In this document: positions 1 through 52,285 of the stretch, piece after piece
Layout: each line of letters opens with the position of its first letter
Numbering within the stretch: the stretch's first letter is position 1
Assembly (NCBI RefSeq): GCF_003170075.1
Contig: NZ_PMZU01000051.1
Span: 7,586-59,870 of the forward strand
DNA from: Methanoregula sp.
GTDB taxonomy: Archaea; Halobacteriota; Methanomicrobia; Methanomicrobiales; Methanospirillaceae
Length of the DNA stretch: 52,285 nucleotides
Reading direction: 5' to 3'
Position numbers and translations under genes: made by a program
The notes under the pieces: generated by a model
What the model saw: only the letters and a program-made list of their open reading frames with translations
Told to the model about the DNA's origin: nothing
The model's database searches: none

Positions 1-261
1 ATTCTCTCGTTTTCATCCGTTATTATTGCATTTTGTCTTTTTGGGTACAGTCTGATCCGACAGAAGCATTCGTCCACATGAAAGATTTATGCTTGGGAAA
101 GTATGGCAGGATCCATCCCACAATAATCTCTATATCAATCAGAGATAACTATATTTTAAATTCAAAAAGAATATATCTTGCTCATGACTAATTACTGAAT
201 TGAGCAGGTAGTGCGGGCTTAAATGGGGGAGAACCCGTACTGAATGGAAGTGAATCGACCC
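1..261. other. Left edge without a supported gene
   Basis: No reading frame in this stretch has convincing start signals or recognisable protein features. It is AT-rich and includes a TATA-like run near 150-170. It probably holds the upstream region of the small membrane protein that starts at 262. Confidence 0.4.
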
Positions 262-459
262 ATGAGCAGAACATACACAGAACCGAGCAAATGTAGTATT
301 AGAATTATTCCCGCTGCTGCCTGTCTCATGCTTCTCACAGCAGGAAGCGTTTCGTTGTATGGGAGTCATGACTTTCTCCCGATCATCGTGTCCATCATTA
401 TCATTTGCACACTTTCTTTAGTGTTCATGATTGCCGTCCCCAAAAGGGCGGGATCGTGA
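262..459 (+). CDS. Small two-helix membrane protein, unknown function
   Basis: Sixty-five residues with two hydrophobic segments, about residues 15-33 and 38-58, and a short basic tail. I prefer the ATG at 262 over the upstream ATG at 244 because a purine-rich GGAAGTGA lies at a suitable distance before it. I recognise no family. An opposite-strand frame (366-629) overlaps it and has a TATA-like run and an AGGAGA before an internal ATG, so strand assignment is not certain. No neighbour is closely spaced, so it is likely monocistronic. Confidence 0.45.
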   Translation: MSRTYTEPSKCSIRIIPAAACLMLLTAGSVSLYGSHDFLPIIVSIIIICTLSLVFMIAVPKRAGS

Positions 460-743
460 CGCAATCTACCATAAATATACCTCTTTTTTGGATGACATCT
501 TGTTACATCACAGCTTTCCTGCGTCATCTTCCGATATATGTTGAATATCTTGACCTGGACTGATCGCGCAATTCCAGGTGCGCTCATGATGGTCTCCTGC
601 TCGCAACCCCATAAGTTCACAGGACTCAAAAATATATATCCATCAATTCAAAATCTTAATAACTATAGGGATATTACATAATTACCAGAGGCCGGGCATC
701 CCGGTGATCATTCCCACCAGGAACGTCCGGGGTCTTTGAGGCC

Positions 744-1424
744 ATGAACGCGTTTATCTTAAAATTCTGTATCCTTATCGGAGCGATGCTTACGACCACT
801 GCCTTTGTCGGTGCCGATCTTCATACATCTTCTTCATCTGCAGCCGGGACTACAAACGGGTTAGATGCACAATCGATCTTTGCCTTTGGATCGCAGATAT
901 TTTACAAGGAGGCCGCGCAGCCGGGAAACGAGTACGTGCAGGCAGGTGTAAGCGGTTATTCCCATGACCTCGTTAGTACGAGTACAGAAGATCAGACATA
1001 CGCCACTGCGTGGCAGGCCGGTGTATCGACATTTATCTCGGGGTATACAAAAAGTACGGAGGCACTGCTGGATCTCCTAACGGTTCCGACATTAAAAACG
1101 AACGCGGAAAAAATGGCCGCGTGCGATAAATTTTCAAGCGGGGAAGAGGAGATCAACCAGTCAGAATCATATTTTCTTGCCGCAAAGGCAAGTGCATCGC
1201 CAGCGACGGCATCCGGTTTTACAATTGCCATGGTTCTCGAGCGGGTTGATGAGATTCTTGCAAGTTCTGATGCGGCTGACCAGTCCTGTATGAAGGCGGT
1301 GCTGGCCGATCACAATCATAATCCTGAGGAATTTTCCCGGAACCTCAAAGATGTTGAAAACTCCGTGCAGGAGATGCGGCGGATCTATCCTGAGCTCCAG
1401 GTACTGAGCAATGATTTCACATAA
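744..1424 (+). CDS. Secreted or anchored helical protein, unknown function
   Basis: 226 residues starting with a signal-peptide-like hydrophobic stretch (about residues 5-24) followed by a Ser/Thr/Ala-rich region, which suggests export. The mature part is polar and mostly alpha-helix-forming, with no catalytic motif that I recognise and scattered cysteines (C109, C174 by eye). A TATA-like AAAAATATATAT lies near 627-640 and the motif AATAACTATAGGGAT at 656-670, which recurs at 11455-11469. The next gene begins 100 bp downstream, so co-transcription is possible. Function unknown. Confidence 0.6.
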   Translation: MNAFILKFCILIGAMLTTTAFVGADLHTSSSSAAGTTNGLDAQSIFAFGSQIFYKEAAQPGNEYVQAGVSGYSHDLVSTSTEDQTYATAWQAGVSTFISGYTKSTEALLDLLTVPTLKTNAEKMAACDKFSSGEEEINQSESYFLAAKASASPATASGFTIAMVLERVDEILASSDAADQSCMKAVLADHNHNPEEFSRNLKDVENSVQEMRRIYPELQVLSNDFT

Positions 1425-1523
1425 AAGACAAAGAATGCCGCGTATGAGAGAGGTAATTCAGATGACCGTAAATCCACACATCCTATCAGGGAAAACAGTT
1501 CAACGCCTTGAGGTGAAGCGCGT

Positions 1524-1862
1524 ATGAAAGTACCGGACATAAGAAAACTGCTTATCGATGACAGCACGATAAGTGATGACGACTTCAGGCAGCAGAACCT
1601 GGTAAATGTAATCGCTTCGATCATTTTCATGATTGCCGGCCCGCTCTTCATGTACTATGGGTTCTATCTTCTCACGTGGCCGTATACGGTCAAATGGGGA
1701 GCCCTCGCCATTGCACTCGGGTTCTTTGTACTGTTCTTTGGATTTAGTCTCTGGCAGGACCGGCAGGTGCAGATTCTGCGGAGGATGTACATTCGGGATA
1801 CAACTGAAATCCGGCAGATCCTCCAGGAACTCCGGGATGAGCGAAAAGAACAGAAAAAATGA
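1524..1862 (+). CDS. Small membrane protein with charged C-terminal helix
   Basis: 112 residues. An acidic cytoplasmic-looking N-terminus (about residues 1-28) is followed by two membrane helices (about 31-52 and 57-76). The tail is a strongly charged, probably coiled-coil helix rich in Arg, Glu and Lys. The layout resembles many small archaeal membrane proteins of unknown role. A GAGGTGAAG sequence before the ATG acts as the ribosome-binding site. It follows the secreted protein at 744-1424 in the same direction and may share its transcript. No specific function can be assigned. Confidence 0.6.
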   Translation: MKVPDIRKLLIDDSTISDDDFRQQNLVNVIASIIFMIAGPLFMYYGFYLLTWPYTVKWGALAIALGFFVLFFGFSLWQDRQVQILRRMYIRDTTEIRQILQELRDERKEQKK

Positions 1863-1977
1863 ATATGGTACCATGTTCTCTCCACGGAAAATTTTCAGTC
1901 AGGGCTTGCAGTTTTGGGGGGCAATAAGGATCTGAGTGTACCGTGTTACAAGAGAGCGTACGACCGGGAAAGTTAGT

Positions 1978-2805
1978 ATGACACTGACGATTCTCTCATG
2001 GAATGTGAACGGGCTGCGCACGTGTTACGACCGGAAATATTTTCTGCCGGTATTCCGGCACAACCCGGGGATTGTCTGCGTGCAGGAAACAAAAGCACCG
2101 GCGGAAAAACTCCCGGAAAAAGTCAGAGACATGTACGGCTACCATACGTATTTCTCTGCAGTCCAGCCGGGGAGCACAGCCGGGGTCGGGCTCTTTACTC
2201 GTCAAAAACCGTTGTCCGTGAAATTTGGTTTTGGTGACCCCCATTTCGATAATTCGGGGCGTGTCCTTATTGCAGATTACGGCACGTTTCTCCTGCTCAA
2301 TATTTATTTTCCGCTCGGGATCAAACCAATGGGAAACCTCGACCACAAGCTGCGGTTTTACGATGCATTTCTCACCTACATCAAGCTTGTCTCAGAAAAG
2401 GACCGGCCGGTGATCGTCTGCGGTGATTTCAATGTGGCGCACACCGATAAGGATCTCTACAATCCTCCCAAAAAGCCGGTCCGGCAGATCGGCATTTCAC
2501 CGGATGAGCGGGAGAAGATCGATTGCCTTATCCAACTCGGGTTTACCGATACGTTCCGGATGTTTCAACGGGAATCCGGCCATTATACCCGGTGGCCGTT
2601 CCAGAACGATGCGAGGAAACGAAATTTTGGCTGGCGTCTGGATTATGTCTTCGTAAATGAGCCGGTGCGATCGAACGTACTGGACGCAGCAATCATGCCG
2701 CAATATATGGGATCGGACCATTGCCCGGTCATGCTGGAAGTTGACCTGCCGGAGACAGAAATCATCGTGCCGGTACCAAAGGCACCCTCAGAACAGACAA
2801 CCTAA
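1978..2805 (+). CDS. xth: Exodeoxyribonuclease III / AP endonuclease
   Basis: 275 residues of the exonuclease III branch of the endonuclease/exonuclease/phosphatase superfamily, which cuts DNA at abasic sites and trims 3' ends in base-excision repair. Visible family motifs in order are LSWNVNGLR near the N-terminus, the metal-binding Glu in QETKAP, GDFNVAHTDKDL with the catalytic Asp/Asn pair, GWRLDYVFV, and the terminal GSDHCPV with the catalytic Asp-His. The frame extends upstream to a GTG at 1936, but the homologous region begins at the ATG at 1978, so I chose that start. Length is typical of the family. It stands alone between unknown membrane proteins and the phosphate locus. Confidence 0.93.
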   Translation: MTLTILSWNVNGLRTCYDRKYFLPVFRHNPGIVCVQETKAPAEKLPEKVRDMYGYHTYFSAVQPGSTAGVGLFTRQKPLSVKFGFGDPHFDNSGRVLIADYGTFLLLNIYFPLGIKPMGNLDHKLRFYDAFLTYIKLVSEKDRPVIVCGDFNVAHTDKDLYNPPKKPVRQIGISPDEREKIDCLIQLGFTDTFRMFQRESGHYTRWPFQNDARKRNFGWRLDYVFVNEPVRSNVLDAAIMPQYMGSDHCPVMLEVDLPETEIIVPVPKAPSEQTT

Positions 2806-2887
2806 CAAATATGAAAAAATGTATCCAATACGCGCTTCCGTCGAAGAACAAACATCTCTATACCTTATTGAGGATACTATATTGAAA

Positions 2888-2934
2888 AACCTTAAATCTA
2901 TATCAAAAACGCCAGAAATATATAGTCTAAGGTT
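2888..2934. promoter_or_regulatory. Inverted repeat around the pstS TATA region
   Basis: The left arm AACCTTAAATCTATAT (2888-2903) is nearly the reverse complement of ATATAGTCTAAGGTT (2920-2934). The outer AACCTTA/TAAGGTT arms are perfect. The right arm includes a TATA-like AAATATATAG. This sits about 155 bp before the chosen pstS start and is a plausible operator for a phosphate-responsive regulator (inference). Confidence 0.45.
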
Positions 2935-3089
2935 GATACTCTGATTGGTGAATTGACATCTGTGGGGGATGAATGAACTTCACCGGCACGAACTCAGTGG
3001 CAAATCAAGCAATCTCCAAACAATCTCTAAACAAGCTCTACAAATTTTTCTTAAATCCATCCACAACATCAAGAAAAGGTGAAACAGCA

Positions 3090-4244
3090 ATGCACGCAAC
3101 AATGAAACGCATGAATCATGATATGGCAGTCTCACCGATTGTAGCGACCCTCGTCCTTATAGTAGTCGCTGTGATCGGTGCAGTCGCCGTAGGTACCATC
3201 ATGGGTACCTTCTCATCAGATGTATCGAAGCAGGCGAACGCAAACCAGGCAGGATCAGCCGCACAGTCCCAGATCCTCATTGCCGGTTCAACCACCGTCG
3301 ACCCGATCACCCAGCTCGCCGGCAAGATCTATACCGCACAGAACCCCGGTGTAAAGATTGTCTCGCAGGCAACCGGCAGTGGCGCCGGCCTCCAGGCAGT
3401 CGGACAGGGCATCGCTGACATTGGTGCAATGTCTGAGAACCCGTCATCCGCACAGCTCCAGCAGTTCCCGAACCTCAAGACCTACCAGATCGGCTCGGGC
3501 GCAATCGTCGTCATCACCAACAAGGCAAAGCCGGCAAACACGACCGTAGCCGGCGACTACAACGTTAGCTTTGCTGACCTTCAGAACGCATTCTCGTCCG
3601 GAAGTACAAAATTATCAAACACGAGCCAAACAATTGCAAACCCACACACCCTCGGCAACACCCTCAACGCTAACACTGTTACAGTCTACCGCGCTGACGG
3701 TTCCGGTACCGCAGACTCGTTCTTTACGAACTACCTCGGATTCACCGCAAAGCTGACCTCAAATCCTGATGAGGCAAACAGCCTGGCAGTCAACGGAAAC
3801 CCAATGATGGTTCAGACCGTCGGCTCCACAAACTATGCACTCGGATTCGCTGACTATGGCGATGCAATTGCAAACATCAACGGTGCAAACTCCATTGTAA
3901 TCCTTGGCGTTCAGGGCAGCCAATTGGATTCAACCTACCACGTGCTCCCCGCCACCTTTGACGGTGCACTGGGCGCTGGCACAACCAAGAACTGGAACTA
4001 TATCCGGTCGACTGCAAAGGGCCTTTACCAGTTGAATGTAGAAGGTAACTCTGGTGCAAGCCAAAGCACTAACTGGCCAGCCGGACTCATCCGCCCGCTC
4101 AACTACATCACGAACGGCGCACCCAACTCTCAGATCCAGAACTACATCAGCTTTGTCCAGTCCAACCCGATGGACACAATCAACGGACAGAAGTACGGTA
4201 TCTTCCAGGAAACCAACAACTACGGTATCGCTGACCTCGCGTAA
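3090..4244 (+). CDS. pstS: Phosphate-binding protein PstS with type IV pilin-like N-terminus
   Basis: 384 residues. The substrate-binding domain (about 65-384) shows PstS signatures: AGSTTVDPI, then a Gly-rich TGSGAGLQAVGQGIADIG stretch, and RADGSGTADSFFTNYL, which normally line the phosphate site. Residues 1-38 are not a standard lipoprotein signal. A short basic head is followed by AVSPIVATLVLI and a hydrophobic helix, the hallmark of archaeal type IV pilins (class III signal). The protein is therefore either N-terminally anchored or assembled like a pilin. The start at 3090 is preceded by AAGGTGA; an upstream ATG at 2973 would add 39 polar residues and lacks such a site. It is followed by a terminator-like hairpin and then pstC. 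Confidence 0.9.
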   Translation: MHATMKRMNHDMAVSPIVATLVLIVVAVIGAVAVGTIMGTFSSDVSKQANANQAGSAAQSQILIAGSTTVDPITQLAGKIYTAQNPGVKIVSQATGSGAGLQAVGQGIADIGAMSENPSSAQLQQFPNLKTYQIGSGAIVVITNKAKPANTTVAGDYNVSFADLQNAFSSGSTKLSNTSQTIANPHTLGNTLNANTVTVYRADGSGTADSFFTNYLGFTAKLTSNPDEANSLAVNGNPMMVQTVGSTNYALGFADYGDAIANINGANSIVILGVQGSQLDSTYHVLPATFDGALGAGTTKNWNYIRSTAKGLYQLNVEGNSGASQSTNWPAGLIRPLNYITNGAPNSQIQNYISFVQSNPMDTINGQKYGIFQETNNYGIADLA

Positions 4245-4246
4245 GC

Positions 4247-4277
4247 AGGGACGATATCGACCCTTAAACTTTTTTTA
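4247..4277 (+). terminator. Hairpin and T-run between pstS and pstC
   Basis: AGGG-A-CGATATCG-A-CCCT forms a near-perfect dyad (4247-4264), followed by a run of seven T (4270-4276). It lies directly after the pstS stop and could let pstS be expressed in excess over the permease genes. Confidence 0.55.
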
Positions 4278-4306
4278 TTTGTGATCTGTAAGACCGATGA
4301 ATCCCC

Positions 4307-5224
4307 ATGAAACAACACACCGACATCCATAAAGGGATCTTTTTTGGTATTGCCGGTATCACGGCTTTCCTCGTTTTGGCGATCATCGGGTTTTTAATTT
4401 ACGCAGCAGCACCGGTACTGAAATTATCGGGGATAGGGTTTATCACAGGTTCCGTCTGGGATTACGACACCCATCAGTACGGTGTCCTTATCTTCCTGAT
4501 CGATACCGTTATACTCACCCTCCTCACTCTTCTCATTGCTGTACCGATCAGCATCTTCACTGCGATCTACCTTGCAGAATGGGCTCCGAAGTGGTTGGAA
4601 AACATTCTTCGCCCCATTGTAGAACTGCTCGTAGGAATACCTTCTGTTGTCTACGGGCTGTTCGGATTACTGATACTTTCCAATTTCTTCATGAATTATC
4701 TTGATCCGTTTATCGACTCGGTTCTTGGATTCATTCCGCTGTTCAGGAATAATCACCCCAATTTCCACGTAGGGTTCCTGATCACCGCTACCATCCTCGC
4801 AGTGATGGTGATCCCTACCATCGTTGCACTATCGCACGATGCCATGAGAGAGGTGTCGTGCGAGTACCGGGAAGCTTCAATGGCACTCGGGGCAACCCGG
4901 TGGGAAACCCTGAAAAATGTAATCATTCCCGTTGCATTTCCCGGTATTGTCACTGCTGTTGTCTTCGCGATGATGCGGGCAATGGGGGAAACGATGGCTG
5001 TTGTTATGCTCATGGGAAACAGCCCGGTAATTCCGGTAACGCTCTTTGACCCGGGGTATACCATGACCGCCAAGATCTTAAACGACATCATGTTCTATGT
5101 TTCAGATCCGGAGGCCCGTGCCGCGCTTTTCGGTATTGCAGTGGTCCTGTTCTTCATGGAGATTCTGGCCGTGGCAGGAGTGCGGCTCATCTGCGCATGG
5201 GCGCAGAGGAGAACGCAGTCATGA
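4307..5224 (+). CDS. pstC: Phosphate ABC transporter permease PstC
   Basis: 305 residues with about six membrane helices, the first at about residues 13-37. The ABC-permease coupling (EAA) loop is at about 186-208, reading EASMALGATRWETLKNVIIP. PstC forms the phosphate channel with PstA and docks on the ATPase PstB. Length and motif order are normal for the family. It follows pstS after 62 bp and overlaps the pstA start by 4 bp (ATGA), so the two permeases are translationally coupled. No pstB or phoU gene lies in this window, so the ATPase must be supplied from elsewhere. Confidence 0.93.
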   Translation: MKQHTDIHKGIFFGIAGITAFLVLAIIGFLIYAAAPVLKLSGIGFITGSVWDYDTHQYGVLIFLIDTVILTLLTLLIAVPISIFTAIYLAEWAPKWLENILRPIVELLVGIPSVVYGLFGLLILSNFFMNYLDPFIDSVLGFIPLFRNNHPNFHVGFLITATILAVMVIPTIVALSHDAMREVSCEYREASMALGATRWETLKNVIIPVAFPGIVTAVVFAMMRAMGETMAVVMLMGNSPVIPVTLFDPGYTMTAKILNDIMFYVSDPEARAALFGIAVVLFFMEILAVAGVRLICAWAQRRTQS

Positions 5225-7929
5225 CTCTCCTGCGACGGCATGCAACAGAAAATATCATAATTTCACTTTCGCTTTTGGCAGTAATAGTGGTCATTGGTGT
5301 ACTATTCCTGATTGTGAGCCAGATATTCATCAGCGGTATTCCCTCCCTTTCATGGTATTTTATCACAACACCGGAAAACGCGACACCGGGGATGGGACAG
5401 GGCATCGCCAATGCGATTGTCGGTACGATAATACTCTCGCTTTTCGCCACGGTTATTGCCGCACCGTTCGGGCTGGGAACTGCAATCTATCTGAAGAGGT
5501 ATGCACCGGATAATGGCGTCACCCGATCATTCCGGTTCCTGCTCGAAGTTCTCTCAGGCACACCATCTATCGTCATCGGGGTTTTTGGTTTTCTCATCTT
5601 TGTTATTTACTTAAAACAGGTCACAGGAGGATATTCCCTTCTTGCCGGGGGAATCGCACTGGCGATCCTGATCATGCCGGTTATCGAACGTTCAATCGAA
5701 GATGCCATCGAACGGGTTTCCCCGGAACTTGAGGAAGGGAGCTATGCACTCGGTGCCAATAAATGGCAGACAATCCGGGGGATCACGATCCCGACGGCAT
5801 TCAGCGGGATCCTTACCGGATTAACCCTCGGCTTCGGGCGCGCTGCCGAGGAGTCCGCAATAGTTATCCTCACTGCAGGGTATACACAGTATATGCCGGA
5901 AGTCGGCATCCACACCGTAAACGGTGCCTCCGGGGGAATTAAACTATTTCCATTACAGGATCAGGTCGCAACACTCCCCTATGCAGTTTACCATGCGGTC
6001 CAGAACCCTTCTTTGGTCAAGCCCTCAGCCGGATTTGCTGCTGCGTTTGTCCTTGTGGCTGTTGTCTTTTCCATCAACATCGCGGGAAAGGCATTCCTCA
6101 GCTACGGTTTTGGAAGCGGCAAATCAAACAAAGATTCTTTTCTGGATTCTGTAAAAAATAAGCTTATCCCCAAAAAAAAGATGGACACACCAACAATCGG
6201 TCCGGCCGGATGTTTGAACGACATGCCTTCAAAGAACAAGCAAAAAGATGTGGCGAAAGACACCTCACCAGAAAAATCATCTGCTACTTTCAACCCTGCG
6301 CCCATTGTGCCGGAACATATTACATCGGTACTAGACTCACCGGATGACGAAAAATGGTGGTCTGAGGATGATACCCCCGTTCCCGTCACACCCTCCCCGG
6401 ATCCCGGAACCTCCTCAAAACCCCCGAAAAAACCCCATTCGCTGGGAGCCGGCATAAAACAGTTGTCCCATGCGATCCGTCAGGGAATAAACATCCTTGT
6501 ACATAAGATCGGGGAAAAGCGAGCATCTGGAGATGCGACCACAGTTCATGGTACTACGGATAACCCTGCTTCCGTTGATGCAGGAAAACCGGGCAATCGT
6601 GGCAGACTCAATGACTCACTCCGGTCCTTCTTTCTCACGTTCATTCCGTTCGCACTGGTTGCAACAATTCTGGAACTCCTCAGTTTTGTGCTGCCCGGTC
6701 TGTCCTCAATTGGATCGAACGGGCCGGCAGGTGCTCTTGCAGTGCCCATCATGGCCCTCGTTCTTTGTGCGATCGGGGTGGTATTCTCCCTTTTCTTAGT
6801 ACGGGGCAGCACGATTTTTCTGCTGCGTCATAAAAAGACGAAGATTGGGAACCGCCAAGCTGAGTATGCCGCAATCATAACAGGGATCTGTCTGATCCTC
6901 ATCGTAGCATTCCTTTTCTCAGCCCATGTTTTTACGCCGCCGGAACACCCGGTGGGATCGGCTGCGTCGACAGAAACAGTGACATCAGGCAACTCTCAAA
7001 CGCCGGATGGCAGCGGGTGCTTTGGCTTCTTTGACCTGATCTTTGTACCTGGCCAGAACCTCCTTGGCTTCCTCCACCTGTCGGGGCCGGTTGTGGGGGG
7101 GACGGGCGCTACTGTAACGGACTCATCCAACCGGAGCGCAAAACTTGCTGCACTATTAGCATCAGGAGCCTTAGGCGATACCGACGAATCATCGGCGACG
7201 CCCACACCCGCCCCGGTTTCTGCCGCCTCAACACCATCTGCTGCACAGGTCACGTCAATACCCAAGGGCTCGCAACCGATCGTCACGGCCAAGTACTATC
7301 TCGATGTGGGCGAATCCTACTGGTACGGTGATGACACCCGCCCGTGCCTGGCAACGGTCTATAACGTAACCACCCTTTCACACTACTACTGGTGGGATTT
7401 CAACTGGAACCGGTTTGCCGAGCAGACACCGGCATCGACCGGTGACACGTTCCTTGTGGTTTTTATCCGCATAGAAGACACCGGGCATATGACTGCGCTC
7501 GTACCTGCGGCAGACGATTTCATCCTTACGAATAACGGCCAGACCTATACACATAACCCGTTTTTCGATTTATCGGTTTTCAGTCAGAGCCAGATCACGC
7601 ATTATAGCACCGACCCTCAAAGTGTGCCCTACCAGTGGATCCGTGAGATCGGGCAACAAAAACGGGACTACGCATTCCTGACAGGTTATAACATCTTCGG
7701 GCAGAACACCACGGTCGTGACAAATTATACGGCCAATAGCGCGGCCTCTCCCCCCAGTCCCAACACCGGCAACGGCCAGGGCTTCTTCATCATGCCCGGG
7801 AGCAGCAACGCAATTGACGGCTACCTGATCTATGAAGTCCCCGACACCGTAGCAGCGGATCTCAAAGATACCTATGTGCAGGTCTCGTTCAACAGTATCA
7901 GCCCGACCCGGTGGCGTCTGGGGAAATGA
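5221..7929 (+). CDS. pstA: PstA permease fused to a long extracellular C-terminal extension
   Basis: 902 residues, about three times the usual PstA. Residues 1-300 are a complete permease with the coupling loop EEGSYALGANKWQTIRGITI near 170. Residues 300-450 form a Lys/Pro/Asp-rich linker. Three further hydrophobic segments lie near 470-492, 503-527 and 548-566, followed by a Thr/Ala/Pro-rich stretch. A folded-looking, aromatic-rich domain (about 690-902) carries several possible N-glycosylation sites and resembles DUF4352-type beta domains only loosely. The start at 5221 makes an ATGA overlap with pstC; a start at 5197 is possible. Reading frame and codon style stay uniform across the joint, so I see no frameshift. 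The role of the extension is unknown. Confidence 0.85.
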   Translation: MTLLRRHATENIIISLSLLAVIVVIGVLFLIVSQIFISGIPSLSWYFITTPENATPGMGQGIANAIVGTIILSLFATVIAAPFGLGTAIYLKRYAPDNGVTRSFRFLLEVLSGTPSIVIGVFGFLIFVIYLKQVTGGYSLLAGGIALAILIMPVIERSIEDAIERVSPELEEGSYALGANKWQTIRGITIPTAFSGILTGLTLGFGRAAEESAIVILTAGYTQYMPEVGIHTVNGASGGIKLFPLQDQVATLPYAVYHAVQNPSLVKPSAGFAAAFVLVAVVFSINIAGKAFLSYGFGSGKSNKDSFLDSVKNKLIPKKKMDTPTIGPAGCLNDMPSKNKQKDVAKDTSPEKSSATFNPAPIVPEHITSVLDSPDDEKWWSEDDTPVPVTPSPDPGTSSKPPKKPHSLGAGIKQLSHAIRQGINILVHKIGEKRASGDATTVHGTTDNPASVDAGKPGNRGRLNDSLRSFFLTFIPFALVATILELLSFVLPGLSSIGSNGPAGALAVPIMALVLCAIGVVFSLFLVRGSTIFLLRHKKTKIGNRQAEYAAIITGICLILIVAFLFSAHVFTPPEHPVGSAASTETVTSGNSQTPDGSGCFGFFDLIFVPGQNLLGFLHLSGPVVGGTGATVTDSSNRSAKLAALLASGALGDTDESSATPTPAPVSAASTPSAAQVTSIPKGSQPIVTAKYYLDVGESYWYGDDTRPCLATVYNVTTLSHYYWWDFNWNRFAEQTPASTGDTFLVVFIRIEDTGHMTALVPAADDFILTNNGQTYTHNPFFDLSVFSQSQITHYSTDPQSVPYQWIREIGQQKRDYAFLTGYNIFGQNTTVVTNYTANSAASPPSPNTGNGQGFFIMPGSSNAIDGYLIYEVPDTVAADLKDTYVQVSFNSISPTRWRLGK

Positions 7930-8216
7930 ACGGATGTCGCTGTCCGTGTCCATGTATGGTTATATCGCAAACCCGCCGGACGCTAGCCGGTTTAACCCCG
8001 GGGCACAGTGCCGGCATATGACGTGATCCTGCATGAACGTCTCTATAGACTCAATTGAAAAGATATATTTTAACTGGCTGCGTAATGAATGCAGAAATGA
8101 AGGGTGTTACCGGACCGCATAAAAAACACGGGATAGTTGGATGTCACAATGGGGATCACAGCACAGGAATTATGGTCCCGGTGCCCTTAGCGCACTATTG
8201 TTTTTGAGGAACAATC

Positions 8217-10277
8217 ATGAAAATTAAGATCCCCCGCATACAGAAACAGATCCGGATTCCCCGTTTACGGAAACAGATCCGGGTCCCGTTCATCATCGGG
8301 CTCGTGATTCTCCTTCTTCTGCTCGGGATCTATTTCCACCTTGTGCCGGGCCCCGGCGATATTGCGCATATGTTCGTGCCAAAAGTGACCGCAACCCCGG
8401 TCCAGTCCGTCGCGAGCGCAGATGCGTCTCTCACCGTGCCCCTTGCACAACCCCTTATCGCTGATTGCCTGGCCTCACCCAACCGGTCCGATCCCCTTTC
8501 CGTGCAGTTCTTCGATATGGGCCGGGGGGGACCTGCTGCATGGTCATGGGATTTCGGTGACAACACGACATCGGACGTCCAGAACCCGGTTCACGAGTAT
8601 ACCATTCAGGGTATCTATAATGTTACCCTCACGGTCACGCGGGAAGACGGTGCCCGCAGCACAACAACGGCGTATGACGTGCTGGACACCCGGCAGGATA
8701 CTGCCTCATCGGTACTTATTGATACCATCAGACAGGGAGTCATAAAAAAAGGATCGTTTTTGGCATTTGAATCCGTAGACAGCAACTCCTCGGTCACCGT
8801 AAACGGTGTCAGGACACCCCTCCCGGCTGGTTCCCTTGTAAAGATCCGGGCGGATTCAGATACCTCCGGGATAGTTACGCTTCGCCACGGGAACATAATG
8901 AGCTGCAGTTTTGCCGCTGCCACCTTTTTTATGAATGGAAACCAGGTAGCGAGAGGCAGTTTCGGGGACTGCCTTGTCCCGGGAGTCCGGAATTATCATG
9001 CTAATCTCACCTTCGCCATCGTACCGACGCTGGGAGAGGTCCGCCAGATCCTCATCAACGGCAGTAAAATCCGGGCAGGGCCTGAGAACTCCTATATTCT
9101 GGTGACCCAGGATACTACGGGTGCAGGCAACGATCTGACCCTCATCAACCTTCCCGGGTACTTCGAGGGAAGTGCGAACAGTTTCTCACTGTCGCCCGTC
9201 TTGATCGCCGGTTTTATTACTACATCCCTTTCACGGGGAAACGCACCACTTAATGTCTCGTTTATGGATCGATCAGCAGGTTTCCCCGATGCATGGTTAT
9301 GGGATTTTGGCGATGGCACAACAACACAGGAACAAAATCCCACGCATACCTACGTCTCTGTGGGAACGTACACTGTTACACTCACGGTAAAAAACACAGA
9401 CCAGACAGATACTGCGATACAACAGGATGCTGTTATAGTAACCCCGCCCCGGGTTGTAGCCAACCTCTCGGCCCGGCCGCTCAAAGGAACGGCGCCTCTC
9501 ACAGTCAGGTTTACCGATCAATCCACAGGGTTCCCGACGGCATGGAACTGGACAATCCAGGAGGTCACATACAACCAGTCCTTTATGGGTAATGGCACCT
9601 CTCCATTAGCAGTCTCATCTGACCAGAATCCCCTCATCACCTTCCCCGAAGAAGGAGTCTATAATGTCTGGCTTGCGGCCAATAACATCTATGGCAGCAG
9701 CGATGTACTCAAATCCCGGTATATCGTGGTGACTGCGCCATACAGCATCCCGGACAAGGATCTTGTTCTCAAGACTGGAAAATCCGGTTATCTCGAAAAG
9801 GATTCAAGCATACAGTTTGTTGTCCAAGATACACCTGCAACAATTACGATCAATGGGGCATACCGGGAACTGCCAAAAGGGGCGGTCGTGCGAATTGTTG
9901 CTGACAGCAACCAGCAGGGAGATATCACCATCGACAGCGACAGGATCCTCAAATTCGATTTCCCGGACATGGCAGTCTATGTGAACGGGGATCTGTTCGC
10001 GGTGGGCAGGATCGACAGTGTTTATATCCCTTCCATGGAGCAGTTCAATACGGATCTCACGTATTACTTCTCGCCAAAATCAGCCCAGACCTACGAGGTC
10101 ATCAATGGGCAGAAAATGCTTTCCAATCTGGACAATGCCTGGCTCCGTTTTTACAACCTTGGTATGAATGAACAGGGATCGCTTTCCCTAATATCAGGGA
10201 CAAATTCAACATATATTGATGGTGCCATAAACCGGACGGTACAGGACTGGGCTTTGGACCAGAATTACTCGGACTGA
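8217..10277 (+). CDS. Membrane-anchored PKD surface protein with duplicated unknown domain
   Basis: 686 residues. A basic N-terminus and one membrane helix (about 25-46) anchor a large outside part. By eye the order is PKD 1 (about 75-155, WSWDFGD motif), unknown domain X1 (about 160-330), PKD 2 (about 335-415, WLWDFGDGTT), a degenerate PKD 3 (about 418-505) and a second copy X2 (about 510-650). X1 and X2 share the patterns VTVNG/ITING, LPAGSLVKIRADS / LPKGAVVRIVADS and ILINGSKI / VINGQKM. PKD repeats mediate adhesion or spacing in archaeal surface proteins. GAGGAACA before the ATG is the ribosome-binding site. It follows pstA after 287 bp; a functional link is inferred from position only. 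Confidence 0.8.
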   Translation: MKIKIPRIQKQIRIPRLRKQIRVPFIIGLVILLLLLGIYFHLVPGPGDIAHMFVPKVTATPVQSVASADASLTVPLAQPLIADCLASPNRSDPLSVQFFDMGRGGPAAWSWDFGDNTTSDVQNPVHEYTIQGIYNVTLTVTREDGARSTTTAYDVLDTRQDTASSVLIDTIRQGVIKKGSFLAFESVDSNSSVTVNGVRTPLPAGSLVKIRADSDTSGIVTLRHGNIMSCSFAAATFFMNGNQVARGSFGDCLVPGVRNYHANLTFAIVPTLGEVRQILINGSKIRAGPENSYILVTQDTTGAGNDLTLINLPGYFEGSANSFSLSPVLIAGFITTSLSRGNAPLNVSFMDRSAGFPDAWLWDFGDGTTTQEQNPTHTYVSVGTYTVTLTVKNTDQTDTAIQQDAVIVTPPRVVANLSARPLKGTAPLTVRFTDQSTGFPTAWNWTIQEVTYNQSFMGNGTSPLAVSSDQNPLITFPEEGVYNVWLAANNIYGSSDVLKSRYIVVTAPYSIPDKDLVLKTGKSGYLEKDSSIQFVVQDTPATITINGAYRELPKGAVVRIVADSNQQGDITIDSDRILKFDFPDMAVYVNGDLFAVGRIDSVYIPSMEQFNTDLTYYFSPKSAQTYEVINGQKMLSNLDNAWLRFYNLGMNEQGSLSLISGTNSTYIDGAINRTVQDWALDQNYSD

Positions 10278-10282
10278 GATCT

Positions 10283-10304
10283 GCAACTCCGGTACGGGGG
10301 TTGC
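10283..10304 (+). terminator. Hairpin after the PKD surface protein
   Basis: GCAACTCC and GGGGTTGC pair (8 bp with one G-T wobble) around a 6-base loop, just 6 bp after the stop codon. There is no long T-run, so termination is only probable. Confidence 0.4.
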
Positions 10305-10817
10305 ATGAAACCACTAACCCGTAAAAATATCCATGCAAGGGATCTCGAAACGAAGACCCAAGTTTCCCTGAAATACGGTTTTTTCCCTGCGGTGCACTCC
10401 AGATCCCTGCTTCCAACTATGTAGTTCATGCGTGAACTTTTGACAGCAGCCAAACACACCGGAAGCACTTGGCAAAGAAAAGGACGGTCATACTATTGCG
10501 CTGCAGGAAAGGACAAAATAAAAAAGGGTAACTTGGAACTTCAACCCTGGAGAAGTCCCCAAAATCTCCGGGTAAAACCAAACCAGTCAGTATGGTATGA
10601 TGGTGCTCGGGGCTCTGCCTGCATCCTTGCCCCAAAGGTGCAACGACGTCTGCCCGAACTGCGACATTTTGTAAGCAGGGTGTTTCATACGAGAAATCAT
10701 TCATAGGAAATCGGACACAACATTTTTTTTACCGGTTCTGATTATTGAACATCCACTGAAATCCAAGTGTAAAAGAACATTATCCATGGCTGGGTGATAT
10801 AAAACCCCAAAAAAAGA
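10305..10817. other. Intergenic stretch without a supported gene
   Basis: Frames of about 92 codons occur on both strands (around 10426-10706) but are mutually overlapping, lack start signals and look unlike proteins. The only sign of function is a T-run on the minus strand (10803-10814) that could terminate the lipoprotein gene at 10818-11456. Confidence 0.4.
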
Positions 10818-11456
10818 TTATTGGCGCTCCTGGAGAAGGTGCGCCGTTGCCGTAATATTTGAAAGCACTGTATCGCCATCTTCAATAGATGATATTGCCT
10901 TGGCCTTCGCATCCAGAGCGGCCATGCGCAGGGAGTCATCCCAGTAATCAGGATCATCCTGCGTCAGATACCCGCTGATATCGCGGTTGTAATCAACGAA
11001 ATGCTGCTGCGCATTGCTCATATCAATGGTATAGATTTTCATCTCCTGCGCCAGCAGACCGCTGAGACGGCGGGTCTCCCCATCGCTTCCGAAATCAAAA
11101 GATGCGGTGTCTGTGGTGAACGTATCAGTAGCGGAACCCAGTGCCTTACTACTGGTTCCCCACGCGTCAAGGATCTGCCGGTCCGCTTCCACATTCTCCC
11201 GCAGCAGCCCGATATCTGGAGGATCGCGGGCAATTCCGTGGTTATAGGTATCGAGGTCATTTCCCAGCCGGGTGAGAGCAGAACTTACCTGGTCGTTATA
11301 TGCTCTCTGCTGATCAGCCCACACATTATAGTCCTGGAGGATCTGGGTCGTGTTATCGGTATTGCCCATCCGCGGGCTGGTACATCCGGCAAAAAAAAGG
11401 GTGCACCCTGTCATAAGAAGGAGAAGGAGAATTACCCGGGATCGTTCCATCATCAA
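10818..11456 (-). CDS. Small lipoprotein, unknown function
   Basis: 212 residues. A short basic start and hydrophobic core end in a lipobox-like FAGC at about residues 22-25, so the mature protein is probably lipid-anchored outside the cell. The rest is polar and alpha-helical with many Asp, Gln and Ala residues; I see no catalytic motif. It is transcribed divergently from the PKD lipoprotein at 11592 across about 135 bp that contains the motif AATAACTATAGGGAT. The opposite frame at 11001-11459 is a shadow. Function unknown; the position suggests it belongs to the surface locus. Confidence 0.7.
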   Translation of the reverse strand: MMMERSRVILLLLLMTGCTLFFAGCTSPRMGNTDNTTQILQDYNVWADQQRAYNDQVSSALTRLGNDLDTYNHGIARDPPDIGLLRENVEADRQILDAWGTSSKALGSATDTFTTDTASFDFGSDGETRRLSGLLAQEMKIYTIDMSNAQQHFVDYNRDISGYLTQDDPDYWDDSLRMAALDAKAKAISSIEDGDTVLSNITATAHLLQERQ

Positions 11457-11591
11457 TAACTATAGGGATGGTGTTTTCTTCAATCTTTCTCCTACATTAA
11501 CCGGGAATTTTGAAATCTTTCCGGGGACTACCCATATATACTGTTTTCAATGAATAGAATCATTTAAGACTATAGTGATTTAAATTATAAT

Positions 11592-12929
11592 ATGTATAAC
11601 CCGGGAATGATCGCATGTCTCTTCGTCGTTTTGCTGGTCGGGGCATGCGGCTGTACTGGTGCTTTTTTCGGAACAAATGCATCTGCAGGAACTGCGGCCT
11701 CTGCAACCCCTACGTTGCCGGACGCGTACACTGCCGGGGGACCAACTCCGATTTCCGGAAGTACCCCGGTGACTCCAACACCGGTACCGCTTAACACATC
11801 ATCGGCAATTATCGAAGGTGCTCAGGTCAACGCTACGCTTACGGAGGTGACCATTACCTGCACGGGGCAATCCTGCACGAGCGGTACAACTAATGGGTCA
11901 ACCACAGCTGCAACTGCAGTTAATACCCCAGTAAGTGCTCCTGTAAGCACATTTTCATCGAATATAACAATGGCCTATGTTAAAGAAAATCCGTCTGTTG
12001 CAGTCCAATTCAGTGCAACTGGGACAAATAATCCCCCATACTCCTGGATGTGGTCGTATCCTGGCGGGAATTTAAGCTACGTAAGTGACCCCACCCTTGT
12101 TCTCACCTATAATAATTATGGTTATTATGTAGTGTCTCGTACCATTACCAACACTCTGGGAACATCCAGCAATTCAACGACAATCTCTATTTGTCCGCTT
12201 GTTGCATCATTTACGGCAACTCCTGTGCAGGGCCAGGTACCGTTGACTGTCCAGTTTGTCGACACTTCGACCGATCAGCCTGTCTCGTGGCTCTGGAATT
12301 TTGGCGACGGGGTGACTAACAGAACCCAGAACCCGGTTCACACGTTCACCACATCCGGAGTTTATACCGTCAGACTTGATGCAACAAATAATCTGGGCTC
12401 CTGCTGGTATACGAGCACGATTTCTGTTTCACCGCTGGTCGCATCGTTTACCTCCAACCAGACAACAGGACCTGTACCACTCATAGTACAGTTCACCGAT
12501 AAATCGACCGATCAGCCTACATCATGGAACTGGACGTTTGGCGACGGCACGAGTTCAAATCTCCAAAACCCGGTTCACACGTACATGAAAAATGGAACTT
12601 ATACCATAAATCTGAGCGCGTTCAACGGTTACGATGAGCCGATAAGTTCCCCTGCTATTCAGATTATAGCATATACGCCATTTTCAGTCAACCTCATGGC
12701 AGCTCCGACATCCGGGATGAATGGAACCTCTGTAATCTTTACCGACCAGAGCACCGGCTTCCCCAGCCCCACATCCTGGTACTGGGACTTTGGCGATGGA
12801 TACAACAGCACACAACAGAATCCTTCGCACCAGTATGTCAGTCCCGGGTTGTATACCGTGGCTCATTCTGCAACGAATTCACAAGAGACACTATGGTCGA
12901 ATAAAACCGCTTTTATCTCCATATCATGA
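11592..12929 (+). CDS. PKD-repeat lipoprotein coupled to a secretion ATPase
   Basis: 445 residues. The signal sequence ends in a lipobox-like VGAC at about 17-20, followed by a Thr/Ser/Pro-rich stalk (about 25-125). Four PKD-type units follow. The first is degenerate (about 130-195), and three are clear (about 200-280, 283-365, 368-445) with WLWNFGDG, WNWTFGDG and WYWDFGDG motifs. There is no C-terminal anchor. Its stop overlaps the start of the pilus-type ATPase by 4 bp (ATGA), so the two are translationally coupled. This suggests that the lipoprotein is a component or substrate of that machine (inference). AT-rich promoter sequence (ACTATAGTGATTTAAATTATAAT) lies directly upstream. Confidence 0.8.
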   Translation: MYNPGMIACLFVVLLVGACGCTGAFFGTNASAGTAASATPTLPDAYTAGGPTPISGSTPVTPTPVPLNTSSAIIEGAQVNATLTEVTITCTGQSCTSGTTNGSTTAATAVNTPVSAPVSTFSSNITMAYVKENPSVAVQFSATGTNNPPYSWMWSYPGGNLSYVSDPTLVLTYNNYGYYVVSRTITNTLGTSSNSTTISICPLVASFTATPVQGQVPLTVQFVDTSTDQPVSWLWNFGDGVTNRTQNPVHTFTTSGVYTVRLDATNNLGSCWYTSTISVSPLVASFTSNQTTGPVPLIVQFTDKSTDQPTSWNWTFGDGTSSNLQNPVHTYMKNGTYTINLSAFNGYDEPISSPAIQIIAYTPFSVNLMAAPTSGMNGTSVIFTDQSTGFPSPTSWYWDFGDGYNSTQQNPSHQYVSPGLYTVAHSATNSQETLWSNKTAFISIS

Positions 12930-15103
12930 CACTGAAAGATTTTGCAGGTAGAATTTCATCATTTTTTAGGAAAGGAGATATTGGTACGACCCCGGAGGAT
13001 CTCCGTACCGATCCTGAGGGCTCTCTCAGAGAAACGGGTGACGGAAATTCCTTTCATACGGAGAATGGTCTAGAAACGGAAATGACACCCCTCTCTCCAG
13101 ATTCCCATGCATCCACGTCGCGTATACAGAAGTTCATCCTTTATTTTATCGAACCGGATTTGGAGCCGGAAACAAAAGTTGAAGCATCACCAATTCCTGC
13201 AAACGAGCGTCCTAAAAAAATGCCCCCGGTGTCATTCGCACGCAAGATCCGGGCGCTGGTTGCATCCATAAGGTCATTTGGTCCAAGACTGAAATCGTTT
13301 TTCATAGAACCGTTCGAGGAAGAGATAGCACAGGGAGTTGGCGTGGAAACAGCCGTGCTCTCGGGAACATCCAATGAAGTATTCCCCGATCTGACGGTTC
13401 AACCGGAATCAGCGTCACCCGCAACCGAAGCAGGCCAACCGGCTGATGTGAAAGCAGCCACCCCTTCGTTCGTGCAGAAGATCCGATCGATTTTTGCATC
13501 CCCAGTACAAAAGGATATACAAACCCTAGATTTCGATCCCGGGGTACTTGACATCCCCTCCCTTGAAGGCTCGCTCCGCGATGTCAATATCACGTATCTG
13601 ATCGATCCCCCATACCAGTATGTCCATATAGAGTACAGCAAAAAAGACGGGAGTCTCATCTACGATGTAGTAGAGCCACAACTCTCCGATGATGAGAAAG
13701 TCGCGCTTGATATTATCGAGAATGCTTTTGAGAAACTGGTGAGCACTAACCTTGAGATCATTGAGGGGGATCGGCGGGCTGCATACCTTAGGGAACGGTT
13801 TTATTCTCTGGTCAACATCTTCGGGCTTAAACTAACAGAACACCAGAAAGAGCGGATGTTCTTCACCCTCAAACGACAGTACCTCGGGTACAGCAGGATC
13901 GACACCCTGATGAAAGACAAATACATTGAGGATATCAGCTGCAACGGTTCTGATATCTTCCTGTACGTGCAGCACCGTATATATGGTTCAATACGGACCA
14001 ATGTGAAATTTAGTGAGGTCGAACTCAATAACTTCGTTTTAAAACTCGCGCAGGTCGGGGGCAGGCATATCTCTCTCCTCCAGCCGATCCGGGATGTTTC
14101 GCTCCCGGACGGGAGCCGTGGGAACCTTACTCTTGGTGGTGAAGTAACCAAGAAAGGGTCGACATTTACCATCAGAAAATTCCGCGCAAACCCCATCTCA
14201 CCGGTTGAGATGATGGATTATCATTCAGTGGATGCGATGGAACTGGCATACCTATGGATCCTCATGGAGTACAAGCGGTCGATCCTCGTCTCCGGAGGAA
14301 CTGCAACCGGTAAGACCACCTTCTTAAATGTTCTGTGTTGTTTCATCCCACCCGAATACAAGATTGTTTCAATCGAGGATACCGCAGAACTCAACCTGTT
14401 GCACCCCAACTGGATTCAGTCCATTACCCGGGCCGGGTTTGGCAGTTCCGAATCGTCGTCGTCGTCATCTGTATCCGGGATAAGCGGTGTATCCTCTAAA
14501 ACTCCGGGGGATATCTCACTCTATGACCTGCTCGTCGCGGCATTGCGGCAGCGCCCCGAGTTCATCATTGTGGGCGAAGTGCGGGGCGGCGAGGCGTTCA
14601 CGCTTTTCCAGGCAATTGCCGTGGGGCATGCAGCTCTTGGGACCATCCATGCCGGCTCCATGGATGAACTTCTTGCCCGCGTGGAATCAAATCCCATGAA
14701 CGTTCCGCGAAGCCTCTTTTCCAATCTTGATGTCGTAATCTTCCCCATGCTTATTATGAAGGGGGAGCGGAGCGTACGGCGGCTGGCAACTATCATCGAA
14801 ATGCTGGAACTCGACCGGGACTCGGGAGATCTTATCACCAACACGGCCTTTAAATGGCTACCGGATGTCGACGAGTTCCAGTATCAGGGCCGGAGTTTCC
14901 TCTTCGACAAGATCAAGGACACCCACGGTGTGAGTAAGGAGGTTCTCAACCAGGAACTCAAGGACAGGACAGCATTTCTCCTCTGGATGCAGAAAGCAGG
15001 GATCCGGGAGTACAGTGCTGTGACTGAACAGATCCGGGCTTATTACCGGGACAAGCCTGCCGTGATGAAACAGGTCGAAGATCGATCGGTAATTGCAGTA
15101 TAG
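12926..15103 (+). CDS. Type IV pilus / type II secretion ATPase (GspE/TadA/ArlI family)
   Basis: 725 residues. The C-terminal half is a secretion ATPase that powers assembly of pilin-type filaments at the cytoplasmic membrane. Walker A GGTATGKTT lies near 457-466, an Asp box SIEDTAEL follows, Walker B-type FIIVGEVRGGEA is near 545, and a His box GHAALGTIHAG near 567. The first 200 residues are unusual: four similar amphipathic stretches (RISSFFRKG, IQKFILYFIEP, FARKIRALVAS, FVQKIRSIFAS) are joined by acidic, disordered-looking linkers. A Ser-only run sits inside the ATPase domain near 510. No TadC/ArlJ-type platform gene is adjacent, so the membrane partner must lie outside the window or be lost. 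Confidence 0.88.
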   Translation: MTLKDFAGRISSFFRKGDIGTTPEDLRTDPEGSLRETGDGNSFHTENGLETEMTPLSPDSHASTSRIQKFILYFIEPDLEPETKVEASPIPANERPKKMPPVSFARKIRALVASIRSFGPRLKSFFIEPFEEEIAQGVGVETAVLSGTSNEVFPDLTVQPESASPATEAGQPADVKAATPSFVQKIRSIFASPVQKDIQTLDFDPGVLDIPSLEGSLRDVNITYLIDPPYQYVHIEYSKKDGSLIYDVVEPQLSDDEKVALDIIENAFEKLVSTNLEIIEGDRRAAYLRERFYSLVNIFGLKLTEHQKERMFFTLKRQYLGYSRIDTLMKDKYIEDISCNGSDIFLYVQHRIYGSIRTNVKFSEVELNNFVLKLAQVGGRHISLLQPIRDVSLPDGSRGNLTLGGEVTKKGSTFTIRKFRANPISPVEMMDYHSVDAMELAYLWILMEYKRSILVSGGTATGKTTFLNVLCCFIPPEYKIVSIEDTAELNLLHPNWIQSITRAGFGSSESSSSSSVSGISGVSSKTPGDISLYDLLVAALRQRPEFIIVGEVRGGEAFTLFQAIAVGHAALGTIHAGSMDELLARVESNPMNVPRSLFSNLDVVIFPMLIMKGERSVRRLATIIEMLELDRDSGDLITNTAFKWLPDVDEFQYQGRSFLFDKIKDTHGVSKEVLNQELKDRTAFLLWMQKAGIREYSAVTEQIRAYYRDKPAVMKQVEDRSVIAV

Positions 15104-15243
15104 TGCCCTTGTTTCCGGGTGATCGTTTTTGAGCCTTTCACCGCTTCTTTGGAACTGTTTATAATATCAAAATGGTGGAGTAGAGGATCTACTTCGTTCC
15201 CCATGAAGAGCGGTACGCTACAGACAATCCTTTCTGTGCTACC

Positions 15244-16431
15244 TTAACATCCATTATTTGCCCTGACCGCCACTTCAATGGGAGATAATTGACCGGAGAC
15301 AACTTTCACTGTGCCTATGCCGCAGGTGATGTTAGTACTGTTCATCCCATTGACGTCGGTGGTTCCCACATAGTTGTCAAGCGTCAGGTTCCCGAACTGC
15401 TGGCTTTGCTCCGCGATATAGTTCACGACGGCATTCTGTACGGGTTTACCATTGATATCTTTGATGGTGATATTCACAAACGGTGGATTGAATGTGGCAG
15501 CAATATTAGCCGGTGGCGAAAACTGCGGGTCGACTGGAATACTGATATAATTGGATGTTGCCATCATACCAGTGTTATCGGTAACCCTGAGGTTCACGCA
15601 GAACGGCCCGTTGATTAACGGATTATACCTGATGATCTTTCCTGACTGATCAACTGTATCTGTAAGGTTCTGTGTGTCGCCACAGTTACCCGAACCTGAA
15701 GGATAGGTTCCTGATGCATTCACGATGTTCCAGTTCCATGTACTAATGGAATTATCCGAGGTGGATTGCGACCCGTCCAGTACCAGTACATCCCGTTGTA
15801 GCACTCCGAGATTTTCTGTTGCGATACTGGACTGGATAACAGGGTTGGGGGGTTTAAATGTTTGTTGAAAGAAGTTGTTGAGTGATGTCATAATCACGAT
15901 CTTGACCTGCTCGTTGGTACCGATGAACAACGGGGAATTTGGGAAACCATCAGTAAAATTAATCTGAATTTCCCGGCTCTGGGTTCCCGGGATATCCAGA
16001 TTGAAGGTACCTAGGGAGGACGGGGTAATATTTTGTTGTTGCGGTTGGCCGTTGAGTGTTGTGTTGAATACAGAAATATTACTGACATATTGTGCGTTGC
16101 TTGATCCGGAGCTTGATACGGCTATCCCGACGATTCTAACATCATCAGTATTCAGGTTCACCAAGTGTATGGTGACTGAACTCCAATTTTCTGAATTGGT
16201 AATGTTATACGGGGTCTGGTTCCAAACGACGGGGTCGTTTTGGAAATTAACGCTGGCGAACTGGACATTCTCGGCTTTTACCGCTGCAATATGTGTCTGT
16301 TGGTTCATCGCAGTTTTTTGCATTTGCGAGATCATGAGCCCAAGAGCAGCGGCGGCAGTTACGGTTATAAGTATGAGCAGAAGAGTCCCGATGATTACTG
16401 AAACTCCCTGATCGTTCAACTGCTGGGTCAT
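15244..16431 (-). CDS. Type IV pilin-like protein with PKD-like and Ig-like domains
   Basis: 395 residues beginning with a polar head and GVSVIIGTLLLILITVTAAA, the archaeal pilin N-terminal signature (DUF1628/class III signal). This is followed by a helix that in pilins forms the filament core. The outside part has a beta-rich section (about 60-200), a PKD-like section around DGSQSTSDNSISTWNWNI (about 225-305), and a C-terminal Ig-like section with a GKPVQNAVV motif typical of Big_1/carboxypeptidase-regulatory-like folds. It is much longer than a classical pilin, so it may be a minor or adhesive pilin. It converges on the secretion ATPase gene 140 bp away, a likely partner. Confidence 0.8.
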   Translation of the reverse strand: MTQQLNDQGVSVIIGTLLLILITVTAAAALGLMISQMQKTAMNQQTHIAAVKAENVQFASVNFQNDPVVWNQTPYNITNSENWSSVTIHLVNLNTDDVRIVGIAVSSSGSSNAQYVSNISVFNTTLNGQPQQQNITPSSLGTFNLDIPGTQSREIQINFTDGFPNSPLFIGTNEQVKIVIMTSLNNFFQQTFKPPNPVIQSSIATENLGVLQRDVLVLDGSQSTSDNSISTWNWNIVNASGTYPSGSGNCGDTQNLTDTVDQSGKIIRYNPLINGPFCVNLRVTDNTGMMATSNYISIPVDPQFSPPANIAATFNPPFVNITIKDINGKPVQNAVVNYIAEQSQQFGNLTLDNYVGTTDVNGMNSTNITCGIGTVKVVSGQLSPIEVAVRANNGC

Positions 16432-16589
16432 GGTATATCATCAGGATATTGATCATTCTCGGATAAATTACTTACCTAGTTTTTATATATCTGACTATAC
16501 TATATCCCCATATCTCTATATTTATTTAGTTCTTCTTGACCCAGAGCCGGAATTTTTTGGCCTCGCACGGAGGGCGAATCGCTACATAG

Positions 16590-17183
16590 AGCTGATTGCT
16601 TTCTTGCCACTCATGACCGTCGTTGTCTGGGCCACCGCCGTTGCCGTAGCGCTGATGCCCTTTCATCGTCGGCTGTCAAAAATTGTCAGCCCGGCTACTT
16701 CTGCCACGTTTCTTACTCTTTGGGTACTCCTCGGCGTTCTCCTTATCCTCTCTGCGGTGGCAAACGTCATCTATTTTAATATCCAGTATATCGGTACCAT
16801 TGCCACCTCCCTTACACGGGGCTTTGGACACACTGGCCTAGCCACGTTCCTCCCCCCACTCTCGGAAACACAGCTGAACAACATGCCCCAAACTATCGTA
16901 CAGATGTTACTTCAGGCAGTCACCCCCTCGGGATCGAGCCCGGTTCTCCTCGGGCTCCAGATCGTCATCTTCTTTCTCCTTCTCTCTATGCTCCTTTTCT
17001 ACGGTGAAAAAATCTGGGATGCACTGATGTACCCGCTCCCGGATACTATGCAGGTCGCAATCGGAAAACTTGCCGAGATAAGCGGGAATACTATCTACGC
17101 ATTGCTTATCATCCAGATCACGGCGGCGGCGATCTGTTTTATTCTCGCCATTCCGTTCTTTACCTTCCTCGGTTACGGCCACA
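16590..17183 (+). pseudogene. AI-2E family permease fragment, broken at both ends
   Basis: Translation shows typical parts of the AI-2E/PerM-like permease family: ALMPFHRRLS near the N-terminus, several membrane helices, an amphipathic stretch before ISGNTIYALL, and a helix ending FFTFLGYGH. The first helix lacks a normal start (no well-placed ATG before 16612, and the upstream residues look unrelated). After about 17183 the frame reads into the reverse complement of another gene. The C-terminal third of the permease is therefore missing. I treat it as a remnant cut by the element that follows. Boundaries are approximate. Confidence 0.7.
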
Positions 17184-17860
17184 ACCTTGAAGGTGAAATC
17201 CGCGCCAAAACTGCGCAGGGTCTTCTCAATATGCCGGGGGATGTCTTGTCCTGTCGGGTCGTAATCCCCGAAGTAGTAGATGAATGCAGGTTTATGCTGC
17301 TGCTGGATCTCTTCTGCCGCTTCATACAGGAGCGTCTCACTGGGGTATCCTTTGCAGGGCACCAGCGGCACATCGTATGAGCTGGTGGTGTCGATAATGA
17401 CCCCGATCAGGGCTTCTTTTTCAATCCAGATCTCAACATAGACCGGCTGCATCACCCAGACTGATCGCCGGTACGTTTCCTTGGAGATGGCAAGAAAATC
17501 ATCGAGGTCCTGGTAGGTCCGTGGTCTGCGGATCCAGCGCGTGTTATCCGTGATGAAATGGTAGGGGATGACCTCGATCTTCCGCATTTTCAGGAGATGC
17601 TTGGCTGTCTGCCGGTACCCGTTCTCGGTCTTCGGCACAAACCCCCGGGTCTCCAGCTGGTAAAACACCTGCCGCACGGTCATCGGGGTACCGCATATAT
17701 CGAAGACCCGCAAGATCCCTATCCATACGGAAAGGGTCTGGCCCCTAATCTGGTACTTCCCGCTTTCTTTGAGACAGCTGTTGATCCAATCCGCGAGCTT
17801 TGCATCAGTCCATTGGGAGAGAGGAACATCCCGTACAGTAAGACAACCTGCATCCGTCAC
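17184..17860 (-). pseudogene. TOPRIM-like (Spo11/TopoVI-A-like) protein, C-terminally truncated
   Basis: About 225 native residues remain. The N-terminal part resembles a winged helix that senses DNA (GTPMTVRQVFYQLETRGFV), followed by a TOPRIM-like segment with EIWIEKEAL (catalytic Glu) and YYFGDYDPTGQDIP (the DxD-type metal site). Such proteins occur in archaeal mobile elements and genomes with unknown roles. After GADFTFKVVAVTEE the frame runs into permease DNA, so the C-terminus is lost. The likely start is the GTG at 17860. The reading frame extends upstream to 18013 and would then overlap the small gene before it. Confidence 0.6.
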
Positions 17861-17924
17861 GGGCGTCCCTCTGCTGTGGCCCGGTTCCTGCCATTCAGGA
17901 ACAGCGCGAGAAAAATGGGTGCGG

Positions 17925-18239
17925 TCATGCAGCCGCACCCGTGTTCTGATATTTGCTGCGCGTCCGGAGAATTTTCTCCCTCTCCGTAAGCTTATGCGTC
18001 GGCCGTGCCACATGCACCCGGTACAAAAAAGGATGGGTGGTGGTCACTGCTTCGATCAGGCCGGCGTCCAGGAGGTCCCAGCAGACCGCGCGGGAAAATC
18101 CGCTTATCCTGCTGCACGCTTCCCGGTACGTGAAGGTATCCGTGCCGAAGCACTCCATAAGGCTGCCAAGGATGGGCTTTTTATATAGCCCTCCCCCGCG
18201 AAAGACTGCCCCCCGGCGCGCGGGGATGGAGATGTTCAT
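17925..18239 (-). CDS. Small helix-turn-helix-like protein of the element
   Basis: 104 residues. The middle part (FTYREACSRISGFSRAVCWDLLDAGLI) has the spacing of a winged-helix domain, and the C-terminal part is basic. The start at 18239 has a strong GGAGGTG ribosome-binding site that is also one arm of a perfect 9-bp inverted repeat. It lies just upstream of the TOPRIM-like gene in the same direction, so the two probably formed an operon. It may regulate the element or work with the TOPRIM protein. I do not recognise the family. Confidence 0.5.
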   Translation of the reverse strand: MNISIPARRGAVFRGGGLYKKPILGSLMECFGTDTFTYREACSRISGFSRAVCWDLLDAGLIEAVTTTHPFLYRVHVARPTHKLTEREKILRTRSKYQNTGAAA

Positions 18240-18243
18240 GCAG

Positions 18244-18270
18244 CCACCTCCGTGCAATTGCCGGAGGTGG
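18244..18270. promoter_or_regulatory. Perfect 9-bp inverted repeat covering the ribosome-binding site
   Basis: CCACCTCCG and CGGAGGTGG flank a 9-base loop containing GCAATTGC. On the minus strand the second arm is the ribosome-binding site of the gene starting at 18239. The hairpin would mask that site in RNA; alternatively it is a protein-binding palindrome. Confidence 0.5.
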
Positions 18271-18611
18271 TGTTCTCTTGTATGATCCATTCGCCCTTAT
18301 CGATAAGGATCTGGGCGACCGTTTTATGCAACTCCGACGGTAAATGGTGGAGTTGCTCTTCCGTTATTTTTCGCAGGTGCATTGATAGTCCCGTCCCGCG
18401 GAAATGTTTGCTCCGCTTCGTCAGGAGTTATCACAGCACGTTCGTGCGCGAACATAGCACACCCCAAATTGCGTGTCAGTCCCGACATTACTGTCGTGAC
18501 CACACTCGCCAAAAACGATTAAATCGTTGAATTATTGCTATGCACTTTATTATTTGTATTTTAATATCTATATAGATTCGTTTTCCGTCGTTGAAAAAAG
18601 AGAAAAAATGG
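18271..18611. other. Intergenic stretch with an operator-like palindrome
   Basis: No convincing gene. A minus-strand frame of about 62 codons (18324-18512) begins with TTG and looks non-coding. A near-perfect palindrome AACGATT-A-AATCGTT sits at 18514-18528. The AT-rich stretch 18530-18590 follows, and a T-rich tract on the minus strand (18592-18608) directly after the integrase stop probably terminates that gene. Confidence 0.45.
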
Positions 18612-19898
18612 TTAACCGATCGTTATCGCACCGCTGGCGATCTGTTTCTTCATAGATTCCAGCTGCTGTGCCATGTATTTGTACACAGGGTGCGCCTCTA
18701 TCTCGGACGTGAGCTGTTCGATCGTCGCCATTTCATCGTCAGACAACGGATGCCCGCATTTTGCGCAGTAATGTGACGTAGGGGTGTTCACGGTCGCACA
18801 GTACCGGCATTGCTGGACCAGCAGCGGGTCCTTCGGTTTGGCTGCCGGTTTGATACCGTTTTTCTTCATGACTTCGCGTTCGACATCCTCGAAATTCATG
18901 TGGTTATACGTCTCCAACATCTTCGAACCGCGGTTTCCCCACATCATGTCCTTGATTGTGGTCTCGCTGTACCCCTTGCGGGCCAGGTCGGTTACCCGTG
19001 AGTGCCGGTAGAGATGGGCAGTCACGTGTTTTGTTATGCCGGCACGCACCACGATCTCGCGGATGTGTTTTGTTACTGCGGCATGCTTGAGGGGTTTGCA
19101 ATCACGGTTCATGAACACCAGGGCGTCGTCACTGATCAGGAACGGATAGTCAGATTTCCATTGGAGGAGGTAGGGCCGGGCAAGGGTGAGCGGTATTTTA
19201 CGGGGTTTGCCGGTCTTCCCGTCGGTGTTTATCACTATCGTATACTCGTTGACCTTGACCTGCCCCCAGGTCAGCGTGGCCAATTCCCCGATGCGTAATC
19301 CGCCCTCGTAGAGAACGGCGATCAGTGCCTTGTCGATGGGCCGGATGCACGCCTGGATCATGGCCAGGATCTCGGTCTCCGAGAAACATTGCCCGGCGGT
19401 TTTGGTCATCAAATCGCCGTGGGGTATCTTGATCTTGAGAATCTTCTCGCGCTTGCACGCGGAGATCTCGTTATCGACGAGCCATAAGAGGAATTTTTTC
19501 AAGATCGCGATCAGATCCTTCAAGGTGTTCTTCTTGTAGTGCTCGCCTTCATGCGGGGCAGTCCTGACCGGAGCTTTCTGGATGGTATCGATTGCCTTCA
19601 AGATATCGGTGTACGTGTTCTTCCGGTATTCACCGAGATAATTCCGCCACCGGATAAGATCGTAGGTGATCTTGTTGGCGTGACCGACACCGAAAATATG
19701 CTCTCCCTTGGATTCAAGGATAAACTGGTTGATGAGATCGCTATCGTCTTTCGATATCAGGCCGGATTGTAATGCCCGTGATAATGCATTGCCTGCGTAC
19801 TCCGGTTTTATGAGATGGAAGCTGCACTCCTTGAGCTTCGGGGCAACCGTGCGTTGAACCTTACCGGCAGGCAGTCGGTTTTTCACAGTACTCTGCAT
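18612..19898 (-). CDS. Tyrosine recombinase / integrase with C-terminal zinc ribbon
   Basis: 428 residues of the phage-integrase (XerC/D-like) family, which cuts and joins DNA at attachment sites through a phosphotyrosine. An N-terminal SAM-like core-binding region (about 60-160) is followed by the catalytic domain with Arg in GGLRIGEL (near 200), HLYRHSR (near 296, the His-x-x-Arg box) and Tyr in ETYNHM (near 328). The end carries a Cys4 zinc ribbon (CRYCATVN...CAKCGHPL), common in archaeal versions. All catalytic residues are visible, so it may be active. A TATA box at 19921-19930 lies about 25 bp before the ATG, suggesting a leaderless transcript. Confidence 0.9.
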   Translation of the reverse strand: MQSTVKNRLPAGKVQRTVAPKLKECSFHLIKPEYAGNALSRALQSGLISKDDSDLINQFILESKGEHIFGVGHANKITYDLIRWRNYLGEYRKNTYTDILKAIDTIQKAPVRTAPHEGEHYKKNTLKDLIAILKKFLLWLVDNEISACKREKILKIKIPHGDLMTKTAGQCFSETEILAMIQACIRPIDKALIAVLYEGGLRIGELATLTWGQVKVNEYTIVINTDGKTGKPRKIPLTLARPYLLQWKSDYPFLISDDALVFMNRDCKPLKHAAVTKHIREIVVRAGITKHVTAHLYRHSRVTDLARKGYSETTIKDMMWGNRGSKMLETYNHMNFEDVEREVMKKNGIKPAAKPKDPLLVQQCRYCATVNTPTSHYCAKCGHPLSDDEMATIEQLTSEIEAHPVYKYMAQQLESMKKQIASGAITIG

Positions 19899-19920
19899 GG
19901 CTATGCCAGTCGGAGGAGTA

Positions 19921-19963
19921 CTTATAAATGTTCTGGTTCCGACGTTCGGGCTTCTGACCAGAA
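19921..19963 (-). promoter_or_regulatory. Integrase promoter and adjacent inverted repeat
   Basis: On the minus strand CATTTATAAG (19921-19930) is a good TATA box for the integrase. Directly beside it TTCTGGT (19931-19937) and ACCAGAA (19957-19963) form perfect 7-bp arms with an inner CCGA/TCGG pair. The repeat lies between the integrase promoter and the tRNA 3' end, so it may be an integrase arm site or operator. Confidence 0.45.
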
Positions 19964-19970
19964 GTGGGAA

Positions 19971-20055
19971 TGCGAGGGATGGGATTCGAACCCAAGAACT
20001 CCTGCGAGACCAGGCCCTGAACCTGGCGCCGTTGACCTGGCTTGGCTACCCTCGC
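19971..20055 (-). tRNA. tRNA-Leu (anticodon CAG)
   Basis: 85 nucleotides with acceptor arms GCGAGGG/CCCTCGC and discriminator A. The anticodon stem-loop is CCAGG-TTCAGGG-CCTGG (anticodon CAG). A long class II variable arm (CTC/GAG stem) and a T-loop TTCGAAT are present. No intron and no encoded CCA are visible. The outer T-stem pair is T-T. A TATA box TTTATTAAA (minus strand) lies 24-32 nt upstream. Confidence 0.95.
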
Positions 20056-20078
20056 GCCTGTATAGATTATGTTCCCGG

Positions 20079-20087
20079 TTTAATAAA
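20079..20087 (-). promoter_or_regulatory. TATA box of tRNA-Leu
   Basis: The minus-strand reading TTTATTAAA lies at the standard archaeal distance from the tRNA 5' end. Confidence 0.6.
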
Positions 20088-20124
20088 GGTAGGGGAAAAT
20101 GGTACAGAGGGTGGGAAGCGATAA

Positions 20125-21954
20125 TTACTGCTTCTGCCCGTTCGCGTACCGCTTAAGTTCCCGCTCCCGCAGATCGATCCTACGGATCTTGCCGGAGATG
20201 GTTTTTGGGAGGGAATCGACAAACTCAATTAATCTCGGGTACTTATACGGTGCCGTGACCTTCTTTACATAGGTCTGGAGATCCTTGACCAGTGCCTCCG
20301 ATGGGGTAAAACCTGGTTTTAGAATCACAAACGCTTTGACGACCATGCCCCGGATATCATCCGGTGAACCCACAACGGCCGCCTCCTGCACGGCCGGGTG
20401 CTCGATGAGTGCACTTTCCACCTCAAACGGCCCGATCCGGTAGCCGGATGCCTTGATTACATCATCATCGCGGCCGATAAACCAGAAATACCCGTCCTCA
20501 TCCTTGTAGGCCTTATCACCGGTGTAATACCACCCGTTTATGAACGATTTTTTGTTCTCTTCGGGGTTCTCAAAGTACTCCATGAACATCCCGACCGGCT
20601 TTGGATCAATTTTGATCGCGATCCGGCCCTCTTCATGGACGCCGACCGGTTTCCCGTTCTCATCATGGAGATCGATCACCCAGCCTGGCGCAGGTTTGCC
20701 CATCGACCCGAACCGTGGCTCCATACAGGGGAATGTCCCGATGCAGAGCACGGTTTCGGTCTGGCCGTACCCTTCGTAGATGGTCAGGCCCGTTGCATCC
20801 TTCCATGCCTTGATCACCTCGGGGTTGAGCGGCTCGCCGGCGCTCACGCAGTGCCGGAGCTCGGTGAAGTCGAACTTGTCGAGATCGGCGAGGATCAGCA
20901 TCCGGTAGATCGTGGGAGGGACACAGAATGTCGAGATACCATATTTTTCAATAAGCGGCAAAAGTTCGGTCGCGTTGAACCGGCCCCGGATATCGTAGAC
21001 AAAAATTGCAGCACCCTCAAGCCAGGGCCCGTACAGTTTCCCCCATGCACTCTTTGCCCACCCGGTGTCCGAGAACGTGAAGTGGAGATCGTTTGTGTGG
21101 ATATCATGCCAGAACCGGGACGTGGTGATATGGCCAAGCGCGTAACTCTGGCTGTGCATTACCATCTTTGCCTCCCCGGTGGTTCCTGATGTAAAAAAGA
21201 TCACCATCGGGTCGGTGGCTTTCGTCTTTTTCATGCCGGGAAGGTTGACCAGTTTGGACGAGACCGGAGCCGGGTAATCGAGTTCGACCTGATAGCTGAT
21301 CCAGTGATCACGCTTACCGTCCACCAGAAACCGGCAGGTCAGGGAGGGGCACTCACTGATGATGGAATCGATCTTGTCGGCCTGATCTTCCGTGGTGATT
21401 ACCATCTTGATCTCTGCGGCATTGATGCGGTATTTCAGGTCGTGGGGCGTGAGCATGGTCGGGGCCGGGCAGTAGATTGCACCACGCTTAATGAGAGCGA
21501 TGGTTGCGATCCACCATTCCGGCACCCGGGGCAGCATGATGAGGACCCGGTCACCCTTGTTGAGACCGTATTTAATGAGCATGTTCACGACCTGGTTGGA
21601 AAGCCGCATCAGGTCCCAGAAGGTAAATTTCTTCTCCGCACCCTTCTGGTTGGTCCAGATCATCGCAATCTTGTTCCGGTCTTTCTTTGCCCAAGCATCG
21701 ATTACGTCAAACCCGAAGTTGAAGTACTCGGGGACAGCAATATGGAAGTCCCGGTATATCGCATCGTAGTCCTGCATGTTGGTCCCGGTTGCGCCGGGTG
21801 CAGTGGGTGTGCACGCGAGGGTTGGTGCATTGGGGGTAAGATGGCCGGTGCAGGCCTCCGCAATCCAGTCCGAGCGTGAGATCTTCCGTTCTTCGCAGAT
21901 CTTGTCAATATTGTTCGTTAAGGTATCATCCATGGAAACAGAATATCGCACCAT
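20125..21954 (-). CDS. RHH domain fused to AMP-forming acyl-CoA synthetase
   Basis: 609 residues. Residues 1-42 have the pattern of a ribbon-helix-helix DNA-binding domain (VRYSVSMDD strand, a first helix, then ISRSDWIAEAC). A Thr/Pro/Ala linker (43-59) leads to a complete acyl-CoA synthetase. The enzyme shows the ATP loop FFTSGTTGEAKMV, YEGYGQTE, the hinge region YYTGDKAYKDEDGYFWFIGR with its Asp, and the adenylation Lys in SGKIRR. Such enzymes activate acetate or other short or medium acids to acyl-CoA via acyl-AMP. The paralogue at 22932-24599 lacks the DNA-binding part and begins where Met60 here would be. The frame is open throughout. An internal start at 21777 (Met60) has no good ribosome-binding site, so I favour the fusion. 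Confidence 0.88.
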   Translation of the reverse strand: MVRYSVSMDDTLTNNIDKICEERKISRSDWIAEACTGHLTPNAPTLACTPTAPGATGTNMQDYDAIYRDFHIAVPEYFNFGFDVIDAWAKKDRNKIAMIWTNQKGAEKKFTFWDLMRLSNQVVNMLIKYGLNKGDRVLIMLPRVPEWWIATIALIKRGAIYCPAPTMLTPHDLKYRINAAEIKMVITTEDQADKIDSIISECPSLTCRFLVDGKRDHWISYQVELDYPAPVSSKLVNLPGMKKTKATDPMVIFFTSGTTGEAKMVMHSQSYALGHITTSRFWHDIHTNDLHFTFSDTGWAKSAWGKLYGPWLEGAAIFVYDIRGRFNATELLPLIEKYGISTFCVPPTIYRMLILADLDKFDFTELRHCVSAGEPLNPEVIKAWKDATGLTIYEGYGQTETVLCIGTFPCMEPRFGSMGKPAPGWVIDLHDENGKPVGVHEEGRIAIKIDPKPVGMFMEYFENPEENKKSFINGWYYTGDKAYKDEDGYFWFIGRDDDVIKASGYRIGPFEVESALIEHPAVQEAAVVGSPDDIRGMVVKAFVILKPGFTPSEALVKDLQTYVKKVTAPYKYPRLIEFVDSLPKTISGKIRRIDLRERELKRYANGQKQ

Positions 21955-22008
21955 GCCGGATCTGTTAGATGGTGCACTTTATCATCATTTTGTTCTTTTT
22001 CTGCACCA
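21948..22008. promoter_or_regulatory. GCACCAT / ATGGTGC repeats at the RHH-synthetase promoter
   Basis: GCACCAT (21948-21954, overlapping the start codon), ATGGTGC (21969-21975) and GCACCA (22003-22008) form an inverted pair plus an extra half-site. A minus-strand TATA-like AAATATACG overlaps the last half-site region. Such short repeats are typical of RHH operators, so autoregulation is possible. Confidence 0.4.
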
Positions 22009-22285
22009 CGTATATTTGTCATCTGATATGAAACAGGTATTTTAACATCCAGTTTCTCTCATGAATGTACGATACAGGGATCAGTGTACCACCCTGCAAC
22101 AGGCCTTGCTCCGAACAAAAATGTCAGTGAGGCAACTCTGGGTGCTTGGCAGGAAATAGCAGGGAGGGTCCTGACATGCAGGTGGGTTCGTGTGCGTTCC
22201 TGAAACCGGTGCACCAGATCGCGCGGAGCAAAAATTGGTTGTGCACGTGTTCGCGATTGAGCACATGGTCGGTTATTTTCCTGCG

Positions 22286-22851
22286 CTGGAAATCTGAAAC
22301 GGCCCCGGACATTTTGCCCGTAAAAAAGTTCAAACGGAAAATTTTCCGATGCAAAAGTTTTCGTGCCTGAAAATCTCCGATCGATCATGGCAAAATCCGG
22401 AAAATCTCACGGGTTTCCCGTATTGTACCGTTGGAGACCTGTCACAAGTCCGCGTTGTTGTATGACCGGTCCCTTCGGCACCCGGACCCTGTAAAAATTA
22501 TAAGGTCGGTTTTTTTCGGTCTGGAAGTTTACGGCTGGGAAAATCTTCGGCATGAAATTTTTATAACCGGGAAGTTTTGCGGTTAAAATTTTTGTGCTGT
22601 AAATTTTTGAAACTAAAACTTTTATGGGCCAAAAATTTCGGGTTTGAAACTGTGGAGCCAGAACATGCATGTCCGGGCTGGGTGCAGTTAGCGTTGGAAA
22701 CACGGTCGGGCGTGGATCACTGGTGTCAGGTTGTCCGGGAAATCTTTTTGTTCGAAATTTTTTCGGCCGAATAACGCAGACCGGTATTTTTAGCAAACAA
22801 AAATCAGGCAGCGGAAATATTTCCGGACAAAAAACGCATGCGGGCCGGAAA
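22286..22851. repeat. 15-bp periodic degenerate repeat tract
   Basis: Most of the 977-bp gap between the two synthetase genes consists of imperfect 15-bp units with a variable GC-containing half and an A-run/T-run half. Nine units run in perfect phase from 22518 to 22652 (for example GGCTGGGAAAATCTT, CGGCATGAAATTTTT, ATAACCGGGAAGTTT). Seven more run from 22732 to 22836, and at least three from 22316 to 22360. Stop-free frames on the minus strand follow from the period being divisible by three. I see no start signals for a gene. The remainder of the gap (22050-22285) holds nothing recognisable. Confidence 0.8.
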
Positions 22852-22931
22852 AACAGGAACGTGAATCTCCCTGCCTGCCTCTGTGAATAATCCAATCAGG
22901 GTGCGTTGACCCTGGTCGGCCTGCCACCGGA

Positions 22932-24599
22932 TTACTTGAATTCCCGGTACTTCCGCAGTTCCTTCTCGCGCAGTTCGGCCCTCCGTATCTTGCCGGAATG
23001 GGTCTTTGGGAGTTCGGTGACAAATTCGATTTCTCTCGGATACTTGTACGGCGCCGTGGTGCGTTTCACGTAGGACTTGATCTCTTTTACCAACGTTTCT
23101 GACGGCTCGTAGCCCTTATTTAAGACGACAAATGCCTTGACGATCAGGCCCCTGATCCGGTCCGGTGCGCCCACGACTGCTGCTTCCTGCACGGCCGGGT
23201 GTTCGATGAGCGCGCTCTCAACCTCGAACGGCCCGATCCGGTAGCCGGACGATTTGATCACATCATCGTCGCGGCCGATGAACCAGAAGTAACCGTCCTC
23301 GTCCTTGTACGCCTTGTCTCCCGTGTAATACCAGCCGTTCATAAATGATTTTTTGTTCTCTTCGGGGTTATCAATGTACTCCACAAGAAGGCCGGGTGGC
23401 GGGGGGTTGCAGGAGATCGCTATTCGTCCCTCCTCGCGGACGCCGACCGGTTTTCCCGCATCGTCATGGATTTCAACATTCCAGCCGGGCGAGGGTTTCC
23501 CCATTGAGCCGGGTTTTACCTCAAGGCACGGGAACGCGGCGACGCAGCAGCACGTCTCGCTCTGGCCGTAGCCTTCGTGGATAGTAAGGCCGGTGCCTGC
23601 CTTCCAGACCCGGATCACCTCCGGGTTGAGGGGTTCGCCCGCACTCGTACAGTGGCGCAGTGAGGAGAGATCGAACTTATCGAGATCGGCAAGGATCAGC
23701 ATCCGGTAGATTGTAGGCGGGCAGCAGAACGTCGTAATCTGGTATCTCTCAAGGAGCGGGAGTATCTCGGTCGCGTTGAATTTCCCGACAAAGTTGTACA
23801 CAAAGAGGCAGGCGCCTTCGATCCACTGGCCGAAGATCTTACCCCACCCGCATTTTGCCCAGCCGGTATCAGTGACCGTGAAGTGCAGGTCGTTGTGCCG
23901 AATGTCCTGCCAGAACCGGGCGGTGACGATCTGGCCGAGCGGGTGGGCGTGGTTGTGGAGCACCATCTTTGGCTCCCCCACGGTGCCGGAGGTAAAATAG
24001 ATCAGCATCGGGTCGGTGTTTTTCGTGCGCTGCTGGTCCGGGATGCTTACGGAATGGTGCGAAACCGGCGCCGGGTAGAGCAGCTCGTAGGGCCAGCTTG
24101 CCCAGCCTTCGAGTTCACCATCGACAACAAACCGGCAGGTGAGCGTCGGGCACTCGTTGCAAATCTCCTTGACCTTGCTCGAATTTTCAAGATTGGTAAT
24201 GACCATCCGGAATTTGCCCTTGTTGACCCGGTATTTTATGTCTCGTGGGGTGAGCATGGTCGGGCAGGGGCAAAAGACCGCGCCAAGCTTGATGAGCGCG
24301 ACAACGAAGATCCACCACTCGGGAATCCGGGGAAGCATGATGAGGACCCGGTCGCCTTTGTTGATCCCGTACTTCAGGAGCACGTTTGCTGCCTGGTTGG
24401 AGAGGTTGGACATGTCGAGGAAGCTGAACTTCTTTTCCTCACCCTGCTGATTTGCCCAGATCATGGCAAGCTTGTTTCGGTCTTTTTTTGCCCAGGCATC
24501 TACGACATCAAAACCGAAGTTGAAGTACTTGGGAACCTCGATTGAGAATGTTGCCTTCACTTGTTCGTAATTTTCCATGTTATGCTGGTCTTCACCCAT
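22932..24599 (-). CDS. AMP-forming acyl-CoA synthetase (acetyl/medium-chain type)
   Basis: 555 residues, closely similar along its full length to the enzyme part of the RHH fusion at 20125-21954. Motifs are IYFTSGTVGEPKMVLHN (ATP loop), HEGYGQSE, YYTGDKAYKDEDGYFWFIGR and KTHSGKIRR with the adenylation Lys. It activates a carboxylic acid with ATP and CoA, giving AMP and pyrophosphate; in methanogens such enzymes feed acetate or branched acids into biosynthesis. The substrate cannot be read from sequence alone. It starts with a short polar N-terminus and lacks the RHH domain. It diverges from the tbp gene across about 190 bp and probably has its own promoter. Confidence 0.92.
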   Translation of the reverse strand: MGEDQHNMENYEQVKATFSIEVPKYFNFGFDVVDAWAKKDRNKLAMIWANQQGEEKKFSFLDMSNLSNQAANVLLKYGINKGDRVLIMLPRIPEWWIFVVALIKLGAVFCPCPTMLTPRDIKYRVNKGKFRMVITNLENSSKVKEICNECPTLTCRFVVDGELEGWASWPYELLYPAPVSHHSVSIPDQQRTKNTDPMLIYFTSGTVGEPKMVLHNHAHPLGQIVTARFWQDIRHNDLHFTVTDTGWAKCGWGKIFGQWIEGACLFVYNFVGKFNATEILPLLERYQITTFCCPPTIYRMLILADLDKFDLSSLRHCTSAGEPLNPEVIRVWKAGTGLTIHEGYGQSETCCCVAAFPCLEVKPGSMGKPSPGWNVEIHDDAGKPVGVREEGRIAISCNPPPPGLLVEYIDNPEENKKSFMNGWYYTGDKAYKDEDGYFWFIGRDDDVIKSSGYRIGPFEVESALIEHPAVQEAAVVGAPDRIRGLIVKAFVVLNKGYEPSETLVKEIKSYVKRTTAPYKYPREIEFVTELPKTHSGKIRRAELREKELRKYREFK

Positions 24600-24790
24600 A
24601 GAATCAGCCTGATTATTGCGAGAATATTGAGGGTATTTCCATTTTAATCTGTCTTTTAGTCACACAAAAATCACTCTGCACAACGATCGATTTTTGCCGT
24701 TCACCCTACCATTCCCCGTCAGAGGATACAGATTAGACCATAAAGATTCTCCATTAGTATTATGATTGGACAGACTGCATAGTATACAGG

Positions 24791-25345
24791 ATGGCTGACA
24801 AACGGTACGATTCATTGAAAATTGAGAATATCGTGGCTTCCGGAGTTATCGCCGAGTCCATTGATCTCAACGATGTATCTAGCAAGATCAAGGGCTGCGA
24901 TCTCAATACGAAAAGGTTCCCCGGGGCGGTCTACCGTATCGAGAAACCGAAAATTGCATCCCTGATCTTTTCGTCGGGGAAGGTAGTGCTCACCGGTATC
25001 CGTGACGACAAGGCATTAAAAGACGGGCTTGCGATCATTATCAAGTCCCTCAAGGAAGCCGGTGTCGACACGCTCAAAGTTCCTAGGGTTGCGGTTACCA
25101 ATATCGTCTGTTCCTATGATATCGGCAAGTACATCAACCTCAATAAGGTCGTTGTCACCCTCAATCTCGAAAATATCGAGTACGAACCCGAGCAGTTCCC
25201 GGGCCTTGTATACCGTATCAAGGATCCAAAGATTGTCGCGCTCCTCTTCTCTTCCGGAAAAATCATTCTGACCGGTGGGAAAACCGTCGAAGATATCAAG
25301 AAGGGCCTCGATTTCCTCGAACAGAAACTTGAAAGCATTATGTAA
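24791..25345 (+). CDS. tbp: TATA-box-binding protein
   Basis: 184 residues made of two similar halves of about 90 residues, the saddle fold of archaeal TBP. The repeated signatures are FPGAVYRIEKPKIASLIFSS and FPGLVYRIKDPKIVALLFSS, each followed by GK-hydrophobic-LTG. It binds the TATA box and recruits TFB and RNA polymerase. Full length, with no acidic C-terminal tail. It stands alone, divergent from the acyl-CoA synthetase and convergent with the Lhr operon. A clear terminator follows. Confidence 0.98.
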   Translation: MADKRYDSLKIENIVASGVIAESIDLNDVSSKIKGCDLNTKRFPGAVYRIEKPKIASLIFSSGKVVLTGIRDDKALKDGLAIIIKSLKEAGVDTLKVPRVAVTNIVCSYDIGKYINLNKVVVTLNLENIEYEPEQFPGLVYRIKDPKIVALLFSSGKIILTGGKTVEDIKKGLDFLEQKLESIM

Positions 25346-25347
25346 TA

Positions 25348-25387
25348 CGGGTGTCGGTATCGTACCCGCACCACGATCTTTTTTTTT
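25348..25387 (+). terminator. tbp terminator
   Basis: CGGGT (25348-25352) pairs with ACCCG (25364-25368), followed by a T-run (25379-25387). Confidence 0.65.
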
Positions 25388-25529
25388 ACTTATTACCCAA
25401 AGAAATTCACGCTCCTCATTCCTGCACCATATCCTGGGCAGACCTCCCGTTATACTGCACATTTCAAATAAAAGCGTTTCTTTATAACGGGAAGTTTTCA
25501 TGGCCTTCTTCGGGAATTGCAGGGAAAAG

Positions 25530-28235
25530 TTACGCCCAGTACCGGTGCGTCTGGATGAAGTTCCGCTCTGCTTTGAGGATCTCGCGGTAGAATGCGTCGC
25601 CGTCCGCGAGCGTCGCAAGGATACGGGACGCGTTCTCAGGTCCGACGCCCCGTGCCGAGAGTGCTACCACTGCTTTTTTCCCGCTTGAAAGTACGATATT
25701 GGCATTCCTGAGCAGGCGCTGCTCGATGACTCGCTCCTCTTCAGTTTTCTTCTTTTTTGAAACAACGACCGCGTAGGCATCCGCCTCATACGGTTTGAGC
25801 GCGGCAATCAGTCGGGCGCCGCACTTCGGGCATTGGGGTAAGTCTGGCACCCGCGAGACGACCGTGCGGCTCTTCCAGTTCCGGCAGTTCATGCAGGCAA
25901 GTACGACCTCGTCCTGTTCAAGCCGTCGTTTCAGGGTTGCAAGCACGGCCTGATCTGCGGTCGGCGGCGGGATCTGGTCGTGGGAGGAGAGGATGCCGTC
26001 CGCCCCGATGATCGAATGGGGGCCGATGGCGACTTCGATGGTGCCCTCTTTTATCATGCCGACAATCTGCGCTGCGGCATCTACGTCCATATAACCGGAC
26101 AACAGCTCGCGGTATGCTTCCTGCTGGACGACCGTGTTGTCGAAATAGTCGAGCAGGCGCTGGATGCTGATCTTCTCGTAGTCCGCATCCGGGTCGATCG
26201 CCCCGAATTTCTTTGCGATCTGCACCAGTTTCCATTTGAAAAGCGCCGTGCGCTTGAGGGCAAGTTTGAGGATGCCGGGCATGTGGGCGGGTTCAAGGGA
26301 CAACAGGAACTCCCGGACATCCGCTGCCCGGATCGCGGAGGGCAGGCGCAGCAGGATCCGGTACGCATCCAGTTCGATCCCGACCGTTGTCCCATACCGT
26401 GCGGAGATCAGGATCGACAGCACGCGGCCCAGGGCCTCGTTTGCCTTGTGGCCGGCGCAGACATTGCAGACCACGCCATCATCGATGTTCTCGAAGGTGA
26501 TGAGCCGGTCGGTCGGGATCCTGCACCGGTTCTTCTCCATCTCGGAAAGGATGTGGGCGGCAAACGCGATGCTCTCTTTCTCTTTTGTATAGTTCCCCGT
26601 GGTGCGTTCACGCCGGATCGCCCCGACCTCCCGTGCGACCGCAAATGGGACCGGGATCTGCTCCCCCTCCCATGACGGGAGTTCGCCGATCGCTTTTTTT
26701 GCCGGTTCGACCGTGAGCCGGCCGTCGCTCATCTCCAGCACCCGCCAGAGCTGGCCCTTGGTGATGAAGACCGCACCGGTGTGCACCCAGCCGACAACAA
26801 ACGATTCGTCCAGCGTCCCCACGGTCCGGCGCGAGACCATGTCGAAGATCGGGATCTTGCGCTCATCGTGGATCATCGAGAGGTTGCCCGAAAGGTAGCG
26901 CCGGGCCCGGGCGGTCGTGACGATCCGGCTGCCATCGATCCTGATGAGCCGGTGCTCTTCGAGCTGGATGCAGACATCGTCAAGGAGTGTGCCGCACCCG
27001 GCAAAAAGGGAGGTGCGCTCCACGATCTTCCGGATCCGGGACCGTTCGATTTCGCCGTACTCCACGGCCATTGCCGCGATCTGGTTGGCGAGTATGTCAC
27101 CCGCATTCGTGTCAGGAACCACCGGCTCGATCTCGTTTGCCTTTGCCCGCCGGGCGATCACAAGCGACTCTAAAAGATCGTCAAAGCCGGTGGCAAGGAT
27201 CGTGCCGCGTGAGATGGTGTTGAGCTGGTGACCGGCCCGGCCGACCCGTTGTACCAGCCGGGCGACCTCGCGGGGAGAGCCGAACTGGATCACGTGGTCG
27301 ACCCTGCCGATATCGATCCCGAGTTCCATGGACGACGTGCAGATGAGGGTGCGGATCTCGCCCTTCTTGAACCGCTCCTCGGCATCGATCCGGATCTCCT
27401 TTGAGAGCGAGCCGTGGTGCACCTCCACATCGCCCCGGGCATACAGGGCATGGCCAAGCGCCTCGGCGGTTACCCGGGTGTTGACAAAGACGAGCGTCGA
27501 GCCTTCCCGGTCGAGCGCACGTTCGAGTGCCTGCACCTGGTGCTTGAAGTTGTCGCCGACAAAACTGACGGTAATATCCAGTTGTTTTGCTACCGGGACC
27601 TGCACAATTTCACAGGGCCGCTCCCCGCAGAGGAACCGGCCGATCGTCTCCGGGTTCCCGACCGTCGCAGAGAGCCCGATGCGCTGGAATTCCCCGGCAT
27701 ACTCCGCAAGGCGTTCGAGCGCGACCGCGAGCTGTGCCCCCCGCTTGCTCCCGGCCATCTCATGGATCTCATCGATGATCACGAACTGCACGTGCTCGAG
27801 ATGCTTGCGGAGGCGCTTTCCCATGAAAAGCGCCTGGAGCGTTTCCGGGGTCGTAATGAGCAGGTCGGGCGGCGAGAGCGCCTGCTTCCGCCGCTCGCCC
27901 ATGGGGGTATCCCCATGCCGGACACCCACGGTCAGGCCCAGTTCATGGCACCACCATTCCATCCGCGCGAGAATATCCCGGTTGAGGGAACGTAAGGGCG
28001 TAACATAGATTGCCTTGAATCCTCCCCCGGCTGGCATTTTGAGGAGCGCATCAAAGACCGGGAACATCGCGCTCTCGGTCTTGCCGGTACCGGTTGGCGC
28101 GATCAGGATGAGGTTTTTCTTAGCAAGGATAAGGGGGATCGCCTGTTCCTGCGCAAGGGAGAGCCGGGTAAAGCCCCGCTTTTTGATACACTCACGGACA
28201 TGGTTGTCAAGCAGCTCAAACACCACGACCGCCAC
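25530..28235 (-). CDS. lhr: Lhr-type ATP-dependent DNA helicase
   Basis: 901 residues of superfamily 2. RecA domain 1 has Walker A APTGTGKT (46-53) and DEIH (near 150); domain 2 has TSSMELGIDIG and the QRVGRAGHQ motif VI. The winged-helix and Lhr-specific core follow. Near 779-805 a Cys4 motif (CMNCRNW...CPKCGARL) may bind zinc. Lhr proteins unwind DNA or RNA-DNA hybrids in 3'-5' direction and act in repair or recombination-associated processes. The length fits archaeal Lhr-core proteins. It overlaps the upstream phosphoesterase by 20 bp, forming an operon with it and the RPA-like gene. Confidence 0.93.
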   Translation of the reverse strand: MAVVVFELLDNHVRECIKKRGFTRLSLAQEQAIPLILAKKNLILIAPTGTGKTESAMFPVFDALLKMPAGGGFKAIYVTPLRSLNRDILARMEWWCHELGLTVGVRHGDTPMGERRKQALSPPDLLITTPETLQALFMGKRLRKHLEHVQFVIIDEIHEMAGSKRGAQLAVALERLAEYAGEFQRIGLSATVGNPETIGRFLCGERPCEIVQVPVAKQLDITVSFVGDNFKHQVQALERALDREGSTLVFVNTRVTAEALGHALYARGDVEVHHGSLSKEIRIDAEERFKKGEIRTLICTSSMELGIDIGRVDHVIQFGSPREVARLVQRVGRAGHQLNTISRGTILATGFDDLLESLVIARRAKANEIEPVVPDTNAGDILANQIAAMAVEYGEIERSRIRKIVERTSLFAGCGTLLDDVCIQLEEHRLIRIDGSRIVTTARARRYLSGNLSMIHDERKIPIFDMVSRRTVGTLDESFVVGWVHTGAVFITKGQLWRVLEMSDGRLTVEPAKKAIGELPSWEGEQIPVPFAVAREVGAIRRERTTGNYTKEKESIAFAAHILSEMEKNRCRIPTDRLITFENIDDGVVCNVCAGHKANEALGRVLSILISARYGTTVGIELDAYRILLRLPSAIRAADVREFLLSLEPAHMPGILKLALKRTALFKWKLVQIAKKFGAIDPDADYEKISIQRLLDYFDNTVVQQEAYRELLSGYMDVDAAAQIVGMIKEGTIEVAIGPHSIIGADGILSSHDQIPPPTADQAVLATLKRRLEQDEVVLACMNCRNWKSRTVVSRVPDLPQCPKCGARLIAALKPYEADAYAVVVSKKKKTEEERVIEQRLLRNANIVLSSGKKAVVALSARGVGPENASRILATLADGDAFYREILKAERNFIQTHRYWA

Positions 28236-29004
28236 CTCCTTTCACCTCATCCGCAGCGTCATTCAGCAGCATCGCGAGCGGGCCGATGTACGTCCCGTCG
28301 GCAAGGATGATCTCCGCGTCGTCCTGCTTCATGCACCGCGAGATCGGAGAGAACGGGTCGCGGGCGATCTTTATGATATCATAGCCGGCAATCTCGTTGA
28401 ACGCAGGCACCAAAAGCGCCCGGGCAGGTGTGGGGCCGGCGCTGCTCGGTGTTTTGAGGCCGAGCGCCTTTGTATCGATGGCCACCCGCAGGTATGCCGG
28501 TGCCTGAAGGGAACAGCCCACCTCATCGTGCAGGCTGACCTGCGGATGGTGGTGGCCGGTGACAATCAGATGGCCGCCGAGATCCGGGGCCGGGTATGTG
28601 TGGCCGTGAAAGTATGCGACGTCATCGATGACCGCACCCTCTTTTTGCTGGAGTTCACCTATCTTGAGGAACCGTTCAATGCCGATGTCGTGGTTTCCCG
28701 GGAAGACAAGGATCGGGATGCGGCGCCGGATCGTATCGAGAATGCCCGGGATCTCTGCCCATTCCTGCCTGGTGAGCGAAGGGATACTGTGCTTGATGTC
28801 CCCCAGAAGGACAAGCCGGTCCGGCTCTGTCGCGTCAATTGTCTGCATGAGCCGGGCAAGGCGCTCTTTTGTGTGGCTCCTGAAATGTATACCGTGTGCG
28901 GCGAGATCGGCTTCGATCCCGAAGTGGAGGTCGGCAACGATGAGCAGGCGCTCGGTGTTCTCGATAACAAGCGCCGGGCCATCCTTTACAAACTCCAGTT
29001 TCAT
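28216..29004 (-). CDS. Calcineurin-like metallophosphoesterase (Lhr-associated)
   Basis: 262 residues with the full metal-binding pattern of this superfamily in order: ADLHFGIE (Asp, His), LLGDIKHS, VFPGNHD and VTGHHHP. Archaeal members are commonly found beside lhr and are suspected to act on nucleic-acid ends, though the substrate is not established. It sits between the RPA-like gene (4-bp ATGA overlap at its start) and lhr (20-bp overlap at its end), so the three proteins are made together and probably act on DNA. The last about 20 residues are Gly/Arg-rich. Confidence 0.88.
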   Translation of the reverse strand: MKLEFVKDGPALVIENTERLLIVADLHFGIEADLAAHGIHFRSHTKERLARLMQTIDATEPDRLVLLGDIKHSIPSLTRQEWAEIPGILDTIRRRIPILVFPGNHDIGIERFLKIGELQQKEGAVIDDVAYFHGHTYPAPDLGGHLIVTGHHHPQVSLHDEVGCSLQAPAYLRVAIDTKALGLKTPSSAGPTPARALLVPAFNEIAGYDIIKIARDPFSPISRCMKQDDAEIILADGTYIGPLAMLLNDAADEVKGGGGRGV

Positions 29005-29774
29005 AGCGGTTTGATGTATCCTTTCTGGGGCTGGTAACAGTCGTCGTTTGCGACAAGCGTCCTTACCGCGGCAAGCACGGCGTCTTCTGTATATCCCCCG
29101 GCGCCCGCCTCATCGATCACGTCCCGCACGGCCACACCCCGGGGGCCGCTTTTTGCGCGGATGATCTCCATGACAATAGCGCTGATGTCGGCCTCTGCAG
29201 CCGGGGGTGCCGCTGGAGCAGTGCGGACACTGTCAAGTGCACCTTCGATCATTGAGGCCATGCCGCGGAGCCGTTCCCGGGTGATCCCGTAGTGCCGGAC
29301 GACACTGCATGCCCGCGTGTCTCCGGTGCTCCCATCGAGTGCGGCAAGCAGCAGTTCAAGCCGGGCAAATGTCATATCAGCGGTGACCGTGATCCAACGG
29401 TCGCGGATGGCCCGGTCGATCACCTGAATAAACTCGGGTCGGATCGAGACCGCATCGCTGCCATTCCTGCGGTACAGCTGGGCGGTACCGGTAACCGCGA
29501 TAAAGGAGGGCACCGGGATTGCGCGGATCTGCTCCGTGATCGCGGCCCGCCTCCCGCCGGAAACAATATCGAGTGCCCCGGTCGGGTCGGCCACCCGGCA
29601 GTGCAGCACATCGGTGATCTCCACGACCTCGGTGAGCGCTCCGCAGAGGTACAGCGACCGGCACCACGCCCCACCCGGGGTCACGACCCATGCAGGGCTT
29701 CCTGCCTCATCAGCCGGCACTGAAAGTGTCGAGCCGGAAAAATCTCCGGCAAATACCCGCGCTGAACCTTCCAT
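29001..29774 (-). CDS. RPA32-like OB-fold protein (COG3390-type)
   Basis: 257 residues. An N-terminal OB-fold region (about 10-125, with LYLCGALTEVVEITDVLHCRV and FIAVTGTAQLYRR strands) is followed by a helical region and a C-terminal winged-helix-like domain (about 180-255, ending CYQPQKGYIKPL). This matches the archaeal replication-protein-A-associated family, which pairs with RPA on single-stranded DNA. I chose the ATG at 29774 because the frame's upstream 26 residues look non-coding. It opens the operon with the phosphoesterase and lhr. Confidence 0.8.
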   Translation of the reverse strand: MEGSARVFAGDFSGSTLSVPADEAGSPAWVVTPGGAWCRSLYLCGALTEVVEITDVLHCRVADPTGALDIVSGGRRAAITEQIRAIPVPSFIAVTGTAQLYRRNGSDAVSIRPEFIQVIDRAIRDRWITVTADMTFARLELLLAALDGSTGDTRACSVVRHYGITRERLRGMASMIEGALDSVRTAPAAPPAAEADISAIVMEIIRAKSGPRGVAVRDVIDEAGAGGYTEDAVLAAVRTLVANDDCYQPQKGYIKPL

Positions 29775-29969
29775 GATTGTGATTATTATTTGCAAAAGAG
29801 AGGTATTCAAGGTATAGGCGTTGATAAACGGCCGGGATTTGTGACTACACAACTGATGCCGCAGGAATTTTAAACGAGGAAGGTCTCAAAAAGAATTGCA
29901 TTATAGATTTTTAGTGTCTGTTTCAACGCCGATGAATTTGTTTATGCAGCACTACTGTTTTGCGTTCAT

Positions 29970-30503
29970 CTATAGATGATCCGGGATATTCTGGTGTGTC
30001 GGATCGAGGGCTGATGCATTGGCAAAAGCTGCTGCAGCATCTGCAGTCCTGTTCAATGCCTGAAGTGCGCGTGCCTTCCAGTACCAAGCAATAGTTTTCA
30101 GGGCTGTCAGGTTCCCCTGCGCATCGATCGCCACATCTGCCGCGTCAATCGCCTCATCGTTCCGGCCCAGTTCCACAAGGATCCCCGCACGGTTCGACTG
30201 GATGATTGGAGTTAGCGAACTCACATTTTGTGCAAGAGCAAGATCGGCGTTCTGAAGTGCCTCATTATAATTCCCGGCATAAGCGAGATCAACGCTTGTA
30301 CAATAATATGCACCCGCCGTGGTAAAGGGATCCTTGGCATTCGCAGCCGTCGCCGGGGCAAGAGGACCCTGCCGCAGGAGAACAACACCGGCAGCGATTA
30401 TAATGCAGATGACAAGCACGATACCTATTACAACAACAGTTTTTCGCGAGACCTTTTTTTTCTCCGGCACATTTTTCCGGCTTTTGCTGCTGTTCTGATT
30501 CAT
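29970..30503 (-). CDS. Membrane-anchored TPR protein
   Basis: 177 residues. A Lys-rich N-terminus is followed by one membrane helix (about 23-44). The rest holds about three tetratricopeptide-like helical pairs with AGNYNEALQNADLALA, LGRNDEAIDAADVAID and KARALQALNRTADAAAAFANA. TPR units scaffold protein-protein contacts; here they probably face outside or form a membrane-linked scaffold. It starts 25 bp after the DUF3821-like surface protein gene and is likely its operon partner. Confidence 0.75.
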   Translation of the reverse strand: MNQNSSKSRKNVPEKKKVSRKTVVVIGIVLVICIIIAAGVVLLRQGPLAPATAANAKDPFTTAGAYYCTSVDLAYAGNYNEALQNADLALAQNVSSLTPIIQSNRAGILVELGRNDEAIDAADVAIDAQGNLTALKTIAWYWKARALQALNRTADAAAAFANASALDPTHQNIPDHL

Positions 30504-30528
30504 CTGTTAAAAAAAGGGAGTTGGATGA

Positions 30529-31545
30529 TTAATACTTCCGTCTCATCGCAATTACAAGTGCCGCGATGCCAAGACCCATGAGGGCGATTTCCGCGGGCAG
30601 CGGGGAATAGGTCGTCTTTTTCGGGACGGTTGTTGCCTTAGGTTGTACGGTCACCTGCTGCGTCGGCATCGTTGTTCCTGCTGTTGTGGCCACCGTTTCA
30701 ACCGGTGCTGTCAGGGACGGCAGCACTGTCGGGGAGGTGGTAAACGTGTCGGCAATAAAGGTGACTATTTTGTCCCCGCTCGTGATCGTTCCGAACGCCG
30801 CAGTGCCATTGTAACTGCTGCTCATATGGTTGAGGTCCTGCGTGACCTCAAAGGTATAGGTTCCTGTCGGGTAAACGCTGCTCCCGTCAGTGCTTTTAGC
30901 GTTTCGATCCCATGCCGGGCCGTTTTTCCAGATATACGGTGAGGACTTGATCAACGGATTGCTATCAAAGTTGATGATCTGGGTGGTCGACGCTCCCAGG
31001 TTCCCGGTATAGATCTGGGGAATGTTCGTCCCGGAGGGAGACATGAGTTTCACGGTAAAGAAACTGTCTGAGGGGTTATAGTTGGGACGCTTTGAATAAT
31101 CAAGCGCCATGTACAGGTTCGTATCAATATGGTAGGTGATATTCGCGGACATCGGAACTGACTGGCCGGTGATGTCCTTATTGGCATCCACATCCCAGAT
31201 CGAGAGATCCATCTGTGGCTGGTATACCTGAAGGACCGGGATATCCGGTTTGATATCGTGGGAATACCAGGTGCCGGTATATCCAGTGAAAATATCAGGA
31301 TCAACATAGAACGACGTTACATCTCCGGAGATCGTCAAAGTCTTTGACGGTTCGCCGCTCCGGTCCGAACCGGCCGGCCACCATGCGATCACCGTGTGCG
31401 CGTTCAGGCACGCCGTGAGGTCTAGGTTGCGCTCACCGATAAAGATCGGAGCATCGTTGGCGACCTTGGTCAGGCTTGCCGTGGCCGGGACCAGAATGAG
31501 GCACAGGAGCAGGAGAAAAACAAGAGGGATTCGGCTCGGTATCAT
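30529..31545 (-). CDS. DUF3821-like surface protein
   Basis: 338 residues. A cleavable signal (about 1-24) is followed by a beta-rich region. The segment near IGERNLDLTACL and IAWWPAG resembles the DUF3821 N-terminal module found in Methanomicrobiales surface proteins. A Thr/Pro-rich stalk (about 270-315) and a C-terminal hydrophobic helix with an Arg-Arg-Lys tail anchor it in the membrane. The role is unknown; such proteins are likely parts of the cell envelope. It is divergent from rfcS and leads a two-gene operon with the TPR protein. Confidence 0.75.
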   Translation of the reverse strand: MIPSRIPLVFLLLLCLILVPATASLTKVANDAPIFIGERNLDLTACLNAHTVIAWWPAGSDRSGEPSKTLTISGDVTSFYVDPDIFTGYTGTWYSHDIKPDIPVLQVYQPQMDLSIWDVDANKDITGQSVPMSANITYHIDTNLYMALDYSKRPNYNPSDSFFTVKLMSPSGTNIPQIYTGNLGASTTQIINFDSNPLIKSSPYIWKNGPAWDRNAKSTDGSSVYPTGTYTFEVTQDLNHMSSSYNGTAAFGTITSGDKIVTFIADTFTTSPTVLPSLTAPVETVATTAGTTMPTQQVTVQPKATTVPKKTTYSPLPAEIALMGLGIAALVIAMRRKY

Positions 31546-31714
31546 GAAAAGTAATTTTAAAACTCTTATGATAAAGATTATTACATTCTAGTGATAGCAA
31601 AAGGACATTTTTCGGGCCGGGTAGGATTGTCCCCGTATGCACCGGACACTTTGTGCAGGAAAAAACAACATAGTCAAAAGACAATCTAGTCAATACAAAG
31701 CGGGATGATTGAGC

Positions 31715-32683
31715 ATGGACGAAAACCACACCATCTGGATAGAGAAATACCGGCCGGCAAAACTTGCGGATATTGTCGGGCAGGACGAGATAGTCGAGCG
31801 GCTCTCATCCTACGTAAAGTCCGGTAACCTCCCTCATCTCCTTTTTACCGGGAGCGCCGGTGTGGGAAAGACAACCGCAGCTGTTACCCTCGCCCATGAA
31901 TTCTTTGGCGAGTCCTGGCAGATGAACTTCCGCGAGCTCAATGCATCAGACGAACGCGGGATTGACGTGGTGCGCAACCAGATCAAGCAATTCGCCCGCA
32001 CGACTCCCCTCGGGGATGCAACATTCAAGATCCTTTTCCTGGATGAAGCTGACGCGCTTACGACCGATGCACAGGCCGCGCTGCGCAGGACCATGGAGAG
32101 TTATGCGAAGACCTGCCGGTTCATCCTCTCATGCAACTACTCATCGAAGATCATCGACCCGATCCAGAGCCGGTGTGCGATCTACCGGTTCCGGCCGCTC
32201 GCCCCGCAGGCAGTAAAAGAGGAGATTGGCCGGATCGCGGCAAAGGAACACCTGAAGGTCACGCCCGATGCGATGGATGCGATGATCTATATCGCGCAGG
32301 GAGATATGCGCAAAGCGATCAACGCCCTGCAGGGTGCCGCGATCATTAGTACCACAATCGAGGCCCCGATGGTCTATGCGATCACTTCCAATGCCCGACC
32401 GGACGAGATCGAGGAACTCCTCCGGCTCGCCCTTGCCGGGGAATTTGACGGGGCCGAATCCTTGCTTATGCACCTGCTCCATGAGCGGGGGATTGCCCCG
32501 AACGAGCTGATCAACCAGTGCTACCGGGCGCTCGTGAAGCGCGGAATGGAACGGGCGCTCAAGGTAGAACTGATCGATGCCCTTGGCGAGACTGATTTCC
32601 GGCTCTCTGAGGGGGCAAGCAGCGACATCCAGATGGAGGCGCTGATCGCCCGGTTCGTGCTTTCGAGCACAAAAAAGCGTTGA
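31715..32683 (+). CDS. rfcS: Replication factor C small subunit
   Basis: 322 residues of the clamp-loader AAA+ family: [16 protein letters not shown] (box II), Walker [10 protein letters not shown], Walker [10 protein letters not shown], sensor 1 LSCNYSSKI, and the SRC motif QSRCAIYRF with the arginine finger. With RFC large subunit and ATP it loads PCNA on primed DNA. All key residues are present. The ATG at 31715 has GGGATGAT upstream; a TTG at 31709 would add only two residues. It is followed 7 bp later by mcm. Confidence 0.97.
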
Positions 32684-32690
32684 GGCAGAT

Positions 32691-34802
32691 ATGGAGAAGG
32701 CACCCGAACTGCACCAGGGAGACCGGACCGATGACTGGGGCCGGTTTCTCAAAAGCCGGTACAAGAAAGAACTCGGCGAGATCTCGCGCCTGTACCCGCA
32801 CAAGCGCTCGCTTTTAATCGATTACCGGCAGATCGAGCGGTTCGGTAAGGCGGGTATCACTCTTGCCGATGAATTGCTGGAGAACCCCGGCAAGGTGCTC
32901 GAAGATGTCTGGGATGCGATCAAAAACAACCAGCTGATCCGCACGAAGGACGGAAAAGAGCCAAAGAGCGTCAATATCCGGTTCACGAACCTCCCCAAAA
33001 AGACCGCTATCCGCGAGATCCGTTCCGATGATATCAACATGTTTGTCTCGGTCGAGGGCATCCTGCGGAAGACCACCGAGGTGCGACCCCGGATTGTGGA
33101 CGCGGTCTTCAAGTGCCCGGCCGGCCACTTCACGAGAAAGGTCCAGAAGTACGGCAAGTTCATCGAACCGGAGGGCTGTGCAACAGACGGCTGCACGTTC
33201 AAGAAACTGGATCTGGTTCCCAAGCGCTCCACCTTTGTCGACTCCCAGAAACTCCGGGTGCAGGAATCCCCTGAGGGACTGCGGGGCGGCGAACAGCCGC
33301 AGACGCTCGATATCGATGTGACCGACGATCTCACGGGCAAGGTCGCGCCGGGAGACCGGGTCATCGTCAACGGTATTCTCCGTTCCATGCAGCGGATCGT
33401 GAGAGGCGAGAAGAGCACGGTCTTTGATATCTTCCTTGAATGCAACTCGATCGAGATCGCAGAAAAGGAGTTCGAGGAGGTCGAGATCGATGAGAAGGCG
33501 GAGGATGAGATCAAAAAACTGTCCTGCGACCCGATGATCTACCGGATGGTCACCCATTCAATCGCCCCCACAATCTATGGGAACGAGGATGTCAAAGAGG
33601 CAATCACCCTCCAGCTCTTCGGTGGGATCGCAAAGGAGATGCCGGATGGGACCCACCTGCGGGGCGATATCCATGTGCTCCTGATCGGCGACCCGGGTAT
33701 CGCAAAGAGCCAGCTGTTGCGCTACGTTGTAAAGTGCTCGCCGCGTGCGATCTATACGAGCGGCCAGTCGTCGACCTCCGCCGGTCTCACCGCGACTGCG
33801 GTCAAGGATGAGTTTGGGGAAGGACGCTGGACGCTTGAGGCGGGAGCCCTTGTGCTCGCCGACATGGGTATCGCCGCCGTCGATGAGATGGACAAGATGC
33901 AGAAGGAAGACCGTTCGGCCCTGCACGAGGCGATGGAGCAGCAGACCATCAGCGTCGCAAAGGCCGGCATCACCGCGACGCTCAAGTCCCGGTGCGCGCT
34001 CCTCGGGGCGGCCAACCCTAAGTACGGGCGGTTCGACATGTACGGCGACATCGCCGACCAGATCAATATGCCCCCGTCGCTCCTCTCTCGGTTCGACCTG
34101 ATATTCATCATGACCGACCAGCCGGAGCAGAAACGGGACCTGGCAATCGCCGAGCATATCCTCAAGGCGCACGCCATCGGGGAGCTCATCGTCCAGCACA
34201 AAAAGACGCCGATCCCCGGGGTCACGCAGGAGTATATCGACCAGCAGCTCAAGCCGGTCATGCCGGATATCGAACCCTCGCTTTTCAGGAAGTACGTCGC
34301 GTACTCCAAGCGCACCTGTTTTCCCATCCTCTCTGCGGAGGCAAAAGAGGCGCTTGTCGGTTACTACCTCAAACTCAGGGGGATCGCGGAACCCAACAAG
34401 CCGGTCCCGGTAACGGCCCGGCAACTGGAAGCACTTGTCCGGCTTGCAGAGGCGAGCGCTAGGATCCGGCTTTCGAACAAGATCGAGGCGGGCGACGCAG
34501 AGCGCGTTATTCATATTGTGGATGCCTGTCTGCGCCAGATTGCCTACGATGCAAAGACCGGCAACTTCGATATCGACAAGGTGGCGACGGGTATATCAAA
34601 AGAGAAGCGCGACATCGTCCGGGTGATCAAGGATGCGATCCGGGATATCGGCGGCGAGGGACGGCGCGCTGCCATCGAGCAGGTGATCGAGGCAGTCGCC
34701 TCAAAGGGCTTTGCGCAGGACAAGGTGCGGGAAGGGATCGATATGCTCCTGAGGCATGGCGAGGCCATGGAGCCAAAGCAGGGGATCATCCAGCTGATCT
34801 AA
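32691..34802 (+). CDS. mcm: MCM replicative helicase
   Basis: 703 residues. The N-terminal domain carries a zinc-binding pattern (CPAGH ... GCATDGC, about 138-167) and an OB fold. The AAA+ core has Walker A GDPGIAKSQLL, the MCM Walker B ALVLADMGIAAVDEMDKM, sensor 1 LLGAANPKYG and the arginine finger LSRFDL. A winged helix closes the protein. It forms a ring that unwinds the replication fork in 3'-5' direction. Co-directional with rfcS 7 bp upstream, so clamp loader and helicase are produced together. Full length and intact. Confidence 0.97.
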   Translation: MEKAPELHQGDRTDDWGRFLKSRYKKELGEISRLYPHKRSLLIDYRQIERFGKAGITLADELLENPGKVLEDVWDAIKNNQLIRTKDGKEPKSVNIRFTNLPKKTAIREIRSDDINMFVSVEGILRKTTEVRPRIVDAVFKCPAGHFTRKVQKYGKFIEPEGCATDGCTFKKLDLVPKRSTFVDSQKLRVQESPEGLRGGEQPQTLDIDVTDDLTGKVAPGDRVIVNGILRSMQRIVRGEKSTVFDIFLECNSIEIAEKEFEEVEIDEKAEDEIKKLSCDPMIYRMVTHSIAPTIYGNEDVKEAITLQLFGGIAKEMPDGTHLRGDIHVLLIGDPGIAKSQLLRYVVKCSPRAIYTSGQSSTSAGLTATAVKDEFGEGRWTLEAGALVLADMGIAAVDEMDKMQKEDRSALHEAMEQQTISVAKAGITATLKSRCALLGAANPKYGRFDMYGDIADQINMPPSLLSRFDLIFIMTDQPEQKRDLAIAEHILKAHAIGELIVQHKKTPIPGVTQEYIDQQLKPVMPDIEPSLFRKYVAYSKRTCFPILSAEAKEALVGYYLKLRGIAEPNKPVPVTARQLEALVRLAEASARIRLSNKIEAGDAERVIHIVDACLRQIAYDAKTGNFDIDKVATGISKEKRDIVRVIKDAIRDIGGEGRRAAIEQVIEAVASKGFAQDKVREGIDMLLRHGEAMEPKQGIIQLI

Positions 34803-34815
34803 CGGGGTGAACGGG

Positions 34816-35193
34816 ATGAAACAAGGGCACAGAAACGGTGAGTACAGCGATCGCGAACAGGCTATCTTCGAAGCCGGGATCAAACTCGGGGCGCTCTACC
34901 ACCAGTGGGTCGGGACACCCATCTCGCAGGAATCGGCGGGAAGCGTGGAAGCGGCCATCGAAAAAGCCGTGATCCTCCAGCCTTTTGTCGAGGAGATCAT
35001 GGTGAGGCTCGACCGTTCCGTAATGAAAAAGAATGTATTCGGGTACAGCGAACTCTCCGGTCTGATGTTTAATGTGGAGATCGTGACCCGGGTGGGATTT
35101 TCGTATTGCCGGGCCGCTCTTGCACCGGAGAATGGTTATCCGCTTATGAGGATCGTGGAGTGCCATGAGATCGCGCCTCTTTCCGATAACTGA
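34816..35193 (+). CDS. mptD: Archaeal dihydroneopterin aldolase MptD
   Basis: 125 residues matching the small archaeal aldolase family (COG2098): FEAGIKLGALYHQWVGTP, a central ILQPFVE segment, and NVFGYSELSGLMFNVEIVT. It converts dihydroneopterin to 6-hydroxymethyl-dihydropterin in methanopterin and folate-like cofactor synthesis. I chose the ATG at 34816, which has GGGGTGA upstream, over the GTG at 34807. It follows mcm by 13 bp and overlaps the hydrolase gene by 29 bp. Confidence 0.88.
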   Translation: MKQGHRNGEYSDREQAIFEAGIKLGALYHQWVGTPISQESAGSVEAAIEKAVILQPFVEEIMVRLDRSVMKKNVFGYSELSGLMFNVEIVTRVGFSYCRAALAPENGYPLMRIVECHEIAPLSDN

Positions 35194-35992
35194 CGATCAT
35201 ATCCATTTCGATCCGGTGAACGGGCGTGGGGTCGAAGCGGCAAAGGATTTCCTGCACGCGGGCGGGACGCACATCTTCCTTGTCTCGAAACCTTCGTGGT
35301 CACTTGGGATCGTACCGACCTGTGGTGCCGATTACGTGAAAGTCTTTGACGAGACGCTCCGGGTTGCAGGAATGATCCGGGAAACCGGGCTTATCGTTTT
35401 TCCCATTCTCGGCGTGCACCCTGCCGAGATCAGCCGGCTCGCCGAGCGCATGCCGCTTTCCGAAGCGGTCGAGGTGATGAAAGGCGGGCTTGACTGTGCC
35501 GCGGGCTATGTCAGGGACGGCCGTGCCGTGGCGCTCAAGAGCGGACGGCCGCATTACGAGGTGAGCCCCGAGGTGTTTGCGGCATCAAACGAAGTGCTTT
35601 CCCACGCGCTCGAACTTGCAGCCGGATACCGGTGCGCCCTTCAGATCCACGCGGAGAGCGGGCCGTGCGCCGATGTTGTGGGGATGGCCGATGCTGTCGG
35701 TATGCCGGTCGGGCGCGTGGTCAAGCACTACGGTTCGCCCGAGACACCGCTCCACCCCTCGCTTGTCGCCCGGCACGAGGCGGTACCGGTCCTTGCGCGT
35801 GAGCGCCGGCCGTTTACTATGGAGAGCGATTTCATGGACGAGAACTCGCGGCCCGGTGCCGTGACCGGCCCCAAATCCGTCCCGAGGATCACAAAGAAAC
35901 TCCTTGAATCTGGAGAGATCACCGAGGAGGACTGCTGGCGCATCCATGCAGAGACCCCGGAAAAAGTGTATGGCGTCAGGATCACCCTGTAA
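35165..35992 (+). CDS. TatD-like metal-dependent hydrolase (COG1831-type)
   Basis: 275 residues of the amidohydrolase/TatD superfamily. Metal ligands fit DDHIHFD near the N-terminus, GVHPAEI, a Lys/Gly region ALKSGRPHYEV, LQIHAESG, VVKHYG and a terminal Asp in MESDFMDEN. Archaeal members of this group are predicted hydrolases of unknown substrate. The overlap with mptD suggests translational coupling, but a role in pterin metabolism is not proven. Confidence 0.8.
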   Translation: MRSRLFPITDDHIHFDPVNGRGVEAAKDFLHAGGTHIFLVSKPSWSLGIVPTCGADYVKVFDETLRVAGMIRETGLIVFPILGVHPAEISRLAERMPLSEAVEVMKGGLDCAAGYVRDGRAVALKSGRPHYEVSPEVFAASNEVLSHALELAAGYRCALQIHAESGPCADVVGMADAVGMPVGRVVKHYGSPETPLHPSLVARHEAVPVLARERRPFTMESDFMDENSRPGAVTGPKSVPRITKKLLESGEITEEDCWRIHAETPEKVYGVRITL

Positions 35993-36061
35993 CCGGCACC
36001 ACCTGCATACCTTGTTCCCGCTCCCATCTTTTATCTGGTGGCTCGGCAAAACAGCTGATCA

Positions 36062-36355
36062 ATGTATCTCAAAATCCACCGGTCGCCCGGAACGGGTGAC
36101 GTGGTTGCGGTTTGCGACCGCGAACTGCTCAATACGACCATTACCGACGGTAACCTCAAAGTAACCGTATCTGAATATTTCTACGGCACCACTCTTGTGG
36201 ACGAGGCGGTAGTCACAGAAGCCCTGAGCAAGGGTGACAACGTCAATCTCATTGGTGAACGCTCGGTTGGAGTTGCGGTAAAACTGGGACTTATCGCCCG
36301 GGCGGACTGTATTATGGTCGGCAGTGTGCCGCATGTCCAGATCTACAGGTTTTAA
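36062..36355 (+). CDS. DUF424 protein
   Basis: 97 residues. The sequence MYLKIHRSPGTGDVVAVCD and the C-terminal VGSVPHVQIYRF match the small archaeal DUF424 family, which is often encoded beside translation and ribosome-biogenesis genes; its function is not established. A TATA-like CTTTTATCTGG lies about 25-35 bp before the ATG, suggesting a leaderless transcript that heads the nmd3-taw2-coaBC run. Only 3 bp separate its stop from nmd3. Confidence 0.82.
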   Translation: MYLKIHRSPGTGDVVAVCDRELLNTTITDGNLKVTVSEYFYGTTLVDEAVVTEALSKGDNVNLIGERSVGVAVKLGLIARADCIMVGSVPHVQIYRF

Positions 36356-36358
36356 ACC

Positions 36359-37399
36359 ATGACAATCCAGGACCGGTTCTGCCCGAAATGTGGCAAACCT
36401 TCAGAGACAGACGGACTCTGCATGAGCTGCCGGGCAGCAGATACCCCGTGGGCCGTATGCGATACGCGGGTGGCAATCACCCACTGCCCCAGCTGCGGTG
36501 CGACCAAGCAGGTGAACACATGGACGGATACGGAACGTGATCAGGAGGAGCTTGCGCCCGACCTTGCACGGAGTGCGGTACACTTCTACCCTGACGTGAA
36601 GAAACGTTCGATTGCCGTGGAAGTGCGCAACATCAGCCCCAACCGGTCCCGGGCCTACCTCACGATCACTGGTACCCTATACGGGCTTTCCATGGAGAAG
36701 ACCTGCACGGTCGAACTGGTCTGGCACAAGGAGCAGTGCGACCGGTGCAACCGGATCACCGGTAGTTACTACGAGGGGATCGTGCAGGTGCGTGCGGACG
36801 AGCGCGATTTAAGCCCGTTTGAGTTGCAGTCGGCAGCAACCATTGCGACCCAGATTGAGGACACCCTCATCGCAGGGGGCGAGCGGCTCTCGTTTATCTC
36901 CGATATGACCGAGAACCGGGACGGCCTTGACATCACGGTCGGCTCGCAGCATATCGGCCTCTTAATCGCGCAGGGTATAACCGCGCAGTTTGGCGGGCGG
37001 TACTCGACTCACCCGAAACTTGTCGGCGAGAAAAACGGTCGGCAGATCTTCAGGATCACCTACCTTGTCCGCCTGCCCCGGTACCAGCGACATGATGTAG
37101 TCAAACTTGACCGTGTGTACGTTGAGGTGGAGCAGACGGACTCCCGGCATGTGCGGGTCTTCGACCTGTCCGAGGGCCGGAGCCGTTCTATAAAGGAGGA
37201 CGAGATCCGCCGGAAGATCGGCAATGCGCGGAATGCACAACCGGCGCTTGTCGCGTATATTGCGGGCGGGATGATGGGCATCCTCGACCCGGAGACCGGC
37301 GTGACAAAAGAATACCCAAAAAAGCCGTGGCAGACAATTGTTGCCGGGGAGAATGTGCAGGTACTCCGCGACGGGGACATCCTTGTCGTGATGAGGTAA
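36359..37399 (+). CDS. nmd3: NMD3 family ribosome-biogenesis protein
   Basis: 346 residues. Three Cys pairs at the N-terminus form zinc-binding sites (CPKCGKPSETDGLCMSC, CPSCGATKQ, CDRCNRITGSYYEGI), followed by the NMD3 core with GSQHIGLLIAQ. In eukaryotes NMD3 takes part in 60S subunit export; archaeal NMD3 is thought to act on the large ribosomal subunit. Length is normal for archaea, lacking eukaryotic export signals. It lies directly after DUF424 and 14 bp before taw2, a translation-related gene set. Confidence 0.92.
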   Translation: MTIQDRFCPKCGKPSETDGLCMSCRAADTPWAVCDTRVAITHCPSCGATKQVNTWTDTERDQEELAPDLARSAVHFYPDVKKRSIAVEVRNISPNRSRAYLTITGTLYGLSMEKTCTVELVWHKEQCDRCNRITGSYYEGIVQVRADERDLSPFELQSAATIATQIEDTLIAGGERLSFISDMTENRDGLDITVGSQHIGLLIAQGITAQFGGRYSTHPKLVGEKNGRQIFRITYLVRLPRYQRHDVVKLDRVYVEVEQTDSRHVRVFDLSEGRSRSIKEDEIRRKIGNARNAQPALVAYIAGGMMGILDPETGVTKEYPKKPWQTIVAGENVQVLRDGDILVVMR

Positions 37400-37413
37400 C
37401 ATTCCGGGACATT

Positions 37414-38292
37414 ATGCGAGCGCGGGCAGTCAGGACGGATCAACTGGCAGCGATCCGTGATGCAGACTGGGTCGATGTGACCCGGCGCCCTTACGTGAAA
37501 GGGGAAACGGCATGGGTGCCGGTGAAGAAAGGATTTTCATTCGAGCGCGAGTTTCCGGACCGGCACGCGTACAGCGGTCGCGGTTTTTTCATGCTGGGCG
37601 ATGTGGCGGTCATCCACGGGACCCGGCCTGTTGCGCAGGAAGTCGACGAGATCGTTAGTTTCCGCCACCCGCGCGGCATACTCTGGATCGAAGCGATCAC
37701 CGATGTGACACGCACCCCGGAAACGGAGTGCCTTTGGGGTGAAGTCGGGGAGGTGTGCCACCGGGAGAGCGGGTATACCTACCATCTCGATCCCCGAAAT
37801 GTGATGTTTGCGCAGGGGAACCGGGACGAGAAGATGCGGATGGCCCGGCTCATCCGCGAGGGGCAAAAGGATTGCCGGGTGGCAGACATGTTTGCCGGTA
37901 TCGGCTACTTCACGATCCCGATGGCGGGAAGCGGGGCCCGGGTCCACGCGATGGAGATAAACCCGGTCGCGTTTGAGTACCTGAAACGCAACATTGCGGA
38001 AAACGGGCTTGAAGAACGGGTGGAGGCTGTCTGCGGGGACTGCAGCACGCTCCTTTCCGGCGACTATGACCGGGTCATCATGGGGCATTTCGATGCCGTA
38101 AAAATCCTGCCCGCAGTCTTTTCTTACGTGCATGCGGGAAGTGTCCTCCACGTGCATAGCATCGGCGCTGCGACTGATGTGATCCGGAACTGCATTGAAG
38201 GCGCAGGTTTTTCTGCCTCCATCCATGTACATAAAGTTAAGAAATACCGCCCGCACACATGGCATATCGTGCAGGACGTGACCCTCGCATGA
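37414..38292 (+). CDS. taw2: tRNA wyosine-pathway SAM transferase Taw2/Trm5-like
   Basis: 292 residues of the Trm5/TYW2 family. The Rossmann-like domain has VADMFAGIGYFTIPMA and VHAMEINPVAFEYLKRNI, with HLDPRNVMFAQGNRDEKMRM just before it, which fits the Taw2 (aminocarboxypropyl transferase) group better than methylating Trm5. It would modify guanosine 37 derivatives of tRNA-Phe. The ATG at 37414 starts the conserved part. It overlaps coaBC by 4 bp (ATGA). The assignment to Taw2 rather than Trm5 is moderately certain. Confidence 0.78.
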   Translation: MRARAVRTDQLAAIRDADWVDVTRRPYVKGETAWVPVKKGFSFEREFPDRHAYSGRGFFMLGDVAVIHGTRPVAQEVDEIVSFRHPRGILWIEAITDVTRTPETECLWGEVGEVCHRESGYTYHLDPRNVMFAQGNRDEKMRMARLIREGQKDCRVADMFAGIGYFTIPMAGSGARVHAMEINPVAFEYLKRNIAENGLEERVEAVCGDCSTLLSGDYDRVIMGHFDAVKILPAVFSYVHAGSVLHVHSIGAATDVIRNCIEGAGFSASIHVHKVKKYRPHTWHIVQDVTLA

Positions 38293-39455
38293 CCGTACAG
38301 ACCCTTTCCGGAAAAGAGATCGTTATCGGCGTGACCGGGAGCATCGCGGCTGTCGAGACAGTAAAACTGATCCATGTGCTGCGCAGGAAAGGTGCGATTG
38401 TCCAACCGGTCATGAGTTCAGCGGCGCAGGGGATTATCCATCCCGATGCCCTGACATACGCAAGCGGGAGGCGGACGATCACCCGGCTTTCGGGCATGGT
38501 AGAGCATGTAACCTACTGTGGCGATTGCGGGAGCGCTTCGCTCCTGCTCATTGCGCCCTGCACGGCAAACACGATGGGGAAGATCGCGTACGGCATTGAC
38601 GACACCACGGTCACGACCTTTGCGACTACGGCGATCGGGAGCGGGATGCCGGTACTTGTTGTACCTGCGATGCACCACAGCATGTACCGGCACCCGGCGG
38701 TTGTCCGGAATATCAAAACCCTTGAATCATGGGGTATCGGGTTTGTCGGCCCGAGGATCGAGGAAGAGAAGGCAAAGATCGCTGAGATCGGTGAGATCGT
38801 ACTCCGGTGCGAACAGGTGGTTCTCGGCCGACCGCTTGCCGGGAAAACGGTGCTTGTCACGAGCGGGGCCTGCCGCGAACCGGTGGACGACGTGCGGGTG
38901 CTGACCACCCGGTCGAGCGGCAGGATGGGGCAGGAACTCGCGCTCGAAGCATACCGGCTCGGTGCCGATGTCACGGTTGTCCACAATGATACCCTTCCCT
39001 GTGTGCAGAACGTGCCGGTTGAGACATCGGGGGAGATGCGCGAAGCTGTCAGGAAATATCTGAAAAAAGGGAGTCCCGACATTTATATCAGTGCGGCTGC
39101 CATCTCGGATTTTGCCCCGAAGAAGGTTGACGGAAAGATCGTAAGCGGGAAGCCGGTCGCGCTTGACCTCTTCCCGCTCCCGAAACTGATCGATAATGTC
39201 CTGAAAAATACAACCAGGGTCATCGCTTTTAAGATCGGGAGAACGCCACTGCCGGAGGCAAAAGCGCTGCTCGCACGCGGCGCATGGATGGTGGTGACCA
39301 ACACTCCAGAAAGTATGGGTACTGCCACTGGCTCGTACCGGGTCCTGACTAAAAAGACAAAGACCGGCAAACCCGTCACAGGGACAAAAGAGGAGATTGC
39401 TGCTCTGATCTGGCAGGAGATCTTATCGGGTATGAGAAAAACCGATAACTCCTGA
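38289..39455 (+). CDS. coaBC: Phosphopantothenoylcysteine synthetase/decarboxylase CoaBC
   Basis: 388 residues, bifunctional. The N-terminal flavoprotein decarboxylase half (about 10-180) shows VIGVTGSIAAVETVKLI, the substrate motif region around LIAPCTANTMGKIAYG, and PAMHHSMYRHPAV. The C-terminal ligase half (about 190-385) shows VLVTSGACREPVDDVR, ISAAAISDFAPK and the C-terminal Lys-rich loop. It couples cysteine to phosphopantothenate and decarboxylates the product in CoA synthesis. It overlaps taw2 (ATGA) and lies upstream of the two archaeal pantothenate-pathway genes. Confidence 0.95.
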   Translation: MTVQTLSGKEIVIGVTGSIAAVETVKLIHVLRRKGAIVQPVMSSAAQGIIHPDALTYASGRRTITRLSGMVEHVTYCGDCGSASLLLIAPCTANTMGKIAYGIDDTTVTTFATTAIGSGMPVLVVPAMHHSMYRHPAVVRNIKTLESWGIGFVGPRIEEEKAKIAEIGEIVLRCEQVVLGRPLAGKTVLVTSGACREPVDDVRVLTTRSSGRMGQELALEAYRLGADVTVVHNDTLPCVQNVPVETSGEMREAVRKYLKKGSPDIYISAAAISDFAPKKVDGKIVSGKPVALDLFPLPKLIDNVLKNTTRVIAFKIGRTPLPEAKALLARGAWMVVTNTPESMGTATGSYRVLTKKTKTGKPVTGTKEEIAALIWQEILSGMRKTDNS

Positions 39456-39515
39456 CCGGTGTCTGCTCCGCACACCCCGGTGAGCACAACTCCTAAAAAA
39501 GCCTGACGTCCAACA

Positions 39516-40406
39516 ATGTATGACAGGTACCAGACTGCAATGACACCTGCATCCGTAACAGCATTCTGTCCCGGCCATATCTCCGGGTATTTCCGGAGAG
39601 TTGACGGGCGCGATCCGGCAACAACGGGGAGCATTGGCGCCGGTATTGTGATAAGCGAGGGGGTGACGGCGACCGTGAGACCTGCTGGCCGGTCATCGGT
39701 GGTTGTACGGATCCGGTCTACGGAAGGAGTGCCCCGGGAAGTCTCCCGCACGTCCCCCCCACTCTGTTCGGCGCTTGACCGGCTGGGTGTCGCCGCCGCG
39801 GTGGAGACGGTCTGCAGGCTTCCCATCGGCGCCGGCTTTGGCCTCTCGGCAGCAGCGCTGCTTGCCACGCTCACTGCTACAAATCGGCTTCTCGATCTCG
39901 GGTTGCCGGCCGATGAGATCGCCGAAGTGGCCCACGAGACAGAGGTGACCTTCCGCACCGGCCTCGGGGATGTCGCCGCGTGCCAGGGTGGCGGGCGCGT
40001 GGTGAGAACCGGCCCCGGCATCCACGGCACGATCTTTCGCAGTTTCGACCTCGATGCCCCGGTCTGTGCTGTCAGTTTCGGCCCGATCCATACACCGGAC
40101 GTGCTCGGTTCACCTCCACAGATGGCACGGGTGGCAGCGGCATTTCCCGCACGGCAGCCTGAAACGTTTACGGACTTTTTTGCCTGCTGCCGGGAATTTT
40201 CGGCTGGAAGTGGGCTGGAGACGCCGGCGGTGCAGCAGGTGCTTGCCGAATGCGATCGGCACCACATTCCGGTGGCCATGACGATGCTTGGTGAAGGGGT
40301 ATTTGCATACGGCAACCAGGCCCGCGACGTGCTCCGTCCGTTTGGCGAAGTTTACGAAATGGGCATGGCCGATGCCGGTGTACGCATCATGGAGGTTACC
40401 GCATGA
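39516..40406 (+). CDS. Pantoate kinase (GHMP family)
   Basis: 296 residues. SVTAFCPGHISGYF and the glycine-rich ATP loop PIGAGFGLSAAALL identify the archaeal GHMP-type pantoate kinase (COG1829), which phosphorylates pantoate to 4-phosphopantoate. A downstream ATG at 39540 is an alternative start; neither has a strong ribosome-binding site. The 4-bp overlap with the synthetase that uses its product, together with coaBC upstream, makes three consecutive steps of the archaeal CoA route neighbours. Confidence 0.92.
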   Translation: MYDRYQTAMTPASVTAFCPGHISGYFRRVDGRDPATTGSIGAGIVISEGVTATVRPAGRSSVVVRIRSTEGVPREVSRTSPPLCSALDRLGVAAAVETVCRLPIGAGFGLSAAALLATLTATNRLLDLGLPADEIAEVAHETEVTFRTGLGDVAACQGGGRVVRTGPGIHGTIFRSFDLDAPVCAVSFGPIHTPDVLGSPPQMARVAAAFPARQPETFTDFFACCREFSAGSGLETPAVQQVLAECDRHHIPVAMTMLGEGVFAYGNQARDVLRPFGEVYEMGMADAGVRIMEVTA

Positions 40407-41134
40407 TCCCCAGAGATCACCCCCGGTACAAGTCGCTTGTCACCCGCGAACACCTCGCAGACTGCGCACGAAAAGGCATCGTCTCGTGGGAAGGTCTTAC
40501 CTCTCACGGGCGCGGTGAGGCATTTGATTACCTGCTCGGTGAAAAGACCAGCGAGAGCGCCCGCAGGGCCGAACGTACGGCAGCCGCGCTGCTCCGCACC
40601 GCGAGTCGCCCGGTCATCTCAGTGAACGGCAACACCGCCGCTCTTGCAGCGCATGAGATCGCACTCCTCCAGAAGGCAAGCGGTGCACTTGTCGAGGTCA
40701 ACCTTTTCCACCGGACCCCGGAACGCGTGCAGCAGATCGAATCCCTGCTCCGCAAGGCGGGGGCCGATGTCTTCTCGGGCGAGGCCGAGCGCCTGCTCCC
40801 CCTCTCGCACGACCGGGCCTTCTGCCGGCGCGAGGGGATGTATTCAGCGGACGTGGTGCTCGTCCCGCTCGAAGACGGCGACCGGTGCGAGGTGCTTGTC
40901 GGGATGGGAAAAAAGGTGATCTCGATCGATCTCAATCCTCTCTCCCGCACCGCAAAGAAGGCGACCCTGACCGTCGTGGATGAAGTGACCCGGGCTCTCC
41001 CGGTGATTGCAGATGCCTGCAAGGCGCTCATGGATGAGGAGTGCCGCGCACTTGTCGCGGCGCTGGATAACCCTTCGTTCCTTAAGGAAGCACGGGATGA
41101 GATGGCAGCGAGGCTTTGGCATGCTCTGGACTGA
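40403..41134 (+). CDS. 4-phosphopantoate-beta-alanine ligase
   Basis: 243 residues of the archaeal phosphopantothenate synthetase family (COG1701). Signatures are HPRYKSLVTREHL and GRGEAFDYLLGE near the N-terminus, SVNGNTAALAA in the nucleotide-binding centre, and VISIDLNPLSRTAK. It joins 4-phosphopantoate and beta-alanine with ATP, replacing the bacterial PanC. It is coupled to pantoate kinase (ATGA) and overlaps the RFC-like gene by 14 bp. Confidence 0.93.
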   Translation: MIPRDHPRYKSLVTREHLADCARKGIVSWEGLTSHGRGEAFDYLLGEKTSESARRAERTAAALLRTASRPVISVNGNTAALAAHEIALLQKASGALVEVNLFHRTPERVQQIESLLRKAGADVFSGEAERLLPLSHDRAFCRREGMYSADVVLVPLEDGDRCEVLVGMGKKVISIDLNPLSRTAKKATLTVVDEVTRALPVIADACKALMDEECRALVAALDNPSFLKEARDEMAARLWHALD

Positions 41135-42119
41135 ACGTTACCGCCCGGCGCGGCTTGAAGATATACGGGGACAGGACCGGGTCATTCGGCTTCTTACCTC
41201 ATGTGCGGCCTCAGGAACGATCCCGCATCTGATGCTCACCGGCCCGCACGGGACCGGCAAGAGCGCGGCGATCCGGTGCTTCGCAGAGCGGCTGTATGGT
41301 GAGAACTGGGAGGCAAACACATCGATCTTCCAGACCGCCGACCTTTTTTCACAGGGGAAAAAACTGCTTGAAGAGGACGAGCGGTATACCCACCTGTACC
41401 ATAAGGGCCAAAGCCTGATTGTGAACTTTAAGTACATCCTGAAATGGTATGCCTCGATGCGTTCCCTCGATGCGGACTTCAAACTGATGGTCTTTGAGGA
41501 TGCGCATGCCCTCACCCGCGATGCACAACAGGGATTGCGTAGGATCATGGAGCAGTACAGCGGCACCTGCCGTTTTGTTTTCTCTACCACCAACCAGAGT
41601 GCGATCATCCCTGCGATCAGCTCGCGCTGTCTTCCGCTGTTCTTTGCACCGGTTGCATCAGATGTGCTTATTGCGCAGCTTGCGGCGATCCGGGAGCGGG
41701 AGCAGCAGGGCGCACATTTCACCTGCACAAACGACGACCTCGAGCTGATCGCCGAGGCTGCGCAGGGGGATGTGCGACGGGCAATCCTGATGCTCCAGGT
41801 CGCTTTTGAAGCCGGCTCGTGCAGCAACCTTGCCGAGTTGTCACAGTCGGAGACCGGCACGGTCGCTGCCTCGGCCCTCAACCTGTTGAAGGCAGGAGAC
41901 CTGCGGGGTGGTATTCGCCAGCTCGAGTTGCTGATGATCGATTACGGGCTCTCGGGCCGGGAAGTCCTCTTTGAGATCCGGACTATTGCCCAACGGGAGT
42001 ACAACCACCCGCAGCTTGCGCTTGCCCTCGCAGAGGCAGATGCCCGCATCGGGCACGCGAACAGCGAGTATATTCAGATCGATGCCTTTGCAACCAATGT
42101 AAAGGAGATCCTCTCATGA
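41121..42119 (+). CDS. Second RFC small-subunit paralogue, divergent
   Basis: 332 residues of the clamp-loader AAA+ family: LWTERYRPARLEDIRGQD, Walker A GPHGTGKSA, sensor 1 FSTTNQSAI and the arginine-finger motif SSRCLPLFF. Walker B reads FEDAHAL rather than the usual LDEADAL, so the Asp-Glu pair is shifted to Glu-Asp. A regulatory or non-hydrolysing subunit is possible. Methanosarcina and relatives also carry two small subunits. The chosen start at 41121 overlaps the CoA ligase gene and its stop overlaps the methyltransferase start (ATGA). Confidence 0.88.
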   Translation: MLWTERYRPARLEDIRGQDRVIRLLTSCAASGTIPHLMLTGPHGTGKSAAIRCFAERLYGENWEANTSIFQTADLFSQGKKLLEEDERYTHLYHKGQSLIVNFKYILKWYASMRSLDADFKLMVFEDAHALTRDAQQGLRRIMEQYSGTCRFVFSTTNQSAIIPAISSRCLPLFFAPVASDVLIAQLAAIREREQQGAHFTCTNDDLELIAEAAQGDVRRAILMLQVAFEAGSCSNLAELSQSETGTVAASALNLLKAGDLRGGIRQLELLMIDYGLSGREVLFEIRTIAQREYNHPQLALALAEADARIGHANSEYIQIDAFATNVKEILS

Positions 42120-42844
42120 GCACGGCAAAACAGGAGAAGATCCAGCAGCACTACGATGCGATTGCCGAAGTCTATGATACTCACTACGATTACCCGCGCG
42201 GGCGGTGCTACCATACGCATATCAGTCGTCATGTGATGGACACCCTGTCAAGTGGCGGCGCACTTCTCGATATCGGGTGCGGCACCGGCCTCTTTGTCGA
42301 GAAATATCTCCATAATGGCGGGACTGCCGTAGGTATCGACCTGAGCAGGAACATGATAGCGCGGGCACGGGGCCGTTGCGCGTGCTGCGATTTCACTCTC
42401 GGAACCGGTGAATCCATCCCGTTCCGTGACAACTCCTTTGACGTGATCTCAAGCATCCTTGTCTTCAGTTACCTGCGTGATCCAGTAGCCATGCTCCGGG
42501 AATCCTACCGGGTGCTGCGTCCCGGCGGAGCGATCTCGATTTGTACGCTCGGGAAAAAACTGCTCACCTCCGGCATCCCGGCCATCTACCATATCAGTGA
42601 GAAGATTCGAGTCAGGCATGTCGTGATGAAGGATTTCGGCGAGCACTACTACGACGAGAATGAGATGTATGATCTCTTCTGTGAGGCCGGGTTTTACGAT
42701 GTTCGGGTCAGCTGGTGCTCGTTTGCGCATATCGATATGATCGATCCGCTCTTCCATCTCGCGCAGCGGGTTGAACCCTTTATCGAGCGCCGGCTTCCAC
42801 AGCTGGCGTATAACATCTGTGTGGATGCAAGGAAACCCATGTGA
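42116..42844 (+). CDS. Class I SAM-dependent methyltransferase
   Basis: 242 residues. The SAM-binding signature ALLDIGCGTGLFVEKY (motif I), GIDLSRNMI, a motif IV/post region around DVISSILVFSYL and a RVLRPGGAISICT strand identify a UbiE/Methyltransf_11-type enzyme. The substrate is not readable; the C-terminal part (about 160-242) is less conserved and likely recognises it. It is translationally coupled to the RFC-like gene and closes this long run. Confidence 0.85.
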   Translation: MSTAKQEKIQQHYDAIAEVYDTHYDYPRGRCYHTHISRHVMDTLSSGGALLDIGCGTGLFVEKYLHNGGTAVGIDLSRNMIARARGRCACCDFTLGTGESIPFRDNSFDVISSILVFSYLRDPVAMLRESYRVLRPGGAISICTLGKKLLTSGIPAIYHISEKIRVRHVVMKDFGEHYYDENEMYDLFCEAGFYDVRVSWCSFAHIDMIDPLFHLAQRVEPFIERRLPQLAYNICVDARKPM

Positions 42845-42934
42845 TTGAGCGCGTTTTTTTGTGCGTAAGGGGGGAGAACCCCCTCCCCAACCTTTATCAG
42901 TCGCACGGCAGAATTAGATAAGGAGTTTTAACAC

Positions 42935-43276
42935 ATGGGCAAGACAGGTACAACCCTCTGGTCACAGGTGAAGGGCGTCAAGGGCCAGATCCGGCTCGTC
43001 CCGAAAAAAGAAGGCGAACGCAAGAGCCCGGGACCAAACCAGAGATTCAAATCAAGCATCAACTTAAAGAAAATCGATCAGGCAGCAGCTGAAGAGCAGC
43101 GCGGTGGCCGGGGTGGTGCACGGCGCGGCGGCAGCCGGGGCCGTGGTGGAAGACGCGGTGGCGACCGGTCCGGCGGCTCGGGCCTGAATGAATCTACTGC
43201 AAGCCCGCTCATCCGCAGGCGCATGCGCCGTGCGAAAGTCTCCATGCTTGGCGCGAAGGCAAAGGCCGCACGGTAA
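42935..43276 (+). CDS. DUF5350 methanogen protein with RGG-rich insert
   Basis: 113 residues, very basic. The N-terminus MGKTGTTLWSQVKGVKGQI and PGPNQRFKSS match DUF5350, a small family that I associate with methanogens. Residues about 56-80 form an Arg/Gly-rich run (RGGRGG, RRGG, RGRGG, RRGGDR) like the RGG boxes of RNA-binding proteins. A conserved basic C-terminus with SPLIRRRMRRAKVSMLGAKA follows. AAGGAG is the ribosome-binding site and CTTTATCAG a possible TATA box (42891-42899). A terminator follows, so it is expressed alone. RNA binding is inference. Confidence 0.78.
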   Translation: MGKTGTTLWSQVKGVKGQIRLVPKKEGERKSPGPNQRFKSSINLKKIDQAAAEEQRGGRGGARRGGSRGRGGRRGGDRSGGSGLNESTASPLIRRRMRRAKVSMLGAKAKAAR

Positions 43277-43324
43277 CCCGACAGCATTTCCTTACGACTG
43301 GCCCGTGATCGGTGGATAATGAAC

Positions 43325-43356
43325 GGGGCATGATCCTGCCCCGCAAGCAATTTTTT
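43325..43356 (+). terminator. Terminator after the DUF5350 gene
   Basis: GGGGCA (43325-43330) pairs with TGCCCC (43337-43342), followed by six T (43351-43356). Confidence 0.65.
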
Positions 43357-43435
43357 GACCCGTTTACCGGAGCATGTGCTGTGTGTTTTTTGTTTCAGCG
43401 GCTCCAATCATAATTATCATTTATCTCCAGTGACT

Positions 43436-43801
43436 ATGGTGAGTATGGATCTTCCAACCGCAGTGAAAAGTTACCAGTTCGGAGAACGGGCAAAATCCGA
43501 ACTGATTGTCGTCTCCCAGCTCTGTATGGCGCTCACCGGTTTTGCCGAAAACCAGAAGAGCGGCGGCAGGAAAATGCTGCTTCTCCTCATGGAGCAGGTC
43601 AGGAGCGAAGTGCTCTTCGCAGTAAAGAGCACTGGCGAGAGGGATTTCGAGCGGGCGGTAAATCTCTTAAATGATGCAATCTCTCTTGTCGAGAGCGACC
43701 AGCCCGAACAGGCCGTAGAGAAGCTCGCCGCGGCCATCAGCGCGTCCACCACCCCGGCGCAGGCAGCATGGCAGGTACTCTCGGATCATGAACTCCTCTG
43801 A
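43436..43801 (+). CDS. Small helical protein, unknown function
   Basis: 121 residues, predicted to be all alpha-helical and mildly acidic, with no Cys cluster or catalytic motif. I do not recognise the family. Start choices are the ATG at 43436 or 43445; the frame extends upstream to a TTG at 43355 but those residues look non-coding. Its stop overlaps the nitroreductase start by 14 bp, so it heads the operon that runs to DUF2070. A helper or binding role for the redox enzyme is only a guess. Confidence 0.65.
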   Translation: MVSMDLPTAVKSYQFGERAKSELIVVSQLCMALTGFAENQKSGGRKMLLLLMEQVRSEVLFAVKSTGERDFERAVNLLNDAISLVESDQPEQAVEKLAAAISASTTPAQAAWQVLSDHELL

Positions 43802-44315
43802 TTTTCTGGGATTTCTCTCGTGCCGGTCGTCGGTGCGGGAATACGAGGAAACGCCGCTTGCGGATGACGAGATCAATTATATCATGTCCTGTGCGAGCAC
43901 TGCGCCAAGCGCCGGCAATCTTGAAGCATGGGACGTCGTGGTGGTGACGGATGAGGAGGTTCGGCTCGCGCTTGCCGAAGCGGCATTCGGCCAGCTGCAT
44001 GTCGGGGAAGCGCCCGCCCTTTTTGTGGTCTGCGCCAACTATGTGCGCTCAATGTCGCAGTACGGCGAACGGGGCATCCTCTACGCTGTGGAGGATGCAA
44101 CCATTGCCTGCACGTACATGATGCTCGCTACCCATGCCCGTGGCCTCCATTCCTGCTGGACCGGGGCGTTTGACGAGGATGAAGTGCGGGAAGTTCTCGG
44201 GCTGCCCCCGCACATCCGGCCGCTTGCGATTCTTGCCACAGGGCACGGTCACCCGCCGGGACACCTGGCGGAGCGCATGGATACCGGGGAGCACGTCCAC
44301 CGCGACGTATGGTAA
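43788..44315 (+). CDS. Nitroreductase family FMN protein
   Basis: 175 residues. [18 protein letters not shown] binds FMN phosphate in this family; [17 protein letters not shown] and [22 protein letters not shown] are also typical. Members reduce nitro compounds or quinones or do other flavin chemistry with NAD(P)H; the natural substrate is unknown here. Length is at the short end of the family. It overlaps the small helical gene upstream and is 34 bp before the DUF555 gene. Confidence 0.88.
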
Positions 44316-44349
44316 ACCGGGCGGGAATACTTACAAGGGAGATACAAAA

Positions 44350-44688
44350 ATGCCGGACTATCTGGTGACACTGGAATCAGCGTGGTACATCAAGGAAGCA
44401 AAGTCGCTTGACGATGCCATCGGGATCGCGATCAGCGAAGCGGGAAAACGGCTCAACCCGTCGGCAAAATTTGTGGAAGTTGAGGCAGGTATGCTCGCCT
44501 GCCCGTTCTGCGATCAGCCGCTCTCAAGCGCGATCGTAATTGCTGACACCGCGCTTGTCGGCCTCGTACTCGAGATGAAAGTATTCAGGGCTGAATCCAA
44601 GGAGCATGCCGCACGGATCGCAAAGTCGGTGATCGGTAAAGCCCTCCACGAGATTCCCTTAAAACAGCTGGACGTGCAGGAACTATGA
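44350..44688 (+). CDS. DUF555 (UPF0212) protein
   Basis: 112 residues. The start [29 protein letters not shown], a CPFC pair and the end [16 protein letters not shown]-like region ([16 protein letters not shown]) match the archaeal DUF555 family, which is of unknown function; the Cys pair may bind metal. An upstream in-frame extension is non-coding by similarity. Its stop overlaps the PfkB kinase start (ATGA). Confidence 0.88.
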
Positions 44689-45581
44689 TCCATATCGTCG
44701 GGCATACGGCAGTCGATCACATCTCCCGCGTGCACCACCTTCCCAAGGCCAACCAGTCGACGCACATCACCGACAGGCAGGTCTTTTTCGGCGGCGGGGC
44801 GGCAAATATCGCAGCGGGGATTGCCGTACTCGGTGAAGCGGTCACGCTCCACTCCTGCGTTGGCGATGACTTTGCCGGCAGCGACTACGAGCAGTGGATG
44901 GACAACTTAGGCATTCACCGGCAGTTCTTTGAGGTACCGGGGACCCACACGCCGACTGCGTTCATGTTTACGGATGAGGCCGGCAGCCAGATGACCTTCT
45001 TTGAATGGGGGGCTTCAAAGGCGTTTGCGATGGCGGAGGCCCCGGCGCTGCCCCTTGTCCATATGGCGACAGCCGATCCTGATTTCAACTGTCGGGTGGC
45101 GGAAAAAAGCGAGTTTGTCTCCTTTGACCCGGGGCAGGATGTATTCTGGTACACAAAAGAGCAGCTCAAATCTATTATTTCTAACACCGACATCCTGTTT
45201 GCCAACCAGCACGAGGTGCAGCAGATGTGCACGACGCTCGGGGTGACAAGGGAGGTGCTCACAAAACAGGTCACTATGGCGATTTTTACCATGAGCGGTG
45301 ACGGGAGCACGCTGTACATAGGCGGTAGGGAGTATTTCATCCCGGTGGTGCCGGTTACGCTCTCTGACCCGACCGGCGCGGGAGATGCATACCGGGCCGG
45401 GTTCCTCTCCGCGTATGTTCGGGGTTATACGCCCCTTTCCTGCTGCCGGATTGGGACGGTCACCGCTTCCTATGTCGTGGAGCACGTCGGCTGCCAGACG
45501 CACCTGCCCACATGGACGCAGATGCTTGAGCGGTACCGTGCAAACTTCGGTACGCCAGAATCGCTGCCGGTGAAGGTGTAA
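44685..45581 (+). CDS. PfkB family carbohydrate/nucleoside kinase
   Basis: 298 residues. The PfkB signatures are [18 protein letters not shown] near the N-terminus and [20 protein letters not shown] with the catalytic Asp near the C-terminus. Such kinases phosphorylate sugars or nucleosides with ATP; archaeal members include ADP-independent nucleoside kinases. The substrate cannot be told. It is coupled to DUF555 upstream and followed 4 bp later by dph6. Confidence 0.88.
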
Positions 45582-45585
45582 CACG

Positions 45586-46242
45586 ATGAGCTGGGCATCA
45601 CTTACCTCGGGAGGCAAGGACTCGATGCTTGCCTGCCAGAAAGCGATCGATGCAGGGAAGGATGTCCGGTACCTGGTGACAGTCAGGCCGAAGAATTCCG
45701 AGTCTTACATGTTCCATTCGGCGAATCTCGACGCGGTGCCGGTCATCGCCCGGATTGCCGGTATGGAGTACGTGGAGATCACGACCCACGGGAGAAAGGA
45801 GGAGGAGCTCGCCGATCTTGAGGCCGGGCTCGCCGGGCTCGATATTGAAGGCGTTACGGCCGGTGCGGTTGCCTCAGCCTACCAGGCCGACCGGGTAAAG
45901 GCGATCACCGACCGGCTGGGCATTAGCCTTTGTACCCCGCTCTGGCACCAGGATACGGAGGCCCTGCTCCACGAAGTGGCCGGGCGTATGGATGCGATCC
46001 TCGTGGTGACGGCAGCAGAGGGGCTTGACGAGAGTTTCCTTGGCGCCCATATTGACGAGTGCTTGATCGGCCGGCTCAAGTCCGTCGCAGTAAAATACCG
46101 TATTAACCTTGTCGGGGAGGGCGGGGAATACGAGAGCCTCACGTTAAACGCCCCCTTCTACTCGCGTGCCCTGACCTACACGACCTCGGTGATCCGTGCG
46201 GGTACCGATCGGTCGGAACTGATCCTCGGGGGCTTTGCCTGA
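45586..46242 (+). CDS. dph6: Diphthine-ammonia ligase Dph6
   Basis: 218 residues of the PP-loop ATPase superfamily. The ATP loop LTSGGKDSMLA is at the N-terminus, EGVTAGAVASAYQADRV is mid-protein, and GEGGEYESLTLNAP is the C-terminal signature of this family. It amidates diphthine on elongation factor 2. Length is normal for archaea, without the eukaryotic extension. Its stop shares one base with the DUF2070 start (TGATG). Confidence 0.92.
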   Translation: MSWASLTSGGKDSMLACQKAIDAGKDVRYLVTVRPKNSESYMFHSANLDAVPVIARIAGMEYVEITTHGRKEEELADLEAGLAGLDIEGVTAGAVASAYQADRVKAITDRLGISLCTPLWHQDTEALLHEVAGRMDAILVVTAAEGLDESFLGAHIDECLIGRLKSVAVKYRINLVGEGGEYESLTLNAPFYSRALTYTTSVIRAGTDRSELILGGFA

Positions 46243-47981
46243 TGGCGACCGGAAGCGATGTCAAACTCGGGCAGCTCACGAAATACCTGTTTACGGCACC
46301 ATCATGGCCGGTATCGCTCCTGATCCTCGTTATCCTCGGCCTCGTCATCGATGGCGCAAGCGCCCGCGCCTGGGTCTACTTCCCGTTCTCGGGCACGCTT
46401 GCCTTCACTCTCCCGGCGATTGCCGCATTTCTCCTGACAAAACCGATCATCGAGTACTCCGGGAAGACGATGACCTGGAACCGGTCGGCGCTCCTTGCGC
46501 TCTCCTGCACGGTCTTTGCGGTTATTATTACGTTCGCCTCGCTTGCCGGGGGAATAAAATACCTCCCGCTCTTTTACGGGATCTCCCTAGGCTTTGTCTT
46601 TGGCCTGCGTCTCTTTGTGCTCGTTGCGATTGCGGATTACCGTGTGCCCCGGATGATCCTGCCGGCTGTTACCCAGAGCGCTGTCGGCGTCCTTGTGGGA
46701 TTTTTTCTCTTCTCGCCGGAATGGGCCGGTTTTGCGTTCGTCCTCCATATCGTCTTCGGCCTCGGTTTTGCGATCCTCATCTGGCTGATCGAGCGGCCGC
46801 TGCACCGTGCGTTCCATATACGGGGACTTGCATTTGTCAACGCATTTATCGCCCATATGACTGACGGTTCGTCAAAGGGTATGGAGCACTTCTTCCGCGA
46901 GATTGGTGAAGAAATTTTCGTCCCTCAGGTCTGCCTCTTTTTCCGTCGGACATCCAAAAAACCCGTACTCTTCACTGTCCCCAACCTTCACCCCGGCCCG
47001 ATGGGCGAGATCGGGGGTGGGAACCTGCCCCGGGTCATCCACGACCGGATGGAAGAGGAGACGCTCGTTGCCCACGGGTGCGCCACGCACGATTTCAACC
47101 TTGTCTCCGAGAGCGAGATCGAGAAAGTGATCGACGCGATCGAGCGCACCAAAAAGGATCGCACGTATACCCCGGGTGCGACTCGTTCCGCCCGGCTCTC
47201 GTGCGGTTCCGTGCAGGTGCTCTACCAGCGCTTTGGTGAGGCGATGCTGATCGTGACGACCCGATCGCCGCAGAAGACCGAGGATCTCGATTTCTCGATC
47301 GGTATGAGCATTATGGCTGAAGGGCACCGCTGGTTCCCCCATGTCGCGTTTGTCGACGGCCACAACTGCATGACCGATCTCTCCTCCCCCGTGCTCCAGG
47401 CAACCCAGACGGCCCTTGAGTACCAGCACGGTGCGATTCAGGCGATGGAGGCCTGCCGCAAGGCAGACCTCAAACCGTTCTCGGTCGGCTATGCCTGCCA
47501 GCACCTTCCCTACTCCCGGGAGGAGGGATTCGGTGATCTCGGCATGCAAGTGATGGTTGTGGAGACAGCCGGCCAGAAGACCGCCTACGTTCTGTTCGAT
47601 GGCAACAACATGGCGACCGGAGTCCGCGACATCCTGCTTGAGAAGATCCTTACCCTTGTTGATGCCGCAGAAGTGATGACGACAGACTCCCACGTGGTCA
47701 ACACGATCACCGGCAAGAACCCGGTGGGCTTAGCAATTCCCTCAGAAATATTCCTCCCTCAGGTCATCAGCACGGTGCAGGCAGCCATCGACGACCTTGA
47801 GTCTGCCGAGTGTGCGGCAACAACGGCGCAGTGCGAGCATGTGGTTGTCTTTGGCTCCAACCGGATCTCCCAGCTCGCGAGCACCGTGAACGCGATGCTG
47901 ATCTTCGTGGCGCCGCTCTCGCTTGCGATGCTGCTGCTGGCGTTTTTGCTCTCGCTTCTGGCTTACCTCCTGATGGTGTGA
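46242..47981 (+). CDS. DUF2070 membrane protein
   Basis: 579 residues. About seven membrane helices fill residues 15-195, followed by a large soluble part (about 200-540) with NLHPGPMGEIGGGNLP, HGCATHDFNLVSE and FVDGHNCM segments and a final hydrophobic pair near 545-577. This is the archaeal DUF2070 layout. The soluble part has conserved His and Asp residues that could bind metal, but its function is unknown. It ends the operon and is followed by a terminator-like dyad. Confidence 0.88.
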   Translation: MATGSDVKLGQLTKYLFTAPSWPVSLLILVILGLVIDGASARAWVYFPFSGTLAFTLPAIAAFLLTKPIIEYSGKTMTWNRSALLALSCTVFAVIITFASLAGGIKYLPLFYGISLGFVFGLRLFVLVAIADYRVPRMILPAVTQSAVGVLVGFFLFSPEWAGFAFVLHIVFGLGFAILIWLIERPLHRAFHIRGLAFVNAFIAHMTDGSSKGMEHFFREIGEEIFVPQVCLFFRRTSKKPVLFTVPNLHPGPMGEIGGGNLPRVIHDRMEEETLVAHGCATHDFNLVSESEIEKVIDAIERTKKDRTYTPGATRSARLSCGSVQVLYQRFGEAMLIVTTRSPQKTEDLDFSIGMSIMAEGHRWFPHVAFVDGHNCMTDLSSPVLQATQTALEYQHGAIQAMEACRKADLKPFSVGYACQHLPYSREEGFGDLGMQVMVVETAGQKTAYVLFDGNNMATGVRDILLEKILTLVDAAEVMTTDSHVVNTITGKNPVGLAIPSEIFLPQVISTVQAAIDDLESAECAATTAQCEHVVVFGSNRISQLASTVNAMLIFVAPLSLAMLLLAFLLSLLAYLLMV

Positions 47982-47982
47982 C

Positions 47983-47998
47983 CCGGGTTTTCCCGGGC
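47983..47998 (+). terminator. Dyad after the DUF2070 gene
   Basis: CCCGGG-TTTT-CCCGGG lies directly after the stop codon and is followed by CTAGTTTTGG. It is a likely terminator, although each arm is itself palindromic. Confidence 0.5.
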
Positions 47999-48029
47999 TA
48001 GTTTTGGATAGTTCAGACAAGCGTGCTCT

Positions 48030-48162
48030 CGGGGTTTCACCCCCGCCGCACGGGCACCTCCTGAGGTGCGAGAGGACTCATCTCTCGGGGGGATGTGGGT
48101 GTCAGCCTCCATCCTCTAAATCTGCCAAAGCCAGAGGCATGCTACCCAACTTACGGGCTGAC
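48030..48162 (+). ncRNA. Candidate structured RNA upstream of the TnpB-like gene
   Basis: Several consecutive perfect pairings occur in 133 bases: CGGGG/CCCCG (48030-48045), GCACCT/AGGTGC (48054-48069), CGAGAG/CTCTCG (48069-48087), and GTCAGCC (48101-48107) with GGCTGAC (48156-48162). The last encloses CCTCT/AGAGG (48113-48137). No reading frame explains them. Strand is uncertain because the pairings are symmetrical. It could be an RNA of the adjacent TnpB-like element or an independent RNA. Confidence 0.45.
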
Positions 48163-48184
48163 AATTCCGGAAAAAATCCGGCCC

Positions 48185-48247
48185 TTGGGGGTACCCCCCA
48201 AAAAAAGAGTGGCACCCCCTCTCTAGAGTAAAGAGGGGGGTACCCCC
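48185..48247. repeat. GC-rich palindromes centred on GGTACC
   Basis: TTGGGGGTACCCCC (from 48185, ending in CAA) and GGGGGGTACCCCC (48235-48247) are palindromic. ACCCCCTCT (48214-48222) also pairs with AGAGGGGGGT (48232-48241). Clustered hairpins of this type occur at IS200/IS605-type ends. Between here and 48442 I see nothing else recognisable. Confidence 0.5.
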
Positions 48248-48442
48248 AATTCCCCCAAAATATTCCCCCTATACATAATCCCGCACGATTAATCATCTCT
48301 TTTTCAAATCCGGGTCTTTCTACCGCAAGATATAAAGGAACGGGGTGCATAATCACGAACAAGGACAGGAGGAACAAAACACCGGAGAAACAGTTACCGT
48401 GTAAAGGCAGTTTGTACCGCAGGCGAACTTGGGTAGGAAAAG

Positions 48443-49198
48443 GTGATTGAAGTTCATCAATTCGCACACATACCTGCCCGCTGGATCGGTGTTGACCTCA
48501 ACACGACCGGCCACGCGGCAGTCGCCGCCGAACCGGACAGCGGGAAAATCCTGAAAATGGGGAAAAATACACACTATGTCCGCAGCAACTCTACCAAAAA
48601 CTGCACGAAACTCTACAGGGAAGGAAAACTCTGGAAACTAAAAAAAGACAAGAGCCGTGAACGCAGGGCGTTCAAGGCTGCATTGAATAAAATCTCCCGG
48701 CAGATCGTATCCTTCGCGGAATCGCTCGGTTCGGGTATCAAGTTTGAAAAGCTCTTTTCCAGTCGTTACTCGCACTCCCATGATGCTGCGGGTTTTATTG
48801 AGTTCTCGTTTGGGAACGGATCGTTCTTCTCGCTCCAGCGGCTGGTGGAAAAGATGGCGCTCCGCCGGGGCATCCCCGTCATCTACGTCAACCCGGCCTA
48901 TACCTCGAAAAGATGCAGCCGGTGCGGGTGCATGGGGCGGCGGAGCAGGAAACGGTTCGAGTGCCCGCACTGCGGGTTTGTCGCACATGCTGATGTGAAT
49001 GCCGCGTTCAACATCGCGCTTGCATCCCGCAGGTCTGCGGTCCTGAATTTCCGACAGGAAGAGCAGAAAGAACGGGTTCGGCTTTCAAAGAAGCAGATGC
49101 GCCGGCGCGCACGCGAAGAGATATTTACTCCGCATCCCGGTGTCCCGGGTGTCGCGGCACAGGTCCCGTCCGGGAACCTGCTTGCGGTGCTAGAATAG
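48443..49198 (+). CDS. Compact TnpB/IS605 OrfB-like protein
   Basis: 251 residues, shorter than typical TnpB (about 370-400) and lacking its N-terminal recognition domains. The RuvC-like nuclease core is complete by eye: Asp18 in GVDLNTTGH, Glu102 in IKFEKL, and Asp184 in AHADVNAAFNIA, with a zinc ribbon (Cys158, 161, 174, 177). The C-terminus is long and basic. The start is a GTG at 48443 with an in-frame stop three codons upstream, so it is either a natural short form or a truncated copy. I know similar short proteins in methanogens as IS605 OrfB relatives. No TnpA is adjacent. Confidence 0.75.
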   Translation: MIEVHQFAHIPARWIGVDLNTTGHAAVAAEPDSGKILKMGKNTHYVRSNSTKNCTKLYREGKLWKLKKDKSRERRAFKAALNKISRQIVSFAESLGSGIKFEKLFSSRYSHSHDAAGFIEFSFGNGSFFSLQRLVEKMALRRGIPVIYVNPAYTSKRCSRCGCMGRRSRKRFECPHCGFVAHADVNAAFNIALASRRSAVLNFRQEEQKERVRLSKKQMRRRAREEIFTPHPGVPGVAAQVPSGNLLAVLE

Positions 49199-49307
49199 TG
49201 AAGGTAACCCTACTTTTTTATGTGATGGGTGTAGCGTCAGGTACCTGGGGGAGAATTTACCGGAAGTGGAGAAAGCATTTCTGTTTTTTCGATTAAAATA
49301 TCTCTAT

Positions 49308-49649
49308 ATGACCGAACAAAAAGGATTCCTCTATGATTTTGCATTATTCAAGCAGCGGTACACCAGGGGGACATCGTGGACTCAGATTCTCATAAACTTT
49401 GGTATCATCACGGCAAACGCCAAGCTGTTCGAGGACTTCTTTTACATCCATCTTGGGCTCACCCTGCCCATGGTCATCGCCCTTGCGGTTCCCTGTTATA
49501 TCCTCATCTGCTACATTATCGGGCACTACGATGAGAAGATCGGGTTCTGGCAGATCGAGAACAACCTCAGCTACCGGTTCACGCCGTACTCTGAAGAGAT
49601 GCTCAACACTATACGGGAGATCAAGAAGAAGCTGGACCGGGAGCCATAA
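49308..49649 (+). CDS. Small membrane protein, unknown function
   Basis: 113 residues. One or two hydrophobic segments (about 43-65) lie between a polar N-terminus (TEQKGFLYDFALFKQRY) and a charged C-terminal helix ending IREIKKKLDREP. I do not recognise the family. The ATG at 49308 is preceded by AT-rich sequence containing TATA-like ATTAAAATAT, so a short or absent leader is likely. It lies 109 bp after the TnpB-like gene and is not obviously part of it. Confidence 0.6.
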   Translation: MTEQKGFLYDFALFKQRYTRGTSWTQILINFGIITANAKLFEDFFYIHLGLTLPMVIALAVPCYILICYIIGHYDEKIGFWQIENNLSYRFTPYSEEMLNTIREIKKKLDREP

Positions 49650-49893
49650 AAAATGACCTTTATCAACGGGACAACCTATTATCTTCCCGACATTTATGCA
49701 TGTCAATGAAGCCCCGAAATAGACCGGACGATCCACTTATTGACCGGATATTGCATACACTTCAGGGTATTGTTTGCGACACGGGCAGGTATACCCAAGG
49801 TACGGAGAACCGGGTGGCAAATCATCCGGTGCTTAAAGGTATGGCGCCCGTAATCTTCGGCAAAATTTCTGTACACCCATAGCGAGGTACATA

Positions 49894-50769
49894 ATGCAGC
49901 TGACAGAAGAAATTCTCAACAAGATATCCGCGCTTCAGAGAAACGAGATCACCGAGCACCACATATACCTCAAAATTGCAGAGGTTACACCGGAACCCCA
50001 TAATCGTGAGGTCCTGACCCGGATCGCCACTGAGGAGTATAATCACTATACTATCTGGAAGCAGTATACGGCAAAAGAGATCGCGCCCAATATGCTTCGG
50101 GTCTTGTTCTACTATTTTATCGCCCGCCTGCTCGGGATGACCTTTGCGGTCAAACTGATGGAAGGCGTGGAACAGGGTGCACAGACCCGCGATGAGATGC
50201 TTCTTGTGGCCATTCCCGAGATGCAGTCCATGCTGGCAAACGAGGCGACGCATGAACGGGAACTCATCGCCCTAATCGATGAAGAACGGCTGAAGTATGT
50301 CGGCTCTGTCGTTCTCGGCCTCAACGATGCACTCGTGGAGTTCACCGGCACTCTTGCCGGCCTCACCTTCGCCATCCAGAACTCGCAGATCATTGCTGTG
50401 GCCGGTCTGATCACCGGGGTTGCCGCATCGCTCTCGATGGCGGCATCCGAGTACCTCTCGCAGCGATCCGAGGGGACGACCGGCACGAGCCCGAAAAAGG
50501 CCGCACTGTACACCGGTGCCACCTATATCGTGACCGTTGCCCTGCTCATCCTGCCGTTCCTTATCCTTCAAAGCCCGTATCTCGCGCTTGTTTTCACCCT
50601 TATCGGTGCGGTTCTGGTCATCTTTGTCTTCACGTTCTATATCTCCGTCGCAAAGGATCTTCCCTTCTGGAAACGGTTTGCAGAGATGGCAGCGATCAGC
50701 CTCGGTATCGCAGCCATATCGTTTGTGATCGGGCTTTTGATCCGCGTGATGCTGAATGTAAACATATGA
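49894..50769 (+). CDS. Ferritin-like domain fused to VIT1/CCC1 transporter
   Basis: 291 residues. The N-terminal helical part (about 1-140) has paired Glu/His positions of a ferritin-like di-iron domain (NEITEHHIYLKIAE, TEEYNHYTIW, NEATHERELI). The rest is a VIT1/CCC1-type membrane domain with GLNDALVEFTGTLAGLTFAI, SMAASEYLSQRSEG and three further hydrophobic helices. VIT-family proteins move Fe2+ or Mn2+ across membranes, and the ferritin-like part may bind or oxidise the metal. GAGGT precedes the ATG. It appears monocistronic. Confidence 0.87.
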   Translation: MQLTEEILNKISALQRNEITEHHIYLKIAEVTPEPHNREVLTRIATEEYNHYTIWKQYTAKEIAPNMLRVLFYYFIARLLGMTFAVKLMEGVEQGAQTRDEMLLVAIPEMQSMLANEATHERELIALIDEERLKYVGSVVLGLNDALVEFTGTLAGLTFAIQNSQIIAVAGLITGVAASLSMAASEYLSQRSEGTTGTSPKKAALYTGATYIVTVALLILPFLILQSPYLALVFTLIGAVLVIFVFTFYISVAKDLPFWKRFAEMAAISLGIAAISFVIGLLIRVMLNVNI

Positions 50770-50951
50770 GGGTACACAATCCCGTATTTTTTGTGTACAT
50801 GCCTGCAAGGATCCGGCGGAAAAATACGGTGAATTGGGAGATATCAGTCTTTTAAAAAAGGCTATAGTCCCGAATGAATCTGTAAGCCTGGACGCCGGGG
50901 ATACTATCCGGTTCCTGGTCGCTCAGAAACCGGGATGGAACGTTTTTTATG

Positions 50952-51236
50952 TTATTCTTCAGGGACCGGGTTTTCGTCCTCTACTTCTGTGGCAGGGGTC
51001 GTCCAGACCTTCCAGCAGAACAACGCGATAGACCCCGCGACAAAGATAACAAGGAGAACAGCGCTGAGAATATTCTCTGCAATATCCATCCCGATCGAGA
51101 TATTCATGCCCATCAGATGGTTAACACTCCCTATGATCATTGCCGAGATAAAGAACAGGATGAATCCTACAATGAAACCCAGAAATACTGCAGCTGCAAG
51201 CCGCAAAAGACTGGGCCGATTGGTTTTTTTATTCAT
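50952..51236 (-). CDS. Small two-helix membrane protein
   Basis: 94 residues. A basic N-terminus is followed by two membrane helices (about 11-35 and 53-74) and an acidic tail. I do not recognise the family. A minus-strand TATA box (TTTATAT, 51259-51265) lies about 26 bp before the ATG at 51236, so a leaderless start there is more likely than the ATG at 51245. It is divergent from the DUF2178/XRE pair. The overlapping plus-strand frames in this region are shadows. Confidence 0.6.
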   Translation of the reverse strand: MNKKTNRPSLLRLAAAVFLGFIVGFILFFISAMIIGSVNHLMGMNISIGMDIAENILSAVLLVIFVAGSIALFCWKVWTTPATEVEDENPVPEE

Positions 51237-51302
51237 AAAATGCATGGTAAATCTGCCGATATAAATCCTTGTAATTACCCCACAATTGGCCGAAATATGC
51301 CC

Positions 51303-51341
51303 GCCCCGGGGCGCCCGGGGCTGGAAGGCTCATGTTTATAT
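51303..51341 (+). promoter_or_regulatory. Promoter and inverted repeat of the DUF2178/XRE pair
   Basis: GCCCCGGG-GCG-CCCGGGGC (51303-51321) is a perfect 8-bp inverted repeat just upstream of a TATA box TTTATATC (51335-51342). It also lies upstream of the divergent gene. It could be the binding site of the XRE-type regulator encoded by the operon. Confidence 0.45.
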
Positions 51342-51376
51342 CACGGCATGTACAAAATTCTTTACAAAGGAACGCC

Positions 51377-51838
51377 ATGAAAAAAAACATTTTTTATCTG
51401 GTTATCGGGTTTGTAGCGCTTGCTCTTCTTGCGATCTTCTGGTACTCGGTTGAATTCTTTACCCCGTTTCTCTTTATGATCTCCTTTTTGGGTGGGGTTG
51501 TGCTTATTTATCTGGCGTATCGTGGGGTAGATGATTTTATCGAGGATGAACGGAGTGCAAAGATCACCGAGAAAGCGGCCCTGAGGACATTCCAGGTGTT
51601 CTGGGTATGCTTCTGTGCTTTTTCGATCATGGCAGTCATGAACCTGCTCTATATGCCCCGTTTTTCCCGTGAATTTTGGGTGGATCGTCGGTCCCCGCCA
51701 GTGCCTCTGGAGATAATGTCGCTGAAAACGATTGGATATGTACAGCTGGGGCTTCTCTGCTTGATGATCTTCCTGTATGTCGGGTTCAGGTTCTACTATG
51801 CCAGAAAGTACGGGGATTGGGAAACCGATGAAGAATAA
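51377..51838 (+). CDS. DUF2178-like four-helix membrane protein
   Basis: 153 residues with four membrane helices (about 4-24, 29-48, 70-90, 118-140) and a DDFIEDERSAKITEKAALRTFQ cytoplasmic loop that I associate with DUF2178 membrane proteins. These are commonly paired with a small XRE regulator, as here, where the stop overlaps the regulator gene by 11 bp. The role is unknown; the pair may sense something at the membrane. AAAGGAA precedes the ATG at 51377; the ATG at 51332 would place the start inside the TATA region. Confidence 0.72.
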   Translation: MKKNIFYLVIGFVALALLAIFWYSVEFFTPFLFMISFLGGVVLIYLAYRGVDDFIEDERSAKITEKAALRTFQVFWVCFCAFSIMAVMNLLYMPRFSREFWVDRRSPPVPLEIMSLKTIGYVQLGLLCLMIFLYVGFRFYYARKYGDWETDEE

Positions 51839-52046
51839 GATCAAGGTATACCGGGCGATGCACGATCTTACGCAGGAAGATCTTGCAAAAGCAATCGGTG
51901 TGACCCGACAGACTATCCTTGCCATCGAGAAGGGGAAATATGTTCCCTCTCTGGATCTGGCGTTTCGGGTTTCACGTTACTTCAAGGTGAATATCGAAGA
52001 GGTGTTCTCCTATGAAGATGAAGTGCGGACCGTTGATATTGACTGA
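51828..52046 (+). CDS. XRE-family helix-turn-helix regulator
   Basis: 72 residues. A Cro/C1-type DNA-binding domain: IKVYRAMHDLTQEDLAKAIG, VTRQTILAIEKGKYVPS recognition helix and LDLAFRVSRYFKVNIEEVFS, ending in a short acidic tail. Archaeal proteins of this short type act as transcription repressors, often of their own operon. The start at 51828 lies within the end of the membrane protein gene, so translation is coupled. Confidence 0.9.
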   Translation: MKNKIKVYRAMHDLTQEDLAKAIGVTRQTILAIEKGKYVPSLDLAFRVSRYFKVNIEEVFSYEDEVRTVDID

Positions 52047-52285
52047 TACCGCAAAAAACTGCCGGATTATCGCCTCCCTTTTATTGCCCTGAGAAACGGG
52101 TTGTTTTTGTCGTGTTGTCCGGGATGATTTCACCGGATGATATTTTCACATCCCCCTGTCCCTGTCAAGACTCCTGATACCTGGTTTCTGATGCGTTATT
52201 GCACCCGAGGGAAACGCATGCCCGGGCTATCTAGGCATAGGACAGGTCTGTGGGAATCTGTCCGATGAAACGCCCTTATGTCAAA
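52047..52285. other. Right edge without a supported gene
   Basis: No frame with start signals or recognisable protein features; nothing structural stands out. Confidence 0.4.

What the first reader, a model, noticed from the sequence alone, without database searches (positions are those of the whole stretch)
22286..22851. Exact 15-bp periodicity over hundreds of bases of non-coding DNA
The gap between the two synthetase genes is built of degenerate 15-mers, each with an A-run followed by T at the same offset. Nine keep perfect phase (22518-22652) and seven more run at 22732-22836. The units are too diverged to be a simple satellite, yet phase is kept, so selection on spacing is plausible. Options are a protein-binding array, a chromatin feature (archaeal histone dimers cover about 30 bp, twice this period) or a decayed repetitive peptide gene (5-residue period on the minus strand).
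Basis: seen in the sequence. Interest (0 to 1): 0.75.

Follow-up and report, generated by a model that had tools for sequence, protein, structure and literature searches.

The report
Constrained AT-palindrome arrays in methanogen DNA

Summary
The periodicity is real: autocorrelation at 15/30 bp exceeds all 1000 dinucleotide shuffles. The true step is about 15.4 bp, and in Methanoregula the full unit is 31 bp: two unlike half-units, each GAAA-n-TTT flanked by G/C. Three array blocks exist (22304-22383, 22494-22666, 22732-22851). Similar arrays lie at one other locus of this genome, at several loci in three Methanoregula relatives, and in a second genus of the family (2 of 40 genera in the order). 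A model trained only on other loci scores the window 54.7 bits against 14.3±2.0 for shuffles. The arrays are not coding, show no convincing RNA fold, and match no phage, plasmid or Rfam record. Between orthologous or paralogous copies, informative unit positions are 79.5% identical, other unit positions 68.8%, flanks 66.4%; neighbouring units are no more alike than units of different arrays. This favours constraint on unit and spacing over a young satellite. Best reading: a DNA-level array of palindromic sites, 1.5 helical turns apart, often at gene 3' ends; a multi-U-tract bidirectional terminator is the main functional rival. The binder is unknown.

The parts
22304..22383 (+). array block A (about 5 half-units); orthologous block in G008 (L047)
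   Evidence: cyclic-model score 35 bits; alignment with G008
22384..22493 (.). non-array spacer between blocks A and B
   Evidence: no array score; 74% identical to G008
22494..22666 (+). array block B, the clearest (about 11 half-units, 5-6 double units of 30-31 bp)
   Evidence: 84.9 bits with the 15-bp model; 54.7 bits with a 31-bp model trained on other loci only; unit split
22667..22731 (.). non-array spacer between blocks B and C
22732..22851 (+). array block C, weaker (7-8 half-units)
   Evidence: Fourier peak about 15; 25.3 bits over its best part with the model from other loci; covariance-model hits at G000:C63:30321-30418
20125..21954 (-). flanking gene: AMP-binding acyl-CoA synthetase (ACS1) with a probable N-terminal ribbon-helix-helix domain
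   Evidence: PF00501 8.6e-70; PF01402 E=0.014
22932..24599 (-). flanking gene: second AMP-binding synthetase (ACS2); its stop codon lies 81 bp from block C
   Evidence: PF00501 2.2e-64; the tandem pair is seen in many genomes of the genus

Best explanation
The tract is one member of a small family of intergenic DNA arrays in Methanoregulaceae. Each array is a row of short AT-palindromes, (C/G)GAAA-n-TTT(C/G), set about 15.5 bp apart (about 1.5 helical turns). In Methanoregula they alternate as two half-unit types, giving a 31-bp unit of about three turns, so that every second site faces the same way. Shown: the sequence pattern, the recurrence, the non-coding nature and the position-specific constraint. 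Inferred: a dimeric DNA-binding or nucleoid protein recognises the palindromes cooperatively along the DNA and makes a fixed protein-DNA block at gene ends, limiting read-through, supercoil spread or chromatin spread, in the manner of REP/BIME elements. The protein is not identified.
For: Period far above shuffles. A model trained only on other loci scores the window array 54.7 bits against shuffles 14.3±2.0, maximum 20.2. Arrays occur at several loci in G000, G008, G010, G032 and in genus g20 of the same family. Orthologous positions keep arrays: window = G008_C500; G000_C56 = G032_C81 beside DUF1614 and a tRNA (alignments); others inferred from shared flanks. Phase-specific conservation 79.5 vs 68.8% (p=4.6e-5), flanks 66.4%, same direction in all five pairs, absent in a neutral-decay simulation. 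Neighbouring units no more alike at weak phases than units of different arrays (0.324 vs 0.326). AAA[n]TTT 169 against 66±9 in shuffles while TTT[n]AAA is not enriched (33 vs 36±6): an ordered palindrome, not mere AT-richness. A/T blocks ordered at 15.5 bp, not 10.5. By a simple ORF caller 7 of 12 loci are convergent, background 28 of 97 (p about 0.03 by hand).
Against: No binding protein identified; MC1, a methanogen DNA protein with a 15-bp site (from memory), is absent from all 39 genomes of the genus. Constraint is modest, and most single pairs are not significant alone; the five pairs share sequences and so are not independent. Copy number is low (two loci found in this draft genome, one in complete G010) and the window locus is unoccupied in most of the genus, so it is not essential there. 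Cooperative binding is untested.
Confidence: 0.45

Rival explanations
1. Bidirectional multi-U-tract terminator: each AnTn block gives a T-run on both strands, so an array offers many U4+ signals to RNA polymerase and aCPSF1 from either side.
For: T4+ and A4+ runs mostly about 2-5 per 100 bp on both strands against 0.43 in the genome sample; aCPSF1 present, 979 bits; in M. maripaludis efficacy rises with the number of U4 tracts and two U4 tracts are needed for aCPSF1 binding (PMC8716108); arrays begin roughly 30-100 bp after a stop codon at several loci and 7 of 12 are convergent.
Against: Needs neither the A-before-T order nor the 15.5/31-bp phase nor conserved G/C positions; other genes in the window have 0-4 T4+ runs in 200 bp and manage without arrays; the window array is symmetric although both neighbours read leftwards.
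Confidence: 0.22
2. Old, functionless tandem-repeat element spread by duplication and now decaying; the phase survives because repeats change by whole units.
For: Gaps between copies cluster at 30-32 bp; G032 elements are 71-82% alike over 600-1100 bp including flanking sequence; an insertion-like state at the ACS locus in G000 and G008 only, of the loci looked at; patchy distribution.
Against: Phase-specific conservation, absent in the neutral simulation; no excess likeness of neighbours; array character kept at an orthologous locus with about 50-70% identity.
Confidence: 0.25
3. Structured non-coding RNA transcribed from the element.
For: Some hairpins with compensatory changes (CCGG..CCGG against CCAA..TTGG; GTTAGTT..AACTAAC).
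Against: Consensus fold only -16.4 kcal over 434 columns with an unfavourable covariation term, reverse strand -9.3; single-sequence z -0.2 to -2.9; no Rfam match.
Confidence: 0.04
4. Decayed or living gene for a protein with a 5-residue repeat.
For: Open frames exist on the minus strand (22407-22895, 162 aa).
Against: No Pfam match; steps alternate 15/16 bp; substitutions show no 3-base pattern (39/39/35).
Confidence: 0.01

Closest known systems
REP/BIME elements of bacteria
   Same: Intergenic palindromic repeats, dispersed, mostly between convergent or unidirectional genes (PMC3733652); BIMEs alternate two palindrome types (memory).
   Different: REP units are 20-40 bp single palindromes in high copy; here 15.5-bp AT half-sites in long arrays at few loci, in archaea; no GTAG/CGTC tag or REP transposase was looked for.
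Archaeal U-tract terminators (aCPSF1/FttA-dependent)
   Same: Several T4+ runs after stop codons.
   Different: Runs on both strands, fixed 15.5-bp spacing, A-before-T order, 100-500 bp long.
Iteron or centromere arrays (parC-like, plasmid origins)
   Same: Direct arrays of protein sites with spacing tied to the helix (memory).
   Different: No partition or replication gene seen next to the arrays; no plasmid match.
Archaeal histone-positioning DNA
   Same: 31 bp is near the footprint of one histone dimer; histones present in 37 of 39 genomes.
   Different: No 10-bp order; A/T-only pentamers are excluded from archaeal nucleosomes.

Membership tests
REP/BIME elements | 20-40 bp palindromic units dispersed in high copy | tested here: not met
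   half-units about 15.5 bp in arrays; two loci found in this draft genome
REP/BIME elements | location between convergent or unidirectional genes | tested here: inconclusive
   7 convergent, 3 tandem, 2 divergent by a simple ORF caller; background convergent 28, tandem 44, divergent 25
Archaeal U-tract terminator | two or more U4 tracts downstream of a stop codon | tested here: met
Archaeal U-tract terminator | transcript 3' ends at the tract | not testable with these tools
   needs Term-seq
Simple satellite / minisatellite | neighbouring units more alike than distant ones | tested here: not met
   0.324 vs 0.326 at weak phases; not called by TRF
Curved-DNA (phased A-tract) element | A-tracts at about 10.5 bp | tested here: not met
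   order strongest at 15.5 bp in most arrays
MC1-bound DNA | MC1 gene present | tested here: not met
   0 of 39 genomes, control genomes positive
Structured RNA | conserved fold with covariation | tested here: not met
Protein-coding gene | codon-periodic substitution | tested here: not met
Viral or plasmid element | homologues in phage or plasmid records | tested here: not met
   no matches; viral-contig patterns gave none but one chance hit

The most novel reading that the evidence does not exclude
A lineage-specific chromosome-organising system of Methanoregulaceae: an unknown dimeric nucleoid protein coats 15.5/31-bp palindrome arrays at a few gene-end sites and forms boundaries, comparable to BIMEs or centromere-like arrays but with its own protein and spacing rule.
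Probability: 0.25. Interest if true: 0.8.

Novelty: new variant of a known kind. Interest (0 to 1): 0.55.

Why it matters
Few non-coding DNA elements of archaea are known to show constraint tied to spacing. This family gives a clear sequence rule, natural copies at orthologous sites, and sister loci lacking it, so binding, termination and chromatin roles can be tested directly in cultivated Methanoregula.

Tried and rejected
Coding repeat gene. Structured RNA. MC1 binding. Curved DNA. Promoter or TATA arrays: TTT[n]AAA not enriched. Plasmid, phage or virus origin. A strong model hit at L015:15099 was a masked run of N. The strongest 14.5-bp Fourier signal in the window (48161-48400) is C-rich DNA without AnTn units. 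Weak hits in G013/G019/G030/G033: the two I read (L123, L125) are a different GC-rich palindromic repeat. A first conservation test that conditioned on consensus match was biased and was replaced by the phase-only test. Whether element copies within one genome convert each other stays unsettled: the tree mixes locus and species clusters.

Full report
OBSERVATION. The gap between the two minus-strand synthetase genes (stop of ACS2 at 22932, start of ACS1 at 21954) holds three blocks of repeated A-then-T runs: 22304-22383, 22494-22666 and 22732-22851. Autocorrelation over 22286-22851 peaks at lags 15 and 30 (z about 5; none of 1000 dinucleotide shuffles exceeded 4.43 at any of 60 lags), and Fourier analysis gives 15.4 bp. 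Cyclic models trained and tested on different groups of loci prefer a 31-bp unit of two half-units (518 bits against 434-458 for 15, 16, 30 and 32), and element copies differ by gaps of 30-32 bp more often than by other lengths above 3 bp. The consensus 31-mer is AAGCCGAAAAATTTTCGGCCTGAAATTTTTA.

DISTRIBUTION. In its own draft genome (1.92 Mb, 77 contigs) one other clear array was found, at C56:67733-67938. Across 39 genomes of the genus, strong arrays occur in G000, G008, G010 and G032 (sequences). Named matches identify G008 as a SPRUCE peatland Methanoregulaceae genome and G032 as Methanoregula sp. STF2_46; the exact size of G010 suggests M. boonei 6A8 (memory). Over 232 genomes of the order only this genus and genus g20 of the same family carry strong hits; g20 arrays have periods 15.2-16.2. 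The shared feature between genera is the half-unit; the 31-bp alternation does not transfer to g20 (31 bp 364 bits, 16 bp 357, 47 bp 374). No phage or plasmid record matches, and patterns in viral contigs gave only one chance hit.

LOCUS HISTORY. The synthetase pair was found together in many genomes of the genus, with gaps of about 90-380 bp where both coordinates are listed; only G000 (990 bp) and G008 showed arrays among the eight loci scanned. G008 aligns with the window over 686 bp at 75.7%. The C56 array of this genome and the C81 array of G032 lie at the same place, between a DUF1614 gene and a tRNA. Other orthologous positions (G032_C87 with G008_C259; G032_C246 with G010) are inferred from shared flanking sequence. 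So arrays are old enough to be shared by species at several positions, and patchy.

CONSTRAINT. With phases assigned by a model and no conditioning on consensus, informative phases are 79.5% identical (722 sites), weak phases 68.8% (442), flanks 66.4% (2388); p=4.6e-5 for informative against weak. All five pairs point the same way, two individually below 0.05; a neutral-decay simulation shows no difference. The pairs share sequences, so the p value is indicative only. Neighbouring units are no more alike at weak phases than units of different arrays (0.324 vs 0.326), so no trace of recent tandem duplication was seen. AAA[n]TTT is 2.6-fold over shuffles while TTT[n]AAA is not enriched.

WHAT IT IS NOT. 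No codon pattern in substitutions, no convincing RNA fold or Rfam family, no 10.5-bp A-tract phasing, no MC1 gene in the genus. Histones are present, but A/T-only pentamers are excluded from archaeal nucleosomes (PMC3691661).

MECHANISM. I favour a DNA-level array of palindromic binding sites spaced 1.5 turns, with every second site in register at 31 bp. Shown: pattern, recurrence, position-specific constraint. Inferred: a dimeric binder and a block or boundary role at gene ends. By a simple ORF caller 7 of 12 loci are convergent against 28 of 97 background gaps. The main functional rival is a bidirectional terminator array: U4-tract number predicts termination in M. maripaludis (PMC8716108) and aCPSF1 is present. 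It explains the T-runs on both strands but not the ordered palindrome or the phase. A functionless decaying repeat remains possible (0.25).

NOVELTY. Searches of the open-access library (for the element itself) found no description of such arrays; subscription papers and preprints were not searched. It is closest in kind to REP/BIME intergenic repeats but fails their unit size and copy number.

Noticed in passing
window 20125-21954 (-): Acyl-CoA synthetase with an N-terminal stretch resembling a ribbon-helix-helix DNA-binding domain (PF01402 E=0.014, below cut-off), seemingly kept at the start of orthologues; GGTGCAC motifs lie upstream at 21971 and 22208 (16 in the window, 6.3 expected): possibly a self-regulating enzyme.
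   Followed up: partly
window 18612-20055: Tyrosine recombinase gene beside a tRNA-Leu (19971-20055), a possible integration site; Rfam at gathering score did not report the tRNA that ARAGORN found.
   Followed up: no
window 24791-25345 (+): TATA-binding protein gene next to the second synthetase.
   Followed up: no
L117:5097-5515; copies in L014:6369-6534, L008:5464-5645, L015:18501-18663, L017:16486-16538: GC-rich dispersed repeat with hairpins (CCCCCGAGGGGG; GGTATTACCTG..CAGGTAATAC) beside some array elements and alone elsewhere in this genome; faint likeness to window 48025-48074.
   Followed up: partly
L115:4101-4343 and L116:5045-5286 (G032): Shorter related elements sharing an ACGACGGAG-like word and a GTTAGTT hairpin extended by a CCAACAGTTGG palindrome.
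   Followed up: partly
L123, L125 (G019, G030); weak hits also in G013 and G033: MITE-like palindrome CCCCTGCCCGACCCCCCT..AGGGGGGTCGGGCAGGGG with A/T runs at its edge (the G013 and G033 loci were not read).
   Followed up: partly
window 48161-48400: Strongest 14.5-bp A/T Fourier signal of the window, in C-rich DNA with GGGGGTACCCCC-like palindromes.
   Followed up: no
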